A stretch of 35,675 nucleotides of DNA from SAR86 cluster bacterium (GTDB lineage: Bacteria > Pseudomonadota > Gammaproteobacteria > Magnimaribacterales > AG-339-G14): contig JAOIHS010000008.1 of NCBI GenBank assembly GCA_028135785.1, forward strand, positions 1 to 35,675, in the 5' to 3' direction. The position numbers and the translations under genes were made by a program. Shown here piece by piece: positions 1 through 35,675 of the stretch. How positions within the stretch are numbered: the stretch's first letter is position 1; each line of letters opens with the position of its first letter. The notes below the pieces were generated by a model that was not told the origin of the DNA, did not search any database, and saw only the letters and a program-made list of their open reading frames with translations.

Positions 1-450
1 AGATTGTCAGAGCTTTGTATGCTTGATCTTGATGATTTATCGATGGAAGGTCAAATATGTAGAGTGCTTGGTAAAGGCCGCAAAGAACGCGAGGTTCCAG
101 TAGGATCAAAAGCAGTAGAAGCAATCAAAGATTGGTATGCGCATCGGGAAACGAGAGCCAAAAGTTCTGAAAAAGCAATTTTTGTTAATAATCAAGGTAG
201 TCGATTGAGTCAAAGATCTATTCAAAATGGCTTAAAAAAGATGAGTGCTAAAATGGGTTTACCATATATTCATCCGCATATGCTGCGACATTCTTTTGCA
301 TCGCATATACTAGAGTCGAGTGGAGATTTAAGAGCGGTTCAAGAGTTACTCGGTCATGCCAATTTATCTAGCACTCAAATATATACAAAATTAGATTTTC
401 AACATTTAGCGAAGGTGTACGATAAGAGTCACCCGCATGCAAAAAAATAA
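1..450 (+). CDS. xerC: Tyrosine recombinase XerC, C-terminal part (5' end outside window)
   Basis: This is the catalytic half of a tyrosine recombinase, open from the first base of the window, so the start lies upstream. Visible catalytic residues are an Arg in the RLSEL context at the very start, the Lys/Arg stretch GKGRKER, the HxxR box HMLRH, the GHANLS histidine box and the nucleophilic Tyr in TQIYT. The ending [19 protein letters not shown] is typical of XerC rather than XerD or a phage integrase. XerC with XerD resolves chromosome dimers at dif. The next gene is a YigB-type phosphatase, the same order as xerC-yigB in E. coli, which supports a chromosomal housekeeping gene rather than a mobile integrase. 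Confidence 0.93.
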
Positions 451-1150
451 TATGACAATTAAAGCAGTTACTTTTGATTTGGATGATACTTTGTGGCCTT
501 TGTATGACGTCATCATGCAATCTCATAAACTCTCTAATGATTGGTTGATTAATAAATTTCCTCAAATGGAAGGTATTCTTTTTACTGAGCAAGAAAGATC
601 AATGTGGGGGAAATTAATCAAAGAAGAACCTGCTTTAGCAAATAGATTGTCTGAATTGAGAAAAAAAGTAATTACAGCATTGTTGGTTGAAAATGGTGTT
701 GAAGAAAAAGAGGCGTCTGAGTGTTCCGAACAGGCATTTGATATTTTCCTAGAAGAACGTCACAAGGTTGCATACTTTGATGGAGTGCTAGAAGTGCTAG
801 AAGACCTAGGCAAACAATATACTCTAGGAGTCTTAACAAATGGTAACGCCAGTATTGAAACTTTAGGGATTGATCACCTTTTTGATTTTTACCTCAATGC
901 AGAAATGGTTAATGATAGTAAGCCTGGTGCCAAAATGTTTGAGCAAGCAATGAAAGAAACCTCTTTAAATCCTAATGAAATTTGTCATGTTGGTGATCAT
1001 CCGATAAATGACGTACAGGGAGCCTTAAATGTAGGTTTTAAAGCCATTTGGTTGAATGCTTTAGAAAATAGTTGGCCGGATGGTCAAATATGTCACGTTC
1101 CAGAAGTTAAACACTGGAGTGAATTAAAAGCCACTATAAAAGATCTATAG
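437..1150 (+). CDS. yigB: HAD-superfamily phosphatase, YigB-like
   Basis: This is a haloacid dehalogenase hydrolase of about 232-237 residues. Motif I is FDLDDTLW (two Asp, nucleophile and acid/base), motif II is LTNGN, the motif III Lys lies in DSKPGAKMF and motif IV is [10 protein letters not shown] helical cap domain lies between motifs I and II. E. coli YigB dephosphorylates the riboflavin intermediate 5-amino-6-(5-phosphoribitylamino)uracil, and the position after xerC suggests the same family, though HAD substrates cannot be read from sequence. Two starts are possible: 437, which overlaps the end of xerC by 14 bases, or 452, just after the xerC stop. The protein from 452 (MTIKAVTFD) begins like family members, so 452 is slightly preferred. 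No clear ribosome site is seen for either. Confidence 0.88.
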
Positions 1151-1762
1151 ACGGGATAAATATTCGTCTAATCGGTCAGTATTAGATATAAAACCAGATT
1201 TTTTATCATCTGCGGCAGAAACAACTGCATCCATATTAACTGCCTCGCCAACTTGAATTACACCGACCATTGCCATCATTGCATGAGGCGAACATTGGTA
1301 AACATAAACTCCTTCTTGATCTAGAGTAACGCTAATGTCTTGATTGATTGTGCCATTCCAACTTTGAGCTCCATCAGGAATCATTCCTTCTATGGAGGCT
1401 GAATTATGCGACATGTCTACTGCTTTAAAATGAATCGTATCGCCTTTGGAGACTTTGATAACTGCCGGTTCAAAAATCATAATCCCGTCAGCTCCTGAGT
1501 TAAGCATTTTAACTTCATGTTCAGAGCCTTCTGATAATGCTACTTTATTCACGGTGGGTTCAGCCATTGGAGCTGCCATGCTTGAAGATGGATTAACTTT
1601 GTAGCCTGGTCCAGCAGATTTTATTCCACACCCGTCGCCTTTCATACAAACCGAACCTGTTGGCTTAATTCTTTCTTCGATTGCTGATTCACGCATGTCT
1701 GATGCAAGAACCAAAAAAGAAAATGATAAAAGGAAAAAAGACAGAGTAATTTTAATTTTCAC
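1145..1762 (-). CDS. Periplasmic pseudoazurin-like type 1 copper protein with cytochrome c5-like N-terminal segment
   Basis: A 205-residue exported protein with a signal peptide at residues 1-20 (ending VLAS). Residues about 80-172 form a pseudoazurin-type cupredoxin. The copper ligands are His119 (SHNSAS), Cys157, His160 (CSPH) and Met165, and the His-to-Cys, Cys-to-His and Cys-to-Met spacings (38, 3, 8) are those of pseudoazurin. Such proteins carry electrons to nitrite reductase, nitrous oxide reductase or cytochrome oxidase, but none of those partners is in this window. Residues 26-46 (IEERIKPTGSVCMKGDGC) resemble the leader of cytochrome c5 proteins, yet no CXXCH haem site follows. The start is a GTG, chosen because it gives a clean signal peptide. 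The 3' end overlaps that of yigB by 6 bases. Confidence 0.85.
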   Translation of the reverse strand: MKIKITLSFFLLSFSFLVLASDMRESAIEERIKPTGSVCMKGDGCGIKSAGPGYKVNPSSSMAAPMAEPTVNKVALSEGSEHEVKMLNSGADGIMIFEPAVIKVSKGDTIHFKAVDMSHNSASIEGMIPDGAQSWNGTINQDISVTLDQEGVYVYQCSPHAMMAMVGVIQVGEAVNMDAVVSAADDKKSGFISNTDRLDEYLSRL

Positions 1763-1789
1763 GATATTTTTTTAATTTATAAAAAAGGC

Positions 1790-1818
1790 ATTATAGACAA
1801 TGTCCCAGTTATTATTAA
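1790..1818 (-). promoter_or_regulatory. Candidate promoter for the pseudoazurin gene
   Basis: The minus strand has a perfect -10 hexamer TATAAT (1795 down to 1790). A weak -35-like TTAATA lies 17 bases upstream, overlapping the end of the CoA-transferase gene. This would give the copper protein its own promoter in the 52-base gap behind the upstream operon. Confidence 0.45.
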
Positions 1819-3005
1819 ATAATATTTTCTTCTTTTAATTCTGAGATTTGGTCTTCCGTCATACCCAGCCAATCTTCTAATATTTCAGAAGAATGTTCTC
1901 CTAAAGTAGGCGCAGAAGTATATTCCGCGTCGGAATTACTCAATTTGATTGGATTACCAGGCATTTTAACTTTTGTCCCCGACGGTTGTTCAACTTCAAC
2001 AATCATATCTCTTTTAATTAAATCTGGATCATTTAGTGCTTCAGAGAATTTATTTACTGGACCACATGGGACTCGATTTTCTTGAAGTAAATCTAACCAA
2101 TGCTGAGTAGGCTTGTTGATAAGGATATCTCCTAAGACTTGATCTATTTTATCCCTATCTTTAAAGCGCCCTGAAACAGTTTTATATTTTTCAATATCTA
2201 AAGAGCTTAAATCTAAAGCTTTTATTAAGTTCGGCCAAAAAATTTCATGCACTACGCTGATAGTTATAAATCCATCAGTTGTTTTGTAAGTATTAAAAGG
2301 TGTATGCAGAACGTGCTTATTACCTATAGGTTCTGGATTCTTACCAGAAATTAAATGCATGGTAGCCATATAGTTTAAAAGGCTCACCTGACAATCCAAC
2401 ATTGAAATATCTACTTGTTCGCCCTCACCTGAATTATCTCGATTTCTTAAAGAAGTCAAAATTCCGATCATTGCAAATAACCCTGTAGATAAATCAGCTA
2501 TGGGCGCGCCCATTTTTACTGGATTATTTGAATCGATACCAGTGACTGACATTAATCCACTATAGCCCTGAATAATATTATCGTAAGCCGGACGATTGAG
2601 ATCGGTTTCTCCGAAACCACTTATAGAACAGGAAATAATTTTAGAATTATGTTTTTTTAAACTTTCAAAATCTATTTTTAATCTTTTGGTTACACCCATA
2701 CTAAAATTATCAATTACTACATCTGCTCGCTTAACTAATTCGTAAAAAATATTTAATCCAGGGGGGCTTTTTAAATCCAACGTTAAGCTTTTTTTATTTC
2801 TTCCAAGAGTAAGATGATATGCACCAATACCATCAACAGAGTTTTCTGGATCGTCTTTTAATAATCCTCTAGTTATTTCACCGGTTAAAGGAGGTTCAAT
2901 TTTTATTATTTCTGCACCTAGATCAGCTAGGATCATAGTGCCGTATGGACCGGCCACCATATGAGTTAAGTCTAGAATTTTTATGCCTTTTAAAGGGGCC
3001 GACAT
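1815..3005 (-). CDS. CaiB/BaiF (class III) CoA-transferase
   Basis: A 396-residue protein of the usual family length. It opens with the class III signature (PLKGIKILDLTHMVAGPYGTM) and carries LGAEIIKIEPP, the GRNKKSLTLDLK loop and the catalytic Asp, about residue 171, in GAPIADLSTG. These enzymes move CoA between a carboxylic acid and an acyl-CoA through a covalent Asp anhydride. It is the last gene of a run, 8 bases after the MaoC hydratase, which itself follows a CitE-type lyase by 5 bases. Transferase, hydratase and lyase together match the set used to degrade itaconate or mesaconate (activation with CoA, hydration to citramalyl-CoA, cleavage to pyruvate and acetyl-CoA). The substrate is inferred from context only. 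Confidence 0.88.
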   Translation of the reverse strand: MSAPLKGIKILDLTHMVAGPYGTMILADLGAEIIKIEPPLTGEITRGLLKDDPENSVDGIGAYHLTLGRNKKSLTLDLKSPPGLNIFYELVKRADVVIDNFSMGVTKRLKIDFESLKKHNSKIISCSISGFGETDLNRPAYDNIIQGYSGLMSVTGIDSNNPVKMGAPIADLSTGLFAMIGILTSLRNRDNSGEGEQVDISMLDCQVSLLNYMATMHLISGKNPEPIGNKHVLHTPFNTYKTTDGFITISVVHEIFWPNLIKALDLSSLDIEKYKTVSGRFKDRDKIDQVLGDILINKPTQHWLDLLQENRVPCGPVNKFSEALNDPDLIKRDMIVEVEQPSGTKVKMPGNPIKLSNSDAEYTSAPTLGEHSSEILEDWLGMTEDQISELKEENII

Positions 3006-3013
3006 TTTAGAAA

Positions 3014-3532
3014 TTAGTAATTAATTTTGTCATCGACAGCATGACCTTCTGTTGGAATTAAAGCAGAACGTTTAAAAGAAGCTACTTCTATTCCGTCTTG
3101 ATTCTTACCTGTGGTTTTAACAGTAACTACGCCACAATTCTCTCTAGATTCGGAGAGTCTTTTTTCTAATACCTCTGATTCAGCGTAAAGAGTGTCGCCG
3201 ACAAATAATGGATGCGGTAAGACAATATCGGTCCAACCTAAGTTGGCAATTGCTTTTTGGCTAATATCACTAACGCTCATGCCCACCATGGTTGCCACGG
3301 TGAAAGTACTATTAACTAGGGTTTTACCAAATTCTGTTGCCTTCCCATACTCCTCATCAAAATGAAGGGGATGAGTGTTCATTGTTAATAAAGTAAACCA
3401 GGTATTATCTGCTTGAGTAATTGTTCTGCCAGGTCGATGCTCATAGATATGTCCTATTTCAAACTCTTCGAAATACCTACCATAGGATTCTCTAAACCTA
3501 CCGTTACCTAAATCTTTCATTCTTTTTGACAT
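3014..3532 (-). CDS. MaoC-like (R)-specific enoyl-CoA hydratase, possible itaconyl/mesaconyl-CoA hydratase
   Basis: A 172-residue single hot-dog domain protein. The segment GRYFEEFEIGHIYEHRPGRT followed by ITQADNTWFT and TMNTHPLHFD is the hydratase core. Asp42, Asn52 and the histidines at 54 and 57 are in the region that supplies the catalytic Asp/His pair in MaoC hydratases. The tail FVGDTLYAESEVLEKRLS followed by KTTGKNQDG is typical of the short MaoC proteins often found next to CitE-like lyases. It sits 5 bases after the lyase and 8 before the CoA-transferase, so translation is probably coupled. Hydration of an unsaturated C5 dicarboxylyl-CoA is the likely step. Another branched acyl-CoA, for example from leucine breakdown, cannot be excluded. 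Confidence 0.83.
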   Translation of the reverse strand: MSKRMKDLGNGRFRESYGRYFEEFEIGHIYEHRPGRTITQADNTWFTLLTMNTHPLHFDEEYGKATEFGKTLVNSTFTVATMVGMSVSDISQKAIANLGWTDIVLPHPLFVGDTLYAESEVLEKRLSESRENCGVVTVKTTGKNQDGIEVASFKRSALIPTEGHAVDDKINY

Positions 3533-3537
3533 ACTAA

Positions 3538-4368
3538 CTAATCTTCTTTTTGATCTTCTCCAAGAGAAATTTTTAATCTCATGGCCTCGGCTATTGGCTC
3601 ATCAACCATTTGACCATCTATTTTTACGGCTCCGCCACCAGACTTTTGGTATTCCTCAAGTACTTTTTTACCTTCAGCTATCTCTTCAGATGAAGGCGCA
3701 AAAGATTCATTAATATAGTCAATTTGATCTGGGTGAATTGCTGCCTTACTCTTAAATCCTAAATTTTTTACAGCTTCTGCTTCTTTTTTAAGCCCTTCTT
3801 TATCATCGATATAAAAAAACGGCGCATCTATCGTGTATAAGTTATACATTGCCGCTGCGGTAACAACTTTCGACCTTGCGTATAGGAGAGGCTCCCAAGC
3901 TAACTTACATCCTAAACTCGCTGAAGAATCTGCAGCTCCAAAAAATAAACCAACGACATCTTTAAATGCCGCAATCTGCGTAACTGTATCAATTGCTCTA
4001 GGTGTTTCTATCAAAGGTACTAATTTATTTTGAAAAGCAATCATAGGAGCCAAAGTTGCTAAGAAATCAAAACTTTGAGTTTTTGGAAGAATTATTGCTT
4101 CTATCTGATCTTGATAAGGAGAAATTGAATCTATATCTTCTCTTCCTATGGCTTCCATAGCATCATTAACTCTTACGAATAATGGCTTAGAAAATGCATT
4201 TTCTTTAAGTAAATTGATTAATGTTTCTCGTGCTGCAAGTTTTTTATCAGCAGGGCAACCATCTTCTAAATCAAGTATGACAGCATCTGCATTCGTCTTT
4301 AAAGCCTTCTCTAGGTGTTCTTCTGTTGTGTGCCCTTTAACAAATAAATATGACTTGAAGTTGCTCAT
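3538..4368 (-). CDS. HpcH/HpaI-family CoA-ester lyase (CitE-like; citramalyl- or malyl-CoA lyase)
   Basis: A 276-residue TIM-barrel lyase. Recognisable family positions are VILDLEDG (residues 30-37), Arg66 in LFVRVND, Glu121 in PLIETPRAI, Asp147 in FFGAADSSASLG (metal and substrate), the AAAMYNLYTIDAPF stretch and the C-terminal GFKSKAAIHPDQI box. CitE-like proteins cleave 3-hydroxy-acyl-CoA esters such as citramalyl-CoA, malyl-CoA or citryl-CoA. No CitD or CitF subunits lie nearby, so this is not a citrate lyase complex. Its start codon overlaps the stop of dsbA by one base (TAATG), so the catabolic genes appear to be translated from the cytochrome c4-dsbA transcript. With the hydratase and CoA-transferase after it, (S)-citramalyl-CoA lyase is the best guess. 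Confidence 0.85.
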   Translation of the reverse strand: MSNFKSYLFVKGHTTEEHLEKALKTNADAVILDLEDGCPADKKLAARETLINLLKENAFSKPLFVRVNDAMEAIGREDIDSISPYQDQIEAIILPKTQSFDFLATLAPMIAFQNKLVPLIETPRAIDTVTQIAAFKDVVGLFFGAADSSASLGCKLAWEPLLYARSKVVTAAAMYNLYTIDAPFFYIDDKEGLKKEAEAVKNLGFKSKAAIHPDQIDYINESFAPSSEEIAEGKKVLEEYQKSGGGAVKIDGQMVDEPIAEAMRLKISLGEDQKED

Positions 4369-5000
4369 TAATTCTTTCTCTCTTTTTCAATTAAAAAATT
4401 TACTACATCTAATAAGTCTTCTGTGCCTATGCTGCGATTACCAACAACACGATACTTTCCATTCACTATTAGTGCAGGGACGCCTTTTATACCGTATTTC
4501 ATGCCAAATAGTTCAGCTTTTCGTAAATTATTTTTTAATCCAAAAGAATCTCCTAAAGATCTATATTGTTCTTCAGTCACTCCATAAGTTTTTAAAAAAG
4601 GAATAATTTCTTGGTCAGATGCCAACATTGTCTGTTGCAAGTGAATTGATTTAAAAACTCCATCAATTATTTGAGGTTTATTTAAAAGCTGAGAGATAAA
4701 AAATATCTTTGCATGAGTTTCAACAGTTTTATTCCAAATGACAGGGTATCTGAGAAAATCTACAGATTCAGGAGCAGTTTTTTTCCACTCTTTCAAGCTT
4801 GCTTCCAAAACAAAACAATGCCCGCACCCAAACCAAAAGAATTCGATTACTTCTATTCTAGAACTATTTCTTGTTGGAAGTGGTTCCGCTAAGATTTCAT
4901 AGTGTCTACCGGGTTTATATTTTTCTTCAGCTGTTGAGCATTGAACGCTAAACAGAAATACGAATGATAAGAGTATTAACTTAGTAAAGGCCTGAGACAT
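4368..5000 (-). CDS. dsbA: Periplasmic thiol:disulfide oxidoreductase DsbA
   Basis: A 210-residue DsbA with an N-terminal signal (residues 1 to about 24). The active site is WFGCGHC (Cys59-Gly-His-Cys62) and the cis-proline loop is KGVPALIV near residue 175. DsbA introduces disulfides into exported proteins and is reoxidised by DsbB, which is present at 9214. The cleavage region reads FSVQC followed by STAEE. A lipoprotein cannot be ruled out, but Gln before the Cys makes a poor lipobox. The gene overlaps the end of the cytochrome c4 gene by 20 bases, an arrangement also seen in Pseudomonas. Cytochrome-haem ligation needs a managed periplasmic thiol state, which may explain the pairing. Confidence 0.93.
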   Translation of the reverse strand: MSQAFTKLILLSFVFLFSVQCSTAEEKYKPGRHYEILAEPLPTRNSSRIEVIEFFWFGCGHCFVLEASLKEWKKTAPESVDFLRYPVIWNKTVETHAKIFFISQLLNKPQIIDGVFKSIHLQQTMLASDQEIIPFLKTYGVTEEQYRSLGDSFGLKNNLRKAELFGMKYGIKGVPALIVNGKYRVVGNRSIGTEDLLDVVNFLIEKERKN

Positions 5001-5628
5001 AATTTGCTACTGCTCTAATTTCTTCAAGGGTAAGCCTAGATGCAATTCCTTGCATAGCCGATCCTTTAGCATTATTTCCACGAGATCCGTTTTGATAAGC
5101 TATTAAACTGGTGACTACGTATTCTGCTTTTTGGCCTCCTAACATTGGATATCCAGCTGACTCAACTCCTTTACCTGCTGGACCATGGCATCCAGTACAA
5201 GCCGGTACTGCTGAGTCTATATTTCCAGCACGATATACTTTCTCACCTAAGACTAAATTGGCTTTATCTGATTGACCAACTTTAACTTCTTGAGAAGCAT
5301 AATATGCAGCTATATCTCTTAAATTTTTGTCGTCATAAGGATCTAGAATACCCATCATAGAGGCTATCATTCTCTCTCCATCTTTAACTTGCACAAGTTG
5401 ATCGTAGAGATAACTTTCTCTTTGTCCCGCTAAAGTTGGCCATTGGCCGACTAAACTATTTCCATCCATGCCGTGACAACCAGCGCAAACCATTACTAAA
5501 GTCGAGCCTGCATCTGCATCTCCGCGCTCTGGTGATTTTGCTTCAGAATGTCCACCACCGCTAGAGGCAGCTTCAAGAAAAGATACTCCGAATACAAAAA
5601 GGGCTGAAATTATTAAATTTTTTGTCAT
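4981..5628 (-). CDS. Dihaem cytochrome c4
   Basis: An exported dihaem cytochrome. Two CXXCH sites are present (CAGCH at 63-67 and CTGCH at 159-163, numbered from an upstream Met at 5673). Each is followed by a candidate Met ligand: MIASMMGI for the first half and SAMQGIASRL for the second. The tandem domains, each with a GQ(R/K)xxY motif, are characteristic of cytochrome c4, which feeds terminal oxidases. The start at 5628 is chosen because MTKNLIISALFVFG then opens a normal signal peptide; the longer reading frame from 5673 adds 15 polar residues before it. It begins a run of five minus-strand genes and faces away from engB across a short gap. Confidence 0.92.
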   Translation of the reverse strand: MTKNLIISALFVFGVSFLEAASSGGGHSEAKSPERGDADAGSTLVMVCAGCHGMDGNSLVGQWPTLAGQRESYLYDQLVQVKDGERMIASMMGILDPYDDKNLRDIAAYYASQEVKVGQSDKANLVLGEKVYRAGNIDSAVPACTGCHGPAGKGVESAGYPMLGGQKAEYVVTSLIAYQNGSRGNNAKGSAMQGIASRLTLEEIRAVANYVSGLY

Positions 5629-5701
5629 TTTTGTTCTAAATTGTGGGCTAAGCGAGCTTGAATTATATACCATAGCAGGTGAATTTTCCTTTTTTTAATA
5701 T

Positions 5702-6310
5702 ATGAATAGCAATAGTAAGTTTTTAAATATTGATTTCGTTTCTGCTTGTTCAGAGAAAAAACTATATCCTGAAGATATTGGTTACGAAATAGCTATATGC
5801 GGACGATCAAACTCAGGTAAATCGAGCATTATCAATGCTTTGGCTAACTCTAAGAAGCTTGCTAAAACTTCGAATACTCCTGGTCGCACTCAATCCATAA
5901 ATTTCTTTAGAATTAATCAAAACGATGATCATAAACTAGTGGATTTACCGGGTTATGGTTACGCCAAGGCTTCTAAATCTATGAAAAGAGATTGGGGAGT
6001 AAAAATTACAGATTATATGAAATCTAGAGATGCATTAATGGGCGTGATTTTGATAATGGATATTAGGCACCCTTTTCAAGAAGCGGATTATAATTTTTTA
6101 GAATGGTGTCAGAGCTTTAATCTGCCTATTCAATTATTATTAAATAAAGCCGATAAGTTATCCCGTAATAAATCTATTAATATTTTAAGAGACTCTGCTA
6201 AAGAGCTATCTGATTTTTCATTATTGGATGATCCACAAATTTTCTCTGCCAAAACCTTTGATGGCGTAGATGATTTAGTCAGAAAAATTAAAACTTGGAT
6301 GGCATCCTAA
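5702..6310 (+). CDS. engB: Ribosome biogenesis GTPase EngB (YihA/YsxC)
   Basis: A 202-residue TRAFAC GTPase at the normal family length. G1 is GRSNSGKSS (residues 34-42), G2 lies in NTPGRTQ (58-64), G3 is DLPGYGYA (81-88), G4 is NKAD (148-151) and G5 is FSAKT (181-185). EngB takes part in late assembly of the large ribosomal subunit and is usually essential. The gene stands between cytochrome c4 (divergent) and polA (convergent), as in Pseudomonas, and engB is beside polA in E. coli as well. No strong ribosome-binding site precedes the ATG, since the leader is T-rich. Confidence 0.96.
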   Translation: MNSNSKFLNIDFVSACSEKKLYPEDIGYEIAICGRSNSGKSSIINALANSKKLAKTSNTPGRTQSINFFRINQNDDHKLVDLPGYGYAKASKSMKRDWGVKITDYMKSRDALMGVILIMDIRHPFQEADYNFLEWCQSFNLPIQLLLNKADKLSRNKSINILRDSAKELSDFSLLDDPQIFSAKTFDGVDDLVRKIKTWMAS

Positions 6311-6341
6311 GTGCCCATCGATTAAAAAAGGGGGAGAATCA

Positions 6342-6422
6342 ATGGGCTCTAAGGAGAGAGTCCTCAGTTTTCTTAGGAGAAAGTTTTTAGACCTTTCTTA
6401 TATAGAAAAGTTCATAAATTAA
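6342..6422 (+). CDS. Possible 26-residue microprotein in the engB-polA gap
   Basis: An ATG at 6342 follows a strong ribosome site (GGGGGAG, 5 bases away) and opens a basic 26-residue frame beginning MGSKERVLSFLRRKF, which ends at a TAA overlapping the polA stop. Enterobacteria carry the small RNA Spot 42 at the polA-engB border, so the transcript could instead be noncoding. The DNA holds three mutually complementary segments (CTAAGGA, TCCTCAG, CTTAGGA), each pair with one mismatch, that could form alternative hairpins. I do not recognise the peptide. Confidence 0.3.
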   Translation: MGSKERVLSFLRRKFLDLSYIEKFIN

Positions 6423-9160
6423 TGTGCTTCGCCCCAATTATTTGCAATGCCGCTCTCGACTTCTAAAGGCACGCTTAGATCTGCTGCTTTAGACATTATT
6501 TCCGCTACTTTTTTTTCTACCTGCTCAGAGTCTTTATCAGCTACTTCAAGAATTACCTCATCGTGAACTTGTAAAATCATTTTTGCCATTGGTTTTTCTG
6601 CCTCTAGCCAATCGTGAATAGAAATCATAGCAATTTTCATAATATCGGCTGCAGTCCCTTGCATGGGTGCATTAATCGCTGCTCGCTCAGATGCTTGTCT
6701 GGTTCTGCCACTATGAATTCCAGGTAAATATAAACGTCTACCGAATAATGTTTCAACATACCCTTTTTCTCTGGCTCTTTCTTTTGTTTGCTCCATATAA
6801 AGACGAACGCCTGGATATTTAGCAAAATAGGAATCTATGTAATCCTGGGCCATATTTCTTGGAATACCCAAAGCCTTACCTAATCCAAAAGCAGACATGC
6901 CATAAATTAGGCCAAAATTTATTGCTTTCGCACTGCGGCGTTGTTCATCTGTTACCGCTTCTCCAGGATTTCCAAAAACTTCAGCTGCAGTGGCTGAGTG
7001 AATATCTTCGCCGTTTTCAAAGGCTTTAATCATACCTTTATCTTTCGATAGATGAGCCATGATTCTCAACTCTATTTGTGAGTAATCTATCGACAGCAAC
7101 TTAAAGCCTTTTGGAGCTATAAAAGCATTTCGAATCATTCGTCCCTCTTCTGATTTAATTGGAATATTTTGTAGATTTGGATCCGCTGAAGACAATCTTC
7201 CCGTTGTCGTCACAGCTTGGTGATAAGAAGTATGAACTCTACCTGTCGTTGAAGAAATTTGCTCTGGTAAGCTGTCGGTATAAGTACTTTTCAGTTTTGC
7301 TAAGGTTCTATGTTCTAACAAAATTTTTGGTAATTCATATTCTCGTGCTAAATCTTGCAAAACCGATTCATCGGTTGAAGGTTGACCACCTGGAGTTTTT
7401 TTCAAAACGGGTAAATTCATCTCATCGAAAAATATTTGGCGAAGATCTTTTGTCGAAGCCAAATTAAATTCTTTGCCGGCTGCGCTATATGCTTGTTCTT
7501 CCAAGCCATTTATTCTTTGACCTAGATTATTGGATTGAATGCGAAGCACCTCTGAATCAACGAGTGCTCCGTTTTGCTCTACTTCGGAAAGCACTTTAAT
7601 CATTGGCAAATCAATTTCAGCTAAAACCTTTTCTAGCTTTGGAGTTTTGGCTAGCTTTTCTTTTAATAGTTCATAACAGCGGAAGGTTACATCTGCATCT
7701 TCAGCCGCATAGTGACCGCCTGCAGCTAAATCAACTTGATTGAAAGTTATTTGTTTAACACCTTTACCAGCTACCTCCTCATAGGTAGTTGTTGTGTAAT
7801 TTAAATAAAATTTAGCCATCGCATCTAAATTATGACGAGTGGCTGTTGAATCTAAAACGTAAGACATCAACATACTATCGCTAGCGATATTATTTATTTC
7901 TAACCCGTGTTGAGCCAACACATTGCGATCAAATTTTATATGTTGTCCCACGATCGGCACTTTTTCTAGAAGTGGCTTTAATTTTTCGATAACCATTTTT
8001 TTTGAAAGCTGCTTGGGCGCACCTTCATAATCGTGCTGAATTGGAATGTAAGCCGCTTCGCCTGATTTTGCACATAACGAAATTCCAACTAAATTAGCAA
8101 TTGTAAAATCAAGACTATCGGTTTCTGTATCTAGTGCCAAAACTTTTGCTTTGGATAACTTTTTAATCAATGCATCTAAGTCTGCTTCTTTTAAAATACA
8201 TTGGTATTTAGTATTTATTTTTTTGGCTGGCTCGGTTTGTGTTTCGTTAGTAGCCATCGCATCATTTTTGGCAGTACCTTGTTTAGCCTTGGGAACAGCT
8301 CCTTTTATTAGTGTCTTGAATTCAAAATCAGTAAACAACTGATGTAGTTTGTCTGTATCTCTTTTTCCAACGGTCAAATCATTTATCCCAAAATCTAATT
8401 TGACGTCTTTTTTAATAGTCGTTAGTTGTTGTGATAATTTCAATTGCTCAATGCTATCGCGTAAATATTCTCCGACCTTGCCAGGGATTTCTTCGGCATT
8501 GGCAATGACATTTTCAACCGTTTCATATTTGGTTAACCAATTTACGGCAGTCTTAGGTCCTACTTTATTAACGCCAGGAATATTGTCAGATGTGTCGCCC
8601 ACTAAAGCTAAATAATCTATTATTTGATTAGGCTTTACGCCAAACTTTTTCATCACTCCAACTTCATCTAAGATTTCGTTACTCATGGTATTAACCAAAC
8701 GGATATTTTTCGTGACGAGTTGCGCAAGATCTTTATCCCCAGTTGAAACCACGGTTTTGATACCTTGTGCTTCAGCTTGGGCAGCCAAAGTACCAATGAC
8801 ATCATCAGCTTCGACGTTGTCGACCACAAATATTTTCAAACCCAAAGCTTCACAAATATCATGAATGGGTTGGATTTGCGGCCTCAAGTCATCCGGCATA
8901 GGCGGACGGTTGGCTTTGTATTGATCGTACATATCATTACGAAAGGTTGTCCCTTTCGCATCAAAAATCATTCCCACCGGACTATTCGGATGATCTTCCA
9001 AAATTCTCATGACCATAGTGGTTACGCCTCGAACAGCCCCTGTAGGATGACCGGAAGATGTCGTTAAGGGTGGTAAAGCATGATACGCACGATAAACGTA
9101 AGACGAACCATCTACTAGAATTACCGAGTCGTTATCTGAAGTGCTTTCTGGTTTTGCCAT
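6419..9160 (-). CDS. polA: DNA polymerase I
   Basis: A complete 913-residue Pol I with all three activities. Residues 1 to about 300 are the 5'-3' nuclease domain (VDGSSYVYRAYHAL, VSTGDKDLAQL, GDTSDNIPGV). A polar linker follows at about 295-318. The 3'-5' proofreading domain begins at about 320 and keeps the metal-binding motif LALDTETD, so it should be active. The polymerase domain has motif A DYSQIELR, motif B RRSAKAINFGLIYG with the Phe of E. coli Pol I, and motif C QVHDEVILE. The enzyme fills gaps in excision repair and replaces RNA primers. It is convergent with engB, and its stop overlaps a possible microprotein frame on the other strand. Confidence 0.97.
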   Translation of the reverse strand: MAKPESTSDNDSVILVDGSSYVYRAYHALPPLTTSSGHPTGAVRGVTTMVMRILEDHPNSPVGMIFDAKGTTFRNDMYDQYKANRPPMPDDLRPQIQPIHDICEALGLKIFVVDNVEADDVIGTLAAQAEAQGIKTVVSTGDKDLAQLVTKNIRLVNTMSNEILDEVGVMKKFGVKPNQIIDYLALVGDTSDNIPGVNKVGPKTAVNWLTKYETVENVIANAEEIPGKVGEYLRDSIEQLKLSQQLTTIKKDVKLDFGINDLTVGKRDTDKLHQLFTDFEFKTLIKGAVPKAKQGTAKNDAMATNETQTEPAKKINTKYQCILKEADLDALIKKLSKAKVLALDTETDSLDFTIANLVGISLCAKSGEAAYIPIQHDYEGAPKQLSKKMVIEKLKPLLEKVPIVGQHIKFDRNVLAQHGLEINNIASDSMLMSYVLDSTATRHNLDAMAKFYLNYTTTTYEEVAGKGVKQITFNQVDLAAGGHYAAEDADVTFRCYELLKEKLAKTPKLEKVLAEIDLPMIKVLSEVEQNGALVDSEVLRIQSNNLGQRINGLEEQAYSAAGKEFNLASTKDLRQIFFDEMNLPVLKKTPGGQPSTDESVLQDLAREYELPKILLEHRTLAKLKSTYTDSLPEQISSTTGRVHTSYHQAVTTTGRLSSADPNLQNIPIKSEEGRMIRNAFIAPKGFKLLSIDYSQIELRIMAHLSKDKGMIKAFENGEDIHSATAAEVFGNPGEAVTDEQRRSAKAINFGLIYGMSAFGLGKALGIPRNMAQDYIDSYFAKYPGVRLYMEQTKERAREKGYVETLFGRRLYLPGIHSGRTRQASERAAINAPMQGTAADIMKIAMISIHDWLEAEKPMAKMILQVHDEVILEVADKDSEQVEKKVAEIMSKAADLSVPLEVESGIANNWGEAH

Positions 9161-9213
9161 GAATACTTTCGTTTTGTGGTTCGTTATACTTACTCAAGGA
9201 GTTTATTAGACCC

Positions 9214-9717
9214 ATGAGAAAAGTTCTAACCCTCATTTTAGTTTTTTGCATTGCCCTGCTTGGGACTGCTTACTATATGGAATTTGCATTAGGCTTAGAG
9301 CCTTGCGCGATGTGCATCATTCAAAGAATTGCAGTCGCCTTAGCTGGGTTAGCAGCTTTAATTGGCCTCATCCATAATCGCTATCCTAAAATCTATTTTA
9401 GCTTAACTGCGCTTTTTAGTGCAGGTGGTGCAGCCTCAGCCATTCGTCATCTGTATCTACAATCATTGCCCGCTGATCAAGTGCCTACATGCGGGCCTGA
9501 CTTGAGCTATTTAATAGATCAATCCTATTTCAGTGATGCCTTGAGAATGATGCTCATTGGAGATGGGAATTGTGCAGAAGTGATGTGGACACTAGCAGGT
9601 ATTTCTATTCCAGGCTGGGTTTTGATTTGCTGTATTTTTATTCTAGGTTTTTCCATAAAAGAGATGTACTTTCCAAATTTTTTTTATAGGAGAAGTAGTG
9701 AAATCAAGAGGGATTGA
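9214..9717 (+). CDS. dsbB: Disulfide bond formation protein DsbB
   Basis: A 167-residue inner-membrane protein with four predicted membrane spans. The first periplasmic pair is CAMC at residues 31-34, in the family context EPCAMCIIQR. The second pair is Cys93 (PTCGPDL) and Cys120 (GNCAEVMW). DsbB reoxidises DsbA and passes the electrons to quinone. dsbA lies about 4 kb away on the other strand. A ribosome site AAGGAG lies 12 bases before the ATG, a slightly long spacing. polA starts divergently 53 bases upstream. Confidence 0.95.
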   Translation: MRKVLTLILVFCIALLGTAYYMEFALGLEPCAMCIIQRIAVALAGLAALIGLIHNRYPKIYFSLTALFSAGGAASAIRHLYLQSLPADQVPTCGPDLSYLIDQSYFSDALRMMLIGDGNCAEVMWTLAGISIPGWVLICCIFILGFSIKEMYFPNFFYRRSSEIKRD

Positions 9718-9778
9718 TGATTCTTCATCTAAAATAGTAGGACATATAAAAAAGGAGATAGATAATTTAAAATCTTAA
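9698..9778 (+). CDS. Possible 26-residue peptide overlapping the dsbB end
   Basis: A GTG at 9698 sits 5 bases after a good ribosome site (AGGAG) and opens a 26-codon frame beginning MKSRGIDDSSSKIVG and ending NLKS. It overlaps the last 20 bases of dsbB in another frame, which would allow coupled translation. The composition is polar and no family is recognised. It may be a gene remnant or chance. Confidence 0.22.
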   Translation: MKSRGIDDSSSKIVGHIKKEIDNLKS

Positions 9779-9847
9779 TATGAAAGACTTCCTCTTTTGG
9801 TAGGAATTATTGATTGTCTTTTTTTCTTTTAAATATTAGAAAACTTA

Positions 9848-9876
9848 TTGACAAATTAGGCCTGTTTAAATACTTT
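9848..9876 (+). promoter_or_regulatory. Candidate sigma70 promoter before the acidic-protein operon
   Basis: A perfect -35 TTGACA at 9848 is followed after 17 bases by TACTTT as a -10. It lies 22 bases before the first possible start codon of the next gene, with no other gene in between, so it probably drives the run from 9910 to 11048. Confidence 0.5.
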
Positions 9877-9909
9877 TAAGGTTAATTTAAGCAAAAGATG
9901 CGGGGAAAT

Positions 9910-10344
9910 ATGAATATAGATAAAAAAAATACATACAGAATTGTTTTCACATATGATGAAGAGCCTTCATTAAATATGGTTTATGCAGAAGTTGGTGATG
10001 GTGATTATGAGATTTTTGGTGCTTTTTCTGGAATATGTGGTGGTTTGGGAATGTTTCATCAAAATGCTGATGGTGAAATCACCGTCTCAGACGACCCTTT
10101 TGAATTCGACACTAAGTACGAAGATGAAGTTGAAGAAATCTGTAAAAAAATCGAGTCTTTGAGAGCAGAATTTGAAGATACAGATAGCGATGGCAATCTT
10201 AAAGGTTTATCAGATACGGGGAAAAAGTTTATGCTAGGCTCCCATGCAAATGATGATGGTTACGAATGGGCATATTCCGAAGATGCATCTGAAGATTTTA
10301 TCTATGATGTACAAGACGAGTGGAATCTTAAATTCAACATGTAA
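9910..10344 (+). CDS. Acidic protein of unknown function with an EF-hand-like loop (paralogue 1)
   Basis: An unrecognised acidic cytoplasmic protein of 144 residues, with no signal peptide or membrane segment. The ATG at 9910 is preferred over 9898 because a GGGGA ribosome site sits just before it. The N-terminal half holds YRIVFTYDEEPSLNMVY and FGAFSG. The C-terminal half holds DTDSDGNLKGLS, which matches the DxDxDG calcium loop of EF hands apart from its last position, then YSEDASEDFIYDVQDEWNL. The next reading frame repeats this layout and is clearly homologous, so the two arose by tandem duplication. Calcium binding is inference from the loop. A DNA-mimic role is another guess prompted only by the charge. 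Confidence 0.7.
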   Translation: MNIDKKNTYRIVFTYDEEPSLNMVYAEVGDGDYEIFGAFSGICGGLGMFHQNADGEITVSDDPFEFDTKYEDEVEEICKKIESLRAEFEDTDSDGNLKGLSDTGKKFMLGSHANDDGYEWAYSEDASEDFIYDVQDEWNLKFNM

Positions 10345-10785
10345 TTTAAGAGAATTTACATAGATTTTGAAGAGCTAAATAAAATTCTAATTGTAAATAG
10401 TGAAAACAGAATAGTTGTAAACATTGTCTATGCTCCTGTTGAAGGAGGCTATATTGGCGCCTTTTCAGGAGACTCAGGGGGAATCTTTGATTATCGAGTT
10501 TTTTATATTGATGAAGATGAGGTGGCAAATATAGATGATGATTGTGATGCTTTAGATGTTCCTGATCCTGAGGTGACAGCTGAGACTTTTTCACAACTTG
10601 AAGGTGAAAGATTTAAGTTTGAAGATGAAGACGATGATGGCGCACTTTCCAAAGAAGGTCAGGCATTCATAGATGATATAGAGGAAGATGACGGACTAAA
10701 AACTAAATATTCTTCCTCCGCTTCTAAAGATATTATTTATTTTTTGCAAGATGAATGGTCCATTAATTTTTTTCTTGACGATTAA
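10345..10785 (+). pseudogene. Tandem paralogue 2 of the acidic EF-hand-like protein; no standard start codon before mid-gene
   Basis: The frame stays open, and in the same phase as paralogue 1, from directly after its TAA stop to 10785. The whole stretch is homologous: NIVYAPVEGGYIGAFSG matches NMVYAEVGDGDYEIFGAFSG, DEDDDGALSKEG matches the EF-hand-like loop, and ASKDIIYFLQDEW matches the C-terminal box. No ATG, GTG or TTG occurs in frame before a GTG at 10522, which lies inside the domain. An AAGAGA at 10348 is followed 6 bases later by ATA (10360), as if an ATG had mutated, and an ATT lies at 10354. It may be a decayed start, a non-canonical start, readthrough of the TAA, or a shortened protein from 10522. 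Confidence 0.6.
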
Positions 10786-10787
10786 AT

Positions 10788-11048
10788 ATGAAAACTTTTG
10801 AAGTAACGTGGCATCTAGATTTTTGGGAAAACGGTGTCGAAAAAATTACAACCGAGAATATAGAAGCAGAAAATCTGGATAATCTCTTTGACATTTTAGA
10901 TGAGGGTATAGAAGAGGGAGAGTTTTGTCCTGAAGATGAATTTCCGGAATACGAAAAAAGTTTCAATTTAGAATACGTGATAATTAAAGATGAAGGCGAA
11001 CTAGTCTATAAAGACGAAGATTTTGATATTAGTAAGCTAGAAGAATAG
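10788..11048 (+). CDS. Small acidic protein of unknown function
   Basis: An 86-residue, strongly acidic protein (MKTFEVTWHLDFWENGVEK at the start, EDFDISKLEE at the end) with no signal peptide or membrane segment. It begins 3 bases after the stop of the acidic paralogue pair and ends in a strong terminator, so it is the last gene of that run. It lacks the DxDxDG loop of its neighbours. The alternation EVTWHLDFWENG and LEYVIIKDEGELVYKDED suggests a small beta-rich fold. I do not recognise the family. Confidence 0.65.
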   Translation: MKTFEVTWHLDFWENGVEKITTENIEAENLDNLFDILDEGIEEGEFCPEDEFPEYEKSFNLEYVIIKDEGELVYKDEDFDISKLEE

Positions 11049-11080
11049 AAATTTTATCTATTCTTTCTTTTTTTTCTTTC
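11041..11080 (+). terminator. Intrinsic terminator after the acidic-protein operon
   Basis: A perfect 9-bp stem, AAGAATAGA (11041-11049) with TCTATTCTT (11057-11065), has a 7-base loop and is followed by a T-rich run. It overlaps the stop codon of the upstream gene and the end of the converging minus-strand gene. Confidence 0.75.
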
Positions 11081-11237
11081 TACTACTAGGACCAATAATA
11101 ATGGTTGGCGGTCCTTGATAGATCGGATGATCTTCTGGAAGAATTTTAATATTATATTTTTTAGAAAGAGCTTCTAGAACCTCTTGAGTTATCTCTCCGT
11201 TCTTATTTATTTCTATCTCTTTATCTTTTTTTTTCAT
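11058..11237 (-). CDS. 59-residue basic small protein, unknown
   Basis: A short frame beginning MKKKDKEIEINKNGEITQ and ending SSRKKKKKE. The middle (ITQEVLEALSKKYNIKILPEDHPIYQGPPTIIIGP) looks like a compact structured segment rather than random translation. It starts 4 bases after the stop of the upstream membrane-protein gene, so the two form an operon. No family is recognised. Both ends are Lys-rich, the opposite charge to the acidic proteins that converge on it. Confidence 0.5.
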   Translation of the reverse strand: MKKKDKEIEINKNGEITQEVLEALSKKYNIKILPEDHPIYQGPPTIIIGPSSRKKKKKE

Positions 11238-11241
11238 GTTA

Positions 11242-11502
11242 TCAAGAGGTTAAAGTTTGTGAACTAGGAAAACTTTCGGCATTTTTAAATGCTGTTCGCA
11301 CTATATATTTTCTAATCACCGAAATAAGTGTCAACACTAAAGTCTGTATTGCTGAAATAAGGAAAGCATTACTCATGCCAGTGCTCATCATTAACGCTAA
11401 AGTCCCATATGAAGTAGTCCAAGCTATTGGCATCGCTATTGCAGTATCGGTCATTGACTCGCGGAGTGTTTTTTTATCTATTTTTTTCATTATTTTATTC
11501 AT
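11242..11502 (-). CDS. Small two-span inner-membrane protein, unknown
   Basis: An 86-residue protein. Residues about 20-42 (AIAMPIAWTTSYGTLALMMS) and 45-65 (NAFLISAIQTLVLTLISVI) are hydrophobic spans, followed by RKYIVRTAF, a layout also seen in small phage and plasmid membrane proteins. A second in-frame ATG at 11490 is an equally good start. The gene is divergent from the WYL regulator, and its candidate -10 (TACTAT, 11525 down to 11520) is placed by the shared palindrome in that gap, which leaves a very short leader. It is co-transcribed with the 59-residue gene behind it. Function unknown. Confidence 0.6.
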   Translation of the reverse strand: MNKIMKKIDKKTLRESMTDTAIAMPIAWTTSYGTLALMMSTGMSNAFLISAIQTLVLTLISVIRKYIVRTAFKNAESFPSSQTLTS

Positions 11503-11519
11503 AAATTTAAAGCTTGTGG

Positions 11520-11568
11520 ATAGTACTTTAAGCTTGCGACATATTTTGTCGGATGAGAATGTTATAAT
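11520..11568. promoter_or_regulatory. Palindromic bidirectional promoter with RecA-NDp-like layout (site 1)
   Basis: The palindrome CGACA-TATTT-TGTCG (11537-11551) lies between divergent genes. On the plus strand TTGTCGGAT (11546-11554) is followed after 8 bases by TATAAT (11563-11568). On the minus strand ATGTCGCAA (11542-11534) is followed after 8 bases by TACTAT (11525-11520). Neither -10 has a normal -35 at 17 bases. The layout TTGTCRGTG-N8-TAN3T is that of the mycobacterial RecA-NDp promoter bound by the WYL activator PafBC. The plus-strand gene here is itself a WYL regulator, which suggests autoregulation. Confidence 0.7.
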
Positions 11569-11595
11569 TGCTCATATTGAATTCAGGAGCAAAAT

Positions 11596-12594
11596 ATGGG
11601 TAATCCAACCTTAAGACAAATCACAATGCTTGAGCTAATACCTCGAGCGCCACAAAAAACATATGCGAAAGAACTCAAAGATAAATTGAGTAATCGAGGT
11701 TATGAAATAGACGAACGAACCATTCAAAGAGATTTAGTGGCCTTGGAGAGAACCCTGCCTTTAAGGTGTGACGATCGAGACAAACCTTATGGTTGGTCTT
11801 GGGCAGAAAAAGGTATAGGTATCCAAGCACCAGCCATGGATCCCATTGAAGCACTTACCTTATCTTTGGCTGAGCAATACTTAGAGCCGTTGATGCCAAC
11901 TGCAAATTATAAAAGAGTGCGTATCTTTTTTGATCGAGCCAACGCTGTCTTGAAAGAAAGTAGTCCAAAATTAATCAATCGTTGGCGGGATCGCGTTCGA
12001 GTCTTGCCCGAGATGATCCGTTTTAAAAAACCGAAACTAATTGAAGGCATCGAAGATCAGCTTTATCGAGCTGCTTTTGAGGGTTTGCAAATTAAGGCTT
12101 TGTATCGCAAACGCGGCGAAACTCAATCGGCTCTGAGGCATATCCATCCGCTTGGCCTGGTTATGAAGGGCAGCATCAATTACTTAATTTGTATGATGGA
12201 TGAAGATGCCGAACACCCTAGATATATGCCTATTCATCGATTTGAACAGGTAACGATACTCGATGAAAAAGTTAAAGAGCCCAAAAATTTTAATTTGGAC
12301 GAGTTTGTCCATACCAATAATTTGAGTTTTGAGTTCAGCAAAGATCTTTATACATTCAAGGCTTTATTTGATTACACCGCTGCCGCGCATTTAGTGGAAA
12401 CGCCGCTAAACAGTACTCAAGCGGTTAAACGTCAAACCGATGGTCGATTATTAGTGACTGCCCGCATGACTGACACCTTGCAGTTCGAGCAATGGCTTAA
12501 AAGTTTTGGATCAGATGTTGAAGTGTTAGCACCTAAAAAACTAAGAAATAAATTTAAACAATTAGCCAAAGAGCTAAGCAATCAATACAAATAA
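11596..12594 (+). CDS. WYL-domain transcriptional regulator (HTH-WYL-WCX)
   Basis: A 332-residue regulator of the YafY/PafBC type. An N-terminal winged helix-turn-helix (residues about 5-60, recognition helix near DERTIQRDLVALE) is followed by a helical linker, a WYL domain (about 155-225, with HPLGLVMKGSINYLICMMD and MPIHRFEQV) and a C-terminal WCX region (about 245-325, with MTDTLQFEQWLKSFGSDVEVLAP). WYL domains sense nucleic acid or nucleotide ligands, and members include the DNA-damage activators PafBC and DriD and the defence-island repressors BrxR and CapW. The gene leads a run with a membrane protein and RmuC. Its promoter carries the palindrome shared with the gap at 16135, the most likely target. 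Whether it activates or represses is not decided by sequence. Confidence 0.88.
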   Translation: MGNPTLRQITMLELIPRAPQKTYAKELKDKLSNRGYEIDERTIQRDLVALERTLPLRCDDRDKPYGWSWAEKGIGIQAPAMDPIEALTLSLAEQYLEPLMPTANYKRVRIFFDRANAVLKESSPKLINRWRDRVRVLPEMIRFKKPKLIEGIEDQLYRAAFEGLQIKALYRKRGETQSALRHIHPLGLVMKGSINYLICMMDEDAEHPRYMPIHRFEQVTILDEKVKEPKNFNLDEFVHTNNLSFEFSKDLYTFKALFDYTAAAHLVETPLNSTQAVKRQTDGRLLVTARMTDTLQFEQWLKSFGSDVEVLAPKKLRNKFKQLAKELSNQYK

Positions 12595-12596
12595 AT

Positions 12597-12938
12597 ATGA
12601 AGAAAGAAGATCAAAAAGAATGGGAAGTAGAAGAAGCAGAAAATACATTTCTATGGATTAAAAATTATATTTTTACCATTGAAGCACTCATGTTGATGGC
12701 TTTGGGTTTTAACTTGAAATACTTCATTAGCTTTTCAAGCTTTGATTTGGTGATTGCCTCAATTTTGGTGATCTCTGCCTTATCTATCTTTCTAACTTAT
12801 TTTTTATATGTGGCAATCGTTTTTAGAGGACAGATTTTGGAGACTGATTTACAAATATCATTTGATTACGCCTACAAACCAATACTTTATATTAGCTCCA
12901 TAGTATTCACCTTTATTCTAATGGCTGTTAATCTTTAG
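12597..12938 (+). CDS. Three-span inner-membrane protein, unknown
   Basis: A 113-residue protein with a charged N-terminus (MKKEDQKEWEVEEAENTF) and three hydrophobic segments at about residues 22-44, 50-76 and 92-112. The ATG is 2 bases after the stop of the WYL gene and its own stop is 2 bases before the RmuC start, so it is part of a tight operon. I do not recognise the family. The context suggests a membrane partner for RmuC, which has a single N-terminal span. Confidence 0.65.
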   Translation: MKKEDQKEWEVEEAENTFLWIKNYIFTIEALMLMALGFNLKYFISFSSFDLVIASILVISALSIFLTYFLYVAIVFRGQILETDLQISFDYAYKPILYISSIVFTFILMAVNL

Positions 12939-12940
12939 AA

Positions 12941-13852
12941 ATGGAAATTATTTCTTTTGCTCTATCTCTTACTACTCTTATCTTAGTAGTTTTAGTAATT
13001 TACTTAACTTTTAAAAAAGGAAAAAATTCTGATCTTGATGGGGTAAAAACTGAATTAACCGAAAAATTCTCAACAAGTCTTGAAAGGCTAGCTGGCATCT
13101 CAAAAGATATTGATTCTCTTAAAGAAACAACGTCTTCAATGAGTTTACCTATTACCAATTTAAATAAATATTTAGGCGGAAATGTTCAAACTGGTCGATT
13201 GGGTGAGTGGAATCTTGAATCTATTGTCAAAGACATCATTCCGAATAATAAATATTTCTTTCAGCACGTGATAAATCCAAAGACCCAAAATCAAGTTGAC
13301 TGCGCTATAGAAACAACCAACAAAATTCTTATTCCAATTGATTCTAAATTTTATGCTGCTCAATATGCTGCTTATCAGGAAGCAACTAAAAAAACAGAAA
13401 GAGATAAAATCTTAAATGAACTTAAAAGATCTATTGAAAATGATGCTGACGCTATCAAAGAAAAGTACATAGTTAAAAATATTACATCAAATATAGGAGT
13501 TCTTTACACTCCATCAGAGGGTCTCGTTTCCATGGTTAATTTAATAGACGGACTTAGAGAATCTCTGCTAAGAGAAAAAAATATTTTGATTCTTGGTCCT
13601 AATTCATTAGCAGGCTTCCTTGATTCAATCAGAATGGGTCATGACGCTGTTGAGCTAAATGAAAAAGCTGAGCTGATTGGAAAAATTATTAATGAAGTAA
13701 GTGAAGAATTTTCAAATTTAGATATGAAAACAGGTGAGTTACAAAAAGCTATCGGTGGTGTCGCTAACAAAATTGACGAATATCAAACTAGAATAAATGT
13801 TATGAGCCGAACCTTAGAAAAAGCTGGAAAGGATTTAAAAGATGGAGATTAA
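12941..13852 (+). CDS. rmuC: RmuC-family protein
   Basis: A 303-residue protein with an N-terminal membrane span (about residues 4-24), a coiled-coil region (about 30-70, EKFSTSLERLAGISKDIDSLKETTS) and an RmuC domain. The domain is marked by GRLGEWNLESIVKDIIP, NQVDCAIETTNKILIPIDSKFYAAQY, TPSEGLVSMV and LGPNSLAGFLDSIRMG. RmuC limits inversions at short inverted repeats in E. coli, its fold is related to the PD-(D/E)XK nucleases, and RmuC-like proteins also occur in antiphage islands. At 303 residues it is shorter than the usual 350-480 and looks divergent. Its stop overlaps the start of the next frame (TAATG), showing translational coupling. Confidence 0.85.
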   Translation: MEIISFALSLTTLILVVLVIYLTFKKGKNSDLDGVKTELTEKFSTSLERLAGISKDIDSLKETTSSMSLPITNLNKYLGGNVQTGRLGEWNLESIVKDIIPNNKYFFQHVINPKTQNQVDCAIETTNKILIPIDSKFYAAQYAAYQEATKKTERDKILNELKRSIENDADAIKEKYIVKNITSNIGVLYTPSEGLVSMVNLIDGLRESLLREKNILILGPNSLAGFLDSIRMGHDAVELNEKAELIGKIINEVSEEFSNLDMKTGELQKAIGGVANKIDEYQTRINVMSRTLEKAGKDLKDGD

Positions 13853-14052
13853 TGCAAAACATTTTTCTTTTGGAAGAAATGAAACTTAAAGAATTAGTAT
13901 CGATAAATGATCAATATACTCAATCGATTAATATCGAACGAGATGAATCTTCTTTAGACCGAATTAATGCTTATGTCCCTACAGCTATTACAAAAAAGGC
14001 TCTTGATTCATTCATAAATGCCTGCTCTGATGAAAAAAAACAAAAAGCTTGA
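13852..14052 (+). pseudogene. N-terminal fragment of an unidentified gene, truncated at a deletion junction
   Basis: A 66-residue frame translationally coupled to rmuC (TAATG). It begins MQNIFLLEEMKLKELVS and contains QSINIERDESSLDRINAYVPTAITKKAL, which reads like the ordered start of a larger protein rather than a complete one. It then runs antisense into the end of the truncated glycosylase gene and stops. I cannot name the parent family. Large ATPases of defence islands are a guess from context only. Confidence 0.45.
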
Positions 14053-14327
14053 ATATTTTGTTGATGATGAACTCCTGGCAATCTTTCTTTACCCCAAATT
14101 CCATCGAAATACTCATTCTCTTCAGCATAATTTTCTTTATCTAAAAGTTTATTGAGTATTTGATCTTCTTCTGGATAATTATCATCAATATGCCCGCCTG
14201 GATTTACACCTAAAAAATAATAATCGCCTGTAGACAAGGTTTCATAACCTGAATAAATTATATTTCCTGGTTTTCTTTGGAGACCTGTATTTTTTAGAAG
14301 TTCAGCGATTTTATCTATATGACTCAT
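13971..14327 (-). pseudogene. Truncated uracil-DNA glycosylase superfamily protein
   Basis: A 118-residue minus-strand frame. Residues 1 to about 93 resemble the N-terminal half of the uracil-DNA glycosylase superfamily, with the active-site loop YYFLGVNPGG near residues 36-45 and the later FDGIWGKERLPGVHHQQNIQ. The expected C-terminal half, with its conserved His/Ser loop, is missing. The last 25 or so residues (AFCFFSSEQAF onward) are simply the antisense of the fragment converging from the left, so the homology ends near 14045. It starts 12 bases after the Cas4-like nuclease gene and was part of the same operon. It is unlikely to be an active enzyme. Confidence 0.55.
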
Positions 14328-14339
14328 CTATATTGATTC

Positions 14340-15149
14340 TTACAGGTGAGATAGTGAATCCAGAAAAGTGAAATATTCACAAGGTTTATCGCCTTTGGGA
14401 CCAAAGCCACTCTGCGAATGATCTGGGCATTTGTCTTGATGAAGGCATTTTTTAATTTCTTCAATTTTACCTTCTACCCAACTTGAATCGCCTTCATAAG
14501 CAACTAATTGAACATCAAAGTACATTTTTGCCTTGTCTTCATCTTTTAATAACATCCCAGGCTCAAAGTGTTGATCGCCGTTAACATATACAAAATAACC
14601 TGTATTACTGACTTGAAAACCATTTTTTCTTAATATCCATTGATACATGTCCATTTGTCTTTTATAGCCTTCTTTGTATGCACCAAATAAAGTAATTGGC
14701 TCTAAGGCAGTTAAGTCTTCATTTCTTCTGCCCGCTGTACTCTTATAATCCACAATAAATAATTCATCTGTTTTAGGATCATGCCAAACATCATCCAATC
14801 CGCCGCCAATGATGAAATTTGCTGGTTTATAGTCAGTTCGAAAGCCTAATTGGAGAGATTTTGTCCACGTCTCAAAATCTTCATGTTGAAAAGGAACCAA
14901 ATGTCCTAGGCCATGACGAATCATAAATGGATGGGGTTTTTGATTATCTCGATAAACGTCGAAATCTTTTTTTAATAACGTATCTGTCGCTGTGTTTAAT
15001 AAAAAACCTGGCATTCCAGGAAACTTTATTCCTTTAACGCGATCTAGCCAAAAACAGGCTGGACATTTTACGTAGGCTTCAATACGCGACCGACTTAACT
15101 CATAAGGTTCAGGGTTCTCTGGATTAAATACTCCTCTATGCCTTGCCAT
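14340..15149 (-). CDS. PD-(D/E)XK nuclease, Cas4/RecB-like, with probable Fe-S cysteines
   Basis: A 269-residue nuclease. The core motif is GGGLDDVWHD (metal-binding Asp) followed by LFIVDYKSTA (D-x-K), then the QMDMYQWILRKNGF helix, the layout of RecB/Cas4/AddB nucleases. Cysteines at residues 30 and 33 (VKCPACFW) and three near the end (KKCLHQDKC and KPCEYF) could hold the iron-sulfur cluster typical of Cas4 and AddB. No cas1, cas2 or repeats are nearby, so it is not a CRISPR adaptation gene. The truncated glycosylase follows 12 bases later. Its leader has an inverted repeat (15167-15198) but not the palindrome shared by its neighbours. Confidence 0.82.
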   Translation of the reverse strand: MARHRGVFNPENPEPYELSRSRIEAYVKCPACFWLDRVKGIKFPGMPGFLLNTATDTLLKKDFDVYRDNQKPHPFMIRHGLGHLVPFQHEDFETWTKSLQLGFRTDYKPANFIIGGGLDDVWHDPKTDELFIVDYKSTAGRRNEDLTALEPITLFGAYKEGYKRQMDMYQWILRKNGFQVSNTGYFVYVNGDQHFEPGMLLKDEDKAKMYFDVQLVAYEGDSSWVEGKIEEIKKCLHQDKCPDHSQSGFGPKGDKPCEYFTFLDSLSHL

Positions 15150-15357
15150 AGAATTTATCTTTACATAAAACTAAATAAAATGCTCCACGTTTAGTTTTAA
15201 TGGATATGTGTGATAGATTTGTTAAAGAATGGAAGTCTACTGGTGTAGAGGCTAGTTCTTATTTCGTATTTAGGTTTATGTTGATTTTGGAATTCATTTT
15301 TAAACCACAAAGGCAGTATGGTGTAACCGCTATACCAATCTTTACGATACCTAAATA
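15150..15357. other. Intergenic region with an inverted repeat
   Basis: These 208 bases lie between two minus-strand genes. The main structure is a 9-bp inverted repeat, AAAACTAAA (15167-15175) and TTTAGTTTT (15190-15198), with a 14-base spacer. It lies 18 bases before the nuclease start and has no T-run behind it, so it is more likely an operator or mRNA hairpin than a terminator. A plus-strand frame opening at 15200 runs into the next gene antisense and is not supported. Confidence 0.35.
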
Positions 15358-16026
15358 TCATTTAGCCGCTACGATATTCTCTTCATCGCAAACTTTGGGA
15401 AGCTGCTCTAAGGCTTCAGTAAAACCATCGCTTTTAAAAGTAGTCATATCAAACCCACCCATTAAAAATTGATAAGGACTTTCCTCGGGGAAAAAAATAG
15501 AAAACTTCTCTACCAGAGAATCGTCTTTGTTTATTAAAGGCAAACCTTCGGGAAAGGTAATCAGAAATAAGTCATATAGTAGTGGCTCTTCAAGATCGTA
15601 TTTATCGTGCGCTTTTTTGTAAAACTCTTTGCCCACCAAATCTTCCAGTTTTAATACCGAATGAATTTTTGCTTCATAAAAATATGCTGGATTGGTATCC
15701 GTCTGCACTACTAATTTTGTTTCATTGAGTAAATCTTCACGCTCGATAATGCCTTCGTGTTTTCGAAAGGCCGGCGTAATGAGTTGAAATAAAACCACTG
15801 GCGCATTGCAAGCCGGGAGCTCCCAACTCAAGATAACTTGATTCCAATAGGAATGCTGGTCACTAATTTTAATATAACCTATCTCTTTGTCTTCGGTGAC
15901 AGTGAATTTCCAGCTGGTATCTATTTCATTGTTTACGTAACTTGAATGATAAATTTTGTGATCTTGGTCTTGAGCAGCCAAAATAAAGCCGCTCAAGAAA
16001 AGTACAACCCCTAATCTAATCTTCAT
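15358..16026 (-). CDS. Secreted protein of unknown function
   Basis: A 222-residue exported protein when started at 16026, where MKIRLGVVLFLSGFILAAQDQ gives a clear signal peptide. A longer frame from 16056 adds ten residues in front. The mature part has about 200 residues of mixed sequence, including WKFTVTEDKEIGYIKI, SWELPACNAPVVLFQLITPAF and FFPEESPYQFLMGGFD, with two Cys (PACNAP and KVCDE) that could form a disulfide. I do not recognise the family. Its upstream gap holds the second shared palindrome, whose leftward arm is followed by CATAAT (16140 down to 16135) at the same 8-base spacing, so it may belong to the same regulon. Confidence 0.6.
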   Translation of the reverse strand: MKIRLGVVLFLSGFILAAQDQDHKIYHSSYVNNEIDTSWKFTVTEDKEIGYIKISDQHSYWNQVILSWELPACNAPVVLFQLITPAFRKHEGIIEREDLLNETKLVVQTDTNPAYFYEAKIHSVLKLEDLVGKEFYKKAHDKYDLEEPLLYDLFLITFPEGLPLINKDDSLVEKFSIFFPEESPYQFLMGGFDMTTFKSDGFTEALEQLPKVCDEENIVAAK

Positions 16027-16134
16027 CAAATAACTTTGACCAAAGCAAGGTTCCATTTATTGAAATTTCTATCTGCATTTCTTCATTTTCTTTTTTCATA
16101 TCTTTTTAGACCAAAAAACAATATTGACGTTCGC

Positions 16135-16183
16135 ATTATGCTGATTCTTTCCGACAGGGATTGTCGGATTGAGGTTATAAAAT
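16135..16183. promoter_or_regulatory. Palindromic bidirectional promoter with RecA-NDp-like layout (site 2)
   Basis: The palindrome CCGACA-GGGAT-TGTCGG (16151-16167) matches site 1. Rightward, TTGTCGGAT (16161-16169) is followed after 8 bases by TAAAAT (16178-16183); an overlapping TATAAA begins two bases earlier. Leftward, CTGTCGGAA (16157-16149) is followed after 8 bases by CATAAT (16140-16135). It lies between the divergent genes starting at 16026 and 16208. The base-by-base agreement with site 1 continues into TTGTCGGAT and a GTTATAA. Confidence 0.7.
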
Positions 16184-16207
16184 ATAGGCTCAAATATCGG
16201 AGACCAA

Positions 16208-16516
16208 ATGCACAATAAACCAAAGAAATTAACTGAAGATCTGTTCAATGAAATGGAAAAAGTCTATGAACGCTACTCACATAGAGAAGATTTTGATCCA
16301 GGATGCTTCGCCTATAGCTTAGCTAGATACACCATGTATATGCTCTTTGAAACTGCTGCTTCTCCTCTAGCAGCTACTGGCATGTTAGCTCGTGCTATGC
16401 AAAATCATATGCTTGACTTGCGTTTTGAAGAGAGAAAAAATGAAAGTAATTTTGTCGGCGAACTTATCGATGAAAACGGCATTTCTATTCCAGTTGATAA
16501 ATCACAAAAACATTAA
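16208..16516 (+). CDS. Conserved-looking 102-residue protein of unknown function
   Basis: A 102-residue, mostly helical soluble protein. It contains DLFNEMEKVYERYSHREDF, then LARYTMYMLFETAASPLAATGMLARAMQNHM, a long amphipathic or semi-hydrophobic stretch, and a polar tail ending DKSQKH. A ribosome site GGAG lies 7 bases before the ATG. It is the first gene to the right of palindrome site 2 and is followed 5 bases later by another unknown gene. No family is recognised. If the palindrome is the WYL operator, these two genes are candidate effectors of that response. Confidence 0.62.
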   Translation: MHNKPKKLTEDLFNEMEKVYERYSHREDFDPGCFAYSLARYTMYMLFETAASPLAATGMLARAMQNHMLDLRFEERKNESNFVGELIDENGISIPVDKSQKH

Positions 16517-16521
16517 TCGAA

Positions 16522-16920
16522 GTGAAGAAACTTAAAGCTAAAAACTTTATTCCCGTGCCCACCAATGAAGCTTACGAAGTCTCGCTCCAACTTATTGCTG
16601 AAACTAGAGCTGAAAATCATTTTCTTTTTAGAAGAGTATGGTTTCTTGAGCAAAAAATTAAAGAAAGTGTAGAGAATGAAATTAATGTTATGTCTTATGA
16701 AAAAATAATAAAGATTTTAATGAAAAAATGTTACGAAAATTATGAATTATTTCATCAGCTTGAAACTGAAATAACTTTAATTTCCGGTTACCGAAAAAAA
16801 GAAATTAAAAGATTTTTTAAATTGTCACAAGAAATGATTCTGAAGGATAAAAGATCCAATGATTTTTTTCAGATTCCTAACCAACCTTACCCATTTCCAA
16901 ATAAATTAAATTATAAATAA
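16522..16920 (+). CDS. Unknown 132-residue protein, GTG start
   Basis: A 132-residue basic protein rich in Lys, Glu and aromatic residues, beginning at a GTG 5 bases after the previous stop. The middle (HFLFRRVWFLEQKIKESVENEI and EKIIKILMKKCYENYELFHQLETEI) is predicted to be helical or coiled-coil. It ends in KLNYK just before a strong terminator. No family is recognised. Operon position suggests a role linked to the 102-residue protein before it. Confidence 0.58.
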   Translation: MKKLKAKNFIPVPTNEAYEVSLQLIAETRAENHFLFRRVWFLEQKIKESVENEINVMSYEKIIKILMKKCYENYELFHQLETEITLISGYRKKEIKRFFKLSQEMILKDKRSNDFFQIPNQPYPFPNKLNYK

Positions 16921-16949
16921 AAAAAGGGAGCAATAAGCTCCCTTTTTTT
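16921..16949. terminator. Bidirectional intrinsic terminator
   Basis: GGGAGC (16926-16931), loop AATAA and GCTCCC (16937-16942) are flanked by five As on the left and seven Ts on the right, so it can stop transcripts from both sides. It serves the 16522 gene and the converging secreted-paralogue operon. Confidence 0.9.
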
Positions 16950-16959
16950 GTCTTATCAA

Positions 16960-17673
16960 TTAATTCCAGGCTTTAATTGGCATCACTATGATACGTCTAA
17001 CAACTTTTCTATTTTTCTGAATTTTAGTTTGGAACTTTTTAAAATCAGGATTTTTCATTGTTAACAAAGCATTAAATGCCATCAACTGTTCAAGATTACT
17101 TGCGCCGATAAAAGCAAAATGCGAGAAACCTTCTCCAGCTATAACTCTTTCCACGCCATAAGATCCAGGGATTTGACCTTTTTCAGTCATCGCTTCCGTG
17201 AATTCTTTGTAAGCAGCTAGATAAGCATCTTCATTTCTGACGTTGATTTCAAACGTTTGGAAAACCGTATCTTTAGTCCAATCACCGCCTTCAAATAAAG
17301 ATTTGGCTAGCCACTCTTCCGTTGGTTTAGATGCACCTGCAAGAGCAGTTAAAAACTCAGCATACTCTGGGCATGATGAATTTATTGCAAACGATTCGTT
17401 CATCTCTTTAGCATTGTTATATGTAACAACAAACGTATGTGTGCGGGGTGACTTACCATTAAATAATTCACTCACTAAGGTAACCGCTGCTTTTTGCTTT
17501 TCAAAACAATCAGATGCCGCAAATTTATCCATCGCTGCAACTACTGCGGATGGATTATTAGCCGTGAGACTGTAATAAGAATAATAAACATCATTTGTAT
17601 CCGAATGATTGCCATGACCGTCTGCAAAAGCTAAACCGCTGACAGCCAATAAAGTTATTAATAATTTTTTCAT
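16960..17673 (-). CDS. Secreted protein, tandem paralogue C
   Basis: A 237-residue exported protein with a signal peptide (MKKLLITLLAVSGLAFADG). The mature part holds two similar halves, one with YYSYYSLTANNPSAVVAAMDKFAAS and the other with FEINVRNEDAYLAAYKEFTEAM followed by SHFAFIGASNLEQLMAFN. This pattern is reminiscent of a ferredoxin-like dimeric alpha/beta barrel duplicated within one chain. It is clearly homologous to the 17685 gene (shared KFAAS, FAF/YIGAS and a Cys after each first helix) and more distantly to the 18422 gene. It follows its neighbour by 11 bases with an AGGA ribosome site. No known family or catalytic motif is recognised. Confidence 0.72.
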   Translation of the reverse strand: MKKLLITLLAVSGLAFADGHGNHSDTNDVYYSYYSLTANNPSAVVAAMDKFAASDCFEKQKAAVTLVSELFNGKSPRTHTFVVTYNNAKEMNESFAINSSCPEYAEFLTALAGASKPTEEWLAKSLFEGGDWTKDTVFQTFEINVRNEDAYLAAYKEFTEAMTEKGQIPGSYGVERVIAGEGFSHFAFIGASNLEQLMAFNALLTMKNPDFKKFQTKIQKNRKVVRRIIVMPIKAWN

Positions 17674-17684
17674 AGTTTTTTCCT

Positions 17685-18392
17685 TTACTGTTTAGGCCAA
17701 GATTTAACCGGCAGAATCAAAGATGTATTTAACACTTCTCTCATGCTACCAACTTTTCTAGCAAATTTAGCAAATGCTGGAGAAGCCGTTAGGTCTGTTT
17801 GGTTAGCTGTTAAAGTTTCAAAGTCTGATGCACCGATGTAAACAAAGTGAGAGGCCTTATTGTTGCCTAAGAATATTCTGTTTAAACCATACGAGCCAGT
17901 CACTGTACCGTCAGCAACATTGGCTGCCATTAACTCACTCCAGGCTTTTCCATAAGCTGCTTCGTTTGAAGTCGTAATGTCATATTTCATGAAAGCATTA
18001 TCTTTCGACCAATCACCAACTTCGATTGCCGGAATGATGGCAAATTCAGATACGGGATCTGCTCCTGTACCAATTTCTTGCAACATTGCAGCAGCTTCAG
18101 GGCAAGACTGCATCAAAGCTCCGGCTTTTTGAAAGTCGGCCATTTTTGCATAAGAAACAATCACAAAGTGCGTAGAGGCTTCTGATCCATTTATCGCTTC
18201 TGCCATTAAGCCGATATCAGCTGGGAACTTTTGCCCACAACTGGAAGCAGCAAATTTATCAATGGCGCCAACTAAGGCAACTGGGTTTGAAACATTCATA
18301 AAATAAAAGGCGTGCATTTCATGTTTGCCTTCGCCTTCAGCAGCTACGCTAAAAGATAAAAGCGTGGTCATTAAAATTAATATTTTTTTCAT
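17685..18392 (-). CDS. Secreted protein, tandem paralogue B
   Basis: A 235-residue exported protein with a signal peptide (MKKILILMTTLLSFSVAAEG) and a strong AAGGAG ribosome site. It aligns along its length with the next gene: FYFMNVSNPVALVGAIDKFAASSCG matches YYSLTANNPSAVVAAMDKFAASDC, and SHFVYIGASDFETLTANQ matches SHFAFIGASNLEQLMAFN. The two conserved Cys suggest a periplasmic disulfide. It is the middle gene of three. Function unknown; a small-ligand-binding periplasmic role is only a guess from the apparent fold. Confidence 0.72.
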   Translation of the reverse strand: MKKILILMTTLLSFSVAAEGEGKHEMHAFYFMNVSNPVALVGAIDKFAASSCGQKFPADIGLMAEAINGSEASTHFVIVSYAKMADFQKAGALMQSCPEAAAMLQEIGTGADPVSEFAIIPAIEVGDWSKDNAFMKYDITTSNEAAYGKAWSELMAANVADGTVTGSYGLNRIFLGNNKASHFVYIGASDFETLTANQTDLTASPAFAKFARKVGSMREVLNTSLILPVKSWPKQ

Positions 18393-18421
18393 TTATTTCT
18401 CCTTAAAATATAAAAAATTTA

Positions 18422-19123
18422 TTATCTAGCAGTGTAAATTTGTTCACATTGCTCGTAAGAGTCATGCACAACTTCATCTTGCAAAGCTATAAATGCATTG
18501 TAAGAAGCAGCCCATTTCGCTCCAGCAAAATATTCATCAACCAACTTACCAACATCAGTAGCTGTTCTGGATATGCCTCTAACTAATAACGTTCCAGTTT
18601 CATAAGAACCACCACCTAGTGGTTGCATGATTCCTAGTTTGAAATCATGTCCAGCTTTTTGAATAGCCGCTTCCATTTTAGTTCCGGCTTCAATATAAGC
18701 AGCGAGATTTGCTGCAGAAACTCTGACTCGAGTTACTCTTTCGTAGCCAGGATCTAATTCAAAACCTTTAATAGGCTTCCATGTAACGTTGTAAACCACT
18801 TCTCTAAGCGCTTCTAATTCCTTAGAAACATTGTAAACATCGTATCCTTGAGATTGTGTAAATGCTGCTTCTACCGACGAAAAAGCACTCCAAACAAACA
18901 TTTCTCCAGGATAATTATTTCCTGATGTCGTGATACAAACACCAGCAGCATCTGGATTAGTAGCTTTGAATATTTGTTTCGCGTTTTGCTTTAAAAAATC
19001 AGTGTACTGATTCGGGTTTTTGGCTTTGATGTGTAAAGAGGTAAAACTCCCTTCACCAGCACTTTGAGCAAATAATCCCATCGACATCAATGATGCCGTA
19101 ATTAATATTATTATTTTTTTCAT
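18422..19123 (-). CDS. Secreted protein, tandem paralogue A
   Basis: A 233-residue exported protein (signal MKKIIILITASLMSMGLFAQS, ribosome site AAGGAG 6 bases away). It is the first gene of the three-gene run and the most divergent copy. It shares the two-half layout (SLHIKAKNPNQYTDFLKQNAKQIF and VRVSAANLAAYIEAGTKMEAA) and length but not the IGAS box. It starts divergently from the thermonuclease gene across a 53-base gap. No family is named. Three adjacent copies that have drifted this far suggest specialisation rather than dosage. Confidence 0.7.
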   Translation of the reverse strand: MKKIIILITASLMSMGLFAQSAGEGSFTSLHIKAKNPNQYTDFLKQNAKQIFKATNPDAAGVCITTSGNNYPGEMFVWSAFSSVEAAFTQSQGYDVYNVSKELEALREVVYNVTWKPIKGFELDPGYERVTRVRVSAANLAAYIEAGTKMEAAIQKAGHDFKLGIMQPLGGGSYETGTLLVRGISRTATDVGKLVDEYFAGAKWAASYNAFIALQDEVVHDSYEQCEQIYTAR

Positions 19124-19176
19124 TATCTCTCCTTTAAAAAAATATCGAAAGGATAATATGTAATAATTTCTGATAA

Positions 19177-19680
19177 ATGAAAAGGCTTAATCTATTTTTC
19201 TTGTATCTTTTATTCGACTTTCGGTCGGTAATTATTTGCATATTGATGCTTTTCTCTTATAGCGCACTTTCTATTCCTTACTTGAAAGACATAAAAGTTG
19301 TTGATGGCGATACTGTCAAAGCTTTTTATAAAGACGAGACGATTAAGATTAGACTGGCTGAAATTGATGCACCCGAAACAAGACAAGATTTTGGCTATCA
19401 ATCTAAAAAATGTTTGAAGCAAATTATTGACGATGCAAATGATGTTATTGCTTTTAAATTTAAAGAAGAAGATCGATACAAACGCTCAGTAGGATGGTTG
19501 CTTGCTGGCGATATAAATTTAAATTATGAAATGGTTCGAAGGGGTTGTGCTTGGGTTTATGATCAATATGTTGTGAATAAAGAAATCTATCAGGCTCAGA
19601 ATTTAGCCAAACTTAGTAAAAAGGGTCTATGGAAAAAGACTGATCCTACCGCTCCTTGGATCTGGCGCAGGAATCGTTAA
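19177..19680 (+). CDS. Thermonuclease (staphylococcal nuclease homologue)
   Basis: A 167-residue SNase-fold nuclease with an N-terminal membrane segment or signal (residues about 17-32). The catalytic pattern is intact: VVDGDTVK, IRLAEIDAPE (Arg59, Asp64, Glu67) and EEDRYKRSVG (Arg103), with the late LSKKGLWKK box. Such enzymes cut single-stranded DNA and RNA with calcium in the periplasm or outside, often for nutrient scavenging. The Arg-rich start (LFDFRSVIICILML) could anchor it in the inner membrane. The stop overlaps that of the converging DUF2237 gene by 4 bases. Confidence 0.88.
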   Translation: MKRLNLFFLYLLFDFRSVIICILMLFSYSALSIPYLKDIKVVDGDTVKAFYKDETIKIRLAEIDAPETRQDFGYQSKKCLKQIIDDANDVIAFKFKEEDRYKRSVGWLLAGDINLNYEMVRRGCAWVYDQYVVNKEIYQAQNLAKLSKKGLWKKTDPTAPWIWRRNR

Positions 19681-20048
19681 GATAAATCGATAGCAAATGC
19701 TTTCAACACTTCTATTGAAGTGTAATTCAGCGCAGATTCTTCAGTGCTTTGTAAAACTACTTTTGGTGCAGATCCAAATTCCCAAGCTTCAACCCATCGT
19801 TCAACACAAAGACACCACCGATCACCGGCTTTGAGTCCAGAAAAACCATGCTCTTCCATTGGAGTGGATAAATCGTTGCCTTTAGATGCTGAGAAAGCTA
19901 GAAAATCTTCCGTCATCACCGCACAAATTGTATGCTTGCCGTGATCGTCTTCTCCGGTAGAGCAACACCCATCTCGATAGAATCCGGTTAAGGGATCGAA
20001 TGAGCAAGGAATGATTGGTTCACCGAAAACATTTTTTGATTGTCCCAT
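19677..20048 (-). CDS. DUF2237 family protein
   Basis: A 123-residue protein matching DUF2237 along its length: NVFGEPIIPCSFDPLTGFYRDGCCSTGEDDHGKHTICAVMT, GNDLSTP and GLKAGDRWCLCVERWVEA. The conserved Cys residues (PC, GCC, ICAV, WCLC) and His suggest a metal site or redox role, but no function is established to my knowledge. It starts divergently 41 bases from selO. Confidence 0.88.
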   Translation of the reverse strand: MGQSKNVFGEPIIPCSFDPLTGFYRDGCCSTGEDDHGKHTICAVMTEDFLAFSASKGNDLSTPMEEHGFSGLKAGDRWCLCVERWVEAWEFGSAPKVVLQSTEESALNYTSIEVLKAFAIDLS

Positions 20049-20089
20049 ATATGAATTTTACCTGATTCAAAAACTTATATAATAAGAAA

Positions 20090-21526
20090 ATGTCGATCTT
20101 TAATGGAATAGAATTTAAAAACTCTTTTGGTGAGCTTCCAGGAGAGCTTTATACCAAACAGTCATGGTCGTCTTTTGAAAAAACTCAGCTGGTTGCTTTC
20201 AATGAGTCTTTAGCCAGAGAGTTAGGATTTGATCCTGAAATCGATCCGCATGAAATGATAAAAGTTTTTAATGGTGAAATATCCGTACTCGATTCTGAAC
20301 CTTTGGCTATGGCTTATGCCGGTCATCAGTTTGGTTCTTGGGTGCCTGAACTTGGTGATGGTCGTGGCATTCTATTTGGACAAATTAAAACTGCTAGTGG
20401 TTTGAGAGATCTACATATTAAAGGTGCAGGTAAAACGCCTTATTCTAGATTTGCTGATGGCCGAGCCGTTCTTAGATCAACTATCAGAGAGTATCTTTGT
20501 GGCGAAGCTATGCATGGCTTAAATGTTCCATCTTCAAGATCATTAATTATGTATGGTGGGAACGAACCTGTTTTTAGAGAAACTACTGAAACTGCAGCCA
20601 TGATGGTAAGAGTGGCCAGAACTCATATTCGTTTCGGAAATTTTGAGTATCTAAAACACAATGGCAAATCTCAATATTTAGAAGATTTATTGAACCACGT
20701 GATCGATGAATATTACTCAGAACTGAGTGATGAAAAAGATAAGTACGCAAAGTTTTTTGATAACACTGTCAAAGCAACTGCCCAACTAATTGCGCATTGG
20801 CAAGCCATTGGCTTTTCGCACGGTGTTATGAACACAGATAATATGTCCATTCTTGGTGAAACTTTTGATTACGGTCCATTTGGATTTTTAGAAAATTATA
20901 ATCCTGAATACATATGCAATCATTCAGATCATGAAGGCCGATATGCTTTTAATAATCAGCCTTCTATCGGTCACTGGAACTGTCAAGCTTTGGCTGCTGC
21001 GTTAGAAGGCTTGGTTCCTGAAAAAAAACTCATGGAATCTCTAGGAAAATATGGGACCTATTTTTACGATCATTTAGCAGATTTATATCGAGCTAAATTG
21101 GGTTTAAAGAACAAAGACGCTCAAGACTTGAAGTTGGTAGAGGGTTTGCTAAATTGGTTAAAGGAAGCTGGTTTGGATTACACAAACTTTTTTCGAAATC
21201 TTCATCAAATTCATGAACCCAATCAGTCTATTTTTGCAGATGCTGAAGGTGAAGAATGGCTAGATTCATTTATGAAAAGATTTAACCAAGAAAAAATATC
21301 TACAAAAGAATCTCGAGTAATGATGTTAAAAAATAATCCTAAATATATTTTAAGAAATTACCTAGCCCATGAGGCAATAAAAAAAGCCGAAGAAGGTGAT
21401 TTTTCAGAGGTAGAAAAGCTTCATAAGATCCTAAGCGAACCCTTTGATGATCATCCGGGAATGGAGTCTTATGCTATCGCTTCTCCAGATTGGGGTAAGA
21501 ATTTAGAAATATCTTGTTCTTCTTAA
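20090..21526 (+). CDS. selO: Protein adenylyltransferase SelO (YdiU)
   Basis: A 478-residue pseudokinase of the SelO/YdiU family, the same length as the E. coli protein. Key positions visible are Lys111 and the Arg residues in HIKGAGKTPYSRFADGRAVLRS, the AGHQFG box, Asp250 in GVMNTDNMS and Asp260 in DYGPFGF. SelO transfers AMP from ATP to Ser, Thr or Tyr of target proteins and is linked to oxidative stress. The C-terminus reads LEISCSS, with Cys where many eukaryotic members have selenocysteine. A 41-residue zinc-ribbon gene converges on its 3' end. Confidence 0.95.
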   Translation: MSIFNGIEFKNSFGELPGELYTKQSWSSFEKTQLVAFNESLARELGFDPEIDPHEMIKVFNGEISVLDSEPLAMAYAGHQFGSWVPELGDGRGILFGQIKTASGLRDLHIKGAGKTPYSRFADGRAVLRSTIREYLCGEAMHGLNVPSSRSLIMYGGNEPVFRETTETAAMMVRVARTHIRFGNFEYLKHNGKSQYLEDLLNHVIDEYYSELSDEKDKYAKFFDNTVKATAQLIAHWQAIGFSHGVMNTDNMSILGETFDYGPFGFLENYNPEYICNHSDHEGRYAFNNQPSIGHWNCQALAAALEGLVPEKKLMESLGKYGTYFYDHLADLYRAKLGLKNKDAQDLKLVEGLLNWLKEAGLDYTNFFRNLHQIHEPNQSIFADAEGEEWLDSFMKRFNQEKISTKESRVMMLKNNPKYILRNYLAHEAIKKAEEGDFSEVEKLHKILSEPFDDHPGMESYAIASPDWGKNLEISCSS

Positions 21527-21527
21527 C

Positions 21528-21653
21528 TTAACAAATATTATTTTGCTCACATCCAAGACAAATTTTTGCCAACCCCATTTCGGCGTGCCTATCCTTTGCA
21601 AAAAAATTAAAGGGTAAATTTTTCTTACAGTTTAAACATATTTTTTTATTCAC
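21528..21653 (-). CDS. 41-residue zinc-ribbon microprotein
   Basis: A short frame from a GTG at 21653, beginning MNKKICLNCKKNLPFNFF and ending ICLGCEQNNIC. Two CXXC pairs (residues 6-9 and 32-35) separated by 22 residues form a credible zinc ribbon, with the C-x2-C-K-K-x-L-P-F style seen in small zinc-finger segments beside HNH domains. No strong ribosome site precedes the GTG, the main reason for doubt. It ends 2 bases from the selO stop. Confidence 0.5.
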   Translation of the reverse strand: MNKKICLNCKKNLPFNFFAKDRHAEMGLAKICLGCEQNNIC

Positions 21654-21691
21654 AGAGAAACTGTAACAAAGATTTTTGAGCCTAAATAGAA

Positions 21692-21721
21692 GAACCCCCA
21701 AGATTAAAATCTTAGGGGTTC
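21692..21721 (-). terminator. Hairpin terminator for the 33-residue membrane protein gene
   Basis: An almost perfect 14-bp inverted repeat (GAACCCC, one mismatch, AAGATT, and its complement) with a tiny loop. Read on the minus strand it is followed by TTCTTCTATTT. A second, weaker 7-bp hairpin (AAGAAAC with GTTTCTT) lies upstream at 21731-21760. Confidence 0.6.
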
Positions 21722-21768
21722 AAGGGGGGAGAAGAAACTTTAAAAAAATTTATTGTTTCTTACTTCGA

Positions 21769-21870
21769 TTAAGCACCGAAAGTTAAGAATCCTAAACTAC
21801 CTACGTAAAGTAAGGTTGAGAAGCAGACCACATATCCAACTGTGCCTATTGCTGCTTTGTATACATCCAT
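21769..21870 (-). CDS. 33-residue single-span membrane microprotein
   Basis: A short frame with a strong ribosome site (AAGGAG, 7 bases before the ATG). It begins MDVYKAAIGTVGYVVC, continues FSTLLYVGSLGFLTFGA and stops. Residues about 8-30 form one hydrophobic span with small residues (Gly, Ala, Ser) suited to packing against another membrane protein. Its own leader, ribosome site and a terminator downstream mark it as an independent gene. I do not recognise it. Accessory subunits of respiratory oxidases and transporters have this size and shape, which is only an analogy. Confidence 0.62.
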   Translation of the reverse strand: MDVYKAAIGTVGYVVCFSTLLYVGSLGFLTFGA

Positions 21871-22226
21871 TTGTAACTCCTTGTTATGTGAATGAATTGA
21901 AATAAATTGTTTCAGTTAACTAGGTAATTTACTTTTGAAAATAACTAAAAATTAGTTTAATACTTTTAGTTATCAAAAATATGTTTTTTATTACCTCTTT
22001 GACCAAAACACCCGCTGAGTATATTCAAATAAGGATTTAAAGCTAGTGTAAAAAGGTAGTTTTTACTCAAATTTTAACTTTTGATATATAGAATTTACTA
22101 AAAGTTATAAAAAATCTCTTTTTTTATACTTTTTTAAAATTATGCAATTTAATCTTATTTGTAGGATACTTATTAAAGACAGATAAAATTTAAAATAGTT
22201 CGGTCATAACATAAGGAAAAATTAAA
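21871..22226. other. AT-rich regulatory region with repeated TAACTAAAA-like inverted repeats
   Basis: These 356 bases have no supported gene. ATAACTAAAA (21941-21950) and TTTTAGTTAT (21964-21973) form a perfect 10-bp inverted repeat, extended imperfectly by TTTTGA on each side, with a small palindrome ACTAAAAATTAGT overlapping. A further copy (ACTAAAAGTTATAA) occurs near 22097. The repeats lie between the microprotein gene and the MDR dehydrogenase gene and could be operators for either. An AAGGAAAAA ribosome site precedes the ATG at 22227. Confidence 0.4.
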
Positions 22227-23234
22227 ATGAGACAAATACAATTATCAAATCCTGGTGGTTTAGAAAATCTATTGCTTTGTGAAGCAGACATTCCCAAGCC
22301 TAATTCCAATGAAGTTGTCATTAAAATTGCTGCTAGTAGTTTAAATTATCATGATCTTATGGTGGCGCTGGGTCTGATTCCTACCGACGATAAAAGAGTG
22401 CCTTTATCTGATGCTGCCGGAGAAATAATAGAAATTGGTTCCGACGTTACTCAGTGGAAAATTGGAGATCAAGTAATGAGTGTTTGTTTTCCAAATTGGC
22501 AAAGTGGTCCTCCTAAATATGAATTGTTGAGTTTTATTGGTGATAATCAAGATGGTTATGCTGCTGAAAATATTGCAATACCTGCTAATGCGATTACTCG
22601 AATACCTAAAAATTTAAATTTGAAAGAGGCAGCTACCCTGCCGTGTGCAGGATTAACAGCATGGCGAGCTTTAGTAGATGAAGGCAAACTTAAATCTGGC
22701 GAAACTGTTCTAGTTCAGGGAACTGGAGGAGTTTCAATTTTTGCGCTTCAGCTAGCAAAATCCATGGGCGCAAAAGTAATTGCTACATCTTCTTCTGAAG
22801 AAAAATTGGAAAAATTAAAAGCCTTGGGAGCAGACGAGCTAATCAACTACAAAGAAACTCCTCAATGGGGAAAAGAAGTTTTAGCTAAAACCAATAATGA
22901 GGGAGTTGATCATGTAATTGAAGTTGGCGGTGGTGGAACTTTTGGAGAATCAGTTAGAGCTACAAAACTTGGTGGACATATTGCGCTAATTGGAGTTTTA
23001 AGTGGGCCTGCTGTCAGTGAAATAATTTTACCTAGAATTTTCTTAAAGCAGATTCGTTTAAGCGGCATAGCAATGGCTAATCAAGAGTCTCAAATAGCGA
23101 TGATCGAATATCTAGAAAAAACAGATATAAAACCGGTAATAAGCGACTCTTTTGATCTGGCTAAATTAGCAGATGCTTTTCAACATCAAATAGACAATAA
23201 GCACTTTGGCAAGATATCTATCACGATGGATTGA
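22227..23234 (+). CDS. Zinc-independent MDR oxidoreductase (quinone reductase-like)
   Basis: A 335-residue medium-chain dehydrogenase/reductase. It has the GroES-like N-terminal domain (SSLNYHDLMVALGLIP, DAAGEIIEIGSDVTQWKIGDQV) and a Rossmann domain with ETVLVQGTGGVSIFALQLAKSMGAKVIATSSSEEK for NAD(P). The catalytic-zinc Cys and the structural four-Cys lobe are absent, so it resembles the quinone reductase or enoyl reductase branch. It probably acts with the GMC oxidoreductase that begins 4 bases after its stop, for example in alcohol or terpenoid oxidation, but the substrate is unknown. Confidence 0.88.
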   Translation: MRQIQLSNPGGLENLLLCEADIPKPNSNEVVIKIAASSLNYHDLMVALGLIPTDDKRVPLSDAAGEIIEIGSDVTQWKIGDQVMSVCFPNWQSGPPKYELLSFIGDNQDGYAAENIAIPANAITRIPKNLNLKEAATLPCAGLTAWRALVDEGKLKSGETVLVQGTGGVSIFALQLAKSMGAKVIATSSSEEKLEKLKALGADELINYKETPQWGKEVLAKTNNEGVDHVIEVGGGGTFGESVRATKLGGHIALIGVLSGPAVSEIILPRIFLKQIRLSGIAMANQESQIAMIEYLEKTDIKPVISDSFDLAKLADAFQHQIDNKHFGKISITMD

Positions 23235-23238
23235 GCTA

Positions 23239-24921
23239 ATGAATGTGGAAAAATTTGATTTTGTTATTTTAGGTGGAGGATCTGCTGGCTGTGTTTTGGC
23301 AAATCGACTCAGCGAAAACCCTAATCATTCCGTATGTTTGGTTGAAGCTGGATCGAAAGACAATAGCTTCATGATCAAAACGCCAGCAATGTTTGCGTTT
23401 ATGGGCGAAACAAGCAAGTACAATTGGGCTTTTTTAACCGAACCCCAAAAAGCTTTTGCAAAAGAAAAAAAACTAGAGCCCGCAGTTTCTGTGGTTGATA
23501 CCTCAGGACAAACTCATAAAATTCAAGAAGAGATTGAAGAACACAGGCGAGGCTATCAACCAAGAGGAAAAACTTTAGGTGGTTCGAGCTCAATCAACGC
23601 CATGCTGTATGTGCGAGGACATCGCTGGGATTATGATCATTGGGCAAGTCTTGGAAATGAAGGCTGGTCATATGATGAAGTCCTTCCATATTTTAAAAAA
23701 TCAGAGCACAACGAAACCATCGATAATGAGTTTCACGGACAGAACGGTCCTTTAAATGTAACGGATATTCCTCATAAAAATAGATTCGTAGATTATTTTG
23801 TTGAAGCAGCTTCAAAGTTTCATAAATTAAACGATGATTATAATGGCGCCGATCAAGAAGGTGTCGGCGTTTATCAAACAACGCAGAAAAATGGAAAAAG
23901 ATGGAGTGCTTCGGTTGCTTATTTGCATCCTGTTATGGACAGACCTAATCTCACCGTCTTTACAGACACCACTATTGATAAAATAATTTTTGATGGTCTG
24001 AAAGCCGAATCGGTTGATTGTTTAGATAAAAATAAAAATTCATTCAATTTAAAGATTGGGAAAGAAGTTATCTTATCTTCAGGTGCATTTGGTTCTCCGC
24101 AAATTCTTCTTAGATCTGGTGTTGGGCCTTCTGATGAATTGGCTAAACATGGTATTGATTCTATTATTAATATTCCAGGTGTTGGCAAAAATCTACAAGA
24201 TCATATTGATATTATTAAAGTCTTTACCCATAAAAGCACTGATCTTATTGGGTTTTCTTTAAAATCTATTTTTTATAGATTCCCTTTAGAAATTCTAAGA
24301 TATTTATTTTTTAAAACAGGTCAATTCACTTCTACGGTTGCCGAAGGAATGGGCTTTATTAAATCCTCTCCAGAAATAGAAATTCCTGATTTGCAGCTTC
24401 ATTTTTGTGTTGCTCCAGTTAAAGATCATGGACGAGAGTTTCTCTATGGAAACGGCTTGAGTTCTCACGTCTGTCTTCTCAGACCTAAATCTAGAGGCGA
24501 AGTGACACTTAAATCTAAAGACCCTTTCGATGCACCGAAAATAGACCCAAAATTTCTCTCGGAACAAGCAGATGTGGATTTGTTAGTGACTGGATATAAG
24601 AAAATGATGGAAATTTTGAATACCGATCCTATAAAACAACATGTTACTAATGATTTAAAGCCTATAGATATAAATAATGATGTGGCTATAGAAGAGGCAG
24701 TAAGGGAAGAGGCAGATACTGTTTATCACCCAGTCGGAACTTGCAAGATGGGAAGTGATGACATGAGTGTTGTTAACAATGAACTTAAAATTCATGCATT
24801 GGAAAGTATTCGAGTAGTAGATGCTTCAATAATGCCAACCCTTATTGGAGGCAATACTAATGCTCCAACTATAATGATTGCAGAGAAAGCAGCAGATTTA
24901 ATTACAAAAAGCTGGGCATAA
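23239..24921 (+). CDS. GMC-family FAD alcohol/choline dehydrogenase-like oxidoreductase
   Basis: A 560-residue flavoprotein. The ADP-binding motif FVILGGGSAGCVLANRLSEN is at the N-terminus, the GMC signature GKTLGGSSSINAMLYVRGH follows, the second signature includes SSGAFGSPQILLRSGVGP, and the C-terminal active-site His/Asn regions are VYHPVGTCKMG and GGNTNAPTIMIAEKAA. The start at 23239 is chosen because it puts the FAD motif at the usual position and lies directly after the MDR gene; an earlier ATG at 23206 lies inside that gene. An insert of about 60 residues (PQKAFAKEKKLEPAVSVVDT onward) before the signature is longer than in AlkJ/BetA relatives. Likely reaction: oxidation of a primary alcohol. 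Confidence 0.92.
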   Translation: MNVEKFDFVILGGGSAGCVLANRLSENPNHSVCLVEAGSKDNSFMIKTPAMFAFMGETSKYNWAFLTEPQKAFAKEKKLEPAVSVVDTSGQTHKIQEEIEEHRRGYQPRGKTLGGSSSINAMLYVRGHRWDYDHWASLGNEGWSYDEVLPYFKKSEHNETIDNEFHGQNGPLNVTDIPHKNRFVDYFVEAASKFHKLNDDYNGADQEGVGVYQTTQKNGKRWSASVAYLHPVMDRPNLTVFTDTTIDKIIFDGLKAESVDCLDKNKNSFNLKIGKEVILSSGAFGSPQILLRSGVGPSDELAKHGIDSIINIPGVGKNLQDHIDIIKVFTHKSTDLIGFSLKSIFYRFPLEILRYLFFKTGQFTSTVAEGMGFIKSSPEIEIPDLQLHFCVAPVKDHGREFLYGNGLSSHVCLLRPKSRGEVTLKSKDPFDAPKIDPKFLSEQADVDLLVTGYKKMMEILNTDPIKQHVTNDLKPIDINNDVAIEEAVREEADTVYHPVGTCKMGSDDMSVVNNELKIHALESIRVVDASIMPTLIGGNTNAPTIMIAEKAADLITKSWA

Positions 24922-24951
24922 ATTAGTATAGTCGGTCAGGGTTTAAGACAA

Positions 24952-24981
24952 TTGACATTGGCTTGATTAAAAAAGTTATCT
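24952..24981 (+). promoter_or_regulatory. Candidate promoter of the DUF3604 operon
   Basis: TTGACA at 24952 is followed after 18 bases by TTATCT at 24976, in the 103-base gap before the lipoprotein gene. A GGGGAAAAA stretch just before the ATG serves as ribosome site. Confidence 0.4.
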
Positions 24982-25024
24982 GTTTGAGAATTGTTTATAG
25001 TTTAGAAATGAAAAAGGGGAAAAA

Positions 25025-27079
25025 ATGAAAAAAATTATTATTTTATTGGTTTTAGGCACTTTAATAAGTTGTTCAGATACGCGTTTAGATATTGTTGATC
25101 ATTCTATGATTGCTTCACCATCTGAAGTAGAAGCGCCTGACTTCAATGAAGATAGAAATGCTTATTTTGGTGATACTCACGTTCATACCAAATATTCTTT
25201 TGATGCATATATTTTTGGAGTTACAGCTTCTCCTGATGATGCTTATCGTTATGCACAAGGAGAATCAATTAAACATCCTCTCGGCTATGAAATGCAAATT
25301 GATGAGCCTCTAGATTTTTATGCTGTCACTGATCATGGTTTCTTCATGGGAATGTTGAACGGTTGGGCTGATACATCTACATATGCATCAACTCTTCCTG
25401 GAGCGAAGCCTTTTCATAACTTGAATAGAAAAGAAAACCAAACTGTTGAGAGTGCTGGTGAGAGGCTTGGTATGTTCCAAGTTTTAGTTAGAGATACTTT
25501 GCTGGATAGAAGATCGTGGTGGGATCCTACTTTGTGGAAAGCTGTTTTAAGTGACAATCTTTCTATGGGTTCTAAGAACTTTGATCAAGACACTCATACT
25601 TCGGCTTGGGCTGATATTTCTCGAGCTGCTGAAGAAGCTAATAATCCAGGTAAATTTACAACTTTTACCGCTTATGAATTTACTACTTCCACTGATGTTG
25701 AAAATGGGAATTTGCACAGAAACGTAATCTTTAAGGGAGATAAAATTCCTTTACGACCTCACACCAGAATTGATTCTATAAATCCAGAAAATCTGTGGAA
25801 TTGGATGGATAACTTAAGAGAGATGGGAATTGATTCTCTAGCGATTCCACATAATTCAAACGGTTCGAATGGTCAAATGTTTGAAATGGAAACTTTTAAT
25901 GGCAAACCAATTACTCAAGAGTATGCTGAATTAAGAATGAGAAATGAGCCTCTAGTCGAAATGACTCAGGTTAAGGGGACTTCCGATACACATCCACTAT
26001 TATCGCCTAACGATGAATTTGCAGATTTTGAAATTTATAAATATCGAATTGGTTCTGTACCTAATGCTTATAGTTATCCCGCAGGTGGATATGTAAGAGA
26101 AGCATATTTAAAAGGAATGCTTCTTGAGTATATGTCTCAAGGTAACCCGTATAAGTTTGGATTGATTGGTGCCAGTGATAGTCATACTGGTGCCGGCGCT
26201 TATAAAGAAGATAATTATTGGTCAAAAATTGGGATAATCGATGGTACTGCACAATCTCGAGGTACTGTTCCACTGGATGAAGAGCAAATTGCTTTAGCTG
26301 CTGAAGTTGATAATCCTTTAGCAAATTTATATAAGGATGAGCAGGGCTCTTATTTAGAAGGTGGATTTAATGCCTGGGGAGCATCCGGTTTAGCTGGAGT
26401 TTGGGCAGAAGAAAATACTAGAGATTCACTTTTTGACGCCATGCGAAGAAAAGAAACGTTTGCAACTTCTGGAAACAGAATGAAAGTTAGATTCTTCGGC
26501 GGTTACGAAACTAAAAGTTTGAATCTAAATGCTGAAAATTTAATCAAGGCTGCGTATGCAACTAGTGCCACAATGGGTGGTGAAATTTTGGCCGATGGCT
26601 CTAAAGTTCCTAGTTTCTTGGTATGGGCACAAAGAGATAAAAATGGTGCGCCACTTCAGAGAGTACAAATTATAAAAGGCACATTAAGCAACACAGGGGG
26701 CGATCCTTCAGAAGAAATTTATGATGTTGCCTGTTCTAATGGAGCCGCTGTAGACCCTACGACTAATAGATGTCCAGATAACGGAGCCAGAGTTGATATA
26801 GAGACATGCAATTATTCTAAAAATGCTGGAGCAGCAGAGTTAAAAGCTATCTGGACTGACCCGGATTTCAATGAAAATAATAGGTCTTTTTATTACGTAA
26901 GGGTTTTAGAGAACCCTACTTGTCGATGGTCAACATGGGATGCGCTTCGAAATGGTGTTAAGCCTAGAAAAGATTTGCATTCAACAATTCAAGAACGTGC
27001 TTGGTCGTCTCCAATTTGGTATGTACCAACTGGATCTAATGAAATGGGTCCTGCAAGATCTTTAATTCCTGATAACTAA
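25025..27079 (+). CDS. DUF3604 family lipoprotein
   Basis: A 684-residue exported protein with a lipobox (LISC, Cys16). It matches the DUF3604 family: NAYFGDTHVHTKYSFDA near the start, DFYAVTDHGFFMG, FTAYEFTTS, LAIPHNSNGSNG, GLIGASDSHTG and the C-terminal REERAWSSPIWYV-like box (IQERAWSSPIWYV). The HxH, DH and DSH motifs resemble the metal sites of PHP-type hydrolases. The substrate is not established. The family is abundant in marine bacteria. It is followed by a parvulin-type isomerase and a HupE/UreJ protein that overlap or nearly touch, so the three are probably made together; the isomerase could help fold this protein in the periplasm. Confidence 0.9.
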   Translation: MKKIIILLVLGTLISCSDTRLDIVDHSMIASPSEVEAPDFNEDRNAYFGDTHVHTKYSFDAYIFGVTASPDDAYRYAQGESIKHPLGYEMQIDEPLDFYAVTDHGFFMGMLNGWADTSTYASTLPGAKPFHNLNRKENQTVESAGERLGMFQVLVRDTLLDRRSWWDPTLWKAVLSDNLSMGSKNFDQDTHTSAWADISRAAEEANNPGKFTTFTAYEFTTSTDVENGNLHRNVIFKGDKIPLRPHTRIDSINPENLWNWMDNLREMGIDSLAIPHNSNGSNGQMFEMETFNGKPITQEYAELRMRNEPLVEMTQVKGTSDTHPLLSPNDEFADFEIYKYRIGSVPNAYSYPAGGYVREAYLKGMLLEYMSQGNPYKFGLIGASDSHTGAGAYKEDNYWSKIGIIDGTAQSRGTVPLDEEQIALAAEVDNPLANLYKDEQGSYLEGGFNAWGASGLAGVWAEENTRDSLFDAMRRKETFATSGNRMKVRFFGGYETKSLNLNAENLIKAAYATSATMGGEILADGSKVPSFLVWAQRDKNGAPLQRVQIIKGTLSNTGGDPSEEIYDVACSNGAAVDPTTNRCPDNGARVDIETCNYSKNAGAAELKAIWTDPDFNENNRSFYYVRVLENPTCRWSTWDALRNGVKPRKDLHSTIQERAWSSPIWYVPTGSNEMGPARSLIPDN

Positions 27080-27104
27080 TATTCAATAGGTAAATTCTTT
27101 TTAA

Positions 27105-27905
27105 ATGAATAAAAAGCTATTTTTATTTCTGGGGATAGGTATATCAATTTTTTTAATAGATTTATTATTCAACCCAACAGATGAAGACAAGACCATCTAT
27201 ATTACAAACGATGAGGTCATTAGTCTTATAAATGCTTGGTCTATTCAAGTTGGCAGAGATCCAAATGTTGATGAAATTAGATCTATTATTGATGGTTTGG
27301 TTGAAGAGGAAATTCTATACCGCGAAGCGCTTCGACTGGGCCTAGATAATGAAGACCGAATCATAAAGCGTCGTCTGGCTCAAAAAATTACTTTTCTCAG
27401 GCAAGAATCTATTTCAATTGATCCAAGTGACAAGGAACTAATTCCGTTTTATGACACAAAAACAGATTTTTATACTAATCCTGCTAAATTTAGTTTCACT
27501 CATCTTTATTTTTCAATTGAAGAAAATGCTATCGGTAGAGCAAACTTGGCTTTAGCTAAAATTAATGATGAAGAAATTTTTTCTGGTGCCGACCCTTTCT
27601 TATTGGGCAAGAATTTCTCTAATAGGTCTATTGAAAGTATAGAAAAAGACTTTGGTGTTAATTTTACTAAAATCTTTGATTCTCCTATATTGGATACTTG
27701 GGTTGGTCCGGTTAAGTCTTCATATGGAATTCACTTGGTTAAAATTTCAGATCAATCCGCTAGTTACCTTCCTGAATTTGAAGAAATAAGGCCTCAAGTA
27801 AAAATAGATTATCTTCTGGAACAAAGAGATTCTCAGATAAAGTCATATCTCGAAGAATTAAAAGCAAAATATAAAGTGGTTTTAAATCCTAGTTTTGCAA
27901 ACTAA
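27105..27905 (+). CDS. Membrane-anchored peptidyl-prolyl isomerase, parvulin (PpiC/SurA) type
   Basis: A 266-residue protein with one N-terminal span (residues about 4-22), a helical chaperone-like segment (about 35-110, VDEIRSIIDGLVEEEILYREALRLGLDNEDRIIKRRLAQK) and a parvulin domain. The domain is marked by FTHLYFS, DPFLLGKNFSNRS and WVGPVKSSYGIHLVKISD. Parvulins speed cis-trans proline isomerisation and assist folding of exported proteins. The domain is somewhat degenerate (only one clear His), so it could be mainly a chaperone. Its stop overlaps the next start (TAATG). Confidence 0.85.
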   Translation: MNKKLFLFLGIGISIFLIDLLFNPTDEDKTIYITNDEVISLINAWSIQVGRDPNVDEIRSIIDGLVEEEILYREALRLGLDNEDRIIKRRLAQKITFLRQESISIDPSDKELIPFYDTKTDFYTNPAKFSFTHLYFSIEENAIGRANLALAKINDEEIFSGADPFLLGKNFSNRSIESIEKDFGVNFTKIFDSPILDTWVGPVKSSYGIHLVKISDQSASYLPEFEEIRPQVKIDYLLEQRDSQIKSYLEELKAKYKVVLNPSFAN

Positions 27906-28861
27906 TGAATTTGAAAAAAGAATTAATTTTTCTTCTCTCTTTTTTTATGGCTTCTCATATTTCCAGTCATGAATTTAATCCAGCGCATTTAATAATTACG
28001 GAAGAAAATAATTTTAGTTATGAAGCTATTTGGATGTACCCAATTAAAACTATTGGTGCACGAGCTAGTTTAAGTTTCCCAGAGAGTTGTGAATCACTGA
28101 GTGAAGAGCCTTATAGAAAAGGTAAATACTCTGTAGAAAATATTAAACTTATCTGCGATCTATCTATAAAGGGGAAAACTATAGGAGTAAGTGGCTTGAG
28201 CGTTTTAAATGATGCCCTGGTAACAATAAATTTTTTAGAAGGAAATAGATTTGAAGGGTTGATGAACTTGAAAGTTCCAGTCATAAATATTCCGGCAGAT
28301 GAACAGGTCTTTCCTACGGGATATTTTTTCTTGGGAATAGATCATTTACTAGGGGGAGTTGATCATTTGTTATTTGTATTAGGTTTGCTGTTTCTTGTTT
28401 TTGGATGGACCAACCTTCTTAAAACTATAACTGCATTCACATTGGCGCATAGCATTACTCTTGGATTATCCGTTTTGAATATTATTAGACTTCCAACTGG
28501 CAGTATTGAGGCTCTTATTGCCTTAACTATCATTTATTTAGCATTTGAAATAGGTGAAGAGTCTAAATACAAAAAAGCGCCTTGGATGATGGCGTTTGGG
28601 TTTGGATTGCTTCATGGTTTTGGTTTTGCTGGCGCCTTGTCCGAAATAGGGATTGCTAACGAACAATTATTATTGTCTCTGCTTTTTTTCAATATTGGCA
28701 TCGAGATAGGTCAATTAATCATGATTCCAATATTCTTATTTGGCATTTGGTTTTTATCGAAAATAAAGTTGAAAAAAGTTTCATATGTTGCAGCTTCGTA
28801 TTTGCTTGGCGGTGTCGGAAGCTTTTGGTTTATAGAAAGAGTTATTGGTATCGTAAGCTAA
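27905..28861 (+). CDS. HupE/UreJ family membrane protein
   Basis: A 318-residue protein. A signal peptide (ending SHISSHEF) and a periplasmic domain of about 125 residues are followed by six or seven membrane spans. The membrane part has the family motifs LGIDHLLGGVDHLLFVLGLL, FTLAHSITLGLSVL and GFGLLHGFGFAGAL, whose His and Asp residues suggest metal transport. HupE/UreJ relatives move nickel, cobalt or similar metals. No hydrogenase or urease genes are here, so the metal may serve the DUF3604 protein. Coupled to the isomerase gene and closed by a strong terminator. Confidence 0.9.
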   Translation: MNLKKELIFLLSFFMASHISSHEFNPAHLIITEENNFSYEAIWMYPIKTIGARASLSFPESCESLSEEPYRKGKYSVENIKLICDLSIKGKTIGVSGLSVLNDALVTINFLEGNRFEGLMNLKVPVINIPADEQVFPTGYFFLGIDHLLGGVDHLLFVLGLLFLVFGWTNLLKTITAFTLAHSITLGLSVLNIIRLPTGSIEALIALTIIYLAFEIGEESKYKKAPWMMAFGFGLLHGFGFAGALSEIGIANEQLLLSLLFFNIGIEIGQLIMIPIFLFGIWFLSKIKLKKVSYVAASYLLGGVGSFWFIERVIGIVS

Positions 28862-28892
28862 AAAAAAGGCTGCCAAAGCAGCCCTTTTTTTA
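28861..28892. terminator. Bidirectional intrinsic terminator
   Basis: GGCTGC (28868-28873), loop CAAA and GCAGCC (28878-28883), with A7 on the left and T7 on the right after one C. It ends the DUF3604 operon and the converging lipoprotein gene. Confidence 0.9.
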
Positions 28893-28898
28893 TCTTTT

Positions 28899-29711
28899 TT
28901 AAGACAAAGGAATTTCTCCCGAAACATAATTTTCAGGAACTTCACAAGTTGAAATTTTGTTAAATTCTTCGTCTACACTTTTTGCATTAGCAATAAAATT
29001 CTCAAACCCTAAATCTCTTTGTTCAGCAGTTTGATTAAAATTTCCCCAGAAGAAATCTGGTTGCTCTTGATCTTCTGGATAATTATCTGGATCTGGAGCT
29101 AAAATCACATAACCATATGGTCCATTATTAACATCTGGTGAATTCAAATAATCTTCAAATTTTTCCACCATAACTCTTAAATCATCTGCTCCATAACCTT
29201 CGTTGTAGTTACAAGCTTGGTAGTCAGAAGAGAAATTGGTAGTATCAAATTCTCCAAATGAATCAATGGATCTGCGAACGTACGCATCAAATGAATAAAC
29301 ACTATCATTGTTGCAATTTAAAATATTTAAATTTTCTTCGGTCCACTCATTAGCTTTGTCATAACCTCCCCAAGTTTCCCAAGCACTAGCTGCATCAGCT
29401 TTTGAATTCCAAACTAATTGCCAAAATCTATCTTCGGTATCTGTCTCTTTGGGATCTTCATGAACCAAACCCCATGCCGATACTAATGGCGAGTTTGTTT
29501 CCTCTAATAGTACCTGCCATGAAGGTAGCATTTTAGAATTAAAAGCTTCCAGAGAATAATCTGGTCCTTGCATACATGGGATATATTCCATGTAAAATTT
29601 TTGTGGATACTCGTCTGCTCCTAAAGCAGCATATGGGCTAGTATCTTTGCTGCAAGCTGCAACAAGGCCTAGAATTGCCGTCAAAAAGACAATGTACATA
29701 TTTTTTTCCAT
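28899..29711 (-). CDS. Lipoprotein of unknown function
   Basis: A 270-residue lipoprotein (lipobox VAAC, Cys20; ribosome site AAGGAG). The mature protein is acidic and rich in Trp and Tyr, with two similar halves: KFYMEYIPCMQGPDYSLEAFNSKMLPSWQVLL with DRFWQLVWNSKADAASAWETW, and FSSDYQACNYNEGYGADDLRVMVEKFEDYL with YGYVILAPDPDN. This two-half layout, with a Cys early in each half, recalls the three secreted paralogues at 16960-19123, though direct sequence similarity is weak. No family is recognised. Confidence 0.7.
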   Translation of the reverse strand: MEKNMYIVFLTAILGLVAACSKDTSPYAALGADEYPQKFYMEYIPCMQGPDYSLEAFNSKMLPSWQVLLEETNSPLVSAWGLVHEDPKETDTEDRFWQLVWNSKADAASAWETWGGYDKANEWTEENLNILNCNNDSVYSFDAYVRRSIDSFGEFDTTNFSSDYQACNYNEGYGADDLRVMVEKFEDYLNSPDVNNGPYGYVILAPDPDNYPEDQEQPDFFWGNFNQTAEQRDLGFENFIANAKSVDEEFNKISTCEVPENYVSGEIPLS

Positions 29712-29771
29712 TTATATTTCTCCTTTAAATATTAGTTAGTATTGATCTTAATTTTTCTTTGTAAGAAAAAA

Positions 29772-30335
29772 TTATAAGATTTTAACAATTTCGTCAAATT
29801 CATATCTTGATGCTCTTGGCCTTGTTTGATCTTCGTCACCATAGCCAAGATTACACAGGAAGTTACTTTTCCAATTTAGGTCTGAAAAAAATTCTTCGTC
29901 CAAACCATTATTATCGAATCCACTCATTGGGCCCGTTCCCAAATCAAGAGCATGTGCTGCTTTTATAAAATAGCCTCCTTGTATGGAAGAATTTCTAAAA
30001 GCAGTTTGATAAGTAAAATCAGCATTATCTTTGAAAAGAAAACTAACATCCATAGCAGGAAAGTTTCTTGGCAAATCTTCAAAAAATGACAGATCCATAG
30101 CCAATATTGCGGTTATTGGAGCGTTCATAGTTTTTTCGAGATTGGTTTCCAGGATAAAGGGTTTCAACCTTTGTTTTGCTTCTTTAGATTTGATGTAAAT
30201 AATTCGTAAGGGCTGACAATTAAAAGATGTTGCATTATTTTTAACTAAATCATAAAGCTCTATTAAGGTTTCATCAGAAACTTCTTTATCTTGAAAACCA
30301 TAGAAGGTTTTGCTTTCGGTGAATATTTTTTTCAT
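29772..30335 (-). CDS. Nitroreductase-family protein, RutE/HadB-like
   Basis: A 187-residue FMN-dependent reductase aligning along its length with E. coli RutE: VSDETLIELYDLVKNNATSFNCQPLRIIYIKS, LEKTMNAPITAILAMD, FRNSSIQGGYFIKAAHALDLGTGPMSGFD and KSNFLCNLGYGDE. RutE reduces malonic semialdehyde in uracil breakdown and has been linked to 3-hydroxypropionate formation. No other rut genes are nearby, so a general aldehyde or nitro reductase role is as likely. Its start overlaps the stop of the GST gene (ATGA). Confidence 0.87.
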   Translation of the reverse strand: MKKIFTESKTFYGFQDKEVSDETLIELYDLVKNNATSFNCQPLRIIYIKSKEAKQRLKPFILETNLEKTMNAPITAILAMDLSFFEDLPRNFPAMDVSFLFKDNADFTYQTAFRNSSIQGGYFIKAAHALDLGTGPMSGFDNNGLDEEFFSDLNWKSNFLCNLGYGDEDQTRPRASRYEFDEIVKIL

Positions 30336-31189
30336 ATCTGCTCCTTTATCTTGTCTTTTAGAATATTTAAATGAGGATTTATATTATCAGGGAAAGATTT
30401 ATTTAAAGCATCTTCATGATCAGGAAAATCTAAAATACCTTTTTTAAAACTGGGTCTGTTTTTTAATCTAATCCAGTATCCGTTTATTTTAGGTAATTCT
30501 GGCATCATTAAAATTGGGTCTAGTCTAACGTCAGCCATCCTATAAAAGCAGCACATTAGATTAATATCGGCATGATTAAATTCTCCATCTAGATAGCCAT
30601 CCTCTCTGAGAGCATTCTCTAATTCGATAATTGCTTCTACTAGGGCTTTGTAAGCCATTGGCCCTGCTTTATTCTTTATTGAAAAAAAGTACATCAAAAT
30701 GAATGTCATCTTTCTTTCTCTTCTTGGGTGTTTTCGGAATATATTCCAGATAGCTTTGAAGCTTAGTTTTTTTACTAGTGTCTCTATCAAATCAAGAGAA
30801 AAAATTGGGATAGCTGTGCCCAAGCTTTTCCCCAATGGGACGCCCTCAGTAATGGTGGTGTCATATACCCATTTTCTTAATTTTTCTCTTGCTTCTTCTT
30901 CGGCAGGCCATAAATTAATATTATTCTTTCCTTCAAGCTCATCTAGTCTTTCAATTATATAGGCGCTGTCTCTGACTATTTCATTATCTATCTTCAGAAC
31001 TGGGACTACGCCTGTTGGATTTATATTCTCCAAAAAATTCTTACTTAAATTTTCAGCTTCTTCATATTGGTCGCACAGTTTCATAGGTACACTCTCAAAT
31101 TCTAAACCTTTTTCGAATAGAGCAACTCGCACCATTTGACTGCACAGTGAGAAGTTAGCGTGGTATAAAATTAATTTTGGTTGAGACAT
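30332..31189 (-). CDS. Glutathione S-transferase family protein
   Basis: A 285-residue GST. The thioredoxin-like domain (residues 1 to about 85) begins LILYHANFSLCSQMVRVALFEKGLEFESVPM and contains NPTGVVPVLKIDNEIVRDSAYIIERLDE. The helical domain contains DGYLDGEFNHADINLMCCFYRM. It is longer than the usual 200-230 residues because of an extra helical insert (about 125-175, AIPIFSLDLIETLVKKLSFKAIWNIFRKH), as in ganglioside-associated or DHAR-like branches. Ser/Cys in SLCS is the likely glutathione-activating site. gshA for glutathione synthesis is 3 kb away. Confidence 0.88.
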   Translation of the reverse strand: MSQPKLILYHANFSLCSQMVRVALFEKGLEFESVPMKLCDQYEEAENLSKNFLENINPTGVVPVLKIDNEIVRDSAYIIERLDELEGKNNINLWPAEEEAREKLRKWVYDTTITEGVPLGKSLGTAIPIFSLDLIETLVKKLSFKAIWNIFRKHPRRERKMTFILMYFFSIKNKAGPMAYKALVEAIIELENALREDGYLDGEFNHADINLMCCFYRMADVRLDPILMMPELPKINGYWIRLKNRPSFKKGILDFPDHEDALNKSFPDNINPHLNILKDKIKEQI

Positions 31190-31303
31190 AATTTCCTATA
31201 ATTTCTTAATAATAGTATTTCATTTTATAAAATTATCGATATCTTTAATTTAGTTTAAGTAATTTTATTACCATAATGAATTATTTTATCTTAAGATAAT
31301 CTC

Positions 31304-31690
31304 ATGTTAGATAAAATTTTTCTTTTTCTTTTTGGAGTTGAATGGCTTGGATTTGGAATTCTCGGACTTTTTTTTCCCGAGATAATTGCTAATTTATTTG
31401 GCATTCAAAAACCCTCTCAAACTCTTTTTTATCTGAATGAAACAAGAGCCTTATATTGTTTCTTCACCATATTGGGAACTATGTCTTTAGTTTCAATGTA
31501 CAGACCTAGATTACAGAAAAAAGTTTATTTAACTTTTGCTATTTTGCTTGGTAGTTTTTTAATCGGGAGACTATTTAGTTTTGCGTTAGATGATAGCTTG
31601 AACACCACAACTGCTTATGTCTTTATAAATGAGCTGATAGTTTTTATTATTGCTTATTGGCGCTATTCGAAACGAGATTTTATTTTTTAA
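31304..31690 (+). CDS. Four-span small membrane protein (DUF4345-like)
   Basis: A 128-residue protein with four hydrophobic segments at about residues 5-28, 45-64, 73-93 and 100-118. The start IFLFLFGVEWLGFGILGLFFPE followed by RALYCFFTILGTMSL is similar in layout to DUF4345 proteins, but I hold that name loosely. It converges with the hydrolase gene and overlaps its end by 11 bases. Function unknown. Confidence 0.65.
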   Translation: MLDKIFLFLFGVEWLGFGILGLFFPEIIANLFGIQKPSQTLFYLNETRALYCFFTILGTMSLVSMYRPRLQKKVYLTFAILLGSFLIGRLFSFALDDSLNTTTAYVFINELIVFIIAYWRYSKRDFIF

Positions 31691-32627
31691 GAAGATTTTG
31701 TTCTAAAAAAGTCATTGCGTCTTTCTTGCATGCTCGCTTAAGATCCCAAGTGCCTCCAGTCCAAGCACCAAAACCTGCAAATTCTTCGAATAATTTCAAT
31801 CTATCATCGGGGCTATTTCCGGAGAGAATTTCTCCTTCTTTGGTTTCGTAGGTGATATTTCCACTCTTATCTATGCGCCCAAATTCTTCTGTTTTAGGCA
31901 CTAATGAATCTGGCCAAAATGTTTTTGGATACATTGAATCAAAACCATGAAGTGCATCAGGGTATAAAATATCGACAGAGTTTGATCCAGAATCATTTAT
32001 TCCTTTGGAGAGTCTTTGTACTAACGAAAAAGGAGCATAGTCATCTTTATCGCCAATTAAATTTAGCATCGGTGCATTTGTCCAACGCATCTCTTCAGGC
32101 CAATGCAAAGCTATGGGGTAATAACTTAAATGAAGTGCAAAACGCTCTCCATCTGGTGCTAGTTTTTCTGCCAAAGGCAACCATCCAGAATATAGAGAAG
32201 CTCCACCGCCCAGACTCCATCCACAAATACCGATTTTTTTTTCATTAATATCCGGATGCTTTGATAAAAACTTTAGTGGCTCAAATGCGTCTGCCATAAG
32301 CATGGCTGAGGTAACAGACATTTGATCTTCAACAGTCGATATTACTCCTCTTGCTTCAAAGCTATTGACCTGAAAAATGGCTATCCCGCTTTCAAGAAAT
32401 GTCTGAATCATTTCGTATTGAGCTGCTCCCCATCCGCCACTGTGGTGAACACAAACCATACAGGAATAGGGTTTTTTTGCTTTTTCTGGGAAAATTAGCC
32501 AGCCTTGTAGGTCTTGTTCCGGTAATTTATCTAATTCATTTAAAATATGGAAAAACTCAAAAGGATTAGTTGATTTATATTCAACATAACCAAATTCTCC
32601 TGACTTAAAAGCAATGTTTTTATTCAT
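31680..32627 (-). CDS. Dienelactone hydrolase-like alpha/beta hydrolase
   Basis: A 315-residue alpha/beta hydrolase. The nucleophile elbow is GICGWSLGGGAS (Ser138), the acid lies in LIGDKDDYAP and the His in DALHGFDSMYP. The oxyanion region is VCVHHSGGWG. It lacks a signal peptide. The family includes dienelactone hydrolases and other esterases. The neighbours do not reveal a pathway. It reads away from pckA across a 132-base gap that contains an inverted repeat. Confidence 0.82.
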   Translation of the reverse strand: MNKNIAFKSGEFGYVEYKSTNPFEFFHILNELDKLPEQDLQGWLIFPEKAKKPYSCMVCVHHSGGWGAAQYEMIQTFLESGIAIFQVNSFEARGVISTVEDQMSVTSAMLMADAFEPLKFLSKHPDINEKKIGICGWSLGGGASLYSGWLPLAEKLAPDGERFALHLSYYPIALHWPEEMRWTNAPMLNLIGDKDDYAPFSLVQRLSKGINDSGSNSVDILYPDALHGFDSMYPKTFWPDSLVPKTEEFGRIDKSGNITYETKEGEILSGNSPDDRLKLFEEFAGFGAWTGGTWDLKRACKKDAMTFLEQNLLKK

Positions 32628-32654
32628 AACAACTAAATATCATAATGGGAATTA

Positions 32655-32722
32655 ATATCATTTACGATATGATATATGTTTAAAGTTTGGCATAATAGCC
32701 TTCCTTTCAAGTTGGATATAAT
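32655..32722. promoter_or_regulatory. Inverted repeat and -10 element upstream of pckA
   Basis: ATATCAT (32655-32661) and ATGATAT (32669-32675) form a 7-bp inverted repeat with 7 bases between, and another ATATCAT lies near 32637. TATAAT at 32717-32722 is a perfect -10 for pckA without a good -35. The repeat is placed where an activator or repressor of pckA, or of the divergent hydrolase, could bind. Confidence 0.45.
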
Positions 32723-32759
32723 TTTTCATTTTAAGGAAAAAACTCAGGAGAAATAAATT

Positions 32760-34283
32760 TTGAATCACAATCTGCCAATTAACTCTCTTTTAGATATTGC
32801 CATTAAGAATGGTGAAGGGATTCAAGTTAAAAATGGTGCTTTTGTGGTTACAACGGGTAATAGAACCGGAAGAAGTCCAGCCGATAAATTTTTAGTAGAT
32901 GATGCCCTCACCCATGATGTCGTTGATTGGGGCGAACACAATAGGCCGGTAGAATCTTCCGTATTTTCAAAACTTTGGGATGAGTCTGAACAATACTTAA
33001 AACCTAAAGAAAAATACACAGCTGATCTTCATGTCGGAGCCAGTGCTGAACATTACCAACCAGTAACTATTGAAAATGAATTGGCTTGGCACAACATGTT
33101 TTGTCAGAGTCTTTTCATTCAACCCGAATCCTTCAATCCAAAGAATAAAGGCATTTGGCATTTGAGATCGGTACCGAGTTTTAAGTGTGATCCAGCACGC
33201 CATGGCACTAATTCTGATGGGACTGTAATGGTAAATTTTTCAACCAAACAAATTTTAGTTTTAGGTATTGCTTACGCTGGTGAAATGAAAAAGTCGATGT
33301 TCGGAATAATGAATTTCATTCTTCCTGAAGATGATGTTTTATCTATGCATTGTGCAGCTAATGCCGGAGATTCGGGTGATGTCTCTTTATTTTTTGGTTT
33401 ATCTGGAACAGGCAAAACAACCTTATCAGCAGATCCTAATAGATGGCTCATCGGTGATGACGAACATGGATGGGGAGATGGGATAGTCTTTAATATTGAA
33501 GGCGGTTGTTACGCAAAAACAGTAGATTTATCTCAAAAAAACGAACCAGTTATCTGGAATGCTATTAAAAATGGAACTATTTTAGAAAATGTAATATTTG
33601 ATCCTAAAAGTTTAGAAGTAGATTATACAAATCAATCATTGACTGAAAATACGAGAGCCTGCTACCCGCTTAGTCATGTTGAGCAACACTTACAAAAGAA
33701 TCATGGCGGCGAACCAAAAAATATAATATTTCTAACGTGTGATTTATCAGGGGTTATGCCTCCAGTTTCAATTCTAACCAAAGAGCAAGCTGCATACCAT
33801 TTCTTGAGTGGTTATACCGCCAAAGTTGGTTCGACAGAATTAGGTTCGACAGCTGAAATATCATCCACTTTCTCTAATTGTTTCGGTGCTCCCTTCTTTC
33901 CTAGAAAGGCTCAAGTATATGCAGATCTTTTAATGAAAAGAATTGATGGCTTTGACAGCAAAGTATTTATAGTCAACTCTGGTTGGACCGGCGGATCTTA
34001 TGGTGTTGGTGAAAGATTTAATATTCCAACTACGAGAAATATTATTAAAGCTATTCAATCTGGTTCAATAAATAATTCTCCTAAAGCAAATTTAGAAATT
34101 ATGAATGTTGAGATACCTACTGAGTTAGAAGGTGTAGATACCAAGCTTCTTAATCCTTCTGATACCTGGTCAGATCAAGACGATTATAAAAAAGCCGCTG
34201 AAGAACTGGCTCAAAAATTTAGTGATAATATTTCTAAATTTGACGTAGATGACGAAATCTTAGCCTCAGGACCAATAAGATAA
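32760..34283 (+). CDS. pckA: Phosphoenolpyruvate carboxykinase (ATP)
   Basis: A 507-residue ATP-dependent PEPCK, slightly shorter than the E. coli enzyme. RTGRSP (35-40) binds substrate, the P-loop is GLSGTGKTTL (about 213-222), kinase-2 is LIGDDEHGWGDG (about 230-241), and NTGWTGGSYGVGERF-like NSGWTGGSYGVGERF lies in the C-terminal part. It converts oxaloacetate to phosphoenolpyruvate, the first step of gluconeogenesis, fitting a cell living on acids and two-carbon units. The start is TTG, with AGGAG about 9 bases ahead; no ATG is available before conserved sequence begins. The rare start may limit expression. Confidence 0.96.
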   Translation: MNHNLPINSLLDIAIKNGEGIQVKNGAFVVTTGNRTGRSPADKFLVDDALTHDVVDWGEHNRPVESSVFSKLWDESEQYLKPKEKYTADLHVGASAEHYQPVTIENELAWHNMFCQSLFIQPESFNPKNKGIWHLRSVPSFKCDPARHGTNSDGTVMVNFSTKQILVLGIAYAGEMKKSMFGIMNFILPEDDVLSMHCAANAGDSGDVSLFFGLSGTGKTTLSADPNRWLIGDDEHGWGDGIVFNIEGGCYAKTVDLSQKNEPVIWNAIKNGTILENVIFDPKSLEVDYTNQSLTENTRACYPLSHVEQHLQKNHGGEPKNIIFLTCDLSGVMPPVSILTKEQAAYHFLSGYTAKVGSTELGSTAEISSTFSNCFGAPFFPRKAQVYADLLMKRIDGFDSKVFIVNSGWTGGSYGVGERFNIPTTRNIIKAIQSGSINNSPKANLEIMNVEIPTELEGVDTKLLNPSDTWSDQDDYKKAAEELAQKFSDNISKFDVDDEILASGPIR

Positions 34284-34342
34284 AATCTCTAAGACGCTTA
34301 AAATTCTCTTTATTTAAGTACCAATTTGCTTTATAAAAACTC

Positions 34343-35675
34343 ATGTCTGAAAGTTTTAAAGATACGTTAAATCGTTTTAGCGACCTTAATTTATTAAATT
34401 ATACAAAACACTCTGAAAGGGGTATAGAAAAGGAATCTTTGAGGGTTTTAGACTCAACAATTTCTTCATCTGACCATCCTAAAAAGTTAGGTGCCGCTTT
34501 AACAAATCCTTTCATTACTACTGATTTTTCTGAGTCTTTACTAGAAGTAATTACTCAGAAAAAAGGCAAGATTGAAGAGTCATTAAAAGATTTAGAAGAA
34601 GTCTTAGCTTTTTCACATCGCAATATTCCTGATGTGATTTGGCCTGGTAGCATTCCTTGTTCCATAGAAAATGAGAATAATATAAGAATAGCTGAGTATG
34701 GAAGTTCTAATTCAGCCAAACTAAAAGAACTCTATAGAAAAGGTTTGAGTTTAAGATACGGAAGCATGATGCAATGTGTTTCTGGAATTCATTATAATTT
34801 TTCACTTTCTAATGAATTCTTCGCCGTATGGGAAAATAAAGGAAATCACTCCAAGGCATTTCAAGATGAAAAATATTTGAGCTTAGTAAGAAACTTTAGG
34901 AGAAATGCTTGGTTACTTCTTTATCTTTTTGGTGCCAGTCCTATAGTTCCTAATAATTTTATAGGTAATCGTAAAAACTTCTTAAAACCATTTAACAAAG
35001 AAGATTCTTATTTGGAATATGCTACTTCTCTGAGAATGAGCGAATTAGGCTATATGTCAGAAGCACAAGATGATCTGCACATAACCTATAACACTCTAGA
35101 TGAATATATAGATAATTTAAAATTAGCTCTTACCAAGAAATTCTTACCCTATGAAAAAATTGGTATAAAAAAAGGGGATGATTACTTACAAATAAATGAC
35201 TGCATCATTCAAATTGAAAATGAATATTACAGTTCTATAAGGCCTAAAAGAGTTGTCGGCAGTGGTGAACGCCCTATTAATGTTCTAAGAGACAAGGGCA
35301 TAGAGTATGTTGAGGTTAGATGTATGGATAATAATCCTTTTTTTCATAGTAGCATTGACGAGGATACGGCTTATTTCTTAGAAACCTTTTTAATGGTTTC
35401 TTTAATTGAAGAAAACAAACCTTGCGATAAAAATGAAATAGTTGAAATACTTGATAATTGGCAATCAGTTGTCAAAGACGGTAGAAATCCAAATCTACAA
35501 TTAAAGGTTGAAAACACAGATATTTCTTTAACCGAAGCTGCAGAAAATATCATTGAGAAGATGAGATCTTACGCTGACGCCCTTCTGCCTGAAGCATCAG
35601 AGTTGAAAACAAAGATTTTAAAATCAATAAAGATTCAAGAAGCAAAATTAAAAGATTCTAGCAAAACTCCATCGG
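34343..35675 (+). CDS. gshA: Glutamate-cysteine ligase, N-terminal 444 codons (3' end outside window)
   Basis: A class 1 glutamate-cysteine ligase of the E. coli GshA type, open to the window edge. Family motifs are ERGIEKESLRVL, LGAALTNPFITTDFSESLLEVIT, MQCVSGIHYNFS, LLYLFGASPIVP, ATSLRMSELGY, RPKRVVGSGERP and YVEVRCMDNNPF. The E. coli protein has 518 residues, so about 75 are missing. It makes gamma-glutamylcysteine, the first step of glutathione synthesis. The ATG at 34343 gives the family's normal N-terminus, but no ribosome site is apparent. Confidence 0.93.
   Translation, partial: MSESFKDTLNRFSDLNLLNYTKHSERGIEKESLRVLDSTISSSDHPKKLGAALTNPFITTDFSESLLEVITQKKGKIEESLKDLEEVLAFSHRNIPDVIWPGSIPCSIENENNIRIAEYGSSNSAKLKELYRKGLSLRYGSMMQCVSGIHYNFSLSNEFFAVWENKGNHSKAFQDEKYLSLVRNFRRNAWLLLYLFGASPIVPNNFIGNRKNFLKPFNKEDSYLEYATSLRMSELGYMSEAQDDLHITYNTLDEYIDNLKLALTKKFLPYEKIGIKKGDDYLQINDCIIQIENEYYSSIRPKRVVGSGERPINVLRDKGIEYVEVRCMDNNPFFHSSIDEDTAYFLETFLMVSLIEENKPCDKNEIVEILDNWQSVVKDGRNPNLQLKVENTDISLTEAAENIIEKMRSYADALLPEASELKTKILKSIKIQEAKLKDSSKTPS

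Follow-up and report, generated by a model that had tools for sequence, protein, structure and literature searches.

A putative DriD-like operator beside a single WYL regulator gene at a SAR86 defense hotspot

Among the described WYL proteins, the activators DriD, PafBC, and SiwR belong to DNA-damage responses, and the island regulators BrxR and CapW repress (here and below, comparisons draw on the accessible portions of the cited papers). The DriD consensus, ATACGAC-N7-GTCGTAT, is placed so that it overlaps a poor -35 and keeps a constant spacing to the -10 (PMC12340889). The driD promoter itself works in both directions: DriD activates the divergent operon but not its own gene (PMC12340889). 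The published promoter sequence includes CGACAGAAACGGTCG. Scored by sequence, the published DriD promoters give an ambiguous -10 offset, with ties, and the distance was taken from the paper's statement instead. SiwR of M. smegmatis is a homodimeric WYL activator that binds ssDNA and uses a palindrome upstream of the -10 (PMC10693628). PafBC is a heterodimer that reads one -26 element and, in the accessible account, does not bind the promoter without polymerase (PMC11804915); it sits between sigma and DNA at the would-be -35 (PMC11804915, PMC5656591), and the mycobacterial motif is tTGTCRgtg-8nt-TAnnnT (PMC5656591). BrxR and CapW are shown repressors at defense islands or operons; the CapW sites cover the -10, and BrxR of E. 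fergusonii binds between promoter and gene (PMC9122601, PMC9122589, PMC9122588).

The locus described here lies in a window of 35,675 nucleotides, the whole stretch of DNA that was analyzed, from an incomplete 947-kb genome of a SAR86 cluster bacterium. DriD already provides this operator core, protein fold, and promoter layout. In the open-access literature searched we found no paper on SAR86 WYL regulators, neither the defense-hotspot setting nor the symmetric two-sided promoters and, in the accessible text, no WYL activator of a defense island.

Palindromic operators and their promoters

Read directly from the window, GCGACATATTTTGTCGG at 11536-11552 (operator 1) separates a divergent pair, the WYL gene on the plus strand and a DUF7220 gene on the minus strand. 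The features of this region are as follows.

11058-11237, minus strand: 59-aa protein with a by-eye likeness (LPEDHPIY stretch) to cluster C8
11242-11502, minus strand: DUF7220 protein, encoded first behind the leftward promoter
11520-11525, minus strand: leftward -10, TACTAT, 16 bases from the T of its own arm's TGTCG
11536-11552: putative WYL operator 1, GCGACA-TATTT-TGTCGG, core CGAC-N7-GTCG, centered at about -31 of both promoters
11563-11568, plus strand: rightward -10, TATAAT, 16 bases from the T of TGTCG
11596-12594, plus strand: WYL regulator, 332 aa, with a wHTH-like N-terminus, helical linker, WYL, and WCX

The initial annotation had pointed to a palindrome between divergent genes, with TATAAT and TACTAT as -10 hexamers and no -35, and the window sequence confirms this. 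RNA starts are predicted at about 11575 rightward and about 11513 leftward. The right arm, TGTCGG, departs from the usual TGTCGC/T (a G holds that place in 4 of 46 arms). The rightward promoter has a canonical extended -10, TGT-TATAAT, as seen in 2 of 35 arms, so the missing -35 alone is no proof of activator dependence there. Genes of cluster C8 head the second operator in the sister genus.

A second palindrome in the window, CCGACAGGGATTGTCGG at 16151-16167, was overlooked in that annotation. It also lies between divergent genes, and its right-hand layout is that of operator 1.

15358-16056, minus strand: cluster C17 member of 232 aa with no Pfam match, left of operator 2
16151-16167: putative WYL operator 2, CCGACA-GGGAT-TGTCGG
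16178-16183, plus strand: rightward -10 of operator 2, TAAAAT, 16 bases from the arm
16208-16516, plus strand: protein of 102 aa with no Pfam match, right of operator 2
16522-16920, plus strand: cluster C18 member of 132 aa with no Pfam match, kept near operator 2 within the genus

The leftward counterpart at operator 2, CATAAT (16140-16135), is likewise 16 bases out and fails TANNNT.

The palindrome, not the arm-plus-hexamer motif first proposed, is the informative part. Scanning the window's genome for that motif, TGTCGGAT-N8-TAN3T with up to 2 mismatches, returned 106+122 matches against 121+137 for the reversed control, which is no enrichment; the two exact matches in that genome are both in the window. 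A looser palindrome pattern, GCGACA-N5-TGTCGC with one mismatch, had matches in 20 of 40 family genomes and also matched the control, and we therefore chose the stricter 10-letter core CGACA-N5-TGTCG.

This core occurs at 25 sites in the 40 family genomes. A relative of the WYL protein is present in 11 of the 40, and these hold 23 of the sites, against 2 in the 29 genomes without the gene; the reversed control pattern has 2 sites in the gene-bearing genomes and 12 in the others. Of the 23, 21 are at the WYL locus; two of these 21 (G020) come from a short contig where the right-flank genes are those of the locus. The operator lies immediately 5' of the WYL gene in the four gene-bearing genomes of the window's genus, where the palindrome and its -10s form the best-conserved intergenic DNA, and is separated from the gene by one or two small genes in the seven gene-bearing genomes of the sister genus. 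These counts uphold the earlier picture of a conserved, two-sided site tied to the adjacent single WYL gene. From its distribution, the palindrome is in all likelihood functional, and the WYL protein encoded at 11596 very probably binds it as its operator. Viral contigs gave 98 pattern matches, none related to the WYL protein. In a named-genome collection, scanned with an 11-sequence alignment (a 24-sequence one was too diverse), relatives of the protein occur at ten loci, nine in SAR86 cluster bacterium and one in Gammaproteobacteria bacterium.

The distance from operator to -10 is shared widely among these promoters. For the 21 perfect operators at the locus, TANNNT begins 15 or 16 bases out, counted from the T of TGTCG, in 34 of 42 arms, which are related and not independent (11 kin genomes, 12 promoter groups); it is found on at least one side of all 21 operators and on both sides of 13. 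With two one-mismatch operators added (L055:4211 and L057:10231, both upstream of C8 genes, one of four arms positive) the count is 35 of 46, and four one-mismatch sites that were excluded (L052:2274, L054:18383, L055:3612, L057:9319) have 0 of 8 arms positive. Averaged over the 12 orthologous promoter groups, the TANNNT fraction is 0.60 at 16 bases and 0.10 at 15, and no remaining offset from 8 to 29 exceeds 0.12; two of the 12 groups have no -10 at 15-16. Four off-locus sites, L082-L085, are omitted from the 12-group and 46-arm counts, and when they are included the -10 is at 16 in 26 of 50 arms and at 15 in 9 of 50.

The palindrome occupies the -35 position, and the match to TTGACA at 16-18 base spacing averages 1.7 of 6 letters there, against 2.5 of 6 at random places in the window. 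None of the 35 arms at operators of this kind has a good TTGACA at that spacing: the best match is 3 of 6, and matches of at least 4 of 6, found at 14% of random places, are absent. The SAR86 family has the DriD-type arrangement, in which the operator overlies a poor -35 and keeps a set distance to the -10. In the sister genus (L055-L061) the start codon of C9 genes falls 6-7 bases past the -10 in seven of seven arms, a placement that fits leaderless RNA and supports the assigned -10. The WYL gene of the window's genus starts 20-27 bases past the -10.

The WYL protein and its relatives

Pfam domains WYL and WCX were recognized in the 11596 protein. A predicted model (mean pLDDT 81.6, pTM only 0.52) has helices and strands ordered as in wHTH-linker-WYL-WCX; at that low pTM, the chain shows the DriD-type architecture of wHTH, three-helix linker, WYL, and WCX in a single polypeptide. 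By sequence, the best PDB match is Caulobacter DriD (1.6e-12), confined to residues 157-326 (WYL-WCX), and neither sequence nor profile comparison found an alignable match to DriD for the N-terminal half or the HTH. A profile built from 24 relatives listed PafC and PafBC after DriD, and arginine repressors for the HTH; BrxR and CapW were absent at E <= 0.01, which excludes nothing. Foldseek gave DriD with ssDNA and operator as the best match (3e-15, with 17-22% identity in DriD alignments), followed by PafBC (5e-13) and then CapW/BrxR (about 2e-7 to 4e-5). A second aligner tied DriD with BrxR, CapW, and PafBC on Z, with Z 13.6 for DriD (8tp8; rmsd 15.5, 315 aligned), 13.3 for BrxR (rmsd 11.9, 149 aligned), and 12.0 for PafBC (9fnd; rmsd 16.1, 307 aligned); such near-equal values show that Z separates WYL families poorly. 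Residues R181, Y196, R209, and R215 align with R, Y, R, and R of DriD.

Like DriD (PMC12340889, PMC4211646), the SAR86 system combines a wHTH, a helical bundle, WYL, and WCX with a palindromic operator of core CGAC-N7-GTCG, placed over a poor -35 in a bidirectional promoter beside the regulator's own gene. Unlike DriD, its operators also face the WYL operon itself and come with clear TATAAT-like -10s, and the putative targets lie in a defense/repair island, whereas the DriD targets in the accessible accounts are didA, bapE, recJ, and dnaG. The initial annotation, which did not consider DriD, had suggested an undescribed WYL promoter class and invoked PafBC. In core sequence, -35 position, and bidirectionality the site resembles that of DriD; an undescribed class is not supported, and the PafBC label gives way to a DriD-like one. 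SiwR offers a further parallel: the SAR86 palindrome is likewise 5' of the -10 and next to its own WYL gene, and a homodimer, ssDNA binding, and activation would be additional points in common. The SiwR site differs in being a 19-bp imperfect palindrome that spans the -10 to -35 region, with DinB-like targets (PMC10693628).

The operator extends beyond the family. Elsewhere in the order, CG(A/T)C-N7-G(A/T)CG is found close upstream in 14 of 19 WYL loci, several of them near copies of one another (9 of 9, 5 of 8, and 0 of 2 loci in three other families), and the claim of the initial annotation, which had turned on conservation upstream of WYL orthologues, survives this comparison. Operator and recognition helix vary together: Met in the helix (R-M-I-Q-R-D-L) goes with CGTC at five of five loci and Thr with CGAC at nine of nine (R-T at eight, K-T at L075). 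Helix Thr or Met and operator CGAC or CGTC thus form a natural operator-specificity series. In some order-level relatives (e.g., L065, L066, L070) the operator contains TATAAT, and in others it lies beside the start codon; because of these placements, both activator and repressor modes may occur in the WYL family of the 11596 protein.

At class level (369 genomes; 31 matches outside the family, of which 29 gave loci), exact CGAC-N7-GTCG lies within 400 bases upstream at 8 of 29 loci against 0.3 expected, with gene starts approximated by the match start, which is unsafe at contig-cut loci. The -10 spacing is not evident at this level; a 5-of-6 -10 at 15-16 was found in two arms only.

Among the order-level loci, the Met-for-Thr WYL relatives with CGTC-N7-GACG operators are L062, L063, and L065-L067, and at L065-L067 TATAAT lies within the palindrome. 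At L074, L075, L078, and L079 the divergent neighbor of the WYL gene reads by eye as an ATPase (GAPGIGKSS), a kind of divergent partner common to two families of the order.

The rmuC locus and its cargo

In family genomes lacking the WYL gene, polA, dsbB, and rmuC are adjacent in all six examined. Where the WYL gene is present, it and its operator intervene between dsbB and the position that rmuC otherwise occupies, and the next recognized gene behind the WYL gene is rmuC in 9 of 11 genomes, at distances from overlapping to about 500 bases. The genes behind the WYL gene in the window are these.

12597-12938, plus strand: 113-aa protein without a Pfam match, 2 bp past the WYL stop
12941-13852, plus strand: RmuC family protein, behind the WYL gene here and beside dsbB in the WYL-lacking genomes examined
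14340-15149, minus strand: PD-(D/E)XK nuclease family protein, island cargo, with a weak Cas4-like PADLOC match

Set against the reference order of WYL-lacking relatives, polA-dsbB-rmuC-...-selO, the window has two insertions flanking rmuC, at 9718-12940 and 13853-16959, each with one WYL operator, and rmuC has shifted from behind dsbB to behind the WYL gene. The left insertion also holds, at 9898-10785, two tandem acidic proteins that appear by eye to be paralogues, the first of 148 aa and the second a copy without a clear ATG near 10346. G028 and G039 have 7-10 kb of extra DNA between dsbB and the WYL gene. G022 (L054) is WYL-bearing, and no RmuC match was found in it; the one RmuC match in G037 (L059) is weak (6e-4) and falls in a protein of 381 aa encoded behind the WYL gene.

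Past rmuC lies variable cargo, usually with a second operator as well where the fetched stretch extends that far. The cargo families listed here are single-gene matches of selected proteins, not complete systems.

L052: Pif1 and UvrD/GajB-like helicases
L053: DrmA, DrmB, and a cytosine methyltransferase
L054: MzaB, an EcoRII-like nuclease, and a methyltransferase
L056: MkoA-like protein
L057: 2OG-Fe(II) oxygenase
L059: PsyrT
L060: MzaB, MzaC, MzaE, and a methyltransferase
L061: MkoA-like helicase and, past the second operator, methyltransferases and a restriction enzyme

The gene types of this hotspot are restriction, DISARM-, Mza-, PsyrT-, and Mokosh-like, and a defense-island location of the BrxR/CapW type is found here. 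A co-directional run that ends in the MkoA-like protein follows the second operator in L056 and L061, so that in these two loci the operator would directly control a defense-type operon.

RmuC domains have been co-opted for defense in Shield, often near WYL regulators (PMC10270631), and the present locus resembles Shield in having an RmuC-domain protein near a WYL regulator in a defense-island setting. It differs in that rmuC is found beside dsbB in the WYL-lacking genomes examined and has apparently been taken into the WYL operon here. A review of Vibrio cholerae islands, as far as its accessible text goes, places a WYL gene upstream of ddmDE, with a role under study.

Modes of regulation

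We give a probability of roughly 0.6 to the explanation as a whole, in which a homodimeric WYL activator on the palindrome, triggered by ssDNA, governs a local defense/repair regulon. The WYL homodimer would bind CGAC-N7-GTCG centered at about -31, substitute for the absent -35 contact, and help polymerase use the -10 on each side; a single operator would thereby serve both divergent promoters. If DriD and other WYL proteins are a guide, ssDNA arising from DNA damage or phage attack and bound in the WYL groove would be the trigger, and on that analogy the DNA-damage control of the regulon raised in the initial annotation is plausible. The regulon would be mainly local: the WYL gene, rmuC, and small conserved genes, joined in some genomes by the Mokosh-like nuclease-helicase operon, with a presumed benefit in defense. 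Activation is favored over repression mainly because of the fixed -10 distance and the worse-than-random -35. A more specific form of this reading, held tentatively and at a little under even odds, has a DriD-type ssDNA-triggered WYL activator, not a repressor, run the defense hotspot: the dimer would license two weak divergent promoters, and the regulator would have captured rmuC by inserting between dsbB and rmuC. Damage or phage replication would then jointly induce rmuC, the small genes, and sometimes the Mokosh-like operon.

A CapW/BrxR-like autorepressor would place its dimer over the -35 region and keep polymerase out in both directions; ssDNA or another phage-made nucleic acid would release the dimer and so turn on the WYL gene itself and the island. 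Such a regulator would suit the defense-hotspot setting, and like BrxR and CapW the SAR86 protein is a WYL regulator at a defense island with a palindrome upstream of its own gene; the BrxR spacer is also 5 bases, and BrxR too has a second site within its island. In the accessible text, CapW and BrxR bind promoter palindromes, CapW represses in both directions, and the Acinetobacter BrxR site covers a predicted -35. The TATAAT-containing operators of L065, L066, and L070 and the operators beside start codons elsewhere have a repressor's layout, and the extended -10 of the window's right promoter also counts against activation. We nonetheless consider an autorepressor unlikely: it requires neither a -35 worse than random nor a spacing to the -10 that stays at 15-16 bases in promoter groups that are unrelated. 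Moreover, sequence and Foldseek favor DriD and PafBC over BrxR/CapW, with which the Foldseek match is weaker (about 2e-7 to 4e-5), and the operators of the SAR86 family are centered near -31, not over the -10 or downstream of the promoter.

The RecA-NDp layout seen in the initial annotation stands as far as spacing is concerned: the 16 bases from TGTCG to the -10 equal the distance in tTGTCRgtg-8-TAnnnT. A PafBC-like sigma adaptation built on a doubled RecA-NDp, each arm serving as its own -26 element for one HTH while the other HTH touches sigma, would also accord with the shared WYL domains and with PafBC as the second-best Foldseek family. The remainder of the layout does not carry over. 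PafBC is a heterodimer of two different WYL subunits on a one-sided, non-palindromic element, whereas the SAR86 sites are palindromic and each of the 11 gene-bearing genomes has one match to the 11596 protein (several are incomplete, so that a very distant second WYL protein could be missed). The arms are mostly TGTCGC/T, not TGTCRGTG, the gtg end being absent, and what is conserved is the whole palindrome with its N5, in the geometry of DriD; we regard this alternative as very improbable. That the palindrome is a chance occurrence, or the site of another regulator unconnected to the WYL protein, is scarcely credible given its presence-absence coupling with the WYL gene, its recurrence upstream of the order's WYL genes in step with the recognition helix, and the 8 of 29 class-level loci against 0.3 expected.

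If the ssDNA-triggered activator is real, an uncultured marine lineage couples DNA damage to a defense hotspot through a DriD-like activator, and the promoter grammar of CGACA-N5-TGTCG, 15-16 bases, and a -10 allows targets to be predicted in single-cell genomes.

A wider regulon defined by the palindrome was rejected, as 21 of the 25 perfect sites in the 40 genomes sit at the WYL locus. The four perfect sites off the locus are L083 and L085, in gene-bearing genomes, and L082 and L084, in genomes without the gene; a -10 at 15-16 was found in one of their eight arms. L085 (G028, contig C2) is an operator-like palindrome on a contig that begins with dsbB- and RmuC-like fragments, and for this reason it may represent a second strain or a second copy of the WYL locus in the G028 assembly.
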